This document shows positions 1-35,505 of a stretch of DNA of 35,505 nt, piece after piece. The notes under the pieces were generated by a model. It had not been told where the DNA came from and made no database searches. It was given only the letters and a program-made list of their open reading frames with translations. Both the position numbers and the translations under genes were made by a program. Every line of letters begins with the position of its first letter. The stretch's first letter is position 1. The stretch covers positions 1-35,505 of IMG/VR virus record IMGVR_UViG_3300030101_001612; one strand, given 5' to 3'. Source of the stretch: a virus.

Positions 1-99
1 TTTTCTTTATCGTGGACAAATGCCTCACAGGCTTTTGGAGCACCTGTAAAACCTTTTCGGCTGTGCCAACTATCTGCTGCACTAGGACTTCTCATGTAT
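1..99. repeat. 99-bp terminal direct repeat, left copy
   Basis: These bases are identical to 35407-35505 and lie inside the metallophosphoesterase gene, whose reading frame continues correctly from base 1 to base 35406. This is the overlap expected from a closed circular assembly; 99 is also a common assembler k-mer length. A packaged terminal repeat of this exact size is possible but less likely. Confidence 0.95.
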
Positions 100-1052
100 T
101 CTACTGTTACGCCAATAAAATCTTTTGCGTCAAGCCATTTATGTTTTACTTTGTGATGTATGTGATGTAAATACCAATATCTAAATTTTGTTTCACTCCA
201 TAATGTAGGTCTTTCTTGTGCCATTAGTAAGGGTAACTTATCCATTTTAGCACCATCACCATGCTCTAACCCTATAAGATTATTACCATATTTATAATAT
301 TTTCTATGTGAAACACTTATGTCAAACTTTATATCTTTTGCTTGTCTAAACCATGATTTTAATGTGTGGGCTAAGTGAAAACCACTTTGATAATCGTGAT
401 TACTCATTGAATGTAAAACATCTACAGGAGCTATATTTCTTAACTGCTCAATAACTCTTACATAGAGATACAATGCTATTTCGTAATGCTCCCACCACTT
501 ACCATCTGTATCTTGATGAGTACCTTTTGTAGTTGTATTATAAACATTATCTATATGTAAAACATCATTACCAATACAAAACAAAACCTTGTCTATATCA
601 AAACCACTAGACTTTTCTATTAATCCATTTACTCCTTCTAAAACTCTTGTAACAGCAACCTCACAATCATAACCCTCCCCTGTTTCTAATTCGTTAGAAT
701 ATTTACCTATATGTATATCAGAAGGATTAATTACTAATAAATGGCTACCACCTTTTCTTTTAACAGGTTGATAATCAGGAGAATATTTTTCTATGAATGT
801 ATTTACTTTTTGAAATATCTTATCTTCATCAAGACCATAATCTTCTTTTGTAACTATAGAAAATCTGTATTCACCATTAGCTGACTGCCAATGTTTTACT
901 GAAACTACATCTTTTTTTTCAATACCTCTTTGTTGTAAATGATCATCTAAAGCTGTATTGTCATTTATGTTTTCTACAGCTTTTGCTCTGTGTTGATATA
1001 TTAAATTTTCTTCTTCAACAGTTAATCTTAGCCTCTTACCATTTTTCTTCAT
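1..1052 (-). CDS. Calcineurin-like metallophosphoesterase, N-terminal 350 codons (gene crosses the contig junction)
   Basis: The gene starts at ATG 1052, runs off the left edge and finishes at TAG 35373, giving 361 residues. It carries the metallophosphoesterase signature: D112-x-H114 in a PSDIHIGK segment, then GND, SNHD, a GLEHGDG stretch and a HHIHH segment, which supply the usual two-metal ligands. The family hydrolyses phosphodiester or phosphomonoester bonds, and phage members are often annotated as SbcD-like DNA exonucleases or phosphatases. The first 100 or so residues, before the fold, are of unknown role. It is the last gene of the late strand, after the lysis genes, separated from the holin-like gene by 144 bp holding a hairpin and a possible promoter. 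The substrate cannot be told from sequence; nucleic acid is the likeliest guess. Confidence 0.88.
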   Translation of the reverse strand, partial: MKKNGKRLRLTVEEENLIYQHRAKAVENINDNTALDDHLQQRGIEKKDVVSVKHWQSANGEYRFSIVTKEDYGLDEDKIFQKVNTFIEKYSPDYQPVKRKGGSHLLVINPSDIHIGKYSNELETGEGYDCEVAVTRVLEGVNGLIEKSSGFDIDKVLFCIGNDVLHIDNVYNTTTKGTHQDTDGKWWEHYEIALYLYVRVIEQLRNIAPVDVLHSMSNHDYQSGFHLAHTLKSWFRQAKDIKFDISVSHRKYYKYGNNLIGLEHGDGAKMDKLPLLMAQERPTLWSETKFRYWYLHHIHHKVKHKWLDAKDFIGVTVEYMRSPSAADSWHSRKGFTGAPKACEAFVHDKE

Positions 1053-1089
1053 ACGTCAAATATATGTAAAAAACAAGCCTATAAAAAGA

Positions 1090-1120
1090 AAGAGTGAGAA
1101 GTTATTCACCACTCACTCTT
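1090..1120 (-). terminator. Hairpin between the holin-like gene and the metallophosphoesterase
   Basis: AAGAGTGAG (1090-1098) and CTCACTCTT (1112-1120) form a perfect 9-bp stem around a 13-nt loop. Read on the minus strand the stem is followed by the T-rich TTCTTTTTAT, so it resembles an intrinsic terminator for the lysis/late transcript. If the candidate promoter at 1165-1196 is real, the hairpin would instead sit in the leader of the metallophosphoesterase mRNA and could attenuate it. Confidence 0.55.
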
Positions 1121-1164
1121 AACAAACTAACTATTCCCCCATGAAAACACTCTGAGAAGGAAAG

Positions 1165-1196
1165 CAAAAATAGTGTTTTTTACGACAAAAAACAAA
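1165..1196 (-). promoter_or_regulatory. Possible Bacteroidota-type promoter for the metallophosphoesterase
   Basis: On the minus strand TTTG (1193-1196) is followed after 20 nt by TATTTTTG (1165-1172), fitting the TTTG / TAnnTTTG host consensus. It lies in the 144-bp gap upstream of the metallophosphoesterase. In such AT-rich DNA a chance match is possible, and the spacing is at the long end. Confidence 0.3.
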
Positions 1197-1397
1197 TTAT
1201 TTCTTAACTTTTGCTACGTCAGCAATACCTTGACCTAATATTAAAGCAATTATTGAATATAAAATAGCTTCTGTTTGTACAGGGTCTAAGCCAAAACTAT
1301 CATTCAAAAGTTGTACTACAATACCTACTACTGCATACCAAAACTTTTTAGACTTTAACATTTGACCTAATAAAAACTTTTCTAATAAATTTTTCAT
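1197..1397 (-). CDS. Small membrane protein, putative holin
   Basis: 66 residues with a charged N-terminus (KNLLEKF, KSKK) and two hydrophobic segments, about residues 20-32 (FWYAVVGIVVQLL) and 43-58 (AILYSIIALILGQG), ending in the basic AKVKK. Two short membrane spans, a lysine-rich end and a position directly after the M15 endolysin are what a small phage holin looks like. A holin oligomerises in the inner membrane and controls release of the endolysin. No family-specific motif is recognisable, so the call rests on topology and neighbours. The gene at 2437-2598 is a second candidate. Confidence 0.55.
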   Translation of the reverse strand: MKNLLEKFLLGQMLKSKKFWYAVVGIVVQLLNDSFGLDPVQTEAILYSIIALILGQGIADVAKVKK

Positions 1398-1412
1398 TTT
1401 AAAATATTTTAA

Positions 1413-1862
1413 TTAATAATAATGCCAAATTACATTTTGGCTTTTTTTTAAATCTGTGTCGCAATGTATGAAATTTTTACCAATACCTATGCGACTTATT
1501 CCAACTTTTAACAAAGATGATATAATTTTATATCTAGCAGAACTGTCTTTTACAGCTATATCACAAGCATTACAAGGAATGTTCATGTGTGAACTAGACC
1601 TAGAGCCTTTTACACTTGTATTGTGTTTTGGAGTTCTATATCCTGATGTTATTACAAAAGACGTATCTGCTAGTTCTCTAGCTTCATCTAATAATCTAAC
1701 AAAATTTAAGTCCATATTTACTCCTGAGCCTTTATCATCAGGACTGTCAAACTCTGACAAAGAAAAATATTTTATTTCTCTTTTAGGTGTTTTATTTCGG
1801 TTGTAATCATAATAATACTTACTATGAATTTCCTTGACCTCTATATTTTTTTTTGTAGCCAT
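1413..1862 (-). CDS. Peptidase M15-type endolysin (cell-wall peptidase)
   Basis: A 149-residue zinc peptidase of the M15 (D-alanyl-D-alanine carboxypeptidase / VanY-like) class, expected to cut peptidoglycan peptides during lysis. The core begins FSLSEFDSPDDKGSG, followed by VITSGYRTPKHN, the zinc-binding SSSHMN...ACDI (H92 and D101) and FIHCDTD with the third ligand. The H-to-D spacing is two residues longer than the common SxHxxGxAxD form. I prefer ATG 1862, preceded by AAAAGG with a good gap, over ATG 1880, which would add six residues. The start lies inside the upstream 42-residue gene, suggesting translational coupling. There is no signal peptide, so it should need a holin. Confidence 0.85.
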   Translation of the reverse strand: MATKKNIEVKEIHSKYYYDYNRNKTPKREIKYFSLSEFDSPDDKGSGVNMDLNFVRLLDEARELADTSFVITSGYRTPKHNTSVKGSRSSSHMNIPCNACDIAVKDSSARYKIISSLLKVGISRIGIGKNFIHCDTDLKKSQNVIWHYY

Positions 1863-1950
1863 TTTGACCTTTTGAAGCATTTTTAGAATGAACTCCTTTA
1901 CGTTTTTTATTCTTTTTTTTAAGAAAACTAAAAGATATTTTTTTTGCCAT
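1822..1950 (-). CDS. Short, very basic phage protein (42 aa)
   Basis: A 42-residue reading frame starting in a TAATG overlap with the stop of the gene at 1950-2435 and ending 41 nt inside the endolysin gene. It opens MAKKISFSFLKKKNKKRKG, and the middle reads GVHSKNASKGQNGYKKKYRGQG. About a third of its residues are Lys or Arg. I recall similar short basic proteins with a YKKxYRGQG ending near lysis or tail genes of flavobacterial phages, but no function is known to me. The stop-start overlap and the protein-like composition support translation. Nucleic-acid or envelope binding would be a guess. Confidence 0.6.
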   Translation of the reverse strand: MAKKISFSFLKKKNKKRKGVHSKNASKGQNGYKKKYRGQGNS

Positions 1951-2435
1951 TATCCACCATCTTCACCTTCTGACACACCTCCTTTTGTAACTACTAAATA
2001 TTCTACATAAACTGCTGCTGTATTTGCTTTTGCTTTTACGCTTTTAATGTCACTTAACACTAAGTCAGAACCTACCTCTACTGCAGCACTAATTTCAGGA
2101 CACATTAAAAGGTAACTTTCTCCTGTCTTTAGTTTTACAGCATACCTTAAATTACTTGCGTTTGTTAATTCTAAAATTATAAAATTAGTGTCGTCTAAAT
2201 TTGTTAATCTAAAATATGTATAATCATTAACTTCAAATCTACCCTTACCATCTGCTGTAGAAAAATCAATAATTTGTGTAAAATTATCACCTGCAGCTAT
2301 TTCCATAACTCTTTGGTCTACTCTACCATTACCTGTAAAGTTATAAGTCTGAGCATTACCATATGATTTACCATTAACATTGATATTTTCAGTAATGTTT
2401 ACTGTCAAGCTTGTTTGTTTAACATAAGTACTCAT
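1950..2435 (-). CDS. Putative virion surface protein (161 aa, beta-rich)
   Basis: I do not recognise a named family. The protein is rich in Thr, Asn, Val and Tyr with alternating hydrophobic patterns (TSLTVNITENINVNG, YFRLTNLDDTNFIILEL), consistent with a beta-sandwich. It ends in an acidic, glycine-rich tail (GGVSEGEDGG). No membrane segment or signal peptide is visible. It sits among small genes after the portal and connector, next to the 168-residue protein with a similar character, so a capsid decoration, head-fibre or tail-surface role is plausible. The start is tightly linked to the upstream membrane-protein gene by TAATATG. Confidence 0.55.
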   Translation of the reverse strand: MSTYVKQTSLTVNITENINVNGKSYGNAQTYNFTGNGRVDQRVMEIAAGDNFTQIIDFSTADGKGRFEVNDYTYFRLTNLDDTNFIILELTNASNLRYAVKLKTGESYLLMCPEISAAVEVGSDLVLSDIKSVKAKANTAAVYVEYLVVTKGGVSEGEDGG

Positions 2436-2436
2436 A

Positions 2437-2598
2437 TTATTTTTTGTTTTTTAATTTATAAAATTTGTAAATTGTAAAAAGTATAGCTAATGAAGTTGAG
2501 ATAAAAAGAAGTATTTCGTTTGCTTCTGCTAGACTTAGTCCAACTACACCACCATTGGCTAGTAAAACTTCAGTAGTATCTTTCATATTGTCTTTCAT
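2437..2598 (-). CDS. Small single-pass membrane protein (53 aa), lysis-related candidate
   Basis: This 53-residue frame fills the gap between two structural genes. It starts at ATG 2598, one base after the upstream TAA, and stops one base before the next ATG (TAATATG). It has a polar N-terminus (MKDNMKDTTEVLLANGG), a hydrophobic helix of about 20 residues around 29-46 (ILLFISTSLAILFTIYKF), and a basic end (KLKNKK). An N-out/C-in single span with a positive tail fits a holin or pinholin-like protein, or a membrane anchor. With the two-span protein at 1197-1397 the phage would have two candidate membrane lysis proteins. Confidence 0.6.
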   Translation of the reverse strand: MKDNMKDTTEVLLANGGVVGLSLAEANEILLFISTSLAILFTIYKFYKLKNKK

Positions 2599-2599
2599 T

Positions 2600-3106
2600 T
2601 TATGTTTGCCTGTAACCTATCAAATATACTTTTAAACCTCGTGCTCCTGTGTCTGTATCTCCTATAGATGTAACATCTATTGTAATTTTTGAATTATCTG
2701 CTAATTCAAAATCTGATATAACAACAGGTGTCGCTGCTGTTGTTGATGAAGTTTCTCCTCCATCTATTGTTAAAGCTGTAGACAATATACTAACACCATC
2801 CTCTTTTATATCTATTGTTGTCATGCCTGCTGCTGAACTAAAAACACTAGCTCTTACCTCTAACAATCTAAATTTGTAAGGCATATTTATATAATCTAAA
2901 TTATTAGCTACAGATATAGATGTACTTGTTGAGCCAAAGCTTAAAATTTTACAATCATACACATAATCCCAAGATAAGGCACCCTCTTGATTGTCATATG
3001 TAGAGCCACCACCTTTGCCTAAAAAAGTGTTGTTTTCTGCAGTCTCAAAGCCTTTAGGAAAATGCCTATTTGCGTCTTTTAAATTTTTATGTTGATTTGA
3101 TGCCAT
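2600..3106 (-). CDS. Putative virion protein, head-fibre/decoration-like (168 aa)
   Basis: The N-terminus (MASNQHKNLKDANRHFPKG, then FETAENNTFLGKGGG) resembles the conserved start of small structural proteins in Bacteroidota phages. The rest is beta-rich and Ser/Thr-rich and ends in KVYLIGYRQT, without charged helices. The layout suggests a short capsid- or tail-binding N-terminus followed by an exposed beta domain. It lies after the connector gene and before the small membrane protein. Head fibre, decoration protein or a small adhesin are all possible; the sequence does not choose among them. Confidence 0.55.
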   Translation of the reverse strand: MASNQHKNLKDANRHFPKGFETAENNTFLGKGGGSTYDNQEGALSWDYVYDCKILSFGSTSTSISVANNLDYINMPYKFRLLEVRASVFSSAAGMTTIDIKEDGVSILSTALTIDGGETSSTTAATPVVISDFELADNSKITIDVTSIGDTDTGARGLKVYLIGYRQT

Positions 3107-3109
3107 ATC

Positions 3110-3730
3110 TTAACAATTACAAGTTGTTTTACAATCACAATTACGATAATTATAATCACCATAACAACCATATATACCACAATCTGCTACGCCATTATAA
3201 GTATAAATACTATCGTAAAATATCATACCATGATTTTTATATGTACCATGCAAACTTTTTGGTAAGTTGTTTTCGTATGTAGGAAACTTACCTTTTTGAT
3301 CATCTCCTTTTATATAATCCATCATATCGTTTGCAAATATTTCTGCTTTTCTATAAGTATCTTGTTTAAACGAATTATAATCATTATCATCAATAACTCT
3401 TGAAAATTCATCTAAATTATTTACAACACCACTAGATGTTATGTTGCTTTGTATATCATTTATTACTTCAAACCTTACATACCAACACAAAGCATCTTCT
3501 AAATAGTATTGTAAAAGTTCTTCATTATCAGTGGTCAGTGTACCATTGTTGTGTTGTAATTTTAATTCACCATAAAATTTATCTCCTAACAAAGGTCTTA
3601 TATGTGCTAACTCTGCTAACACTATTGTGTTTTCAGAAATCAAATAAGGGTCTGTGTTTGAATTTGTAAAAGTTTTTGCTATAACTTCTGCAGCACTTAC
3701 TAAAGTTGTATATTGTTTATAATTTGCCAT
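3110..3730 (-). CDS. Head-tail connector-like protein with cysteine-rich tail
   Basis: 206 residues directly after the portal gene. The body is helical, with NTIVLAELAHIRPLLGDKFY, LLQYYLEDALCWYVRFEVIND and a later YRKAEIFANDMMDYI. This matches the pattern of gp6-type head-tail adaptor proteins of Bacteroidota phages, which ring the portal and receive the tail. The last 25 residues are unusual, holding eight or so cysteines among Tyr, Asn and Gly (CGIYGCYGDYNY then RNCDCKTTCNC). That tail could bind metal or form disulphides in the mature virion. Connector assignment is from pattern and position next to the portal. Confidence 0.65.
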   Translation of the reverse strand: MANYKQYTTLVSAAEVIAKTFTNSNTDPYLISENTIVLAELAHIRPLLGDKFYGELKLQHNNGTLTTDNEELLQYYLEDALCWYVRFEVINDIQSNITSSGVVNNLDEFSRVIDDNDYNSFKQDTYRKAEIFANDMMDYIKGDDQKGKFPTYENNLPKSLHGTYKNHGMIFYDSIYTYNGVADCGIYGCYGDYNYRNCDCKTTCNC

Positions 3731-3734
3731 ATTG

Positions 3735-5054
3735 TTATTGTTCTACAGTTACTTCTTTTCTTTCATCTATATCTCCATCTCCATCTTCATCCTTTTCTAC
3801 TACAATAACTTCTCTATCTGCAACAAACATATCACCATCTTCTAACATAGGTAAGTCTTCGTCAATTAAAGCTCTTTGCTCATTTATAGTTAGAACTTCT
3901 TTAATGTCTACATCATTTGCGTACGAAATCGGTGGCTCATAATGAATAGTTATGTCTTTAGGGTCATAACCCATTTCTTTAAATAAAACAGTTCTTATGC
4001 CATTTAAAAGCATTTCTGACGTGTCTTTTATCACAGTAGTCATTGCTAAATCATAAGCAATTCTTATTTCACTACCTGTGTTATTCATTTTACCTGAACT
4101 TACAATACCACTCAAAGATGGTTGCCACCTATGAGCTGTTATTATATTTTGATCAGTTATTTTTTGTAAATCTATCCAACTACCTTCTTGGTCGTCTTTT
4201 ATGATTTGTACATTTGCAGGGTTTGCGTCTCCATTTTTTACAATAAAAAGTATTTTACCATTATTGCCTTCACCTACAAACTTTTTTTGTGCTTCTTTTA
4301 CTAATTTTTGTGCTTCTTCATCACCCATATCGCCATTGATTTCTACAATAGCAGAAGGTTGAAAACCATTTAAAAATTTAGTATGATTCCATTTACCTAT
4401 TTCATAATCTACACAAATATGCTCTAAAGCAGCCACATAATCAGGTAAACCATAAAAATTAAATGTAGGTTCGTAATCTTTAAAATGAATTACAAACTTG
4501 TTGTGTGATACTCTTGGATAAATAGGTATTCTATGTATTTTATCACTATGGTTGTAATATTTACACCAATCAGAATTGACATATATTTCTCTTTTGTTTT
4601 TAGCCATTCTTACAGTAGTAGCGTCTATGTGATACATATTTACACCACCATCATAAAGTACACACTCTAAATAAGCGTTACCAAAAGTAAAATAATCGTC
4701 AGCTAGTTTTTTAAAAACGTCTCTTAATGATTCGTGGTCAGCATTTACATCTTTTATGTACTCTTTTAACCTTTCATCATTACAAACAAATTTTGCTCCA
4801 CTTGTAAATACAGTTTTTTGTGCTAAAACACTTCTATGTGTAGAAGATTTACGTTTTAATTCTGCTAAATATTGAGGAAACAAGTTGTCCTTACCAAATG
4901 GAATCCATTTAGTAACAACATTTTTCATGTTTTTTGGTTCAGTAATAGTAGGTGGTGTTGTTAAATTAAAAACACCAAACTCAAAAGTGTTATTCTTTTT
5001 CGTTGTTTTCTTTGCTACTGTTTTTTTTACTGCTCTTATTGGAGTTTTTTTCAT
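3735..5054 (-). CDS. Portal protein (HK97-type)
   Basis: 439 residues, normal length for a siphovirus portal. After a lysine-rich start it shows portal features: TKWIPFGKDNLFPQYL, a helical region with SVLAQKTVFTSGAKFV, the YGLPDYVAALEHI segment, and WNHTKFLNGFQPSAIVEI before the stem. The HRWQPSLSGIVSS and GSEIRIAYDLA segments match the clip/stem and helix regions of phage_portal family members. The C-terminus is acidic (DEDGDGDIDERK). The portal dodecamer forms the DNA gate at one capsid vertex. The gene follows the tail-tube and a small gene, and overlaps the latter by 65 nt, so translation could begin later, for example at residue 43 (MKNVVTKW). Confidence 0.88.
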   Translation of the reverse strand: MKKTPIRAVKKTVAKKTTKKNNTFEFGVFNLTTPPTITEPKNMKNVVTKWIPFGKDNLFPQYLAELKRKSSTHRSVLAQKTVFTSGAKFVCNDERLKEYIKDVNADHESLRDVFKKLADDYFTFGNAYLECVLYDGGVNMYHIDATTVRMAKNKREIYVNSDWCKYYNHSDKIHRIPIYPRVSHNKFVIHFKDYEPTFNFYGLPDYVAALEHICVDYEIGKWNHTKFLNGFQPSAIVEINGDMGDEEAQKLVKEAQKKFVGEGNNGKILFIVKNGDANPANVQIIKDDQEGSWIDLQKITDQNIITAHRWQPSLSGIVSSGKMNNTGSEIRIAYDLAMTTVIKDTSEMLLNGIRTVLFKEMGYDPKDITIHYEPPISYANDVDIKEVLTINEQRALIDEDLPMLEDGDMFVADREVIVVEKDEDGDGDIDERKEVTVEQ

Positions 5055-5301
5055 TTGATTTTTTTATTTTATCTATCTTATCTATAAAATTTTCTCCATT
5101 ATTAACTTCTTCATATATGTGTGCAAGTTTTTCTTGCGTCATATCTGAAACCCAACGAACAGCTTTTCGCTGACCATTAAAATGAGTACTTCTTCCTATC
5201 CAAGAAGATTTTATCTTATATTCTGCCATATCTGTATAAATTTTTAAATGTGCTAAAGTTAATATTTCTTCATCAGTTGTATTATAATTACAATCACACA
5301 T
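4990..5301 (-). CDS. Hypothetical protein (103 aa) between tail tube and portal
   Basis: Unrecognised. It starts MCDCNYNTTDEEILTL, has a compact middle (YKIKSSWIGRSTHFNGQRKA, VRWVSDMTQEKLAHIYEE), and ends in about 25 residues of low-complexity Lys/Asn/Ser/Glu. The last 65 nt overlap the portal start, and the biased tail is what one expects when a C-terminus is constrained by another frame. It is the first gene after the strong hairpin at 5310-5348, so its expression and the portal's may be set by read-through. A head-assembly accessory role is only suggested by position. Confidence 0.6.
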   Translation of the reverse strand: MCDCNYNTTDEEILTLAHLKIYTDMAEYKIKSSWIGRSTHFNGQRKAVRWVSDMTQEKLAHIYEEVNNGENFIDKIDKIKKSNEKNSNKSSKKNSSKENNEKE

Positions 5302-5309
5302 ATTTAAAA

Positions 5310-5348
5310 GATATTAGCAAGGGGTTGTTAAAAACCCCCTGCTATATC
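5310..5348 (-). terminator. Strong GC-rich hairpin after the capsid/tail-tube genes
   Basis: GGGGTT (5321-5326) pairs with AACCCC (5333-5338) around a 6-nt loop. After one A/C mismatch AGCA pairs with TGCT, and GATAT continues against ATATC with one bulged T. On the minus strand the stem is followed by CTTTTAAATAT. It is by far the most stable hairpin between structural genes and probably acts as a partial terminator below the highly expressed capsid and tube genes. Confidence 0.65.
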
Positions 5349-5360
5349 TAAAATCAAATA

Positions 5361-5954
5361 TTAGGTTGTTTCACCTTTTGATGCAGAACTAGAATCTATT
5401 GACATTGTACCTGTATATTCATAAGGTAAGTCAAACTGTCTAGCCATTATCGTAACAGTTACTCCATTATCATCTGCATAAGCTGAACCTGAACCTCCTT
5501 CTATTGTAGATAGGTTAGCAAATGTCTGATTTCTATGAAAAGGTGTGCTACCTCCAAGAGCTGCATATCTTTCAGATAAACCAATTACAAATTGTTTACC
5601 TGAGTTTAGCTTTACACAAGCTACTATACAAGCACCTGGGTCATACGATAAATTCATTAACTCGTGAAACTTATCGCCTGATATGTGTGGAAGGTAGAAA
5701 TTTAAGCCAACCTCATAAGCTGTACTTCCATTTTCTTTTGTTCCATTTATTGTCATAGCAGCAACCTCATTTTTGAACTCAAACCTTGCCCAATCTACAG
5801 ATGTAGTGACTGAAGATATTTCATGCTTTCCTGCAGTAGTGCTATCAAAAGTTACTGCATCAACATTATTTAAATTAGTAAGAAATATTTCTCTAATACC
5901 ACCAACTGCCTGTAGGTCAGCACAACTTATTAAAATTCCATTATCTATTGCCAT
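5361..5954 (-). CDS. Putative major tail (tube) protein
   Basis: 197 residues, typical tube length. It opens MAIDNGILISCADLQAVGGI and continues EIFLTNLNNVDAVTF, a start I associate with tail-tube proteins of Bacteroidota siphoviruses. Beta-strand-rich segments follow (WARFEFKNEVAAMTINGT, GKQFVIGLSERYAALGG) and a late DDNGVTVTIMARQ region. Tube proteins stack as hexameric rings around the tape measure to build the non-contractile tail. The gene immediately follows the major capsid gene (25-nt gap) and precedes the hairpin at 5310-5348, so capsid and tube may form a highly expressed unit. A head protein is the alternative. Confidence 0.65.
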   Translation of the reverse strand: MAIDNGILISCADLQAVGGIREIFLTNLNNVDAVTFDSTTAGKHEISSVTTSVDWARFEFKNEVAAMTINGTKENGSTAYEVGLNFYLPHISGDKFHELMNLSYDPGACIVACVKLNSGKQFVIGLSERYAALGGSTPFHRNQTFANLSTIEGGSGSAYADDNGVTVTIMARQFDLPYEYTGTMSIDSSSASKGETT

Positions 5955-5979
5955 GTTTATTTATGTTTTAAAATTAATA

Positions 5980-7101
5980 TTAATCTGTTAATGATGCTCC
6001 ATATACTAGACTATTGAATCCATATTGGAAGCCCATAGTGAAGTATGAACGTATAAGCATTTTGTCATCAGCAGGGTCATAAAACATTCTTAATTCATTT
6101 TCCGGTGAATTAACATCAGTACCAACAAATAAATTGCTTTTTGCTGCATAGATTGCTAAATTTCTAGGCTGTGAATTTGAAGCTCCTGAATCAGGCACAT
6201 CTGTTAGCATTGCTACTTTATCTGCAGCATCTGAACTAGCGTCAGTTGCAGTAAAAATTTCATCCCAAACCCACATTGGCTTGATTTCAACTCCTCTAAA
6301 AAATAATCTTTCTTTACCTGATTGTGCATCTGAATGACCTGCATTTACTGAACCTGCTTGTGCTACTTGTGTCAATGCTTTGTACCATCCGTAGTAAACA
6401 TTTGCAGTTACAAATAAACACTTGTCTGCTGCAGGTAATCTTTGTAAAGTAGAATCTGCATTTTCAAATACGAAGCTTAATAATGTTGCTGCGTCTGCTC
6501 CTGTAATATCACCACCTGTTGTGTAGTAAGAAGCTGTTGCTCCTGCTCCTGTAGCTGCTCCTTCAACTCCTTGCGACTTACCACTATTAGCGAAACTACC
6601 TGCACTTAATAATTCAAATAGACCATCACCCATAGATGAATAAGTACAATTCAAATCACCTGCTATTGTAGATAAACCACCCCACATGTTTCTTGAAAGG
6701 TCATATCCAATACCTGTTCTAATTCTGTCAATAATTACATTTGCTAATTCTGTTCCTGTTAAGTCAGGCATATTAATACCTGCTTTGTAAGACTCTCTAA
6801 TTACTCTGTCCTTAAAAGTGTTCCAACATTGCTCTTGCTTTACTGAAACATTTTCTGTTGTTAATACTTTATCACTAATTGCAAAAGTGTCAGTATCTGT
6901 GCATGTATTAGCACCACACCCTGAATTTACTGCTGTAATTCCTTTTAAAGTGTTTGCTAGATTCATATTCATTTTGTATTTAACATTAGGAATAACTGTT
7001 GCGTACTCCATCATATTAGTAACAAAAAGTGGTTCTAACAATATTTTACTAGCGTAAGTTCCATTATACGCTACATTAATACCATCTGTTGCTATACTCA
7101 T
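5980..7101 (-). CDS. Major capsid protein (HK97-fold, Bacteroidota phage type)
   Basis: 373 residues. The N-terminus has no delta-domain-like helix but reads ILLEPLFVTNMMEYATVIPN, and the middle has helices such as WNTFKDRVIRESYKAGINM. A-domain-like segments follow (ADKCLFVTANVYYGWYKAL, FFRGVEIKPMWVWDEIF). The C-terminus has NLAIYAAKSNLFVGTDVNS and LRMFYDPADDKMLIRSYF ending GFQYGFNSLVYGAS. This is the pattern of capsid proteins in flavobacterial phages. It follows the ClpP-like protease/scaffold gene by 17 nt, the usual order, and both may be driven from the late promoter at 8113-8156. Absence of an N-terminal scaffold region agrees with a scaffold carried on the protease. Confidence 0.87.
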   Translation of the reverse strand: MSIATDGINVAYNGTYASKILLEPLFVTNMMEYATVIPNVKYKMNMNLANTLKGITAVNSGCGANTCTDTDTFAISDKVLTTENVSVKQEQCWNTFKDRVIRESYKAGINMPDLTGTELANVIIDRIRTGIGYDLSRNMWGGLSTIAGDLNCTYSSMGDGLFELLSAGSFANSGKSQGVEGAATGAGATASYYTTGGDITGADAATLLSFVFENADSTLQRLPAADKCLFVTANVYYGWYKALTQVAQAGSVNAGHSDAQSGKERLFFRGVEIKPMWVWDEIFTATDASSDAADKVAMLTDVPDSGASNSQPRNLAIYAAKSNLFVGTDVNSPENELRMFYDPADDKMLIRSYFTMGFQYGFNSLVYGASLTD

Positions 7102-7118
7102 TTTTCTTTTTATTTAAA

Positions 7119-8108
7119 TTAAACTTTTATTTTCGCTAGAAGTGCGTTAAAAAACGCTTCTTCTTTGTCCTCTACTTTATTTTCAATTACAGCAGGGTCT
7201 TCTTCAGTAGAGATTTCAGTTCCCCTAGCATCTGCTTTACTTACTAAAGCATTAAGTCTTTCAACCTCCTCAGATAAAGTAGCTTTTACTCCTTCTAATT
7301 CTGTGATTGACTCATTCATTGTTGCAACCTTTGCTTCAAAATCTGTTAGTTTTGCGACTATCTCGTCATTATCAGCAAGAGTAACTTCAACTTTTTCAGC
7401 CTCAACCTCAACATTATCTTCTTTTACTTTTGCAATAATGCTTTCAACTTTAGCGTCAAACCAATTTTTTAATTCTTCGGTCATTTTTTTAGTCTTTAAA
7501 TTAATACTCAATTTACTTTGTATTTCCTCATTTGTAATATTTTTAAATTTGGAAACATCATATTTGGCTGCCACTTTAATAGCATCCGAGATAGAATCAA
7601 CAAAACCTAAATTGTAAGCCTCATCAGCATTTAACCAAGTTTCTTCATCCATCATATTTTTAATCTTTTCATATGAAAGATTTGTTTTTTTGACATAAAT
7701 GTCTGCAATTTCTGCACTAATCTTATTTAAAAGGCTTGCTGTCTTTTCTAAGTCTTTAGCCTCTCCCATTGCACCACCCCAAGCATTATGTATCATAAAC
7801 AGAGAGTTCTCAGCCATTATTATTTCATCTGCAGCGAGTGCTATAACACTACCCATACTTGCAGCTATTCCTTCTATATATACTGTAGTTTTGTATTCTC
7901 TTTTTCTTAACACATTGTAAATAGCCATACCTTCAAACACATCACCACCTACACAATTAATATGTAGATTCATAGGCCTTTTCTTGTAGTTTCTTATTTC
8001 AGAAATAAAACTTTTAGCATTTATATTGCTAGAGCCTATTTCATCAAATATGTAGACATCTACAGGGTTTGTAGACGTACTAGCTTTTACATCATACCAT
8101 TTCTTCAT
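7119..8108 (-). CDS. Prohead protease (ClpP/S14-like) with C-terminal scaffold-like region
   Basis: Residues 1-190 form a ClpP-like domain: HINCVGGDVFEGMAIYN, then GIAASMGSVIALAADE with the nucleophile S84, MIHNAWGG with H107, and MMDEETWLNADEAYNLG, where D154 may complete the triad. Residues 209-329 are charged and predicted coiled coil (FEAKVATMNESITELEGVKA and onward), typical of a capsid scaffold. The protease cleaves scaffold and head proteins during maturation. An internal ATG at 7484 (MTEELKNW), with an A-rich upstream, could give a separate 121-residue scaffold. The promoter-like box TATTTTTG ends only 5 nt before ATG 8108, so the mRNA may be leaderless. Confidence 0.87.
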   Translation of the reverse strand: MKKWYDVKASTSTNPVDVYIFDEIGSSNINAKSFISEIRNYKKRPMNLHINCVGGDVFEGMAIYNVLRKREYKTTVYIEGIAASMGSVIALAADEIIMAENSLFMIHNAWGGAMGEAKDLEKTASLLNKISAEIADIYVKKTNLSYEKIKNMMDEETWLNADEAYNLGFVDSISDAIKVAAKYDVSKFKNITNEEIQSKLSINLKTKKMTEELKNWFDAKVESIIAKVKEDNVEVEAEKVEVTLADNDEIVAKLTDFEAKVATMNESITELEGVKATLSEEVERLNALVSKADARGTEISTEEDPAVIENKVEDKEEAFFNALLAKIKV

Positions 8109-8112
8109 AATG

Positions 8113-8156
8113 CAAAAATATTTTACAGTTTTGAAAAAATTGCGAAGTTTTTGGAA
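8113..8156 (-). promoter_or_regulatory. Putative late promoter, site A (protease/capsid genes)
   Basis: On the minus strand TTCCAAAAACTTC (8156 to 8144) is followed after exactly 23 nt by TATTTTTG (8120 to 8113), a match to the Bacteroidota -7 consensus TAnnTTTG. The same motif with the same spacing occurs at 22624-22667 and 26173-26216. It fills the 54-bp gap upstream of the prohead protease. A TTTG -33 box is absent at normal spacing, which suggests an activator binds the 13-bp motif. Confidence 0.65.
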
Positions 8157-8162
8157 AAAACT

Positions 8163-8480
8163 TTAATATGTGATATTTGTTTTTGCTGCTCCCTTAATTC
8201 TTTCTTTGTAAACAATGCTTTGAGCTTGTCTTTCTGAAATATTATATTTTATAGATAAATCCATAAATGTATGAGTTCTGTTACCATCGTTAAACCTTAA
8301 CATAGTATCAAAATCATATATAATCATATAATTTCTTAATCTTTTTGGCTCAACTATACCTCTTTCTATTAAATGTCTTAAAATATCTTTTAATGTAGGA
8401 TCAAACCATCTTTTCTTTAATTCTACCTCACAAATATCTAAATATTCGTAAATTATTTTTTCTTTATTTTGCCTTGGCAT
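8163..8480 (-). CDS. Hypothetical protein with possible C-terminal HTH (105 aa)
   Basis: Unrecognised small basic protein. The N-terminal half is helical (KEKIIYEYLDICEVELKKRW, then LKDILRHLIERGIVEP). The C-terminus DLSIKYNISERQAQSIVYKE has the length and spacing of a helix-turn-helix (IKYNIS, then turn, then QAQSIVYK). It overlaps the upstream 102-residue gene by 17 nt and is the last gene before late promoter A. A DNA-binding role, for example in late regulation or packaging, is possible but rests only on the HTH-like pattern. Confidence 0.6.
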   Translation of the reverse strand: MPRQNKEKIIYEYLDICEVELKKRWFDPTLKDILRHLIERGIVEPKRLRNYMIIYDFDTMLRFNDGNRTHTFMDLSIKYNISERQAQSIVYKERIKGAAKTNITY

Positions 8481-8772
8481 TTACTTTTTTTGTTTTATTT
8501 TTTAATTTTTTAGGTACAGGCTGAATCATTTCTTTTTCTAAATAAACAGCTAATAAATCACAAAATTTTACTACTGCTTTTCTACAACTTTCACAAGTTT
8601 TTGATTGTTTATTGTTGGGAAAATGACTATGCCACAAATTAAAAAAATAATTTAAACTTTTAGTATTGTAACAATTAGTTCTGCTCATTTCTAATTTATT
8701 TAGTTTTGATAAACTAATTATTTGCTCTTTTTTTTCTTTAGTGTAGTTTTTAGTAAGCTCAACGTAATTCAT
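8464..8772 (-). CDS. Hypothetical protein with CxxC (102 aa)
   Basis: Unrecognised. It is Lys/Asn-rich with a helical N-terminus (KEKKEQIISLSKLNKLEM) and a central segment SLNYFFNLWHSHFPNNKQSK leading to CESCRKAVVKFC, which could hold a single metal or disulphide. It ends with a strongly basic tail (KKLKNKTKKVNAKAK). It lies between the zinc-ribbon protein and the HTH-like protein, downstream of the tape measure. These small genes occupy a place where tail-assembly or morphogenesis helpers are common, but no function can be assigned. Confidence 0.6.
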   Translation of the reverse strand: MNYVELTKNYTKEKKEQIISLSKLNKLEMSRTNCYNTKSLNYFFNLWHSHFPNNKQSKTCESCRKAVVKFCDLLAVYLEKEMIQPVPKKLKNKTKKVNAKAK

Positions 8773-8793
8773 ATTATATGGTTTTGGTTATTA

Positions 8794-8991
8794 TTATTTC
8801 CATTTACCTATAGGACACTCGCCAAAAAATTCTTTTGTAAGTGATGCTTTAGCATCTAAAAAACAAGAACATTTACCACACCTCATACCTATTGTCCATT
8901 TAGGGTTTTTTAACATCAAAAAGTTTCTATAAAAATCGCATTTTTTACAAATATTTAACCTTTCTTCTTTTATTTTTTTACTAACAAACAT
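8794..8991 (-). CDS. Small zinc-ribbon-like protein (65 aa)
   Basis: Cysteines are arranged as CKKC near residues 15-18, CGKCSC near 38-43 and ECPIGKW at the end, with basic residues between (KIKEERLN, KNPKWTIGMR). This pattern of C-x2-C, C-x2-C-x-C and a final CPxxKW recurs in short proteins of Bacteroidota phages and probably binds one zinc ion. Its partner is unknown. It starts 20 nt after the tape measure stop and begins a run of three small genes. Confidence 0.65.
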   Translation of the reverse strand: MFVSKKIKEERLNICKKCDFYRNFLMLKNPKWTIGMRCGKCSCFLDAKASLTKEFFGECPIGKWK

Positions 8992-9011
8992 ATGTTTATA
9001 TTTTTAAATTT

Positions 9012-12000
9012 TTAAATTGTTGCTTCTGCCTCTAGTGTTTGTACAGTTTGTTGTGTTGTGGTTATGTCAGATTCTACAACAAACACTCTTTGAGAATTTG
9101 TGTTTACTGAGCCTGCGTTAAACTTTTGTTGAGCAAAAGATGGCATATTTAAAAGACCACCATCTGCAAATCTTACGCCACCACCTGCTTCATTCATAGC
9201 TGATAACTGACCTCTAAACATAGCTGTACTTCTTTTATTTATAACAGCCTCACCTCCTTCAAGCTCTACTACTCTACCCCCTACTGCAAACTTTTCACCA
9301 CCCTGAGCATGAGACCTTCCATGAACCATTCCTCCTTGTGCAAAAGTTTCATCTACCACTCCACCATGCTCACCTTTAAATCTCATAACTCTACGAATTA
9401 TTGCCATTGTTGCTATGATTGCTGCAATATTAAATGGAAAAGGTATAGCCATAGCACTACTTAGAATACTAGATATTGCTTTTGGTATTATACTAGCTAT
9501 GTCAGCAACAGTACCTGCTATTGTAGATGTTGTAGATACGTTTTCACTAACACTTTCTTTTATGTTAGATGCTGTTTGTGTATTTGTTACTACAATGTCT
9601 GCAGCTTTTGCAGCATTTTGTTTTAAAATACCTAAAGTTCTTAAACTTTCTTGTACTCTTAAAGCTGCCTCTACAGTAGTAGCTATTTGTGATATCTTTA
9701 TACCTGCTTCTTTTACAAAGTTTAATTTTTCGTTATCTCCTGCTAATCCTTGTATAGCAGAACCAAGCCTACCTATTTCTGAAACTTGTTCTTTAAAACT
9801 TTGCATTTGTTGTTCTTGCAGCCTTCTGTTACTTGTTGCTATTTGCGTATCAAGATTCATAACATTCATAGCATAATCTTCGTACAACTGTCTTTTACCA
9901 TTTAGAAAATCTACTTCAAGTTGCAACAACAACTCTTTACCCTCTTGTGTTAATTTACCATTTATAGTGTTGTTTGCTATAATATCTTCTTTCTCTTTAT
10001 TAAATTTATCTTGTTGTAATTTTAATTCATCATTAATAGTGTTTTGTCTTTTTTGTAATTCTATATCTAATAATTGGGTTTTAATTTCTAAAATTCTTTT
10101 TGCATTTGTTGCTGTAGGTTTTAAAGACTTTAACTCTTCTTGTAAAATATCTCCTCTTGATTTTAGAACTGCGTCTCTATAACCTTCTTCTGAAAGTTGA
10201 TTGTCAAGCAACTGTTGTTTTACGATATTTAAAGCCTCTTTTGTTTTTTTAGCCCAATCAGTAACGATGGTTTCATCACCACCACCACCACCACCATCAC
10301 CACCACCTGTATCTGCACCAAATACAGTCATAGCATCTAATCCTAATTCATCTATTAGTTCTGTATATGATTGTCTTAAACCTGCTAAAGCATCATCTGC
10401 ATCATCTGATGTTGCTATTAAATTATTAATAGTTTCTCCTATACCCTGAGAAAAATCAACATTATACTTTTCAAAAATACTCTTTAATCTTTCATTAGTT
10501 GCGTCAAAGTTTTTTTGAGTTTGTAGCATCAAACTAGCAGAATTTCTCATAGCAATATCAGTATTAGGAACATTACCAACCAAACGATCAAATTCCATAT
10601 CTGCTAAATCTTCATTAGTAATATTTTCGCCAACTGCTTTTCTTAATTCTATAAGTGCAAGCCTTGCTGTAGCTGCTTCAGAAGTTATTGTACCCATCCT
10701 ATCTTTAAAACCTTCTGCTATTGCCTGTTGCATCATTGATTTTGTCAAATTATTCATAGCAACAGTTAAATCATCTATAGATGTTTTTTCATTAATTAAA
10801 GCTTGGTCGTTATCTTTTAGCTCATCATTTAAGTTTCTTATCAGTATTGCTGCTTGACCTTTAAGACTATTATAAACCTTTTGATTTGTTTCAGTATCAT
10901 CTAAAAGATTACCCTCCTCATCAAGCATTTTATTCATTTCTTTTTTTAGCTCAATGAGTTGCTCAAACTGTACTTTAGTTTCTTCTGACTCTTTGTTTGC
11001 TTCTTTAAATACAGTATCTAATTGTTTTTGTGATTCTGTTAAGCTGTCTGTAGCTTCTGTTACTTCATCTGTTTCGTCTTTCCACAAACCAAAAAAGTTT
11101 AGTATTTCAGGAAGAAAAGCTAACAACAAACCAACACCTGACCTAGCCATTAGTTTTTTTACTGACATTGCTAGACGATTTATACCACCTGTTAAAAGAT
11201 TTGTTACAGGCACTAATTTTATTTTTGCTAATCTTAACAAGCCTAATCTTTTTGTGTAAAGCTCTATAGCTTTTGTTTGAGCAATAGTTCCAATTCTAAA
11301 CAATGCAATAACTCTAATTAACTTGCCTAAAAACTTTATTGTATCAGTTATGGTTTTGCTATTTTCAGCAATAGTGTTAAAAAAGTTTGCTGCTCTCTCT
11401 ACTGCCTTTTGCATACCTCCTGCAAAATCTTTCATTAAAGATATTGAAACACCCTGTAGTGCTGATTTAAGTTTAAGGAAGGCTCCTTGTAAAGTATCAC
11501 CTACAAGAGCAGCCATTCTTGCTCCCTCCCCATTTGCGTCTCTTAATTCATTTCTTAAAGCTATTGTACCATCTGCAGTTGTAAGCATTTGCTCAAAAGC
11601 TGCTGCTTGTCTTAAATCTACAACCTCCATAATATCAGCCATACTACCACCTTCTGCTACAAACTGTTTCATTGCAGGCACTAAATCATCTAAAGAATGT
11701 ATAGTTTTACCAAACCTCATAGAAAGCTCTGATGTAGGGTCTTGCATTTTAAGTAATATATTTCTTAAAGATGTACCTGCTATAGAAGCTTCAATACCTG
11801 AATCTGATAGCTTTGCCATAATAGCTGCTGTATCTTCTATAGAAAAACCTGCTGCCTTTGCAATCGGTGCAACTTTAGTCATACCTGTACTCCACTTTTC
11901 TATATCTAAGGCAGAACTCGCAAAAGACACTGTCATAACATCTACTACTCTTTCTGTTTCTGCTGCATCTAAACCAAAACCTCTTACAGAAGCACCTGCA

Positions 12001-12620
12001 ACCTGAGCTGCTCTAGCTAAGTCTGTTCCTGTAGCTGTTGCTAAATCTAGCGTAGGTTTAACAGCATTTTGTATTTCTGCAGCAGTAAATCCTAGTTTAG
12101 AGAAAGCTAACTGTAGCTGACCAACTTGTTCGGCTGTAAAGAATGTTGTTCTACCTAGTTCTTCTGCAGTTTCAGTAAGCTCTTGAAATTCTTTTTCTGT
12201 AGCACCTGAAACAGCTAATACTTTAGCCATGGTAAACTCAAACTCTGTAAATGTTCTTATTACACTTGATATTGAGTTAGATACTGTTCTGAAAGCACCT
12301 ACAATAATACCTAAAGCTGCAGCACCTTTTAAGAACTGCTTAGCCATAGCATTACTAGATTTTGTGGCTTTTTTAGTTGCATTAGTACCCTCTCTTAGAT
12401 TTTTGTTAAGCTCTCTAAGTCTTTTAGATTTATCGCCAATATTTTTTGCAGTTTTTGTGTATTGTTCTGCATTTTTTTTGCTAGCTTGTCCTGTTTTGAC
12501 AGTTTGTTTTTCTATTTCTCTCTGCTCTTTACGAAGTTTTTTTAGCTCATCTTTTAGCTTACTTACTTCGCTTACATTTTTAATTTCTACCTCAAAAGCT
12601 ATTTTAGTATCTTGTGCCAT
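9012..12620 (-). CDS. Tail tape measure protein (TP901 type)
   Basis: 1202 residues, the largest gene. Residues 1-80 form a basic coiled coil (ELKKLRKEQREIEKQTVK). Residues 110-330 are the conserved TP901-core region with TFTEFEFTMAKVLAVSGATE, LQLAFSKLGFTAAEIQNAV, TVSFASSALDIEKWSTGM and SIAGTSLRNILLKMQ. Long helical and coiled-coil stretches follow, interrupted by hydrophobic patches and a glycine-rich linker (GGGDGGGGGGDE) encoded by GGT repeats near 10280. The C-terminus has GG-rich repeats (FAQGGMVHGRSHAQGG, FAVGGRVVELEGGEAVINK), usual for these proteins. It sets tail length and occupies the tube lumen. The length predicts a tail of very roughly 170-180 nm by the 0.15 nm per residue rule. 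Confidence 0.93.
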   Translation of the reverse strand: MAQDTKIAFEVEIKNVSEVSKLKDELKKLRKEQREIEKQTVKTGQASKKNAEQYTKTAKNIGDKSKRLRELNKNLREGTNATKKATKSSNAMAKQFLKGAAALGIIVGAFRTVSNSISSVIRTFTEFEFTMAKVLAVSGATEKEFQELTETAEELGRTTFFTAEQVGQLQLAFSKLGFTAAEIQNAVKPTLDLATATGTDLARAAQVAGASVRGFGLDAAETERVVDVMTVSFASSALDIEKWSTGMTKVAPIAKAAGFSIEDTAAIMAKLSDSGIEASIAGTSLRNILLKMQDPTSELSMRFGKTIHSLDDLVPAMKQFVAEGGSMADIMEVVDLRQAAAFEQMLTTADGTIALRNELRDANGEGARMAALVGDTLQGAFLKLKSALQGVSISLMKDFAGGMQKAVERAANFFNTIAENSKTITDTIKFLGKLIRVIALFRIGTIAQTKAIELYTKRLGLLRLAKIKLVPVTNLLTGGINRLAMSVKKLMARSGVGLLLAFLPEILNFFGLWKDETDEVTEATDSLTESQKQLDTVFKEANKESEETKVQFEQLIELKKEMNKMLDEEGNLLDDTETNQKVYNSLKGQAAILIRNLNDELKDNDQALINEKTSIDDLTVAMNNLTKSMMQQAIAEGFKDRMGTITSEAATARLALIELRKAVGENITNEDLADMEFDRLVGNVPNTDIAMRNSASLMLQTQKNFDATNERLKSIFEKYNVDFSQGIGETINNLIATSDDADDALAGLRQSYTELIDELGLDAMTVFGADTGGGDGGGGGGDETIVTDWAKKTKEALNIVKQQLLDNQLSEEGYRDAVLKSRGDILQEELKSLKPTATNAKRILEIKTQLLDIELQKRQNTINDELKLQQDKFNKEKEDIIANNTINGKLTQEGKELLLQLEVDFLNGKRQLYEDYAMNVMNLDTQIATSNRRLQEQQMQSFKEQVSEIGRLGSAIQGLAGDNEKLNFVKEAGIKISQIATTVEAALRVQESLRTLGILKQNAAKAADIVVTNTQTASNIKESVSENVSTTSTIAGTVADIASIIPKAISSILSSAMAIPFPFNIAAIIATMAIIRRVMRFKGEHGGVVDETFAQGGMVHGRSHAQGGEKFAVGGRVVELEGGEAVINKRSTAMFRGQLSAMNEAGGGVRFADGGLLNMPSFAQQKFNAGSVNTNSQRVFVVESDITTTQQTVQTLEAEATI

Positions 12621-12623
12621 ATC

Positions 12624-13169
12624 TTACCCTATATTAATTTTAACAACTTTTTGTTTTTTATTTAAACCTAAGTTTTTAATTATTTGTTTGTTTATACTAT
12701 CTTCTAATTTTTTATCTAAATCACTATCTTTTATTTGACCTACCACTACATTTATAAAAAAGTATCTTCTTGGTGATATTCTTGAAGATTCACCACCTCT
12801 TGTTAAATATCTATCTTCTAATTCTGTTTTTACTTTTGCTATAAATCTAATTCTATCATATTCACTAAAAAAACTTAACTCTCCTCTAGCCTCTTTACGT
12901 CTTGCCCAATCTAACAAATCTGAAAAACTAGCACTAACACCTCTTGTGGTTCCATTAGGTTTTTTACCATTCACTTTCCACATATAGCTTGTGTTATTCA
13001 TTATCTTCATAACGATAGTGTCTCCCTTTTGCTCTACCCTAGCATAAAAACCATCTGCTAGTTTACCTGAAGCCATGTGCTTTTGAAACTCTAATTCATC
13101 TTTTAACATCTTAAAATAAATTTTAGATTCTTTGTTAAGAGAAGTTTTTATAATTGATATATCTTTCAT
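12624..13169 (-). CDS. HK97 gp10-like tail completion/neck protein
   Basis: 181 residues. The segment MASGKLADGFYARVEQKGDT, then SYMWKVNGKKPNGTTRGVS and DLLDWARRKEARGEL, resembles the gp10-like minor tail/neck family in Bacteroidota phages. There the first basic helix and a small beta domain bind the end of the tail tube. A later PRRYFFINVVVGQIKDSDLD matches the C-terminal helix region of that family. The gene begins in a TAATG overlap with the upstream structural gene and ends 4 nt before the tape measure start. Tail completion is the best guess from sequence pattern. Confidence 0.6.
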   Translation of the reverse strand: MKDISIIKTSLNKESKIYFKMLKDELEFQKHMASGKLADGFYARVEQKGDTIVMKIMNNTSYMWKVNGKKPNGTTRGVSASFSDLLDWARRKEARGELSFFSEYDRIRFIAKVKTELEDRYLTRGGESSRISPRRYFFINVVVGQIKDSDLDKKLEDSINKQIIKNLGLNKKQKVVKINIG

Positions 13170-14359
13170 TATTTACAAACTTTTTCTATTATTTGATTAG
13201 CGTAACATAAAGCAGGTAAAGTAAGCTCTTCTTTTGTAATACCATTATCTATTGCTCCAATACTTGTAAAGTCAGGATTAACTTCTTCAAAAACAACCTC
13301 AAAATTTGCAAAAACAGTTGCTGCAGAACTACTGCCACTATGTTTTTTTATAGTACAAAAAAGACCTTCACCTTCAGAAATTTGTATTGTGTTTCTAAAT
13401 ACAGCAGAATTAGTAATAGTGTCTAATAATACACATGTGTTATCATTAAAATCATCTGAACCCAAGACATGAGTTTGCGTGTAAAGTAATGTAACAGGTT
13501 TATCATTTGTATTAGAAATTGACGTTTCTTTTTTAAAAATACTTATGGTAAATGACGAGTTACTACCATTAACAAAATTTATATAACCTGTTAGATTACT
13601 TAACTTTAAGTTAAAAGGTGCAATCATAAAAGCGTGTTTAGGTATTAAGTTATTGCTATAACTATTACCATCAATTATGGTAGTACCTGAATCAACATCA
13701 AATACTGTTGGAGATTTACTGTTAGACAGATAATCATTTGTGCTTTTTGTTGTTAAAGTAGGCATTGATTTTATATTTAAACGACATCCTTCTATCTCTG
13801 TTCTTAATCCACTACTAGAATTTGACCTTCCCTCTATCCAAAACCTTGCTCTTAAATAAGAGTTAGCTGCGAAATCATGCAATATGCTAATGCTACCTGC
13901 ACCCTCATATATTGAACCAAAGGCTGCAGCACCACCACTTGTTTGTATTCCTCTATTATAATTATATATCAGGGTACCCTGTATATCTGTCCAAGTCTCT
14001 CCATCGGTACTGTATTGGAGTTGAGCAGCTCCTAACAATCTATTTGCAAGTATTAAAACAGTAGAAGCAAAGTTAAAAGAAATTAATGCAGTTTGTTGAT
14101 TAGTTATTAAAACTTGATTGCCTGTTGCACTCATAGTATATCCATTTGCTGTTACAACAGAAGTAGGAAAGTTTAGCACTTGTTTTGTTCTAGCATTACC
14201 ACCTCCTAAAATATCTTGTGTTGTACTAGGCTTCCATGAACCATAATAAGTTTCAGAAGTTTGTGCATCAAAATCTATGCGTATGTTTTTTGTAACCTTT
14301 CTTTTGACATCTGTTACTACTGTAGTGTCATAAAATATTTCTTCTTTTTCGTATGCCAT
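13169..14359 (-). CDS. Putative tail-associated surface protein (396 aa)
   Basis: Unrecognised family. The protein is beta-rich, with many Ser, Thr, Asn and Gly, and shows no membrane segment. The middle (LQYSTDGETWTDIQGTLIYN, SYLRARFWIEGRSNSSSGL) reads like a jelly-roll or F5/8-type sandwich in which a measured quantity is compared over strands. The C-terminal half is a second sandwich (FMIAPFNLKLSNLTGYINF and onward). It lies between the tail-tip protein and the gp10-like protein, so an exposed tail or receptor-contact role is likely. A capsid-bound role cannot be excluded. Confidence 0.55.
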   Translation of the reverse strand: MAYEKEEIFYDTTVVTDVKRKVTKNIRIDFDAQTSETYYGSWKPSTTQDILGGGNARTKQVLNFPTSVVTANGYTMSATGNQVLITNQQTALISFNFASTVLILANRLLGAAQLQYSTDGETWTDIQGTLIYNYNRGIQTSGGAAAFGSIYEGAGSISILHDFAANSYLRARFWIEGRSNSSSGLRTEIEGCRLNIKSMPTLTTKSTNDYLSNSKSPTVFDVDSGTTIIDGNSYSNNLIPKHAFMIAPFNLKLSNLTGYINFVNGSNSSFTISIFKKETSISNTNDKPVTLLYTQTHVLGSDDFNDNTCVLLDTITNSAVFRNTIQISEGEGLFCTIKKHSGSSSAATVFANFEVVFEEVNPDFTSIGAIDNGITKEELTLPALCYANQIIEKVCK

Positions 14360-14366
14360 TTTAATA

Positions 14367-17300
14367 TTAATCTATATCTATTGGAACATCTGTACTACGA
14401 GGGTCATATGCACCACCTCCTGTGTTGCTACCACTACCACTTGTGTTTTCATTAATAAATACTATATTTGGTGCTTGTTCTCCTTCTCCAAAACTCATTT
14501 GTTGTAATTCTACTTTTGTTGTTTCATTTAAGTGCGGCTTATAATCTATAACTTTTATTAGTCTATAGTACACACCATCAATATATACAAGCTTTCTAAA
14601 ACTTAATTCTGTTATATCTGTAATTTTTAAATCAAAAAATGCTATTGTTTTTTTTGGATTAGCAGCCAAATCAGAAATCATAGAAGCATAAAATCTTGAA
14701 TACAAACCAAGACCTCTTTGGTTTCCTACTGCATTGTAGCTGTTTGTAGCAGGGTCATAATCTTTTGCCCAATAATCACCATAACAAAGACCAAACTGAT
14801 TTGTAAACTCATATCTATTTATAAATACAGCACTACATATATTACCTGTCCATCCTGTACCATATGCAGTATTAAAACCTCCTGTTGTAAAAAAAGTAAC
14901 ATCAGGAACCATAACATTTGCTGCAGAATTTGCAGGTCTTTCAGCAACATTGCTATCCCATATACTTGAAAAACCCCAATCATATGGTGGGTTGGTATGT
15001 GTTGTGCTGCTAGATAAATTTTGCACTTTGTTGTAATAAAGTAAACGAGGTTGAAACTCTTTACCTTTTGCATCTGCCTTTACAGGATATAATTTTTCCC
15101 ATAAAGCAGCAGAATAAAAATTTGCACTAGGGTCAGAAGACCGACTTGTATATGGCGGCTCTGAAACTAAATATGGGTTTTGTGATTCATAAGTTGATGA
15201 AAAAAAAGGATTTTGAAAAACTGTTTCTCCGACAGGAAAGCTATCTCCTAAGTCTATAATACGAGGGTACATATCAGGTATGTTTTCAAAATAATTTTCA
15301 CCCATCCATTTTACTCTTCTATCCTTAGAGTCTTCTTTATATTTAAAAACCAATCTTCTAGTTAAATTAGTTTCTAAAAAACTTGTAACCATTTCTTTAG
15401 ACCTGTCTAATTTTTCTGTCCAATCAACAGCTTGACTAGGTGGTAAATAAAAGTCATTATATGGCTCTATATTTACTGTTCTTGAAGCGTTATCTGTAGA
15501 AAACTGCAAGTTAAATGAATGTGCTAAACCTTTAACAAAATCTAATTGTTTTTGATCATTTGGTAATATGTCTTGTAAATTGTAAGTAGACATATATTCT
15601 ACTTCATCAGGCTTTATTAATTCAATACCAACAACACCATTACCATTACCAAAATTGTTGTATTTACCACCGATTAATTCTAAATTATAATTTATAGTTG
15701 TTGTTTGTCCTGATGTAACTCCATACTGTATCATATGGCTACCATCAGTTACATTACCACCTGTTTGGTCTGCTCTTCTTCTTGGGTTCCAATACATAAA
15801 ACAAACCCTTAATTGGTCTCCTTTTTGTAGATATCCTTGTACTTGATGCTCTTCTAAAGTGTCTCCAAAAGAATAAGAAGACACACTTCTACGAATACCA
15901 TTTGTAGGTGTAAGCTCTTGTTGAGGTATTACGTTGCCAAATTCATCTTCAGCACCATCACCCTCTCCAAACCCTTTCCATTCATTTATTGTTGTTCCTG
16001 TTCTTTTTACTTGCCAAGTTAAACCACCATATAGTTTTAATACACTTGAAGCAGTTGAGGTTCCAGAGCCTGTCCAAAAACCTGAATTAAAATTATAGTA
16101 ATACATGATATTTTTTGTACTACAAGTATAATAACCTGATTCTCCAATAGTAAATACACTATAGAAAGGATTATTAGAAGTTCCTAAACCTGCTGTTGAG
16201 ATTAAAGTAGATTGTTGCAGAACAGAACTGTTATTTACAATTTCTCCTGTGGCAGGTTGAAATCTACCTGAACCACCAACATTGCTTTGATAGGCATTAC
16301 AACTAGCATTATCAAATTTTATTCTTGTAACAGCCCATGGCATATTTAAAACACTATCGCTAGCTATATTTATTGCTTCCCTGTCTCCATCAGGAGCCCA
16401 AAACCTATTTCCTGAACCCAACCATGTTCTAAATATTGAGTGTTGTTCATTATGAAATGTTAAAGTTGAATTGTTTGCTGCAGAACAGTTTGTTTTTGTA
16501 TTGTTTTTAAAATTTGCAAGAAAGCTAAAGTTTGTGTATCTAATGTTTGGATTATTATAAGTAAAGTTTGGAGAAGCATAGAGAAGTTTCTTAAAATTAT
16601 CAGACTCAATAAAATTAGATTCTATTTTATATCCTGCATCTGCAAATATTTGATGTATCATATTGTAAACCCAAACCATTGGTCTCCAATCACTTGTAGG
16701 GTCTGCGTTTTTATAATTTTTAGAGTGATTAGGACTACCCATAATACTTTTTTTACCTGATAGTGCAGTACCATTTTTGAGATAATCAACCTCTTCTTGT
16801 GTTCTATTTAGAGCTAATGTTCTTATAAAAGTAGAGTTTTGATTTGTATATCCATATGTAGAAACAGGATAAACTACAGGTGATGTGTTTGTTGATTGTG
16901 TTCCTGTTAAAACATCTGTTGTTTGAGTTGCATTATCTTGATTCCAAGAAGTAATAATATTTTTAGCACTAACCTCTAAATCTGTTGAGTTTGCAAGCTC
17001 TAAATCACTTAAATATTTTGTGCCAATAGCTGTACTCCATTCTAAGTTATCACCAAAAAAAACACAGCTATATGATATAGGCATGTCGTCTATTCTTGTG
17101 TTTTCTTTTACTTGCAACAAACCCCTAATAGAGAAAAAACCACCAATAATAATTCTACAAGAAATTTTATTAAATATACTTGCTCCTAAATTAGTTGAAT
17201 TTGGTATTCCAAAATACTTTAAAACTTTGTTATTATTGTTTGTAGCAGGAATTTCAAAAGTTTTACTAAACGCACCTTTTCTTGCATCAATTTGTGTTGG

Positions 17301-17885
17301 GTCATTTACAGAAAAAGTAAGTGCTAAAGGAAAGCTTTCTGTTGTTGTGACATCTAACCTGCCATGAACATTTTCTTCTGCACTACCAACTTTATAAACT
17401 TGTAAATAATCTATATCTACAGTACCCCCTGCATTCATGTAAAATCTAAGTCTATTTGTATTTACACTGCCTTGAACCCAAAAAGATTGTAATGTTCTAT
17501 AGCTAGAACTTGTTCCTGCCGAGCCTGACGGAACTAAAGTTGAATTAAAAACAGTATGATTACCTCCTGTTCCAACATGATTTGCTAACAAAAAACTACC
17601 TCCTCTATTATAATTTTTAAACCTGACTTGAACCATATATCTATGACCCTCTGTAAGGCTTGCAGGTTGTTCAAAGTAAGAACAATTTGCTGTGCTTGTT
17701 TTTTTAATATGACCACCTGTGATTGACCACAATTGAGAACAAGAAGAACCTGAAGGCTGTGTTAAAACCCAATCAGTATTACTAGAAAAGCCTGCATTAT
17801 TTACAATGTTACCACTAGCACCCATACCATATCTAGGGGTGTTAAGATTGCTCTCTAATAATTCTATTTCTATACTTTTACTCAT
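14367..17885 (-). CDS. Large tail-tip/baseplate protein with CBM-like N-terminal insertion
   Basis: 1172 residues from ATG 17885. This start is preferred over an ATG 45 nt upstream because it forms TAAAATG with the preceding stop. Residues about 20-165 look like a carbohydrate-binding jelly roll: NNAGFSSNTDWVLTQPSG, SYFEQPASLTEGHRYMVQVR and TVDIDYLQVYKVG. After residue 190 a conserved tail region follows (RKGAFSKTFEIPATNNNNKV, RIIIGGFFSIRGLLQVKEN), seen in tail proteins of many Bacteroidota phages. The C-terminus has LSFRKLVYIDGVYYRLIKVI, then DYKPHLNETTKVELQQMSFG, a tail-tip (Tal-like) pattern, and ends in acidic/glycine residues. It likely forms the tip and contacts host glycans. The exact equivalent of lambda J is not provable here. 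Confidence 0.7.
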   Translation of the reverse strand: MSKSIEIELLESNLNTPRYGMGASGNIVNNAGFSSNTDWVLTQPSGSSCSQLWSITGGHIKKTSTANCSYFEQPASLTEGHRYMVQVRFKNYNRGGSFLLANHVGTGGNHTVFNSTLVPSGSAGTSSSYRTLQSFWVQGSVNTNRLRFYMNAGGTVDIDYLQVYKVGSAEENVHGRLDVTTTESFPLALTFSVNDPTQIDARKGAFSKTFEIPATNNNNKVLKYFGIPNSTNLGASIFNKISCRIIIGGFFSIRGLLQVKENTRIDDMPISYSCVFFGDNLEWSTAIGTKYLSDLELANSTDLEVSAKNIITSWNQDNATQTTDVLTGTQSTNTSPVVYPVSTYGYTNQNSTFIRTLALNRTQEEVDYLKNGTALSGKKSIMGSPNHSKNYKNADPTSDWRPMVWVYNMIHQIFADAGYKIESNFIESDNFKKLLYASPNFTYNNPNIRYTNFSFLANFKNNTKTNCSAANNSTLTFHNEQHSIFRTWLGSGNRFWAPDGDREAINIASDSVLNMPWAVTRIKFDNASCNAYQSNVGGSGRFQPATGEIVNNSSVLQQSTLISTAGLGTSNNPFYSVFTIGESGYYTCSTKNIMYYYNFNSGFWTGSGTSTASSVLKLYGGLTWQVKRTGTTINEWKGFGEGDGAEDEFGNVIPQQELTPTNGIRRSVSSYSFGDTLEEHQVQGYLQKGDQLRVCFMYWNPRRRADQTGGNVTDGSHMIQYGVTSGQTTTINYNLELIGGKYNNFGNGNGVVGIELIKPDEVEYMSTYNLQDILPNDQKQLDFVKGLAHSFNLQFSTDNASRTVNIEPYNDFYLPPSQAVDWTEKLDRSKEMVTSFLETNLTRRLVFKYKEDSKDRRVKWMGENYFENIPDMYPRIIDLGDSFPVGETVFQNPFFSSTYESQNPYLVSEPPYTSRSSDPSANFYSAALWEKLYPVKADAKGKEFQPRLLYYNKVQNLSSSTTHTNPPYDWGFSSIWDSNVAERPANSAANVMVPDVTFFTTGGFNTAYGTGWTGNICSAVFINRYEFTNQFGLCYGDYWAKDYDPATNSYNAVGNQRGLGLYSRFYASMISDLAANPKKTIAFFDLKITDITELSFRKLVYIDGVYYRLIKVIDYKPHLNETTKVELQQMSFGEGEQAPNIVFINENTSGSGSNTGGGAYDPRSTDVPIDID

Positions 17886-17886
17886 T

Positions 17887-20076
17887 TTAGTTTCTTTGTG
17901 TTGATACAGGATGAGAATACATAAATTCAAAAGTTATTGTAACATAACCTTTTTGTTTGTCGTAGACATTGACCTCTGAATTTGTTATCACAATAGGTAA
18001 CATTTGATAGTTAGTTGGATGCTTGCCACTACCATAAATTGTACCTCCATTTGCTCTTAATTGAGCTTCCCTTTTATGAAACACGGAGTTAATACTTGGG
18101 TTTGCTTCATTTGCAGCATATTTCATTAATTCTTCTGTCCATACATTAGGAGATGTTGCACAAGTTCTTAGCCATTCTGCTTGAACCTCATTTAAAGGTT
18201 GTGTTGTGGCAGTACCCATTTTTATAGTTTTTGATGACAAGACCTCTACACCACCTTTATGAACGTCTCTACCTCTTAGAGTATCTCCAATATGGTATGT
18301 GTAAGGGTTTGGTAAAACAGTAGACGAAGGAAGTGTAGAACCAGAAACAGTGCTTGTTCCATATGGATATTGGGTATATCCACTACTAAAAGGAACACCT
18401 GATTGAAGAACATTTGAACCCTTTCTTAATATAGTGTCTTTTGTATTTGCATAACTTATTGTTACATTTTCTTTACAGGTATATGATGAAATTCCTCCTG
18501 TTACATCTAGCCAATGTAATTTAAAATATTTAGGTAATGTTGTATCATCAGCAATAGTGCCTGAAAATCTTCTGATGATAAAATTTGTTGTAGCATCACT
18601 TCTTAATTCTGTATAATAAACACCTGCATATGTGTTAGCATCATTAGAGCTAGGCTGCATATCTCTGTCAATGGTGTAAAATCTCATCTCAAACATATTT
18701 GTTTGTTCAAAACCTGTTCCATTTCCTTGTGTGGTGGTTTTACTAACACCTCTAACCCTATAGTAAGCAACCTCATCATTTAAAAATAAAGCATCAGCAG
18801 GAGTATTACTAGCACCATCTGTATCTATTCTATATCTTGTGTATGTTGTTCCACCATTCAACCTATCAGCCTGTACAGGAGAACTTTCATGTATAATATC
18901 TGTGTTTATAAATACAGGTGAGACATTTTGAGCACACTGTTTTCTTTGTGTTCTTGGCCAAACACCTGTAACACCATTTATTGTAGTTTTAGGTAACAAG
19001 TTTCTATTCCAATCAAACAATCTACCATTTCTTAATAATGTATGAGATTCACTAAACGCTGTTACTTCTATATAAAAATCTTCTATTAAATCAGAAGTAT
19101 TGTTTGCGTTACCTGATGTTTCTCCTGCAGCACTATCAAAATTTACTCTAAATATACTTTCATTGTTTGTCCTGTCTTGATTCCATTGAAGCTGCTCTAA
19201 GGTATCTGTCATTCTTACCTCCTTACCCATTTTTATTCTATTAGATGGCGTAGGCATTTCATAAGTTAAGTTTGGTGCTGCATTTTGATGTTGTCTAGCA
19301 TAAGTTCTTGATGTTCCCCATCCACTTTGAGAATATCCATATATAGCTCCAAAATTTTGACCAGGTAGATAAGAAAAGTTATAAGGGTCAAAAACATTGT
19401 TAAGAAGAGTTATGCCTGTATAACTTGTTTTAAAACTACCTGAATCAGTAGCTTCTCTGACTATACCACTAGAATCTAAAATTTCTGTTCTAGCCTGAAC
19501 TCTAATTGTTCTATATGTTCCATTATATGATTGAATAAATTTATTACTCCAAACAGGTTCATTTAAATTGTCTTGTTGTTTTAAACCACCATTTAAACCA
19601 CCATAGTTTGGATGATTCCAAGTTCCCTTGCCATTTGGTATTAAAGAATAACTAACCAAATCTTTGCATACCTCACCAATGTCTATTGTAAATTTATGTC
19701 CATAATTTGTGATTCTACCATCACCACCATCTATAGGGTCAATATTAGCAATATTTTTTATGTCTCTTGATTTTCTTATTGTAGCAATTTTTACCCAATC
19801 AGCAGGAAAAACAGAATCTTGTTTATTTGAAACTGCATAAATATCAAACAAAACATTAATCACATCTCCATCCCCACTACTATAATTACTAGCTAAAGGC
19901 TCATCTGATTCTGTTATAAGACCTGACTGCCACAGTATACTATATACTATTGGTTGATTGGCACTTAATATTCTTGAATGAGCATAATAATAATTATTTT
20001 GCCTATTAGGGCTGCTATTACTATCATTACTTGGGTCTAACAAAAAACTTATTGTACCATTTATTCCATAACTCAT
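17887..20076 (-). CDS. Tail protein, probable distal-tail/baseplate component (729 aa)
   Basis: 729 residues, mostly beta-strand with many Asn, Ser, Thr and Tyr. The N-terminus (GINGTISFLLDPSNDSNSSP, YYYAHSRILSANQPIVYSIL) and the ending NVYDKQKGYVTITFEFMYSH look like beta domains closing a ring, as in distal-tail proteins. Inside are repeated aromatic-rich strands (TYARQHQNAAPNLTYEMP). It lies between the LamG-fused protein and the tail-tip protein with 2-4 nt gaps, so the three are probably co-translated. Identity as a distal-tail or baseplate hub protein is inferred from size and neighbours; I do not recognise a specific family. Confidence 0.6.
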   Translation of the reverse strand: MSYGINGTISFLLDPSNDSNSSPNRQNNYYYAHSRILSANQPIVYSILWQSGLITESDEPLASNYSSGDGDVINVLFDIYAVSNKQDSVFPADWVKIATIRKSRDIKNIANIDPIDGGDGRITNYGHKFTIDIGEVCKDLVSYSLIPNGKGTWNHPNYGGLNGGLKQQDNLNEPVWSNKFIQSYNGTYRTIRVQARTEILDSSGIVREATDSGSFKTSYTGITLLNNVFDPYNFSYLPGQNFGAIYGYSQSGWGTSRTYARQHQNAAPNLTYEMPTPSNRIKMGKEVRMTDTLEQLQWNQDRTNNESIFRVNFDSAAGETSGNANNTSDLIEDFYIEVTAFSESHTLLRNGRLFDWNRNLLPKTTINGVTGVWPRTQRKQCAQNVSPVFINTDIIHESSPVQADRLNGGTTYTRYRIDTDGASNTPADALFLNDEVAYYRVRGVSKTTTQGNGTGFEQTNMFEMRFYTIDRDMQPSSNDANTYAGVYYTELRSDATTNFIIRRFSGTIADDTTLPKYFKLHWLDVTGGISSYTCKENVTISYANTKDTILRKGSNVLQSGVPFSSGYTQYPYGTSTVSGSTLPSSTVLPNPYTYHIGDTLRGRDVHKGGVEVLSSKTIKMGTATTQPLNEVQAEWLRTCATSPNVWTEELMKYAANEANPSINSVFHKREAQLRANGGTIYGSGKHPTNYQMLPIVITNSEVNVYDKQKGYVTITFEFMYSHPVSTQRN

Positions 20077-20079
20077 ATC

Positions 20080-21258
20080 TTAATATATTTTATATTTTTT
20101 ATTTAAATAGTCCACCACTTTATCTTTTTCATTATTATTTAAAAACCTATTATAAATTATTATTTCTTGTACATGTCCTCTAAAATAAGTATCTGCTGCA
20201 CCTAAATCTATATGACCTATATTAAAAGGTGCTTGGTTAAACCCATTTGAATTATTAAAAGCAGTAGCTGTTATTGTGTGCTCGCTATTATTATTATATT
20301 GTAAGTGAAAGGTTAAATCATTTATTCTTGCACAAGCTATATGATTTACTGTTCCTAACTCTAAGTTGTTTGTAACTAAGTTTTCACCATCACCATTATC
20401 GTCTAAGGCTTTAAAATTAACTCTTCCTGAAGAATTTACACCAAAATTCAATCTATCTCCACCCTCTCTATAGCCTACAACTCTTTGTAATAATGTCGTG
20501 GTTGCGTCTGCTTTAGCAACATAAAAGATAGATAAGTCATTACCTGTTATAGGGCAGTTATTTGAAGAAACAAATTCTTTTGGCGAACCACTAAAAACTA
20601 TTCTAGTTTTATCTTTTGCACCACCATATGTCAATCTTGTAGGTCTATTTGCTTTTGTACTCTGTCTAACAGAATTATCATTTCCTGATTGGTCTTTCCA
20701 TACAGAAACATCATTAAATGGTGGAGTGAATGTAGTGCCTGCATCTGCTCTTAACCACGCCACTAAATCGCTAATAGTATTTGGAGAGGTTGAAACAGGC
20801 CTGAAACATTTACTAAATACCTTCCATGTGAAAGACATTCTTATTTGTATCAGTTGATCATTAGCAACTTCTTTGACTCTTTCTAATGTTAAGCTCTCAT
20901 CTTGCAAAAAAGCCTGTATCGGAGCAGCATTTGTTGTTTCTGCTTGATAGTGTTTTAAAAAATCATCAAGCCACTCTGTTGCTAAATCTTGTAAATTTTC
21001 CCACCTTTGGTCAATAGTTTCGTTTTGTTGGTCAGTTCGTGTGTATAGGTCAGAAAAATATACTAAAAAACTATACTCTTCCCAACCACTATTTACACCA
21101 ACTTCAGGAAAAACCGAGTCAGGAGGTGAAATAAGTAAAGATGGATATATAGTATTATGATTATCATTAAATTCTTCTGTAAAACCAAACTTTTTATCTC
21201 CATAAACCCATTTAGATTTCATTACCTCTACAATGTCTGTTAATTTTATTATTGCCAT
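20080..21258 (-). CDS. Tail-terminator-like protein fused to a LamG/concanavalin-type lectin domain
   Basis: Residues 1-160 resemble a tail terminator/completion protein: LTDIVEVMKSKWVYGDKKFG, a YSFLVYFSDLYTRTDQQNET strand-helix, and RVKEVANDQLIQIRMSFTWK. A short linker (STSPNTI) leads to a LamG/ConA-like sandwich (about 163-392) with SDLVAWLRADAGT, VSVWKDQSGNDNSVRQST, LSIFYVAKADATTT, NHIACARINDLTFHLQYNN and a closing VQEIIIYNRFLNNNEKDKVV. Such domains bind sugars or sulphated glycans. A display function grafted onto a tail component would let virions bind polysaccharide. Order in the operon: chaperones, this gene, tail proteins. Confidence 0.7.
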   Translation of the reverse strand: MAIIKLTDIVEVMKSKWVYGDKKFGFTEEFNDNHNTIYPSLLISPPDSVFPEVGVNSGWEEYSFLVYFSDLYTRTDQQNETIDQRWENLQDLATEWLDDFLKHYQAETTNAAPIQAFLQDESLTLERVKEVANDQLIQIRMSFTWKVFSKCFRPVSTSPNTISDLVAWLRADAGTTFTPPFNDVSVWKDQSGNDNSVRQSTKANRPTRLTYGGAKDKTRIVFSGSPKEFVSSNNCPITGNDLSIFYVAKADATTTLLQRVVGYREGGDRLNFGVNSSGRVNFKALDDNGDGENLVTNNLELGTVNHIACARINDLTFHLQYNNNSEHTITATAFNNSNGFNQAPFNIGHIDLGAADTYFRGHVQEIIIYNRFLNNNEKDKVVDYLNKKYKIY

Positions 21259-21498
21259 TTACGCATCTACCTTATTTGGGTTTGCAATCTTCTCACTCAC
21301 CCTTGATTCATACTCATTTTTTGCACTTACCCAACTTAAATACGTCAAAACTTTATATAAGTTAGTGTTTTTAACGCTGTCTATTGGGTTTTCTGTTGGC
21401 GTATTAAACACACCCTTCTCAGCTAAAAGATATAAGCTGTTAAGCCATCCAAAAGGCTCTACATACGTTTTTAATAACCCTTTAGTCTTTACTGCCAT
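21259..21498 (-). CDS. Tail assembly chaperone, second frame (gpT-like)
   Basis: 79 residues from ATG 21498, which overlaps the upstream stop as TGATG; a TTG one codon earlier is the only upstream alternative. The sequence has a conserved core (YVEPFGWLNSLYLLAEKGVF, then NTNLYKVLTYLSWVSAKNEY) that I associate with the small protein following tail chaperones in flavobacterial phages. It may be made alone through stop-start coupling, or as a fusion with the 230-residue protein by a -1 shift on the A6 run at 21510-21515, as with gpG/gpGT of lambda. The chaperone pair recruits tube protein to the tape measure. Confidence 0.6.
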   Translation of the reverse strand: MAVKTKGLLKTYVEPFGWLNSLYLLAEKGVFNTPTENPIDSVKNTNLYKVLTYLSWVSAKNEYESRVSEKIANPNKVDA

Positions 21499-22190
21499 CA
21501 AGCTTTGCCTTTTTTCACCGAATACATACTGAAAAGTGTCAGCAATTTTTGATTTTGATTGGTCAAAAAAAAAGCGAACTCAAATACTTTGTCCATTGTT
21601 AATTTTTTAAATTTTTCTGTTTTTTCAGGTATCAATTCATCATCAAATTCTTCTCCATTCCTTCTACAAAGTATTGCCATTTGTTGAGGTAACACATCAA
21701 ACCTACCATTTGTAAACTGCTCAACACTTTTTTCTAATTGAGTTGTTTCTATAAAATCTCCAAAAGTATTGTCTTTTAAAAATTCTTTTGGAAAATAATA
21801 TGTCTCACCTTCACAATCAAAACTGTTTATGCCTTGTGGCTCATATTCTTTTGTTAAATAATTTATTACATCTAAAACTTTATTTACATCTTCTATTTTT
21901 GTTTTTTTAACATGTTCCTTTTTCATACCTGTTACATAGCTAAAAATATCTTGATTTAACAACATTTCATTCTCAAATTCTGCGTCTTGCAGTATTTTTT
22001 CGTAATAATCATTGTCTTTATATGTTTCTTCTATGTAGTTTTCTTTTAATTCTGCAGATTTTGTATGTTTTTTGATTATTTGCAACAAGTCTGTGTACCA
22101 TTGTACAGTCATATCCTTCCAATCTGTTGGAATTTCAATATCTGCATATTCATTGCTCTCAATTTCTTTAATTCTAACTGTTAAGCTCAT
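21498..22190 (-). CDS. Tail assembly chaperone (gpG-like), putative
   Basis: 230 residues. The N-terminus IEIPTDWKDMTVQWYTDLLQ followed by a helical centre (LLNQDIFSYVTGMKKEHV) and the end (FDVLPQQMAILCRRNGEEFD, then KVFEFAFFLTNQNQKLL) match the pattern of Bacteroidota phage tail-assembly chaperones. These start with a W-x-D-x-T strand and end in a helical AILxR block. It is unusually far from its expected client: the tape measure lies 9 kb further on. A run of six A (21510-21515) five codons before the stop is positioned for a -1 frameshift into the next gene. Confidence 0.6.
   Translation of the reverse strand: MSLTVRIKEIESNEYADIEIPTDWKDMTVQWYTDLLQIIKKHTKSAELKENYIEETYKDNDYYEKILQDAEFENEMLLNQDIFSYVTGMKKEHVKKTKIEDVNKVLDVINYLTKEYEPQGINSFDCEGETYYFPKEFLKDNTFGDFIETTQLEKSVEQFTNGRFDVLPQQMAILCRRNGEEFDDELIPEKTEKFKKLTMDKVFEFAFFLTNQNQKLLTLFSMYSVKKGKA
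21509..21516 (-). other. Candidate -1 frameshift site in the tail chaperone pair
   Basis: The minus strand reads GTG AAA AAA GGC AAA GCT TGA. A one-base slip back after the second AAA continues AGG CAA AGC TTG ATG and enters the frame of the 79-residue gene without a stop, joining the two proteins. The heptamer G AAA AAA is not the ideal X XXY YYZ, so any efficiency is uncertain. Confidence 0.4.
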
Positions 22191-22602
22191 TTGTTTTTCT
22201 TTTTATTTTAAGTAATCTCTTTTGTATTTCATCTTTTGTTTTTATATCAGTCAATATATCAGAAGTTTCCCCTACAAAATCTAGTGTCTTTTCAAAAAGA
22301 AGTTCACTTAGTTTTTCAATATGCTCACAATTTCTTTTATTTTTTATACCTGTTAAAAACCCCATACTAGAATACATAATTAAATTAGGTATCATATATG
22401 CCCATTCATTTAACCTATCATTTGTCTTTACCATTTTTTTAAAAGCATTGACGTAATTGACTATGTTGGCTAAAATTTCGTTATAATCACAAAATTTATC
22501 AGAATTATAATCTTCTGTAGCTTCATAAATCACGCTTTGTATAAACTTCATGTATTTTTCAAGAAGTTTGGCGTGTTTTTTATTTAAGCTATACATTTTC
22601 AT
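22174..22602 (-). CDS. Hypothetical protein after the terminase (142 aa)
   Basis: Unrecognised helical protein, rich in Lys and Asn (LEKYMKFIQSVIYEATEDYN, AFKKMVKTNDRLNEWAYMIP, KRLLKIKRKTNELNS). I place the start at ATG 22602 (or ATG 22596) rather than the upstream TTG 22626, because that codon lies inside the -7-like box of late promoter B. The 3' end overlaps the chaperone gene by 17 nt. It would be the first gene of a transcript beginning after TerL and could be part of tail assembly or a late regulator. There are no cysteine or membrane motifs. Confidence 0.6.
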   Translation of the reverse strand: MKMYSLNKKHAKLLEKYMKFIQSVIYEATEDYNSDKFCDYNEILANIVNYVNAFKKMVKTNDRLNEWAYMIPNLIMYSSMGFLTGIKNKRNCEHIEKLSELLFEKTLDFVGETSDILTDIKTKDEIQKRLLKIKRKTNELNS

Positions 22603-22623
22603 AAAGTTTTTCCATTTATTTCG

Positions 22624-22667
22624 CAATATTATAATTTTTTTTAGTATAAAACTAGAAGTTTTTGGAA
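22624..22667 (-). promoter_or_regulatory. Putative late promoter, site B (tail genes)
   Basis: On the minus strand TTCCAAAAACTTC (22667 to 22655) is followed after 23 nt by TAATATTG (22631 to 22624), one mismatch from TAnnTTTG. Upstream it shares ATATKCTCAYT with site C at 26173. It lies in the 50-bp gap after TerL and would start the tail-gene transcript. Confidence 0.6.
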
Positions 22668-22678
22668 ATGAGCATATT

Positions 22679-24136
22679 TTAATTAAAATAAACTATTTTA
22701 CTTCTGTTCCACATATTTTTATTTATTGCCATAACTAAACAATCTACCATGTCATCGTGTTTTGCAGAAGGAAATTTTACAAGCTGTTGTATAAACTCTT
22801 CGTTCCATTTTCCTGCTAACAAACTTACTCTTCCTGATTCTAAAGTTGCAGATATGTCCTGAACTCTTGCAACTTTGTCTTTTGATGGTGGCTTATCTTC
22901 TCTTACATTCAATCCTGTTTCTTTTTGTAGTGTTTGAACAATAGACTTTCCTGATGCCTTTGGTTCTACATAAATTCTACTTCTGTTTGTATATCCGTTC
23001 TTTTGCACCCATTGAGGTATGAATTTTACCAAATCAGGAAACTCCTTATGTACATTTATACAATCAATGATTTGCCATCTATTATTTTTGTAAATGTATG
23101 CTAAAAGTGCAGAAGGGTCATTCTTTTCGTTAGATGTATATGCAGGGTCAATCACAAAATCAACTGTTGTTTTTTCTCCAATCTCCATTAATTTATATTT
23201 ATCTATCTTTAGCCATTCTGATTTTATCATTCCTGAGTTTAGAGGAGTAGGTGTTTGCATAAGCTGACCTGCATAACCATAGCTTCCCAAAGCTTGTTTA
23301 TAATCTTCTAGTATATCTTTGCTAAATCTATCTGTCCAAAAAAGACCATTATTATCATATTTATCTTGTAGTGATTTTGGTTTGACATCATTTGATAATT
23401 CTGCAGGTATACATATATGTTTATATTTTAATCTTGTGTCATTACCATACAATAAAAAGCCACTTAAATCGTTATCATGTATTCTCTGCATAATAACTAT
23501 TCTGACACCTGTTAAAGGATTATTTAACCTTGAATAGAATGTTGTTCTATACCATTCATTTGCATTTTCTCTTTCTATCTCTGATGCAGCATTTTGGGGA
23601 GATACAGGGTCATCTACCAACAAAAAATCTCCTCCCTGCCCTGTAACTGTTCCTCCTACACTTGTCGCCCTTCGCACCCCCAAAAAATTATTCTCATATC
23701 TTGATTTTAGGTTTTGATCTTTTTTTATGTGAAACACTTCACCCCATCTATCCTTAAACCATTTTGAATTTATTATATCTCTACTTCTAGTTGAGTGTTC
23801 TATAGAAAGTTCTGCAGAATATGAAGCTGTTATAAATCTAAATTTTGGGTTTCTAATCCAACTCCATACAGGAAACATTACTGTTACTAAAAGAGACTTA
23901 GTAGAACGAAAGGGTATATTTATAATTATATCTTTCGTTTTTGGTTTGTTTGCTGTTATTCTTTCTGCTTCCTCTTGTAAAATATCACATAGATATTTAT
24001 GATGCCAATTAGTAGAAAGCTCAATACTAGGTTCAACGATATGCCAAGCTTTTTTAAAAAACTCATAAAAAGATAATTCGCATAATTTTTTCTCTAGTGC
24101 AAATTTTAGTGCTGCATCATTAGCTGTTGAGGTCAT
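22679..24136 (-). CDS. terL: Terminase large subunit
   Basis: 485 residues, normal length. The ATPase half has a degenerate Walker A (IPFRSTKS, residues 74-81), the Walker B FLLVDDP with catalytic acid, and a motif-III region (IVIMQRIHDNDLSGFLL). The nuclease half has VIDPAYT, IYVEPKASGKSI and FPSAKHDDMVDCLVMA, supplying the metal-binding acidic residues of the RNase H-like fold. It translocates and cuts phage DNA at the portal. The first residues overlap the small-subunit gene by 17 nt. Walker A lacks the glycine of the classical GKS/T form, with R-S-T-K-S in its place. Confidence 0.93.
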   Translation of the reverse strand: MTSTANDAALKFALEKKLCELSFYEFFKKAWHIVEPSIELSTNWHHKYLCDILQEEAERITANKPKTKDIIINIPFRSTKSLLVTVMFPVWSWIRNPKFRFITASYSAELSIEHSTRSRDIINSKWFKDRWGEVFHIKKDQNLKSRYENNFLGVRRATSVGGTVTGQGGDFLLVDDPVSPQNAASEIERENANEWYRTTFYSRLNNPLTGVRIVIMQRIHDNDLSGFLLYGNDTRLKYKHICIPAELSNDVKPKSLQDKYDNNGLFWTDRFSKDILEDYKQALGSYGYAGQLMQTPTPLNSGMIKSEWLKIDKYKLMEIGEKTTVDFVIDPAYTSNEKNDPSALLAYIYKNNRWQIIDCINVHKEFPDLVKFIPQWVQKNGYTNRSRIYVEPKASGKSIVQTLQKETGLNVREDKPPSKDKVARVQDISATLESGRVSLLAGKWNEEFIQQLVKFPSAKHDDMVDCLVMAINKNMWNRSKIVYFN

Positions 24137-24521
24137 CTAGTTTAGCTCTTAGTTCTTCTATACTTACATCATCATTTAACTCTATTTTTACTTTTTTAGT
24201 AGTATTGTCGTTTATTTCTGATGATGATAGTTTTGGAACTGTATAATTCAATAATTTTGTTATTGCATTAATATAAGCTTCAGGGTTTTGGTCGTATAAC
24301 TTATCCAAAGCCATTCTTATTTTTGTTGAATGACCTTCTAAAGCCCATGTTAAAGCGTTTCTGCTTATTTTAGTAACACTAACATTGTTTTTCCCACCTT
24401 TCTTTCTGCCCTCTGTATTTATCTTTCCACCATTAGGAAAAAATTTTTGTGCTGTTTCTTTGTAAGGGTTAAGTTTTTTTAAATTACTTTCTCTTAATTT
24501 ATGTCTATCGTCTTTACCCAT
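24120..24521 (-). CDS. terS: Probable terminase small subunit
   Basis: 133 residues immediately before TerL with a 17-nt overlap. It has a basic N-terminus and the segment GRKKGGKNNVSVTKISRNAL, reminiscent of the GRPKGxKNK start of small-terminase-like phage proteins. The helices MALDKLYDQNPEAYINAITKLL and TVPKLSSSEI follow. Such proteins bind the packaging site and load TerL. The acidic C-terminus (DVSIEELRAKLDDL) would be the TerL contact. The call is from pattern and position; the two-domain gene just upstream is an alternative. Confidence 0.65.
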   Translation of the reverse strand: MGKDDRHKLRESNLKKLNPYKETAQKFFPNGGKINTEGRKKGGKNNVSVTKISRNALTWALEGHSTKIRMALDKLYDQNPEAYINAITKLLNYTVPKLSSSEINDNTTKKVKIELNDDVSIEELRAKLDDLNS

Positions 24522-25242
24522 TTTTTATTTTTTTTATAGCTTCTGTCAATCTTTCTATATGATTATGAAATTCAGAATCTAAATTATTTTTTTCTTTTTT
24601 TGTGTTCCTCATTGGATGTCCTTCAGGCAAAAGGTCTGTGTCGTGCTTACCACTTCTATATCTACCATTTTTCAAAGCATAAAGAAAAGAATTGCAGCGA
24701 GCAAGTGCCCATTGATCAGGGCCTGTTACATTTTCTCTTACACTCTCAGGGTTTGTATAGTATGCTCCTACACCTCTTATAAAACACTTTCTCAATTTAG
24801 CCATTGTAACTTTTGGGTTCCAATCTTTTTTTAGGTCTTTAACATCTTCATTGTGTTTTACCATTTTATTATTTAAAGCCTTTTCCATCTTTTTAGATAT
24901 TTCTATCTTTTTCTTTTTCTCTTCGTTTTTAAAAGAATTTTTTTTGTCTATTTGCTCTAATTTTCTTATAGCCCAATTGACACCTGCATCTCCACCCCAA
25001 GCATCCCACATTAAACCTCCACATCCCTCTGTATATGGAACGTCTTTGTGTTGTTGGTGTCTTTTAAAACTAGCCATACGAGCAATAGTTCTTCTAGTTA
25101 AAGATTCTCTGTTTGCTAACTGACGAGCTCTTGACCACCCAACCTGAGTACCACACTTACTACCATTTTCTTCTTTGTACTTAATTGCTCTTTTAGCATT
25201 ATTGGTAGCACCTTTTGGATAATCGTTGTAAGTTTCTGCCAT
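24514..25242 (-). CDS. Conserved phage protein with two tandem domains (242 aa)
   Basis: The N-terminal domain (about 1-100) contains YPKGATNNAKRAIKYKEENG, QVGWSRARQLANRESLTRRT, RMASFKRHQQHKDVPY and LMWDAWGGDAGVNWAIRKLE. I recognise this as a recurrent domain in phage head-region proteins, often fused to other head proteins. After a lysine-rich linker, the C-terminal domain contains TMAKLRKCFIRGVGAYYTNP, PDQWALARCNSFLYALKNG and DTDLLPEGHP. This second motif also recurs in such phages, but I know of no function for either. It overlaps the TerS-like gene by 8 nt. A head-assembly or packaging role is suggested by the company it keeps. Confidence 0.7.
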   Translation of the reverse strand: MAETYNDYPKGATNNAKRAIKYKEENGSKCGTQVGWSRARQLANRESLTRRTIARMASFKRHQQHKDVPYTEGCGGLMWDAWGGDAGVNWAIRKLEQIDKKNSFKNEEKKKKIEISKKMEKALNNKMVKHNEDVKDLKKDWNPKVTMAKLRKCFIRGVGAYYTNPESVRENVTGPDQWALARCNSFLYALKNGRYRSGKHDTDLLPEGHPMRNTKKEKNNLDSEFHNHIERLTEAIKKIKNG

Positions 25243-25243
25243 A

Positions 25244-25657
25244 CTATAATTTTTTTAAAGAGTCAGTAAGCTTATCAATATAAGAATCTAACTCTTCATC
25301 TAGCATAGAGTTTGTTAGCTCATTATATCTTTTCTTCTTATGCTCATCTTCTATTTCTAAGTCTTTCTTTTCTTCGTCATCATGACCTTCAGGATGATAG
25401 CTAAAAAATAAAATCATTTTTTTACCATCTTCAGTTTCTACTGTAACATAAAGCTCTCCTGTGGCGTGTAATTCTTCCATATCATCATCTGTAAAATGAT
25501 ATTCATGGTCGTGTACGATTTCTTTAGTTTTTGGTTTTAAAGTTTCTTCTAAATATTTTTCGGTATTAGCCATCTCGCAGTCCTCTAGGGTATCATACTG
25601 ACACTCTCCATTTTCTCCAAATTTGTATTTTCCATTTTCACATTCTTTACAAGGCAT
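25244..25657 (-). CDS. Hypothetical acidic protein with Cys-rich N-terminus (137 aa)
   Basis: The first 30 residues read MPCKECENGKYKFGENGECQ, then YDTLEDCE, a small cysteine motif that I recall in Bacteroidota phage proteins near the structural genes. The rest is acidic and helical with histidines (VHDHEYHFTDDDMEELHATG, SYHPEGHDDEEKKDL). It might bind a metal. It is one base from the next gene (25242). No catalytic motif is visible; function unknown. Confidence 0.6.
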   Translation of the reverse strand: MPCKECENGKYKFGENGECQYDTLEDCEMANTEKYLEETLKPKTKEIVHDHEYHFTDDDMEELHATGELYVTVETEDGKKMILFFSYHPEGHDDEEKKDLEIEDEHKKKRYNELTNSMLDEELDSYIDKLTDSLKKL

Positions 25658-25669
25658 ATTTTTATTTTT

Positions 25670-26041
25670 TTATGATTGTTGGCAATTCATATAAATTATA
25701 CACAAACCTTGTGATATTTCTATTCTTTTTATGTCAGCCATAATTTCTATGCCTGCATCAAAAATAACACCTCCCTGATTGGTATTTATTTGATTTGTAT
25801 ATGCGTCATCTATATTGTTTGCTTCAAGAAAAGTAACTGTACTTTTTTGCAAGAAAACAACTTTCCAACCATGATGAGGAGTCTCAGCAACACCTGCACG
25901 AAATGTTCGTATAGGTTCAAAACCATATCTTCCTGATAAAATAACACTATTAAAACACTTTCCATGATTCTCATAAGATAAGCTAGCATCATATATTGGT
26001 GCTTGATTATTGTTTATGTCAGGATTAGGATGATAAGGCAT
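25670..26041 (-). CDS. Hypothetical protein, first gene of the late strand (123 aa)
   Basis: Unrecognised. It starts MPYHPNPDINNNQAPIYDAS and holds a compact beta-like body (FNSVILSGRYGFEPIRTFRA, HHGWKVVFLQKSTVTF) ending in IEISQGLCIIYMNCQQ. No transmembrane or HTH element is apparent. It is the first gene after the 525-bp noncoding stretch that follows the bidirectional terminator. A degenerate copy of the late-promoter layout lies just upstream (26058-26101). It may be a small virion protein because it precedes head/packaging genes. Confidence 0.6.
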   Translation of the reverse strand: MPYHPNPDINNNQAPIYDASLSYENHGKCFNSVILSGRYGFEPIRTFRAGVAETPHHGWKVVFLQKSTVTFLEANNIDDAYTNQINTNQGGVIFDAGIEIMADIKRIEISQGLCIIYMNCQQS

Positions 26042-26057
26042 AATTTATATTTTTTTA

Positions 26058-26101
26058 CAAATAAATAAAATTATATTCCTATATCTACGCAATTTCAAGA
26101 A
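26058..26101 (-). promoter_or_regulatory. Degenerate late-promoter-like site before the first late gene
   Basis: The minus strand has TTCTTGAAATTGC (26101 to 26089), 8 of 13 matches to TTCCAAAAACTTC. After 23 nt comes TTTATTTG (26065 to 26058), one mismatch to TAnnTTTG. It would start a transcript about 10 nt before ATG 26041. The match is weak enough to be chance in this AT-rich DNA; it is listed because the spacing equals that of the three strong sites. Confidence 0.25.
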
Positions 26102-26131
26102 ATTTTACTAACTACCACATCTTGATAACTG

Positions 26132-26146
26132 TTATGAAATTGAATT
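26132..26146. repeat. 15-bp direct repeat, copy 1
   Basis: TTATGAAATTGAATT is repeated exactly at 26353-26367, 221 bp away. Both copies are in the control region between early and late genes, either side of promoter C. They could be regulator binding sites; in AT-rich DNA a chance pair cannot be excluded. Confidence 0.4.
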
Positions 26147-26172
26147 TGTTTCCATTTATATTATATTCTCAC

Positions 26173-26216
26173 TTCCAAAAACTTCTTGAAAATATATTTT
26201 AAATATCATACCTTTG
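26173..26216 (+). promoter_or_regulatory. Putative late promoter, site C, pointing along the plus strand
   Basis: TTCCAAAAACTTC (26173-26185) is followed after exactly 23 nt by TACCTTTG (26209-26216), a perfect TAnnTTTG box. It is the best of the three copies yet is directed against every recognised gene. Transcription would begin near 26223 and end at the bidirectional terminator (26568-26613), giving an RNA of roughly 390 nt. Confidence 0.65.
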
Positions 26217-26289
26217 ACTTCTTATAGAATACGCTGTTGCTCATATCGCAACTAGCATATTTGATAACCTTATAATAAAATCATACAAT

Positions 26290-26358
26290 ATGTTTAAGTT
26301 TAGATTAGGCAAACTAACTATACAACTAATACCTCCTAAAATAACATACAAATTATGA
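26290..26358 (+). CDS. Tiny plus-strand ORF (22 aa), doubtful
   Basis: The frame MFKFRLGKLTIQLIPPKITY plus KL begins about 67 nt after the start expected from promoter C and ends TGA inside the second 15-bp repeat. The peptide is basic and amphipathic. No clear ribosome site is visible apart from A-rich sequence. It may be a real micropeptide on the plus-strand RNA, or chance. Confidence 0.25.
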   Translation: MFKFRLGKLTIQLIPPKITYKL

Positions 26359-26367
26359 AATTGAATT
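26353..26367. repeat. 15-bp direct repeat, copy 2
   Basis: Exact copy of TTATGAAATTGAATT at 26132-26146, overlapping the stop of the tiny plus-strand ORF. Confidence 0.4.
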
Positions 26368-26567
26368 AGAATTTAGCCTGTGTATGTAGAAATGGTTAAG
26401 GAATATATATATTCAATATTACGGAATTTTGTTTTTTGCACTTTTTAACCTTTTTTTTAATAAAATCTAGTTTTTTTTTGCAAAATGTTTTTTTTAAATA
26501 AAAATCAAACTTTTTTTTTGTTTGTTGATAAGTTTTTGATTTAAAACTTGCATAAAAAAACAAAAAA

Positions 26568-26613
26568 AGCAGATAATAAAAAGGTTTTTAAATAAATTAT
26601 TTTACTATCTGCT
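26568..26613. terminator. Bidirectional intrinsic terminator between early and late regions
   Basis: AGCAGATAATAAAA (26568-26581) pairs with TTTTACTATCTGCT (26600-26613), 13 of 14 positions, around an 18-nt loop. An A-run precedes and a T-run follows on the plus strand, so each strand has a stem plus U-tract. It would stop minus-strand transcription leaving the early genes and also stop the plus-strand RNA from promoter C. Confidence 0.8.
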
Positions 26614-26626
26614 AATTTTTTTTGCA

Positions 26627-26658
26627 TTGATCAACAATCATTTTTGTTTTGATCAACA
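26627..26658. repeat. Two TTGATCAACA sites 22 bp apart (possible operator)
   Basis: TTGATCAACA occurs at 26627-26636 and 26649-26658, start to start 22 bp, which places both on the same face of the helix. Each contains the palindrome TTGATCAA. The pair lies beside the terminator at the end of the early region. A repressor or activator dimer could bind it. Confidence 0.4.
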
Positions 26659-26787
26659 CCTTTTTCTTTAATTAGCACCCTAAAAAAATTAATAATATTG
26701 CAATTATTGTAATTGTAAAATCGTTAAAGGGTATTTTATTAAAGTTGTTAAAATCTGTTTTTCATAGGCGTGTAGTTAAGTTAGTAA

Positions 26788-26934
26788 TTATTTTAAATCT
26801 TCAATTTTGTTTTGAAGTTCATCAACTAAAGAAAGTATTTTTTTAATTTCTTTGCTTTCTTTGTTGTTTTGTATAATTAGATAATAAATATTATCTAAAT
26901 ATTTTATTAAATCTTTTATTATTATTTTATTCAT
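26788..26934 (-). CDS. Small helical protein (48 aa)
   Basis: A 48-residue frame with ATG at 26934, 25 nt after the stop of the large gene upstream. It reads MNKIIIKDLIKYLDNIYYLI, then QNNKESKEIKKILSLVDELQ and NKIEDLK. Heptad-like spacing of Ile and Leu suggests a coiled coil or a small dimer. It is the last gene of the early transcript before the terminator. Codon content is AT-rich like its neighbours. No family recognised; small regulators or host-takeover peptides are common in such positions. Confidence 0.5.
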   Translation of the reverse strand: MNKIIIKDLIKYLDNIYYLIIQNNKESKEIKKILSLVDELQNKIEDLK

Positions 26935-26958
26935 AGGTATATTTGTTTAATGAGTTGT

Positions 26959-28092
26959 TTATATGTCCAAATCTCCGTTGTAATGATATTCGCCTGAATA
27001 ACTGTTGTAAACTGCGTTTTCGGTTCTACAGCTCTCTCCTCTTTCCTCAATATAGGTACAGCAATCGTCGCACAGCTCTTCCTCTTCTAGTTCAGAATAA
27101 TGAATAGTATCTTGGTCATATCTATCTCCACAACAATCACAAATATATGTATCTCCTCTTGTATAGTCTCCAGATGTTGATTCTAAAATTATCTCTCTTT
27201 TGTCTTCGTCCGAATCAAAACAAAAATTATTTTTTAGCTCTTCCCCGAATCGAAATGTGTCTAAGTATGGATAATAATCTAATCCGTTAAATGTGTCAAT
27301 ACTTATTTGAACTGTAAAAGTTGGATAAGATTTGCTTTTTAAATATTCTTTGCTTGCATTGTCTATTTGCCCAGCTTTTAAAGTGTCTTTTAGATATTGC
27401 TTAATATGTGTGTATGAATAACAATCTAAGCTATCTAATTTTAAAGCTCTTTTTACTTTATTATATAGTTTACTTTGTAAATACGCTTTATGCGAGTTTT
27501 CAAAATCTTTAGAAATATAAATTCTATCTAAATAATATTTTTTTTGCTTTGTTTCTTTGTCTGTCTTTATCCAGAGAATTGCTCTAGCTATTACGACTTT
27601 TCCAACTTTAAGACCTACAATTTTTGTATTTACATTTATAAAATTTTCGTAAATCTCAAAATAATTAGAGGGCTTTTTGTCCATACATGAACCTGTAGAA
27701 ACATAAATATATTTTTCTAATTCTTGCGAATAAAACTTTTTTAAATCATTCTCAAAAAATAAATCATCGTTTAAAATAAAATCTTTTCTGAGTTGTTTGT
27801 CTATATCTTGACTAATTCTCTCTATTTTAACTGTTTGGTCTTTAAACATACTAGAAAGAAGTTTATTAATTGAGGTTCTAGTGAAATATTTTTTTCTTTG
27901 TTCTGCCGTTCCTTTAATATTTACGTTTGCATACTCTTTTAAGCTGTTTATCTTTTCTTGCTTAATATAAGAGACTTTTAGAGGGTCTACTTGACTAACT
28001 CCTAAATATTTAAAATCTTTAAAATTTTCGCTTCTAGTGGCGAAAATATCTAGGTAATTAATAGTTTTTAAAATTGTGTTTTGTGCTTCCAT
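26959..28092 (-). CDS. Conserved phage protein with C-terminal zinc-finger motif (377 aa)
   Basis: The middle contains STGSCMDKKPSNYFEIYENF, then VGLKVGKVVIARAILWI and YYLDRIYISKDFE. This matches a phage family I know only by its SCM...ARALLW...LDRIY pattern; its function is unknown. The C-terminus has a treble-clef-like cluster, CDCCGDRYDQDTIHYSELEE followed by CDDCCTYIEERGESC, likely to bind one or two zinc ions. It then ends in VYNSYSGEYHYNGDL. It is the largest gene after the origin candidate and is expressed from the promoter at 28377-28407. A nucleic-acid-related role is a guess from the zinc finger. Confidence 0.65.
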   Translation of the reverse strand: MEAQNTILKTINYLDIFATRSENFKDFKYLGVSQVDPLKVSYIKQEKINSLKEYANVNIKGTAEQRKKYFTRTSINKLLSSMFKDQTVKIERISQDIDKQLRKDFILNDDLFFENDLKKFYSQELEKYIYVSTGSCMDKKPSNYFEIYENFINVNTKIVGLKVGKVVIARAILWIKTDKETKQKKYYLDRIYISKDFENSHKAYLQSKLYNKVKRALKLDSLDCYSYTHIKQYLKDTLKAGQIDNASKEYLKSKSYPTFTVQISIDTFNGLDYYPYLDTFRFGEELKNNFCFDSDEDKREIILESTSGDYTRGDTYICDCCGDRYDQDTIHYSELEEEELCDDCCTYIEERGESCRTENAVYNSYSGEYHYNGDLDI

Positions 28093-28117
28093 TTTTTAAG
28101 TTAGTTTGATTAATAAA

Positions 28118-28348
28118 TTAAAATATAAATTTTGTAATAATATTTGATATTAAAACGACTATTGCAACGCTAAAAAAACTGATTGCAATAGTATTAATAA
28201 AATCATTTATTTGCTTATCTTTTGGGCTAAGTGTTTTTTCCGTTGCGTAATCTCTAAAATTATTTTTGCAAAAGAATTGCACCATTTCGGACTCGTTTAA
28301 AATTAAACTTTTTCTAGTTGTGCGACTTGTAACTTTGTAATATAACAT
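28118..28348 (-). CDS. Small membrane protein (76 aa)
   Basis: The first 48 residues are soluble and basic (YYKVTSRTTRKSLILNESEM). A C-terminal hydrophobic segment, about residues 52-75 (TIAISFFSVAIVVLISNIIT, then KFIF), is long enough to span the membrane once. A tail-anchored protein with a cytoplasmic head fits an early phage product acting on the host envelope or superinfection. It is the first gene after the operator-flanked promoter at 28377-28407. No family is recognised. Confidence 0.6.
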   Translation of the reverse strand: MLYYKVTSRTTRKSLILNESEMVQFFCKNNFRDYATEKTLSPKDKQINDFINTIAISFFSVAIVVLISNIITKFIF

Positions 28349-28376
28349 AATATTTTTTTTTGATTAATAACTTGAG

Positions 28377-28407
28377 CAAAGATAATTAAAAAATCTATAT
28401 ATCAAAA
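28377..28407 (-). promoter_or_regulatory. Promoter P3 (TTTTG, 18 nt, TATCTTTG)
   Basis: The minus strand reads TTTTG (28407-28403), an 18-nt spacer, then TATCTTTG (28384-28377), matching the Bacteroidota vegetative consensus and identical in its -7 box to the promoters at 32611 and 35249. The start of transcription would be near 28370, 22 nt before ATG 28348. The first 17-bp repeat overlaps its -33 box, implying repression or activation there. Confidence 0.75.
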
Positions 28408-28443
28408 TAATTTATATATAAATATTAAATAATTTATATATAA
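28405..28443. repeat. Two perfect 17-bp repeats over promoter P3
   Basis: AAATAATTTATATATAA occurs at 28405-28421 and 28427-28443, 22 bp apart start to start (two helical turns). The first overlaps the -33 box of P3. This is the geometry of a tandem operator. Being A/T only, it could also help DNA melting at the origin candidate. Confidence 0.55.
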
Positions 28444-28550
28444 TTTATTAACACATAAATTGTTTATAACTTTTATATAAAAAATTTGTATATGTTTTTT
28501 TTATTTTGTAATTTTGTATCTCATATAAAACACCCCTTATACAACAGACT

Positions 28551-28752
28551 TAGCAGTTTCACAGCCTTAGCAGTTTCAGGCAGTTTCTGTGATTTTCAAA
28601 AAAATATTTTTAGAAAAATTATTTTGTAAAAAAATTTTTAGAAATAAAAAAAATAAAAAATAAAAATAAAATATAATATTTTGTGATATAATATTGATTT
28701 GCTTTATAAATAAAACATTAACCCTTTATAAGGCTCTAGCAGTTTCACAGGG
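28551..28752. repeat. Iteron-like GCAGTTTC repeats
   Basis: TAGCAGTTTCACAG occurs at 28551 and 28737, TTAGCAGTTTCAGG at 28567 and a shorter GCAGTTTC at 28580. The first and last copies are also preceded by similar CCCTTATA / CCCTTTATA sequence, giving imperfect units of about 32 bp. They stand out by their GC content in a stretch that is otherwise nearly all A and T. Confidence 0.6.
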
Positions 28753-28803
28753 TTTTTGATTTTGATCATCTTATATTATTAAGTAACTTTGTTTTTTAAT
28801 CTA

Positions 28804-29004
28804 TTAAACTTTAACGTATGTTTTACGTCTTAGTATTTTGTTTATTATTGACTGACTAACCTTATACTTTTTAGCTAAAGCTTCTTGCGTGTACTTACCT
28901 GTATCGTATTGATTTCTAATGAGTTGTGCTTCTTCATAAGTAAATTTTCTTTTTGCGTAACCACCACCACGCATATCTTTTCTGTCGTATATATTTATGC
29001 TCAT
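28804..29004 (-). CDS. Small HTH DNA-binding protein (66 aa)
   Basis: After a glycine-rich start (DRKDMRGGGYAKRKF), residues 23-62 form a helix-turn-helix: TYEEAQLIRNQYDTGKYTQE, then ALAKKYKVSQSIINKILRRK. This is the pattern of small HTH units found alone in phages or attached to HNH homing nucleases, where the A-x-x-Y-x-V-S turn sets the recognition helix. No nuclease domain is present. The gene overlaps the VRR-NUC gene by 4 nt (ATGA-type) and lies right next to the origin candidate, so it could bind the repeats there. Confidence 0.7.
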   Translation of the reverse strand: MSINIYDRKDMRGGGYAKRKFTYEEAQLIRNQYDTGKYTQEALAKKYKVSQSIINKILRRKTYVKV

Positions 29005-29375
29005 ATTGTTTTGTTAAAATAATTATCTATTGTTTCTATTGCTTCATCTATACCCTTTACAACTCTTGCACAATAACCTTGTTCATTCAAATAGTCTACC
29101 CATTCTTTTTGTTCTTTTGTTGGGTAAGATTTTTTGTCCTTTTTTATTTCAAGAAAAAGCCCATGGTATACCCCCCCCTTAGTACCCCCCCTTTCCATTG
29201 GTACACAAATCTGTAAATCAGGAAAGCCTTTTACATAACCTGTAGCTTTAGCCTTTACAGCTTGTTTGTAAGAGGTTCTTATACCTCCTAGAGACGCACA
29301 ATATCTTATCTTAGGGTATTTGTATTTAAGATAATTTACTACGCTTTTTTGTACCTCCTCCTCTCCGTTTCGCAA
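29001..29375 (-). CDS. VRR-NUC domain nuclease
   Basis: 124 residues matching the VRR-NUC (PF08774) fold. The N-terminal E-x-x-V-Q segment (EEEVQKSVVNYLKY) is followed by CASLGGIRTS, the catalytic GFPDLQICVP with the D, FLEIKKDKKSYPTKEQKEWV with E-x-K and Q, and a closing GYCARVVKGIDEAI. Family members are Holliday-junction or structure-specific nucleases. The start is a TTG (29375), supported by the family's N-terminus; no ATG is available before it. The gene contains G7 and G8 runs (complement of 29171-29178 and 29185-29191), striking in this AT-rich genome. Confidence 0.88.
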   Translation of the reverse strand: MRNGEEEVQKSVVNYLKYKYPKIRYCASLGGIRTSYKQAVKAKATGYVKGFPDLQICVPMERGGTKGGVYHGLFLEIKKDKKSYPTKEQKEWVDYLNEQGYCARVVKGIDEAIETIDNYFNKTI

Positions 29376-29556
29376 CTGTTTTTATTTTAATTGAATCCTT
29401 TATTTCTTTTCTCATGCTCATCATTTTTGTATACAACTTTGCTTCAAGCTCATCATAATCTAATGACAAGTAAGAAAGCTCTGTTTCTATATCTTTTATC
29501 CGTAAATTTAAAAATATGCAGTATAAAATTAAAATAATAATTAGTATTGTTTTCAT
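29326..29556 (-). CDS. Small N-anchored membrane protein (76 aa)
   Basis: Residues 2-17 (KTILIIILILYCIFL) form a transmembrane helix or uncleaved signal anchor. A coiled-coil helix follows (IKDIETELSYLSLDYDELEA) and then a basic tail (VAKRRGGGTKKRSKLS). The tail overlaps the start of the nuclease gene by 50 nt, and the GGAGGAGG of that overlap encodes the Arg-Gly residues. Function unknown. A membrane-tethered coiled coil could affect host division or phage exclusion, but nothing in the sequence says so. Confidence 0.55.
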   Translation of the reverse strand: MKTILIIILILYCIFLNLRIKDIETELSYLSLDYDELEAKLYTKMMSMRKEIKDSIKIKTVAKRRGGGTKKRSKLS

Positions 29557-29565
29557 ATTGTAATG

Positions 29566-29799
29566 TTAAATTGTTTCACCATATTGACCTTCAACAAATA
29601 TATTTGAGTATTTAATTTCTATTTGTTCTTTAGACTTTACTTTCATTCTAATCCTGTCTTGTAAGGTCTTGTCTTTTTTTATCTGTTCTATATCATTAGA
29701 CAACACAAAAGTGTCTATCTTGCCATTCCTATAAGCCCTGACAGCACCTTTACGTCTATATTTAAAGTCTACTAATACTCTGTATATTGGTTTGCCCAT
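29566..29799 (-). CDS. Hypothetical basic protein (77 aa)
   Basis: Unrecognised. It reads IYRVLVDFKYRRKGAVRAYR, then NGKIDTFVLSNDIEQIKK and VKSKEQIEIKYSNIFVEGQY. It is basic, with alternating beta and helix, no cysteines and no membrane segment. It overlaps the DUF3310-like gene by 38 nt in another frame. Its neighbours are replication and nuclease genes, which hints at nucleic-acid work without proving it. Confidence 0.55.
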   Translation of the reverse strand: MGKPIYRVLVDFKYRRKGAVRAYRNGKIDTFVLSNDIEQIKKDKTLQDRIRMKVKSKEQIEIKYSNIFVEGQYGETI

Positions 29800-30016
29800 T
29801 TTTTTCTTCTATCCTCTCTAATTCAAACTCCAAGTGTGCTATAGCTTTTTTAATACATTGTGTAGGTTGTGGATGTTTTTTATATGCTCTTAACAAATAT
29901 GTTACAGCAGTACCTAAATTATATGTTAGGTCAAAACCTGAAACAACCTTTCTTGCTTCATAACCATTGTTACCTATGTAGTAATATGGTATTCTTTTAT
30001 CTTCTGTTTTATCCAT
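29762..30016 (-). CDS. DUF3310-like protein (84 aa)
   Basis: The core YYYIGNNGYEARKVVSGFDL, then TYNLGTAVTYLLRAYKK and CIKKAIAHLEFELERIEE, matches DUF3310, common in phages: a YY-x-n-G-E start, F-D-L-x-x-x-L-G, Y-x-x-R-A-x-K-K and K-A-x-x-H-L-E. The family has been called a nucleotide-kinase-like unknown and often sits with DNA-metabolism genes, as here. No P-loop is visible, so kinase activity should not be assumed. The C-terminus overlaps the next gene by 38 nt. Confidence 0.75.
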   Translation of the reverse strand: MDKTEDKRIPYYYIGNNGYEARKVVSGFDLTYNLGTAVTYLLRAYKKHPQPTQCIKKAIAHLEFELERIEEKNGQTNIQSISRL

Positions 30017-30202
30017 TTACTTTCTCTTACTTAAAGCATTTAGCAATTCAAAATACAACTCTCTAAACTTGTCTAGCTCACTCCCTAAATCTTCTATTTC
30101 TTTTTTGTTTTGATGTAATACTACTAAAGCACCTAGCATTACGCCTAAACATATAGACAAAGTTATACATAAAAGTGGTTCAAGGGCGTTTACATATTCC
30201 AT
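30017..30202 (-). CDS. Small membrane-anchored coiled-coil protein (61 aa)
   Basis: A hydrophobic stretch (LLCITLSICLGVMLGALVVL, about residues 10-29) is followed by a charged helix (NKKEIEDLGSELDKFRELYF) with heptad-like spacing. It is one base from the gene at 30016 and 4 nt from the upstream stop. A membrane anchor plus coiled coil resembles the 76-residue product of 29326-29556. Function unknown. Confidence 0.55.
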   Translation of the reverse strand: MEYVNALEPLLCITLSICLGVMLGALVVLHQNKKEIEDLGSELDKFRELYFELLNALSKRK

Positions 30203-30206
30203 TTTT

Positions 30207-30611
30207 TTAAGTTTTGTTTGTTAATAATTTTGGTTCAGGTCTATATCCAAATGTTTTTTTGGGGTCTTCACCTTGATTTTCTACCTTACATCTTGCTTCC
30301 CATATTACAGCTCTCCAACTCTTTATCCAAGTATAATATGTTTTGACATTTAAAACAAATAATTCAGTATTTCTGACACCCTTTCTAAATGCCATTTCTA
30401 TATCTTCAAACATTAAGTTTTTAAAGTCTGTATATAAATCATCACAAAGAGATTGAGACAGGATAACAATATCCTGCTCACTCTTCGTTTGACCTAATTC
30501 TACAAAGGTCTTACTAACTAAATCAACACACTTTAAACTAAGCTCTTGTCTATCTTCTTGTTTTATATACTTCATTGTTTCTTGCTTATTATCTCTCTTG
30601 CTTTTTGCCAT
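30207..30611 (-). CDS. Hypothetical replication-associated protein (134 aa)
   Basis: A helical protein with VILSQSLCDDLYTDFKNLMF, then EDIEMAFRKGVRNTELFVLN and VKTYYTWIKSWRAVIWEA. The E-x-x-x-A-F-x-x-G-x-R and T-Y-x-x-W-I-K-x-W pattern recurs in Bacteroidota phages next to replication initiators, possibly a helicase loader. It overlaps the initiator-like gene by 40 nt and would be translated with it. No ATPase motif is present, so it is not a classic DnaC. Confidence 0.55.
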   Translation of the reverse strand: MAKSKRDNKQETMKYIKQEDRQELSLKCVDLVSKTFVELGQTKSEQDIVILSQSLCDDLYTDFKNLMFEDIEMAFRKGVRNTELFVLNVKTYYTWIKSWRAVIWEARCKVENQGEDPKKTFGYRPEPKLLTNKT

Positions 30612-31234
30612 GAAGATATTTGTGATTCTAACTTACTTGTTTTCTTATTGCTAGCAGTTTCAAAAGTATTTTTCTCCCAAGTTCTTATAGCTGCCCTCCA
30701 ATCTTTCATTGGGTTCTTACCAACCTTCCAACCATTACTTTCATAATGATCAAAAAACTTTTGTATATCAACCTTATTTTGTCTTTCAACACAATATAAT
30801 TCTAAATCATTTAGTGTTGGCTTTACAAATCTTTTGAACTTAACAGTCTTACTAATCTCTCCATTTAAGCCTGCAACGTCTACAGGGCTAATACCTTCTA
30901 CGTTATATACGTTATGCTTATCAAGAAGCTTAATAACAGCCTGATGAGGTCGTGAGTTCTCGTTTAATGTACCATATTGAAAATCTATAAACTTTGGTAT
31001 AAACCACTTATTACCTTCATCAAATATTTTTATTTGACTTTCAAATATCTTAGCAGCTTCTACAGGGTTTATTTTACTACCAATCCTTATTGATGCAACC
31101 TCAAAATCTGTGTCCCATATTCCTGCATGATTACAGTCGTCTAGTATATATAACCATAACAGTTTATATTTTGCAGGCAGGTTTCTAATAAAACCTTTTT
31201 TCCATTTATCTGTATCTGTAAATCTTTTTGCCAT
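30572..31234 (-). CDS. Replication initiator-like protein (DnaD / Lin1244-type)
   Basis: 220 residues. The N-terminus (RFTDTDKWKKGFIRNLPAKY, KLLWLYILDDCNHAGIWDTD) is the winged-helix domain found at the start of many phage replication proteins. The C-terminal segment DIQKFFDHYESNGWKVGKNP, then MKDWRAAIRTWEKN, is the motif following it in DnaD-like initiators. The middle ends in KFKRFVKPTLNDLELYCVER. Such proteins bind the origin and recruit the host helicase. It is part of the run from the promoter at 32611, downstream of the peptidase gene. Next to the helper at 30207-30611 it probably forms an initiation pair. Confidence 0.78.
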   Translation of the reverse strand: MAKRFTDTDKWKKGFIRNLPAKYKLLWLYILDDCNHAGIWDTDFEVASIRIGSKINPVEAAKIFESQIKIFDEGNKWFIPKFIDFQYGTLNENSRPHQAVIKLLDKHNVYNVEGISPVDVAGLNGEISKTVKFKRFVKPTLNDLELYCVERQNKVDIQKFFDHYESNGWKVGKNPMKDWRAAIRTWEKNTFETASNKKTSKLESQISSWQKAREIISKKQ

Positions 31235-31236
31235 AA

Positions 31237-31428
31237 TTATATTTCTTTTAATAGTTTATCCATTCTTTCTTTTTTTGTTTCAAAGGGTAAGCTATCCCAA
31301 TCGCTAGGCTTTATTATACCCTTTGTTGCAAAAACAATTCTCTCTTGAAACGCTAAAGATTCTTTTTCGTCTTGATTTGTAAGGGTTCCTAATTTAAGAA
31401 ACATTTTCATAAAATTTATATCGTCCAT
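31237..31428 (-). CDS. Hypothetical protein (63 aa)
   Basis: A short helical protein (DDINFMKMFLKLGTLTNQDE, ATKGIIKPSDWDSLPFETKK) between the peptidase and the initiator-like gene, with 2-nt gaps on both sides. No motif is recognised. The tight packing and regular composition argue for a real gene. Confidence 0.55.
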   Translation of the reverse strand: MDDINFMKMFLKLGTLTNQDEKESLAFQERIVFATKGIIKPSDWDSLPFETKKERMDKLLKEI

Positions 31429-31430
31429 AA

Positions 31431-32546
31431 TTATTTATTATTTTTAGTTAAATATTTGTTTACTAATGCTCTATGGTCTATTGAGTCATCATAATTGTCT
31501 GATAAGTCTTCATACTCGTCAAAAGATTCATTATATTGTTTCCAATCAGCATAATCTAACTTTTCTTTCTCTTCATTTATTGTGTCCTCACAAGAAACTA
31601 TATCGCTTTCACAATCAGGACAAAACTTATAACCTTTGAAAGAACTCTCTTGTAGATTTCTGTTATTGCAATAATAACACATTTCTTCTCCTGCTGCATC
31701 TGTTACAACCTCTACTTCATCATCATACCAATAGTCTCTATCTGCACCATACCAGTCTCCCCACTTGCTAGTATTACGATAAGAATACGTAGGACTGTAA
31801 GCATAATCATACCTGTTGCAGCCTAGCTCTTGAACTAGACACATAAGCATATTGAGACAGTTGTTAGCGTCATCAAACCTGACAACCTCTGCATCTGAAT
31901 GTGGTGCATAGTAACCACAACTCATGTTTGCAACACAAACACCTACACCATTCTCTGCAAGCTGACCAACGTCTGTAATAGCACCTGATGTCTGTGCATA
32001 CCCAAACTTGGAAATGATAGGGTTGATTTTTTTGCTGAACCTTTTGCTGAATAGTTTGCCTGATATACTGTTTACAAAGTCTGAGTTACCTCGTCTGTCG
32101 CCCTGAAAACAATAGCCCACATCTTTGAAGAAAGACATATCTGCAGCACGACTACCAATACATCCCACCTCTTCTGAATGAAAAAAAGCACACTTGATAT
32201 TGTCAAACATAACAAGCATCTCTAGTGCTAGCCATATACCCACCTTGTCATCACCACCCACACCTACCTGTGTGCCTGTGTCTGAATTGAAAGCAAACAA
32301 ACAACCATTGTCGTCATACACCTTGAAACTTTTGTGTATGTCGTGTACTGTGTCTGTGTGTGCTACAATACAAGGATAGTGATTGGTTTTACCTTTGGTA
32401 ATGTATATGTTGTTGTCTTTGATTTTGATAGTTGCCGCAGGAACATTTGTTTTGCAGAACTTGTGAATGTAAGAAATCATGTCAAACTCGTTACCACTTG
32501 TGGTTTGAACCGACAAAATATCAATAAGTAAATTTTTTCTAGTCAT
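31431..32546 (-). CDS. M20/M42-type metallopeptidase fused to a zinc ribbon
   Basis: The first 260 residues form a two-metal peptidase: CIVAHTDTVHDI (H63, D65), GVGGDDKVGIWLAL (D100), CAFFHSEEVGCIGS (E125 general base, E126 ligand), FQGDRR (D150) and YYAPHSDAEVVRF (last His), so all expected ligands are present. Families M20 and M42 cleave small peptides (tripeptidase or aminopeptidase). A C-terminal extension holds a zinc ribbon, CYYCNNRNLQESSFKGYKFC then PDC, and an acidic tail. The coding DNA is richer in G and C (about 40-50% in several 60-base lines) than the rest, pointing to acquisition from another genome. It is the first gene after promoter P2. The role in infection is unknown; peptide scavenging or cleavage of a host regulator are options. 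Confidence 0.87.
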   Translation of the reverse strand: MTRKNLLIDILSVQTTSGNEFDMISYIHKFCKTNVPAATIKIKDNNIYITKGKTNHYPCIVAHTDTVHDIHKSFKVYDDNGCLFAFNSDTGTQVGVGGDDKVGIWLALEMLVMFDNIKCAFFHSEEVGCIGSRAADMSFFKDVGYCFQGDRRGNSDFVNSISGKLFSKRFSKKINPIISKFGYAQTSGAITDVGQLAENGVGVCVANMSCGYYAPHSDAEVVRFDDANNCLNMLMCLVQELGCNRYDYAYSPTYSYRNTSKWGDWYGADRDYWYDDEVEVVTDAAGEEMCYYCNNRNLQESSFKGYKFCPDCESDIVSCEDTINEEKEKLDYADWKQYNESFDEYEDLSDNYDDSIDHRALVNKYLTKNNK

Positions 32547-32580
32547 AAGCGTTTTCTTTTAGTTAGTAAATAGTTAGTGT

Positions 32581-32600
32581 AAAGGGTTAGCTAACCCTTT
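32581..32600. promoter_or_regulatory. Perfect 20-bp palindrome just downstream of promoter P2
   Basis: AAAGGGTTAGCTAACCCTTT is its own complement. It falls at about +5 to +24 of the transcript from P2 and ends 34 nt before the peptidase ATG. A palindrome of this size at this place is what a dimeric repressor uses. It could also fold as a hairpin in the mRNA leader. Confidence 0.7.
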
Positions 32601-32610
32601 GATTTGCATA

Positions 32611-32641
32611 CAAAGATACGAATAATATTTAAGACTACAAA
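32611..32641 (-). promoter_or_regulatory. Promoter P2 (TTTG, 19 nt, TATCTTTG) for the peptidase operon
   Basis: The minus strand has TTTG (32641-32638), 19 nt, then TATCTTTG (32618-32611), the best form of the Bacteroidota consensus. The spacer shares GTAGT and a TTAAA stretch with promoter P1 at 35249, so the two probably answer to the same polymerase state. Its -33 box lies just beyond the stop of the small coiled-coil gene. Confidence 0.8.
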
Positions 32642-32642
32642 A

Positions 32643-32822
32643 TTATTTAGTAGTTTTTTTAATATTATTTATTTTTTCTAGCAAATTTAGGACTTGAAGC
32701 TTTAAATCGTGATTATATTTTTCTAATCTGTTTTTCTCTCGTGTTGCTTTGTCTAGTCTTTCTCTTAAAGTTTTTTTATCCAAATCTGCGTTTATAATAT
32801 TTAATGGTATATAAGTTTTCAT
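32643..32822 (-). CDS. Small coiled-coil protein (59 aa)
   Basis: A 59-residue frame from ATG 32822. After MKTYIPLNIINADLDKK it is one long charged helix (LRERLDKATREKNRLEKYNH, DLKLQVLNLLEKINNI) with leucines at heptad positions and a basic end. It lies between the candidate structured RNA and promoter P2. No homologue is recognised. A dimeric coiled coil of this size could be an antirepressor or an assembly factor, but this is speculation. Confidence 0.55.
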   Translation of the reverse strand: MKTYIPLNIINADLDKKTLRERLDKATREKNRLEKYNHDLKLQVLNLLEKINNIKKTTK

Positions 32823-32846
32823 ATAAACAATTTAAGTTAATAAAAA

Positions 32847-32959
32847 AGGAAGGGGGGATATTTTACCCTGTCCTGCCAAGTATGAGGTTTATCCTCAAAC
32901 GGAACTCCTCAATTAAGGGTATTTTTAACCCTACAAGTAGACACCGAACCCCCCAACCT
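32847..32959 (-). ncRNA. Candidate structured RNA (about 113 nt) downstream of the SSB-like gene
   Basis: This gap is GC-rich for the genome and has no start codon on the minus strand. G6 (32852-32857) pairs with C6 (32949-32954), extended after a 2x2 loop by AGG/CCT. Inside are TGTCC/AGACA (with one wobble), TGAGG/CCTCA (32883-32887 with 32893-32897) and AGGGT/ACCCT (32916-32920 with 32928-32932). Together they make a multibranch fold. On the minus strand the closing stem is followed by TTCCTTTTTT, as in a terminator. It may be a processed RNA, a leader element for the small gene downstream, or an elaborate terminator. Confidence 0.55.
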
Positions 32960-32966
32960 GTACTAA

Positions 32967-33215
32967 TTAAAAGGGCAAATCATCATCATTTGATTTGTCT
33001 GCTGTTGTTTCTTTTGGTGGCTCATAGGTATTCTCGTAAGCATAATGAGTTGCACCCTTTTCAGATGGCTCTCTCCTTTCTGCTATCGTGATATTTACCC
33101 AACCTCTTTTAGATATTTTTTGCAAATCTTCTACTTTAAAACTTGCATTAAATAATTCTCCATATTGCGTAGTAACTTTTTTTATACTACTTGCTACATA
33201 ATTTTTATCTGACAT
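32967..33215 (-). CDS. SSB-like protein with DDDLPF tail (82 aa)
   Basis: A small protein with one beta-rich core (SSIKKVTTQYGELFNASFKV, SKRGWVNITIAERREPSEKG, HYAYENTYEPP), an acidic linker (TADKSNDDD) and the C-terminal DDDLPF. That tail is the protein-interaction tip of bacterial single-stranded DNA-binding proteins, used to recruit repair and replication enzymes. The core is shorter than a full OB-fold SSB (about 110 residues), so it may be a reduced phage SSB. It overlaps the DnaA domain IV-like gene by 11 nt and precedes the structured RNA. Confidence 0.7.
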   Translation of the reverse strand: MSDKNYVASSIKKVTTQYGELFNASFKVEDLQKISKRGWVNITIAERREPSEKGATHYAYENTYEPPKETTADKSNDDDLPF

Positions 33216-33642
33216 ATTTTTGTAATTTTAATTTATAATTATTTTTCATTTCTATCAACTCGTTCAATCTTTTAGAAAGCTCTTCCATTTTTCTTTCTAC
33301 TGATTTTACCTCATGCACATAAAAGTTTGCATCTAGCATAAGTATTCTTTCTATATCTTCATAATTGTTTTTATAAGATTTTAAAATCTTTACAAACACA
33401 TCATGTTGCTGAATGTTATGTATTATTGTTGCATGATTTTTTTTAAGTATAAAAGCTATGTCGTGATAAGTAAGCTTAAAAATATTTCTTAACAAACCAC
33501 TATATAATCTTCTAGCATCTACAACCTTTCTAACTCTACTTTTGCCTTCAATAGTAGACCAAGGCAGGTCATATCTTTTGCAAATCTCTGCTTTTATCTT
33601 TTCATCTCTTTCTCTTGTGAACTCTATCTTATACTTGTCCAT
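33205..33642 (-). CDS. DnaA domain IV-like DNA-binding protein (145 aa)
   Basis: Residues 33-95 resemble the DnaA C-terminal domain: GKSRVRKVVDARRLYSGLLR, NIFKLTYHDIAFILKKNHAT and IIHNIQQH. These correspond to S-R-x-R-E-I-V-D-A-R-R, L-T-x-x-x-I-G, and the DnaA-box signature D-H-T-T-V-x-H. No AAA+ ATPase part exists. The C-terminal helix (EVKSVERKMEELSKRLNELI) is probably a coiled-coil dimer. It could bind a phage origin, or occupy host DnaA boxes and interfere with host initiation. Neighbours are a Cro-like HTH protein (overlap 14 nt) and an SSB-like protein. Confidence 0.75.
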   Translation of the reverse strand: MDKYKIEFTRERDEKIKAEICKRYDLPWSTIEGKSRVRKVVDARRLYSGLLRNIFKLTYHDIAFILKKNHATIIHNIQQHDVFVKILKSYKNNYEDIERILMLDANFYVHEVKSVERKMEELSKRLNELIEMKNNYKLKLQKYVR

Positions 33643-33940
33643 TTTTATTCTTTGTTAAGTAATCTATTTCTACATAATCTTGTTCACCATCTACGTCAAA
33701 GTTATCTTTTAAATCAACTTCAATAATGTCTATGATATCTTTAACATCAACATTTAAAAACTTAGCTAATCTTAACATATGATAATATCTTATCATATAT
33801 GGACAATCAATATATTTGTCTATTGTAGAGCCTTTTATGTTAAGTATTCTACCAAATTGTAGTTTGGATATACCTCTAATTCTAAGAATAGCTTCTAGTT
33901 CATTCCTAGAACTTTTTACTTTATTATAATCGTTTTTCAT
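33629..33940 (-). CDS. Cro/XRE-like HTH protein (103 aa)
   Basis: Residues 10-60 form an XRE-type HTH: RNELEAILRIRGISKLQFGR, then ILNIKGSTIDKYIDCPYMIR and MLRLAKFLNVDVKDIID. The final V-D-V-K-D-I is the usual end of that fold. The C-terminus is acidic (DNFDVDGEQDYVEI). It is likely a regulator of the early region and may bind one of the operator-like repeats here. It is co-translated with neighbours through 4-14 nt overlaps. Confidence 0.72.
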   Translation of the reverse strand: MKNDYNKVKSSRNELEAILRIRGISKLQFGRILNIKGSTIDKYIDCPYMIRYYHMLRLAKFLNVDVKDIIDIIEVDLKDNFDVDGEQDYVEIDYLTKNKNGQV

Positions 33941-34215
33941 TTTTTTAAATTTATATTAAACATTCCGTCTTTGACCATCTTGTTATATTGATCTTTTGGG
34001 TCTATAAAGTCTTGATTCTCTTTTAGATAAGGAATCAATTCATCAGCTTCAACATCTGTAAGAAGAGATAATTTTTTGTATATATCTTCTTTCTCATAAT
34101 CACAAATGCAAGTGTATGGTAAGAGACTCTCAATGTAACCAAGTTTCCAAAGCTCTGCTTTTAATGGTTTACCATCAAGAACCTCATCCATCCAATCATG
34201 CTCTTGTCTAGTCAT
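33937..34215 (-). CDS. Hypothetical protein (92 aa)
   Basis: Unrecognised acidic helical protein (HDWMDEVLDGKPLKAELWKL, DIYKKLSLLTDVEADELIPY). It has ATGA-type overlaps on both sides (4 and 8 nt), so it belongs to the same translational unit as the possible recombination protein before it and the HTH protein after it. No motif is visible. Confidence 0.55.
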   Translation of the reverse strand: MTRQEHDWMDEVLDGKPLKAELWKLGYIESLLPYTCICDYEKEDIYKKLSLLTDVEADELIPYLKENQDFIDPKDQYNKMVKDGMFNINLKK

Positions 34216-34654
34216 CTACAATCTCATCCTGACCAAACACTCCTTGCTCATAGAATCCTGCTATTTTTAGAACTACTCTTGACATAGCTCTCTTTTCTGC
34301 CATAGCTACAGGAAACTTTTTACCTCCACCCATAAGATTATCTTCTGAAGCCTCTCCGAAACTCATAACATTTCTTACTTCTTGTTGTGGTTTTCCTTTG
34401 ATATATATTTTATTGTTAGTAGTCATAGTAGCTGTTGCTCTCATTACTACCCAATCTTTTTGCATAATCACAGGCTCATAAGCAACTACAATATTTTTCT
34501 TGCTTACAATCTTGTCTATACCGGTTCTTGTTATGATAACAAAACCTCTTTTGTCTTTATATACATCTTCTTTTACTAAACCATTTTCTATAAACAATCT
34601 TTTTAATGTTTCTTCTTTGGTTTCTTTTACTGAATTGTTTTCTACTTTTTCCAT
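34208..34654 (-). CDS. Possible recombination-related phage protein (148 aa)
   Basis: The core RGFVIITRTGIDKIVSKKNI, then VMRATATMTTNNKIYIKG, SFGEASEDNLMGGGKKFPVA and MAEKRAMSRVVLKIAGFYEQ. The M-A-E-K-R-A-x-S-R motif with a preceding A-x-A-x-x resembles the region in ERF/Sak-type ssDNA-annealing proteins that ends in K-R-A-x-x-R. It is shorter than full annealing proteins. It lies near the SSB-like and DnaA-like genes, fitting DNA metabolism. I hold this call loosely; the family may simply be a conserved unknown of Bacteroidota phages. Confidence 0.5.
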   Translation of the reverse strand: MEKVENNSVKETKEETLKRLFIENGLVKEDVYKDKRGFVIITRTGIDKIVSKKNIVVAYEPVIMQKDWVVMRATATMTTNNKIYIKGKPQQEVRNVMSFGEASEDNLMGGGKKFPVAMAEKRAMSRVVLKIAGFYEQGVFGQDEIVDD

Positions 34655-34680
34655 AATTTAATTTGATTTTTAATTAATAA

Positions 34681-34968
34681 TTAGTTTATTATTGACTCTA
34701 TAAAGTTTTTGAGCCTAAAGTCAAAGCTCTTTTTTTTCTCATTCAAAACATAACTAGATATAGTTGTTGTTCTATTTCTACCATTTTTTGTTTTGTATCT
34801 AGTTTTTACTTTTTTTGGTATAGACACAATATCATGTCCTTGCCTTCTAAGACTATATATAATACTAGACAATCTGTAAGCACCATATTCATTTATAGCT
34901 TGTTTTTGTGTAAGTTCTCTACCATCTTTTAAGTGTTGTAGAATATCACTAGTTTGTGTTTTTTGCAT
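34681..34968 (-). CDS. Helix-turn-helix protein (PF14090-like, 95 aa)
   Basis: The pattern TSDILQHLKDGRELTQKQAI, then NEYGAYRLSSIIYSLRRQGH and DIVSIPKK, is a phage HTH domain in which L-T-x-x-x-A and Y-R-L-S-x-x-I-Y-x-L-R form the two helices, followed by a wing. The basic tail (KKVKTRYKTKNGRNRTTT) should contact DNA. It is the second gene of the early run from promoter P1. It may regulate early transcription. Confidence 0.75.
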   Translation of the reverse strand: MQKTQTSDILQHLKDGRELTQKQAINEYGAYRLSSIIYSLRRQGHDIVSIPKKVKTRYKTKNGRNRTTTISSYVLNEKKKSFDFRLKNFIESIIN

Positions 34969-34997
34969 AATTAAACATTTAAGGTTATTAGTTTGTT

Positions 34998-35213
34998 TTA
35001 TCTTTCATCTCTTTCTGCATCTGCCATCATTTCTAAATAGCTTTCTCTTTGTAGTGCTTCGTACTCGTAGTCCTCTATACACTCACAATGTTCTTTACAG
35101 TCAGAACATACATCTGTTTCATCACACACTCTAGCTCCACAGCAGTTGCTTACCATGTCGTAGTAGTGTCCGTCATCTATAGGATTGCTTAGTTTCCATT
35201 GGTCATAATTCAT
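34998..35213 (-). CDS. Small zinc-ribbon protein, first early gene (71 aa)
   Basis: The N-terminus MNYDQWKLSNPIDDGHYYDM is followed by a zinc ribbon, SNCCGARVCDETDVCSDCKE and HCECIED, and an acidic C-terminus. Short proteins with this YDQWKLSNP start and NCCGA...CSxCKEHxE motif are common in Bacteroidota phages and have no known function to my knowledge. As the first gene downstream of promoter P1 it would be among the earliest products. Confidence 0.7.
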   Translation of the reverse strand: MNYDQWKLSNPIDDGHYYDMVSNCCGARVCDETDVCSDCKEHCECIEDYEYEALQRESYLEMMADAERDER

Positions 35214-35248
35214 AATATAAAATTTTAGTTAGTTGTTTGTTTTCTGTG

Positions 35249-35279
35249 CAAAGATACAATAAATTTTTAAACTACCAAA
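35249..35279 (-). promoter_or_regulatory. Promoter P1 (TTTG, 19 nt, TATCTTTG) for the early genes
   Basis: The minus strand has TTTG (35279-35276), 19 nt, then TATCTTTG (35256-35249). This equals the host vegetative consensus and matches P2 both in -7 box and in part of the spacer. Transcription would start near 35242, about 30 nt before ATG 35213. Confidence 0.82.
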
Positions 35280-35345
35280 CTTTTTTACAAGTTTTTGTTA
35301 AATAACTTAATATTTATCTTTTTCTTTATATTGTTATTTATATTT

Positions 35346-35364
35346 AAGGGTAATAAATACCCTT
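35346..35364 (-). terminator. Hairpin between the metallophosphoesterase stop and promoter P1
   Basis: AAGGGTA (35346-35352) and TACCCTT (35358-35364) form a 7-bp stem with a 5-nt loop, 8 nt after the metallophosphoesterase stop. The downstream minus-strand sequence is A/T-rich but lacks a clear U-run. The likely role is to end late transcription before the early promoter. Confidence 0.5.
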
Positions 35365-35372
35365 TATATACC

Positions 35373-35505
35373 CTAAAAATAATGTGTTAATCTTGCTACT
35401 TGTCCTTTTTCTTTATCGTGGACAAATGCCTCACAGGCTTTTGGAGCACCTGTAAAACCTTTTCGGCTGTGCCAACTATCTGCTGCACTAGGACTTCTCA
35501 TGTAT
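35373..35505 (-). CDS. Metallophosphoesterase, C-terminal part (continuation of 1-1052)
   Basis: The right-hand end of the circular gene. It encodes the end of the phosphoesterase (AFVHDKEKGQVARLTHYF then TAG at 35375-35373); bases 35407-35505 duplicate 1-99. Joined at the circle the gene is 1086 nt including the stop (1052 + 34). Confidence 0.9.
   Translation of the reverse strand, partial: YMRSPSAADSWHSRKGFTGAPKACEAFVHDKEKGQVARLTHYF
35407..35505. repeat. 99-bp terminal direct repeat, right copy
   Basis: Exact copy of bases 1-99; see the left copy for interpretation as circular assembly overlap. Confidence 0.95.

Follow-up and report, generated by a model that had tools for sequence, protein, structure and literature searches.

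The DNA analysed here, called the window throughout, is a virus record of 35,505 nucleotides. It ends in a 99-bp direct terminal repeat (positions 1-99 and 35407-35505; two relatives have repeats of 97 and 99 bp), and the repeat implies that the window is probably a whole circularised assembly. A gene for a ClpP-like head maturation protease opens its head/portal/lysis block, while the tail/tape-measure block, which extends down to position 9012, is led by a gene for a 142-aa protein; the gene for the large terminase subunit (TerL) lies outside both blocks. The 13-mer TTCCAAAAACTTC occurs exactly three times in the whole window, at the coordinates that an earlier note on this DNA had reported: before the protease gene (site A), before the tail block (site B) and, on the opposite strand, in a 0.9-kb gap that holds no ORF of 60 codons or more on that strand (site C; Table 1). 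All three copies fall outside the called genes, as that note had said, and such sequence makes up only about 10.6% of the window.

Table 1. Coordinates of the three sites and of associated features in the window
Feature	Position	Strand	Remarks
Head maturation protease (ClpP-like)	7119-8108	-	PHROG 94/133, E 4e-72 and 9e-69; first gene of head/portal/lysis block
Site A -7 box TATTTTTG	8113-8120	-	4 nt before head-protease ATG (8108)
Site A box TTCCAAAAACTTC	8144-8156	-	about -48 to -36 of predicted start
142-aa protein, function not assigned	22174-22602	-	first gene after site B; leads tail/tape-measure block
Site B -7 box TAATATTG	22624-22631	-
Site B box TTCCAAAAACTTC	22655-22667	-	between terL stop codon and tail block
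Large terminase subunit	22679-24136	-	PHROG 38, E 7e-99; upstream of site B, outside A/B blocks
Site C box TTCCAAAAACTTC	26173-26185	+	opposite strand, in 26041-26959 gap
Site C -7 box TACCTTTG	26209-26216	+
5' hairpin of predicted site C transcript	26222-26267	+	invariant 15-mer core TTGCTCATATCGCAA at 26237-26251; covariation
22-codon ORF MFKFRLGKLTIQLIPPKITYKL	26290-26358	+	after hairpin; clade 1 only, synonymous changes
Candidate activator, 66-aa HTH protein, basic N-terminal arm	28804-29004	-	next to VRR-NUC/resolvase-like nuclease gene; putative
Alternative candidate regulator, 103-aa Cro/C1-type HTH protein	33629-33940	-	putative

At each site, exactly 23 nt separate the 13-mer from a box resembling the Bacteroidota -7 element, and here the earlier note was right about spacing and placement but not about the common form of the box: because site B reads TAATATTG, the shared form is TANNNTTG rather than TANNTTTG. 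The same note had judged that the 13-mer should occur far less than once, and a first-order Markov model agrees, with 0.0054 copies expected on both strands. By itself, however, the threefold occurrence is unremarkable, because 14 different 13-mers reach that count in this AT-rich window; the spacing, the positions and the conservation of the sites are what matter. The absence of the usual -33 TTTG holds for the 36 nt before each of the three -7 boxes, but it is weak evidence, because a -33 element is not evident in Flavobacterium promoters (PMC6847099).

The spacing was examined in IMG/VR by a fixed-pattern scan, which gave 57 stretches, and by a variable scan that allowed 10-40 nt between the box and the -7 element. 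Together, the two scans yielded at least 61 matches in viral contigs with a spacing of 23 nt (N23) and, among the matches listed, none at N22 and two at N24. The sole other peak among the matches listed, at N28, was ruled out as a promoter class: it belongs to one protein-coding family in unrelated phages (contigs among L062-L166), a widespread coding sequence (CTGAAATAGTTCTGTTTCCAAAAACTTCAGCTTC...) that holds the 13-mer by chance. Four stretches from the fixed-pattern scan (L013, L030, L034 and L052) were chance matches in other sequence. The same variable scan of cellular genomes, with one genome per bacterial and archaeal species, produced a flat spacing distribution, and this difference upholds the proposal that the class is phage-specific. 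Peak heights are not comparable between the two viral scans, because their sampling differs, and it is the near-absence of N22 and N24 beside a large N23 class, together with the sequence context, that carries the argument. Three site classes recur in the scans: class A accompanies the protease start, class B follows TerL and class C comes with a conserved downstream sequence. In four contigs, B and C share one divergent arrangement, with about 3.2-3.5 kb between them.

Independently of the motif, 81 sites in 31 related phage contigs, which fall into five clades, were located by anchoring on genes or on the RNA hairpin described below. Protease relatives were gathered by protein search, and the TerL stop codon served as the starting point for finding B sites, so that neither was selected on the motif. 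The register is kept in nearly all anchored sites, in relatives with as little as 54% protease identity. The earlier note had named a lack of conservation of motif and spacing in related phages as refuting its reading, and its reading clearly survives this test: the register is conserved, while the sequence of the box is specific to the clade. Clade 1, to which the window belongs, has TTCC[AT]AAAACT[TG]C. Clade 2 mostly has GTAnnnAAATTAG at A, GTTTAAAAACTAT at B and GTAAnAAAATTAT at C; clade 3 has TTCCAAAAATTAG or TTCCACAAATTAG at A, TTCTAAAAATTGT at B and TTCCAAAAACTAT at C; clade 4 has TTCCATTTTTTTC-like boxes at A and B alike, and a search for site C in this clade found none; and clade 5 has TTCCTTTAATTAG, TTCTAGATATTAG and TTCTATATATTAC at A, B and C, respectively. 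The -7 element conforms to TAnnTTTG and reads TANNNTTG at most of the 81 sites, with TAnCTTCG, TACCTTCA, TACCTTCC or TACCTTTA at some C sites. Exceptions to the register are a degenerate site B in G034, a site B without most of its spacer in G035, and the clade-3 A boxes, which are mostly at N24.

The changes in the box are coordinated within genomes. Over the 81 sites, boxes at different sites of one genome are identical at 10.7 of 14 positions, against 7.2 for the same site across clades and 7.1 for different sites across clades. The true pairing of boxes by clade was the best of 2,880 permutations, in which the units were the five clades, split by eye on box and protein identity without a tree. 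In controls taken from the flank, the spacer and the downstream sequence of the first 73 sites, within-genome similarity was not above that between clades. By the time the C boxes of clades 3 and 5 were read, the pattern was already known from the other clades; both boxes fitted it. When near-complete genomes were scanned with the matrix of their clade, each had two or three high-scoring sites, with a wide gap to the next. Co-variation among unlinked sites of one genome is what is expected of a class served by a trans-acting factor, and the concerted, clade-by-clade change of the box across all sites of a genome is the mark of a single phage factor of this kind. As a sequence-based argument for a dedicated factor, this is much stronger than the observations with which the earlier note began. 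The co-variation would look no different if the protein at the box were a repressor.

Structural genes lie downstream of all A and B sites, and the placement of A and B before the protease/capsid and tail blocks, already pointed out for the window, is repeated in the relatives. Orthologues of the 142-aa gene follow TerL in most genomes; in G006 another gene stands in this position and the box is kept. At site A, the protease ATG lies 4-6 nt after the -7 box in 30 of 30 scored genomes. Because transcripts in Flavobacterium start 4-5 nt after the -7 element (PMC6847099), the site A mRNA is predicted to be leaderless or nearly so. In Bacteroides thetaiotaomicron only about 3.7% of leaders are shorter than 10 nt (PMC7366714), and the prediction is of a conserved leaderless mRNA in a phylum where such mRNAs are rare (PMC7366714, PMC6847099).

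Site C faces no long reading frame, and we infer that it drives a conserved transcript without a long ORF rather than a protein operon. The predicted transcript begins with a hairpin whose sequences were fetched with the 15-mer TTGCTCATATCGCAA; the invariance of the 15-mer is thus partly a product of selection, whereas the stem outside it was not selected. Among 17 sequences from clades 1, 3 and 5, the hairpin has 27 double-changed cells against 9.1 +/- 2.8 in shuffles (0/500), and a covariation score of 0.246 against at most 0.096 when the partners are slid; RNAalifold agrees. Since phylogeny is lost in the shuffles and covariation is also seen in inverted repeats of DNA, an RNA is supported mainly by the conserved predicted promoter in front of it. 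In fold energy, the transcript as a whole is ordinary (z -0.24), and the case for structure is the covariation. The clade 2 version is about 210 nt long, and its outer stem co-varies at one pair. In all, an invariant hairpin core, UUGCUCAUAUCGCAA, and a covarying stem are present in four of the five clades despite their diverged promoter boxes. On balance, we think it slightly more likely than not that the switch of the two virion operons also drives a previously undescribed structured phage RNA of about 150-250 nt beside the terminase genes. Such a late RNA would serve packaging, replication or the change from early to late expression.

Several searches and observations concern the same region. 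An Rfam search of the site C transcript gave nothing above the gathering score and only sub-threshold chance matches, a search for antisense targets found no consistent target, and the region has no match in cultured relatives. The 22-codon ORF has a frame-preserving insertion in G004, is lacking in the other clades and has no family match. The conserved element after site C spans 26222-26430 (+) in the window and, for example, L310:10214-10425 in clade 2, where it has the further invariant blocks TTTATAAAATTGAACTT and ACGG. In the clade-3 contig L354 (about 374-450), three near-repeats of AGCAACTAACGATTTT lengthen the 3' arm of the hairpin; this is a recent tandem expansion inside the element. 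A separate motif, TTAT[AG]AAATTGAA[CT]TT, has two or more copies in several genomes (26132 and about 26360 in the window; also G022, G294, G289, G027 and others) and in one case (L563) immediately precedes an early gene that has a TATATTTG box. Instead of being an RNA module, it may be where a second regulator binds as to an operator.

We consider it likely that A, B and C form a phage promoter class at which the host polymerase acts on the -7 box together with a phage activator at the upstream box. In this mechanism, host RNA polymerase with its primary sigma factor (of the sigma-ABfr type) would read the -7 box TANNNTTG, while a phage-made DNA-binding protein, probably from an early or middle operon, would bind the 13-14 bp box at about -48 to -36. 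The centre of the box is at about -42, around which class II activators sit, and the bound protein may stand in for a weak or absent -33 contact in a class II-like manner. Positions are numbered with the T of the -7 box taken as -12 (PMC6847099). The activator would switch on operon A (protease, capsid, portal and lysis), operon B (tail) and the conserved transcript without a long ORF from site C. The sites, their register and conservation, the co-variation of boxes within genomes and the covarying hairpin are seen directly in the sequences; that the sites are promoters, where transcripts start, that the factor is an activator and that it acts late are inferred from them.

Every well-covered clade retains two of the window's HTH proteins (Table 1), and a tentative choice for the activator is the 66-aa protein, which we hold to be plausible but not yet probable. 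It has an invariant N-terminal RKDxRGGG...RKF followed by a tri-helical HTH; the final helix varies from clade to clade. Late regulators lie beside resolvase genes in other phages, and the nuclease gene next door recalls this arrangement. The distances of both HTH proteins track box distance when structural-gene divergence is allowed for (partial r 0.59 for the 66-aa and 0.57 for the 103-aa protein), but the box is tracked even better by an SSB-like protein (32967-33215; partial r 0.72) and by TerL (0.70), so the correlations do not single out the activator. Box distances follow the early-region genes and TerL, not the late genes downstream of the boxes, and the box therefore evolves with the early/TerL side rather than with the genes it precedes. 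The 66-aa protein scores below the cut-off for the Mor/C family (PF08765; 16.2 bits against 24.9 required, E 0.011). A Hin/Gin-type DNA-binding domain in this protein is no more than a lead, with only a weak PHROG match (phrog_125, E 0.005), no support from PDB sequences and no significant fold match. We also note four plus-strand copies of TAGCAGTTTCA, at 28551, 28568, 28737 and 30652, of which three are in the 28348-28804 gap beside this gene.

Other explanations of the box can be weighed against an activator. The polymerase itself might read it, through a phage sigma factor or a remodeller of sigma region 4 that recognises a new -35-like element, with no separate activator. The box is indeed placed where the -35/-33 contacts end, a host-type -7 box is retained, and the early region is rich in small phage proteins without assigned function. 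Yet a -7 box that keeps the host consensus makes a full alternative sigma factor unnecessary, the box, centred at -42, lies about one turn further upstream than a -33 contact, and among the 20 early-region proteins scanned there is no sigma-model match that attains its cut-off, the nearest being the weak score of the 66-aa HTH protein against region 4 (15.2 against 24.1 bits); we regard this explanation as unlikely. Somewhat more improbable still is that the box is an operator, by which a phage repressor silences the three promoters early so that relief, not activation, turns them on. The Cro/C1-type protein would be suited to this, being kept in all well-covered clades and tracking the box about as well as the 66-aa protein. 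Repressor sites, however, usually overlap the -7/-33 elements or the start and tolerate shifts, and it is activators that are typically served by a single, non-palindromic box placed upstream of the -33 region at a rigid distance.

The 13-mer could also be a DNA site for packaging, replication or recombination that is near promoters by accident, as one copy adjoins the terminase genes and a hairpin-forming sequence. This is very improbable, given that orientation, -7 box and rigid 23-nt spacing are kept at all sites and that each site is directed towards either the start of a gene or the conserved hairpin. A chance repeat, which the fourteen thrice-occurring 13-mers might have suggested, is already refuted by the viral scans and the anchored sites; the expected count of 0.005 and conservation in dozens of independent contigs speak against it. 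A promoter class with a phage activator remains the reading that we prefer.

The -7 box and the nearest cultured terminases, those of Croceibacter and Cellulophaga phages among them, suggest a host in the Bacteroidota, probably a marine flavobacterium. No cultured relative is close: the best cultured match of TerL is 43% (Croceibacter phage P2559Y), and protease matches in cultured relatives are all below 60%; P2559Y itself lacks both a match to the protease and a box that could be recognised behind TerL. A prophage search of 250 Flavobacteriaceae genomes found no related terminase. In the literature searched we found no late-promoter class for lytic siphoviruses of Bacteroidota, nor a counterpart in a Bacteroidota phage, and gene timing in such siphoviruses appears not to have been described before. 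In the present case, sequence suffices to set out an entire regulon, with three sites, a fixed geometry and a box whose spelling drifts with lineage. The lineage-specific boxes make the activator findable by pairing boxes with HTH proteins across clades, and they offer an orthogonal set of promoters and activators for Bacteroidota genetics. The site C element points to a new family of phage RNAs.

Finally, the class can be compared with known promoters. It shares with the Bacteroidota primary promoter (TTTG / TAnnTTTG; PMC7366714, PMC6847099) the -7 element TANNNTTG and a predicted start 4-5 nt downstream, but the -33 TTTG of that promoter is absent from the 36 nt before the -7 box and a 13-14 bp phage box is present instead. 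T4 middle promoters combine a MotA box with the host -10 element through sigma appropriation by AsiA and MotA (PMC2988021, PMC6755090). In T4, as proposed here, the upstream sigma contact gives way to a phage box set at a fixed distance, and a host -10-type element is retained. The MotA box, however, is 12 +/- 1 bp from the -10 element and centred at -30 (PMC2988021), compared with 23 nt and about -42 here. No homologue of MotA or AsiA was found by PHROG or Pfam matching among the window proteins scanned. T4 has nearly 60 middle promoters, compared with about three per genome in this class; its box, single and non-palindromic like the one described here, is read by a small phage activator that acts as a monomer. 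Class II activator-dependent phage promoters are served by Mu C/Mor, lambda CII and P2 Ogr, in which a small HTH protein binds at or just upstream of -35. Those systems resemble our proposal in placing late or regulated operons under a small phage HTH activator, but the box described here is single rather than an inverted repeat, is paired with a Bacteroidota -7 element and changes wholesale between clades. By analogy, then, the three sites would work like a phage activator-dependent promoter class, to which the MotA boxes of T4 are nearest in logic, while position, number and protein families differ.
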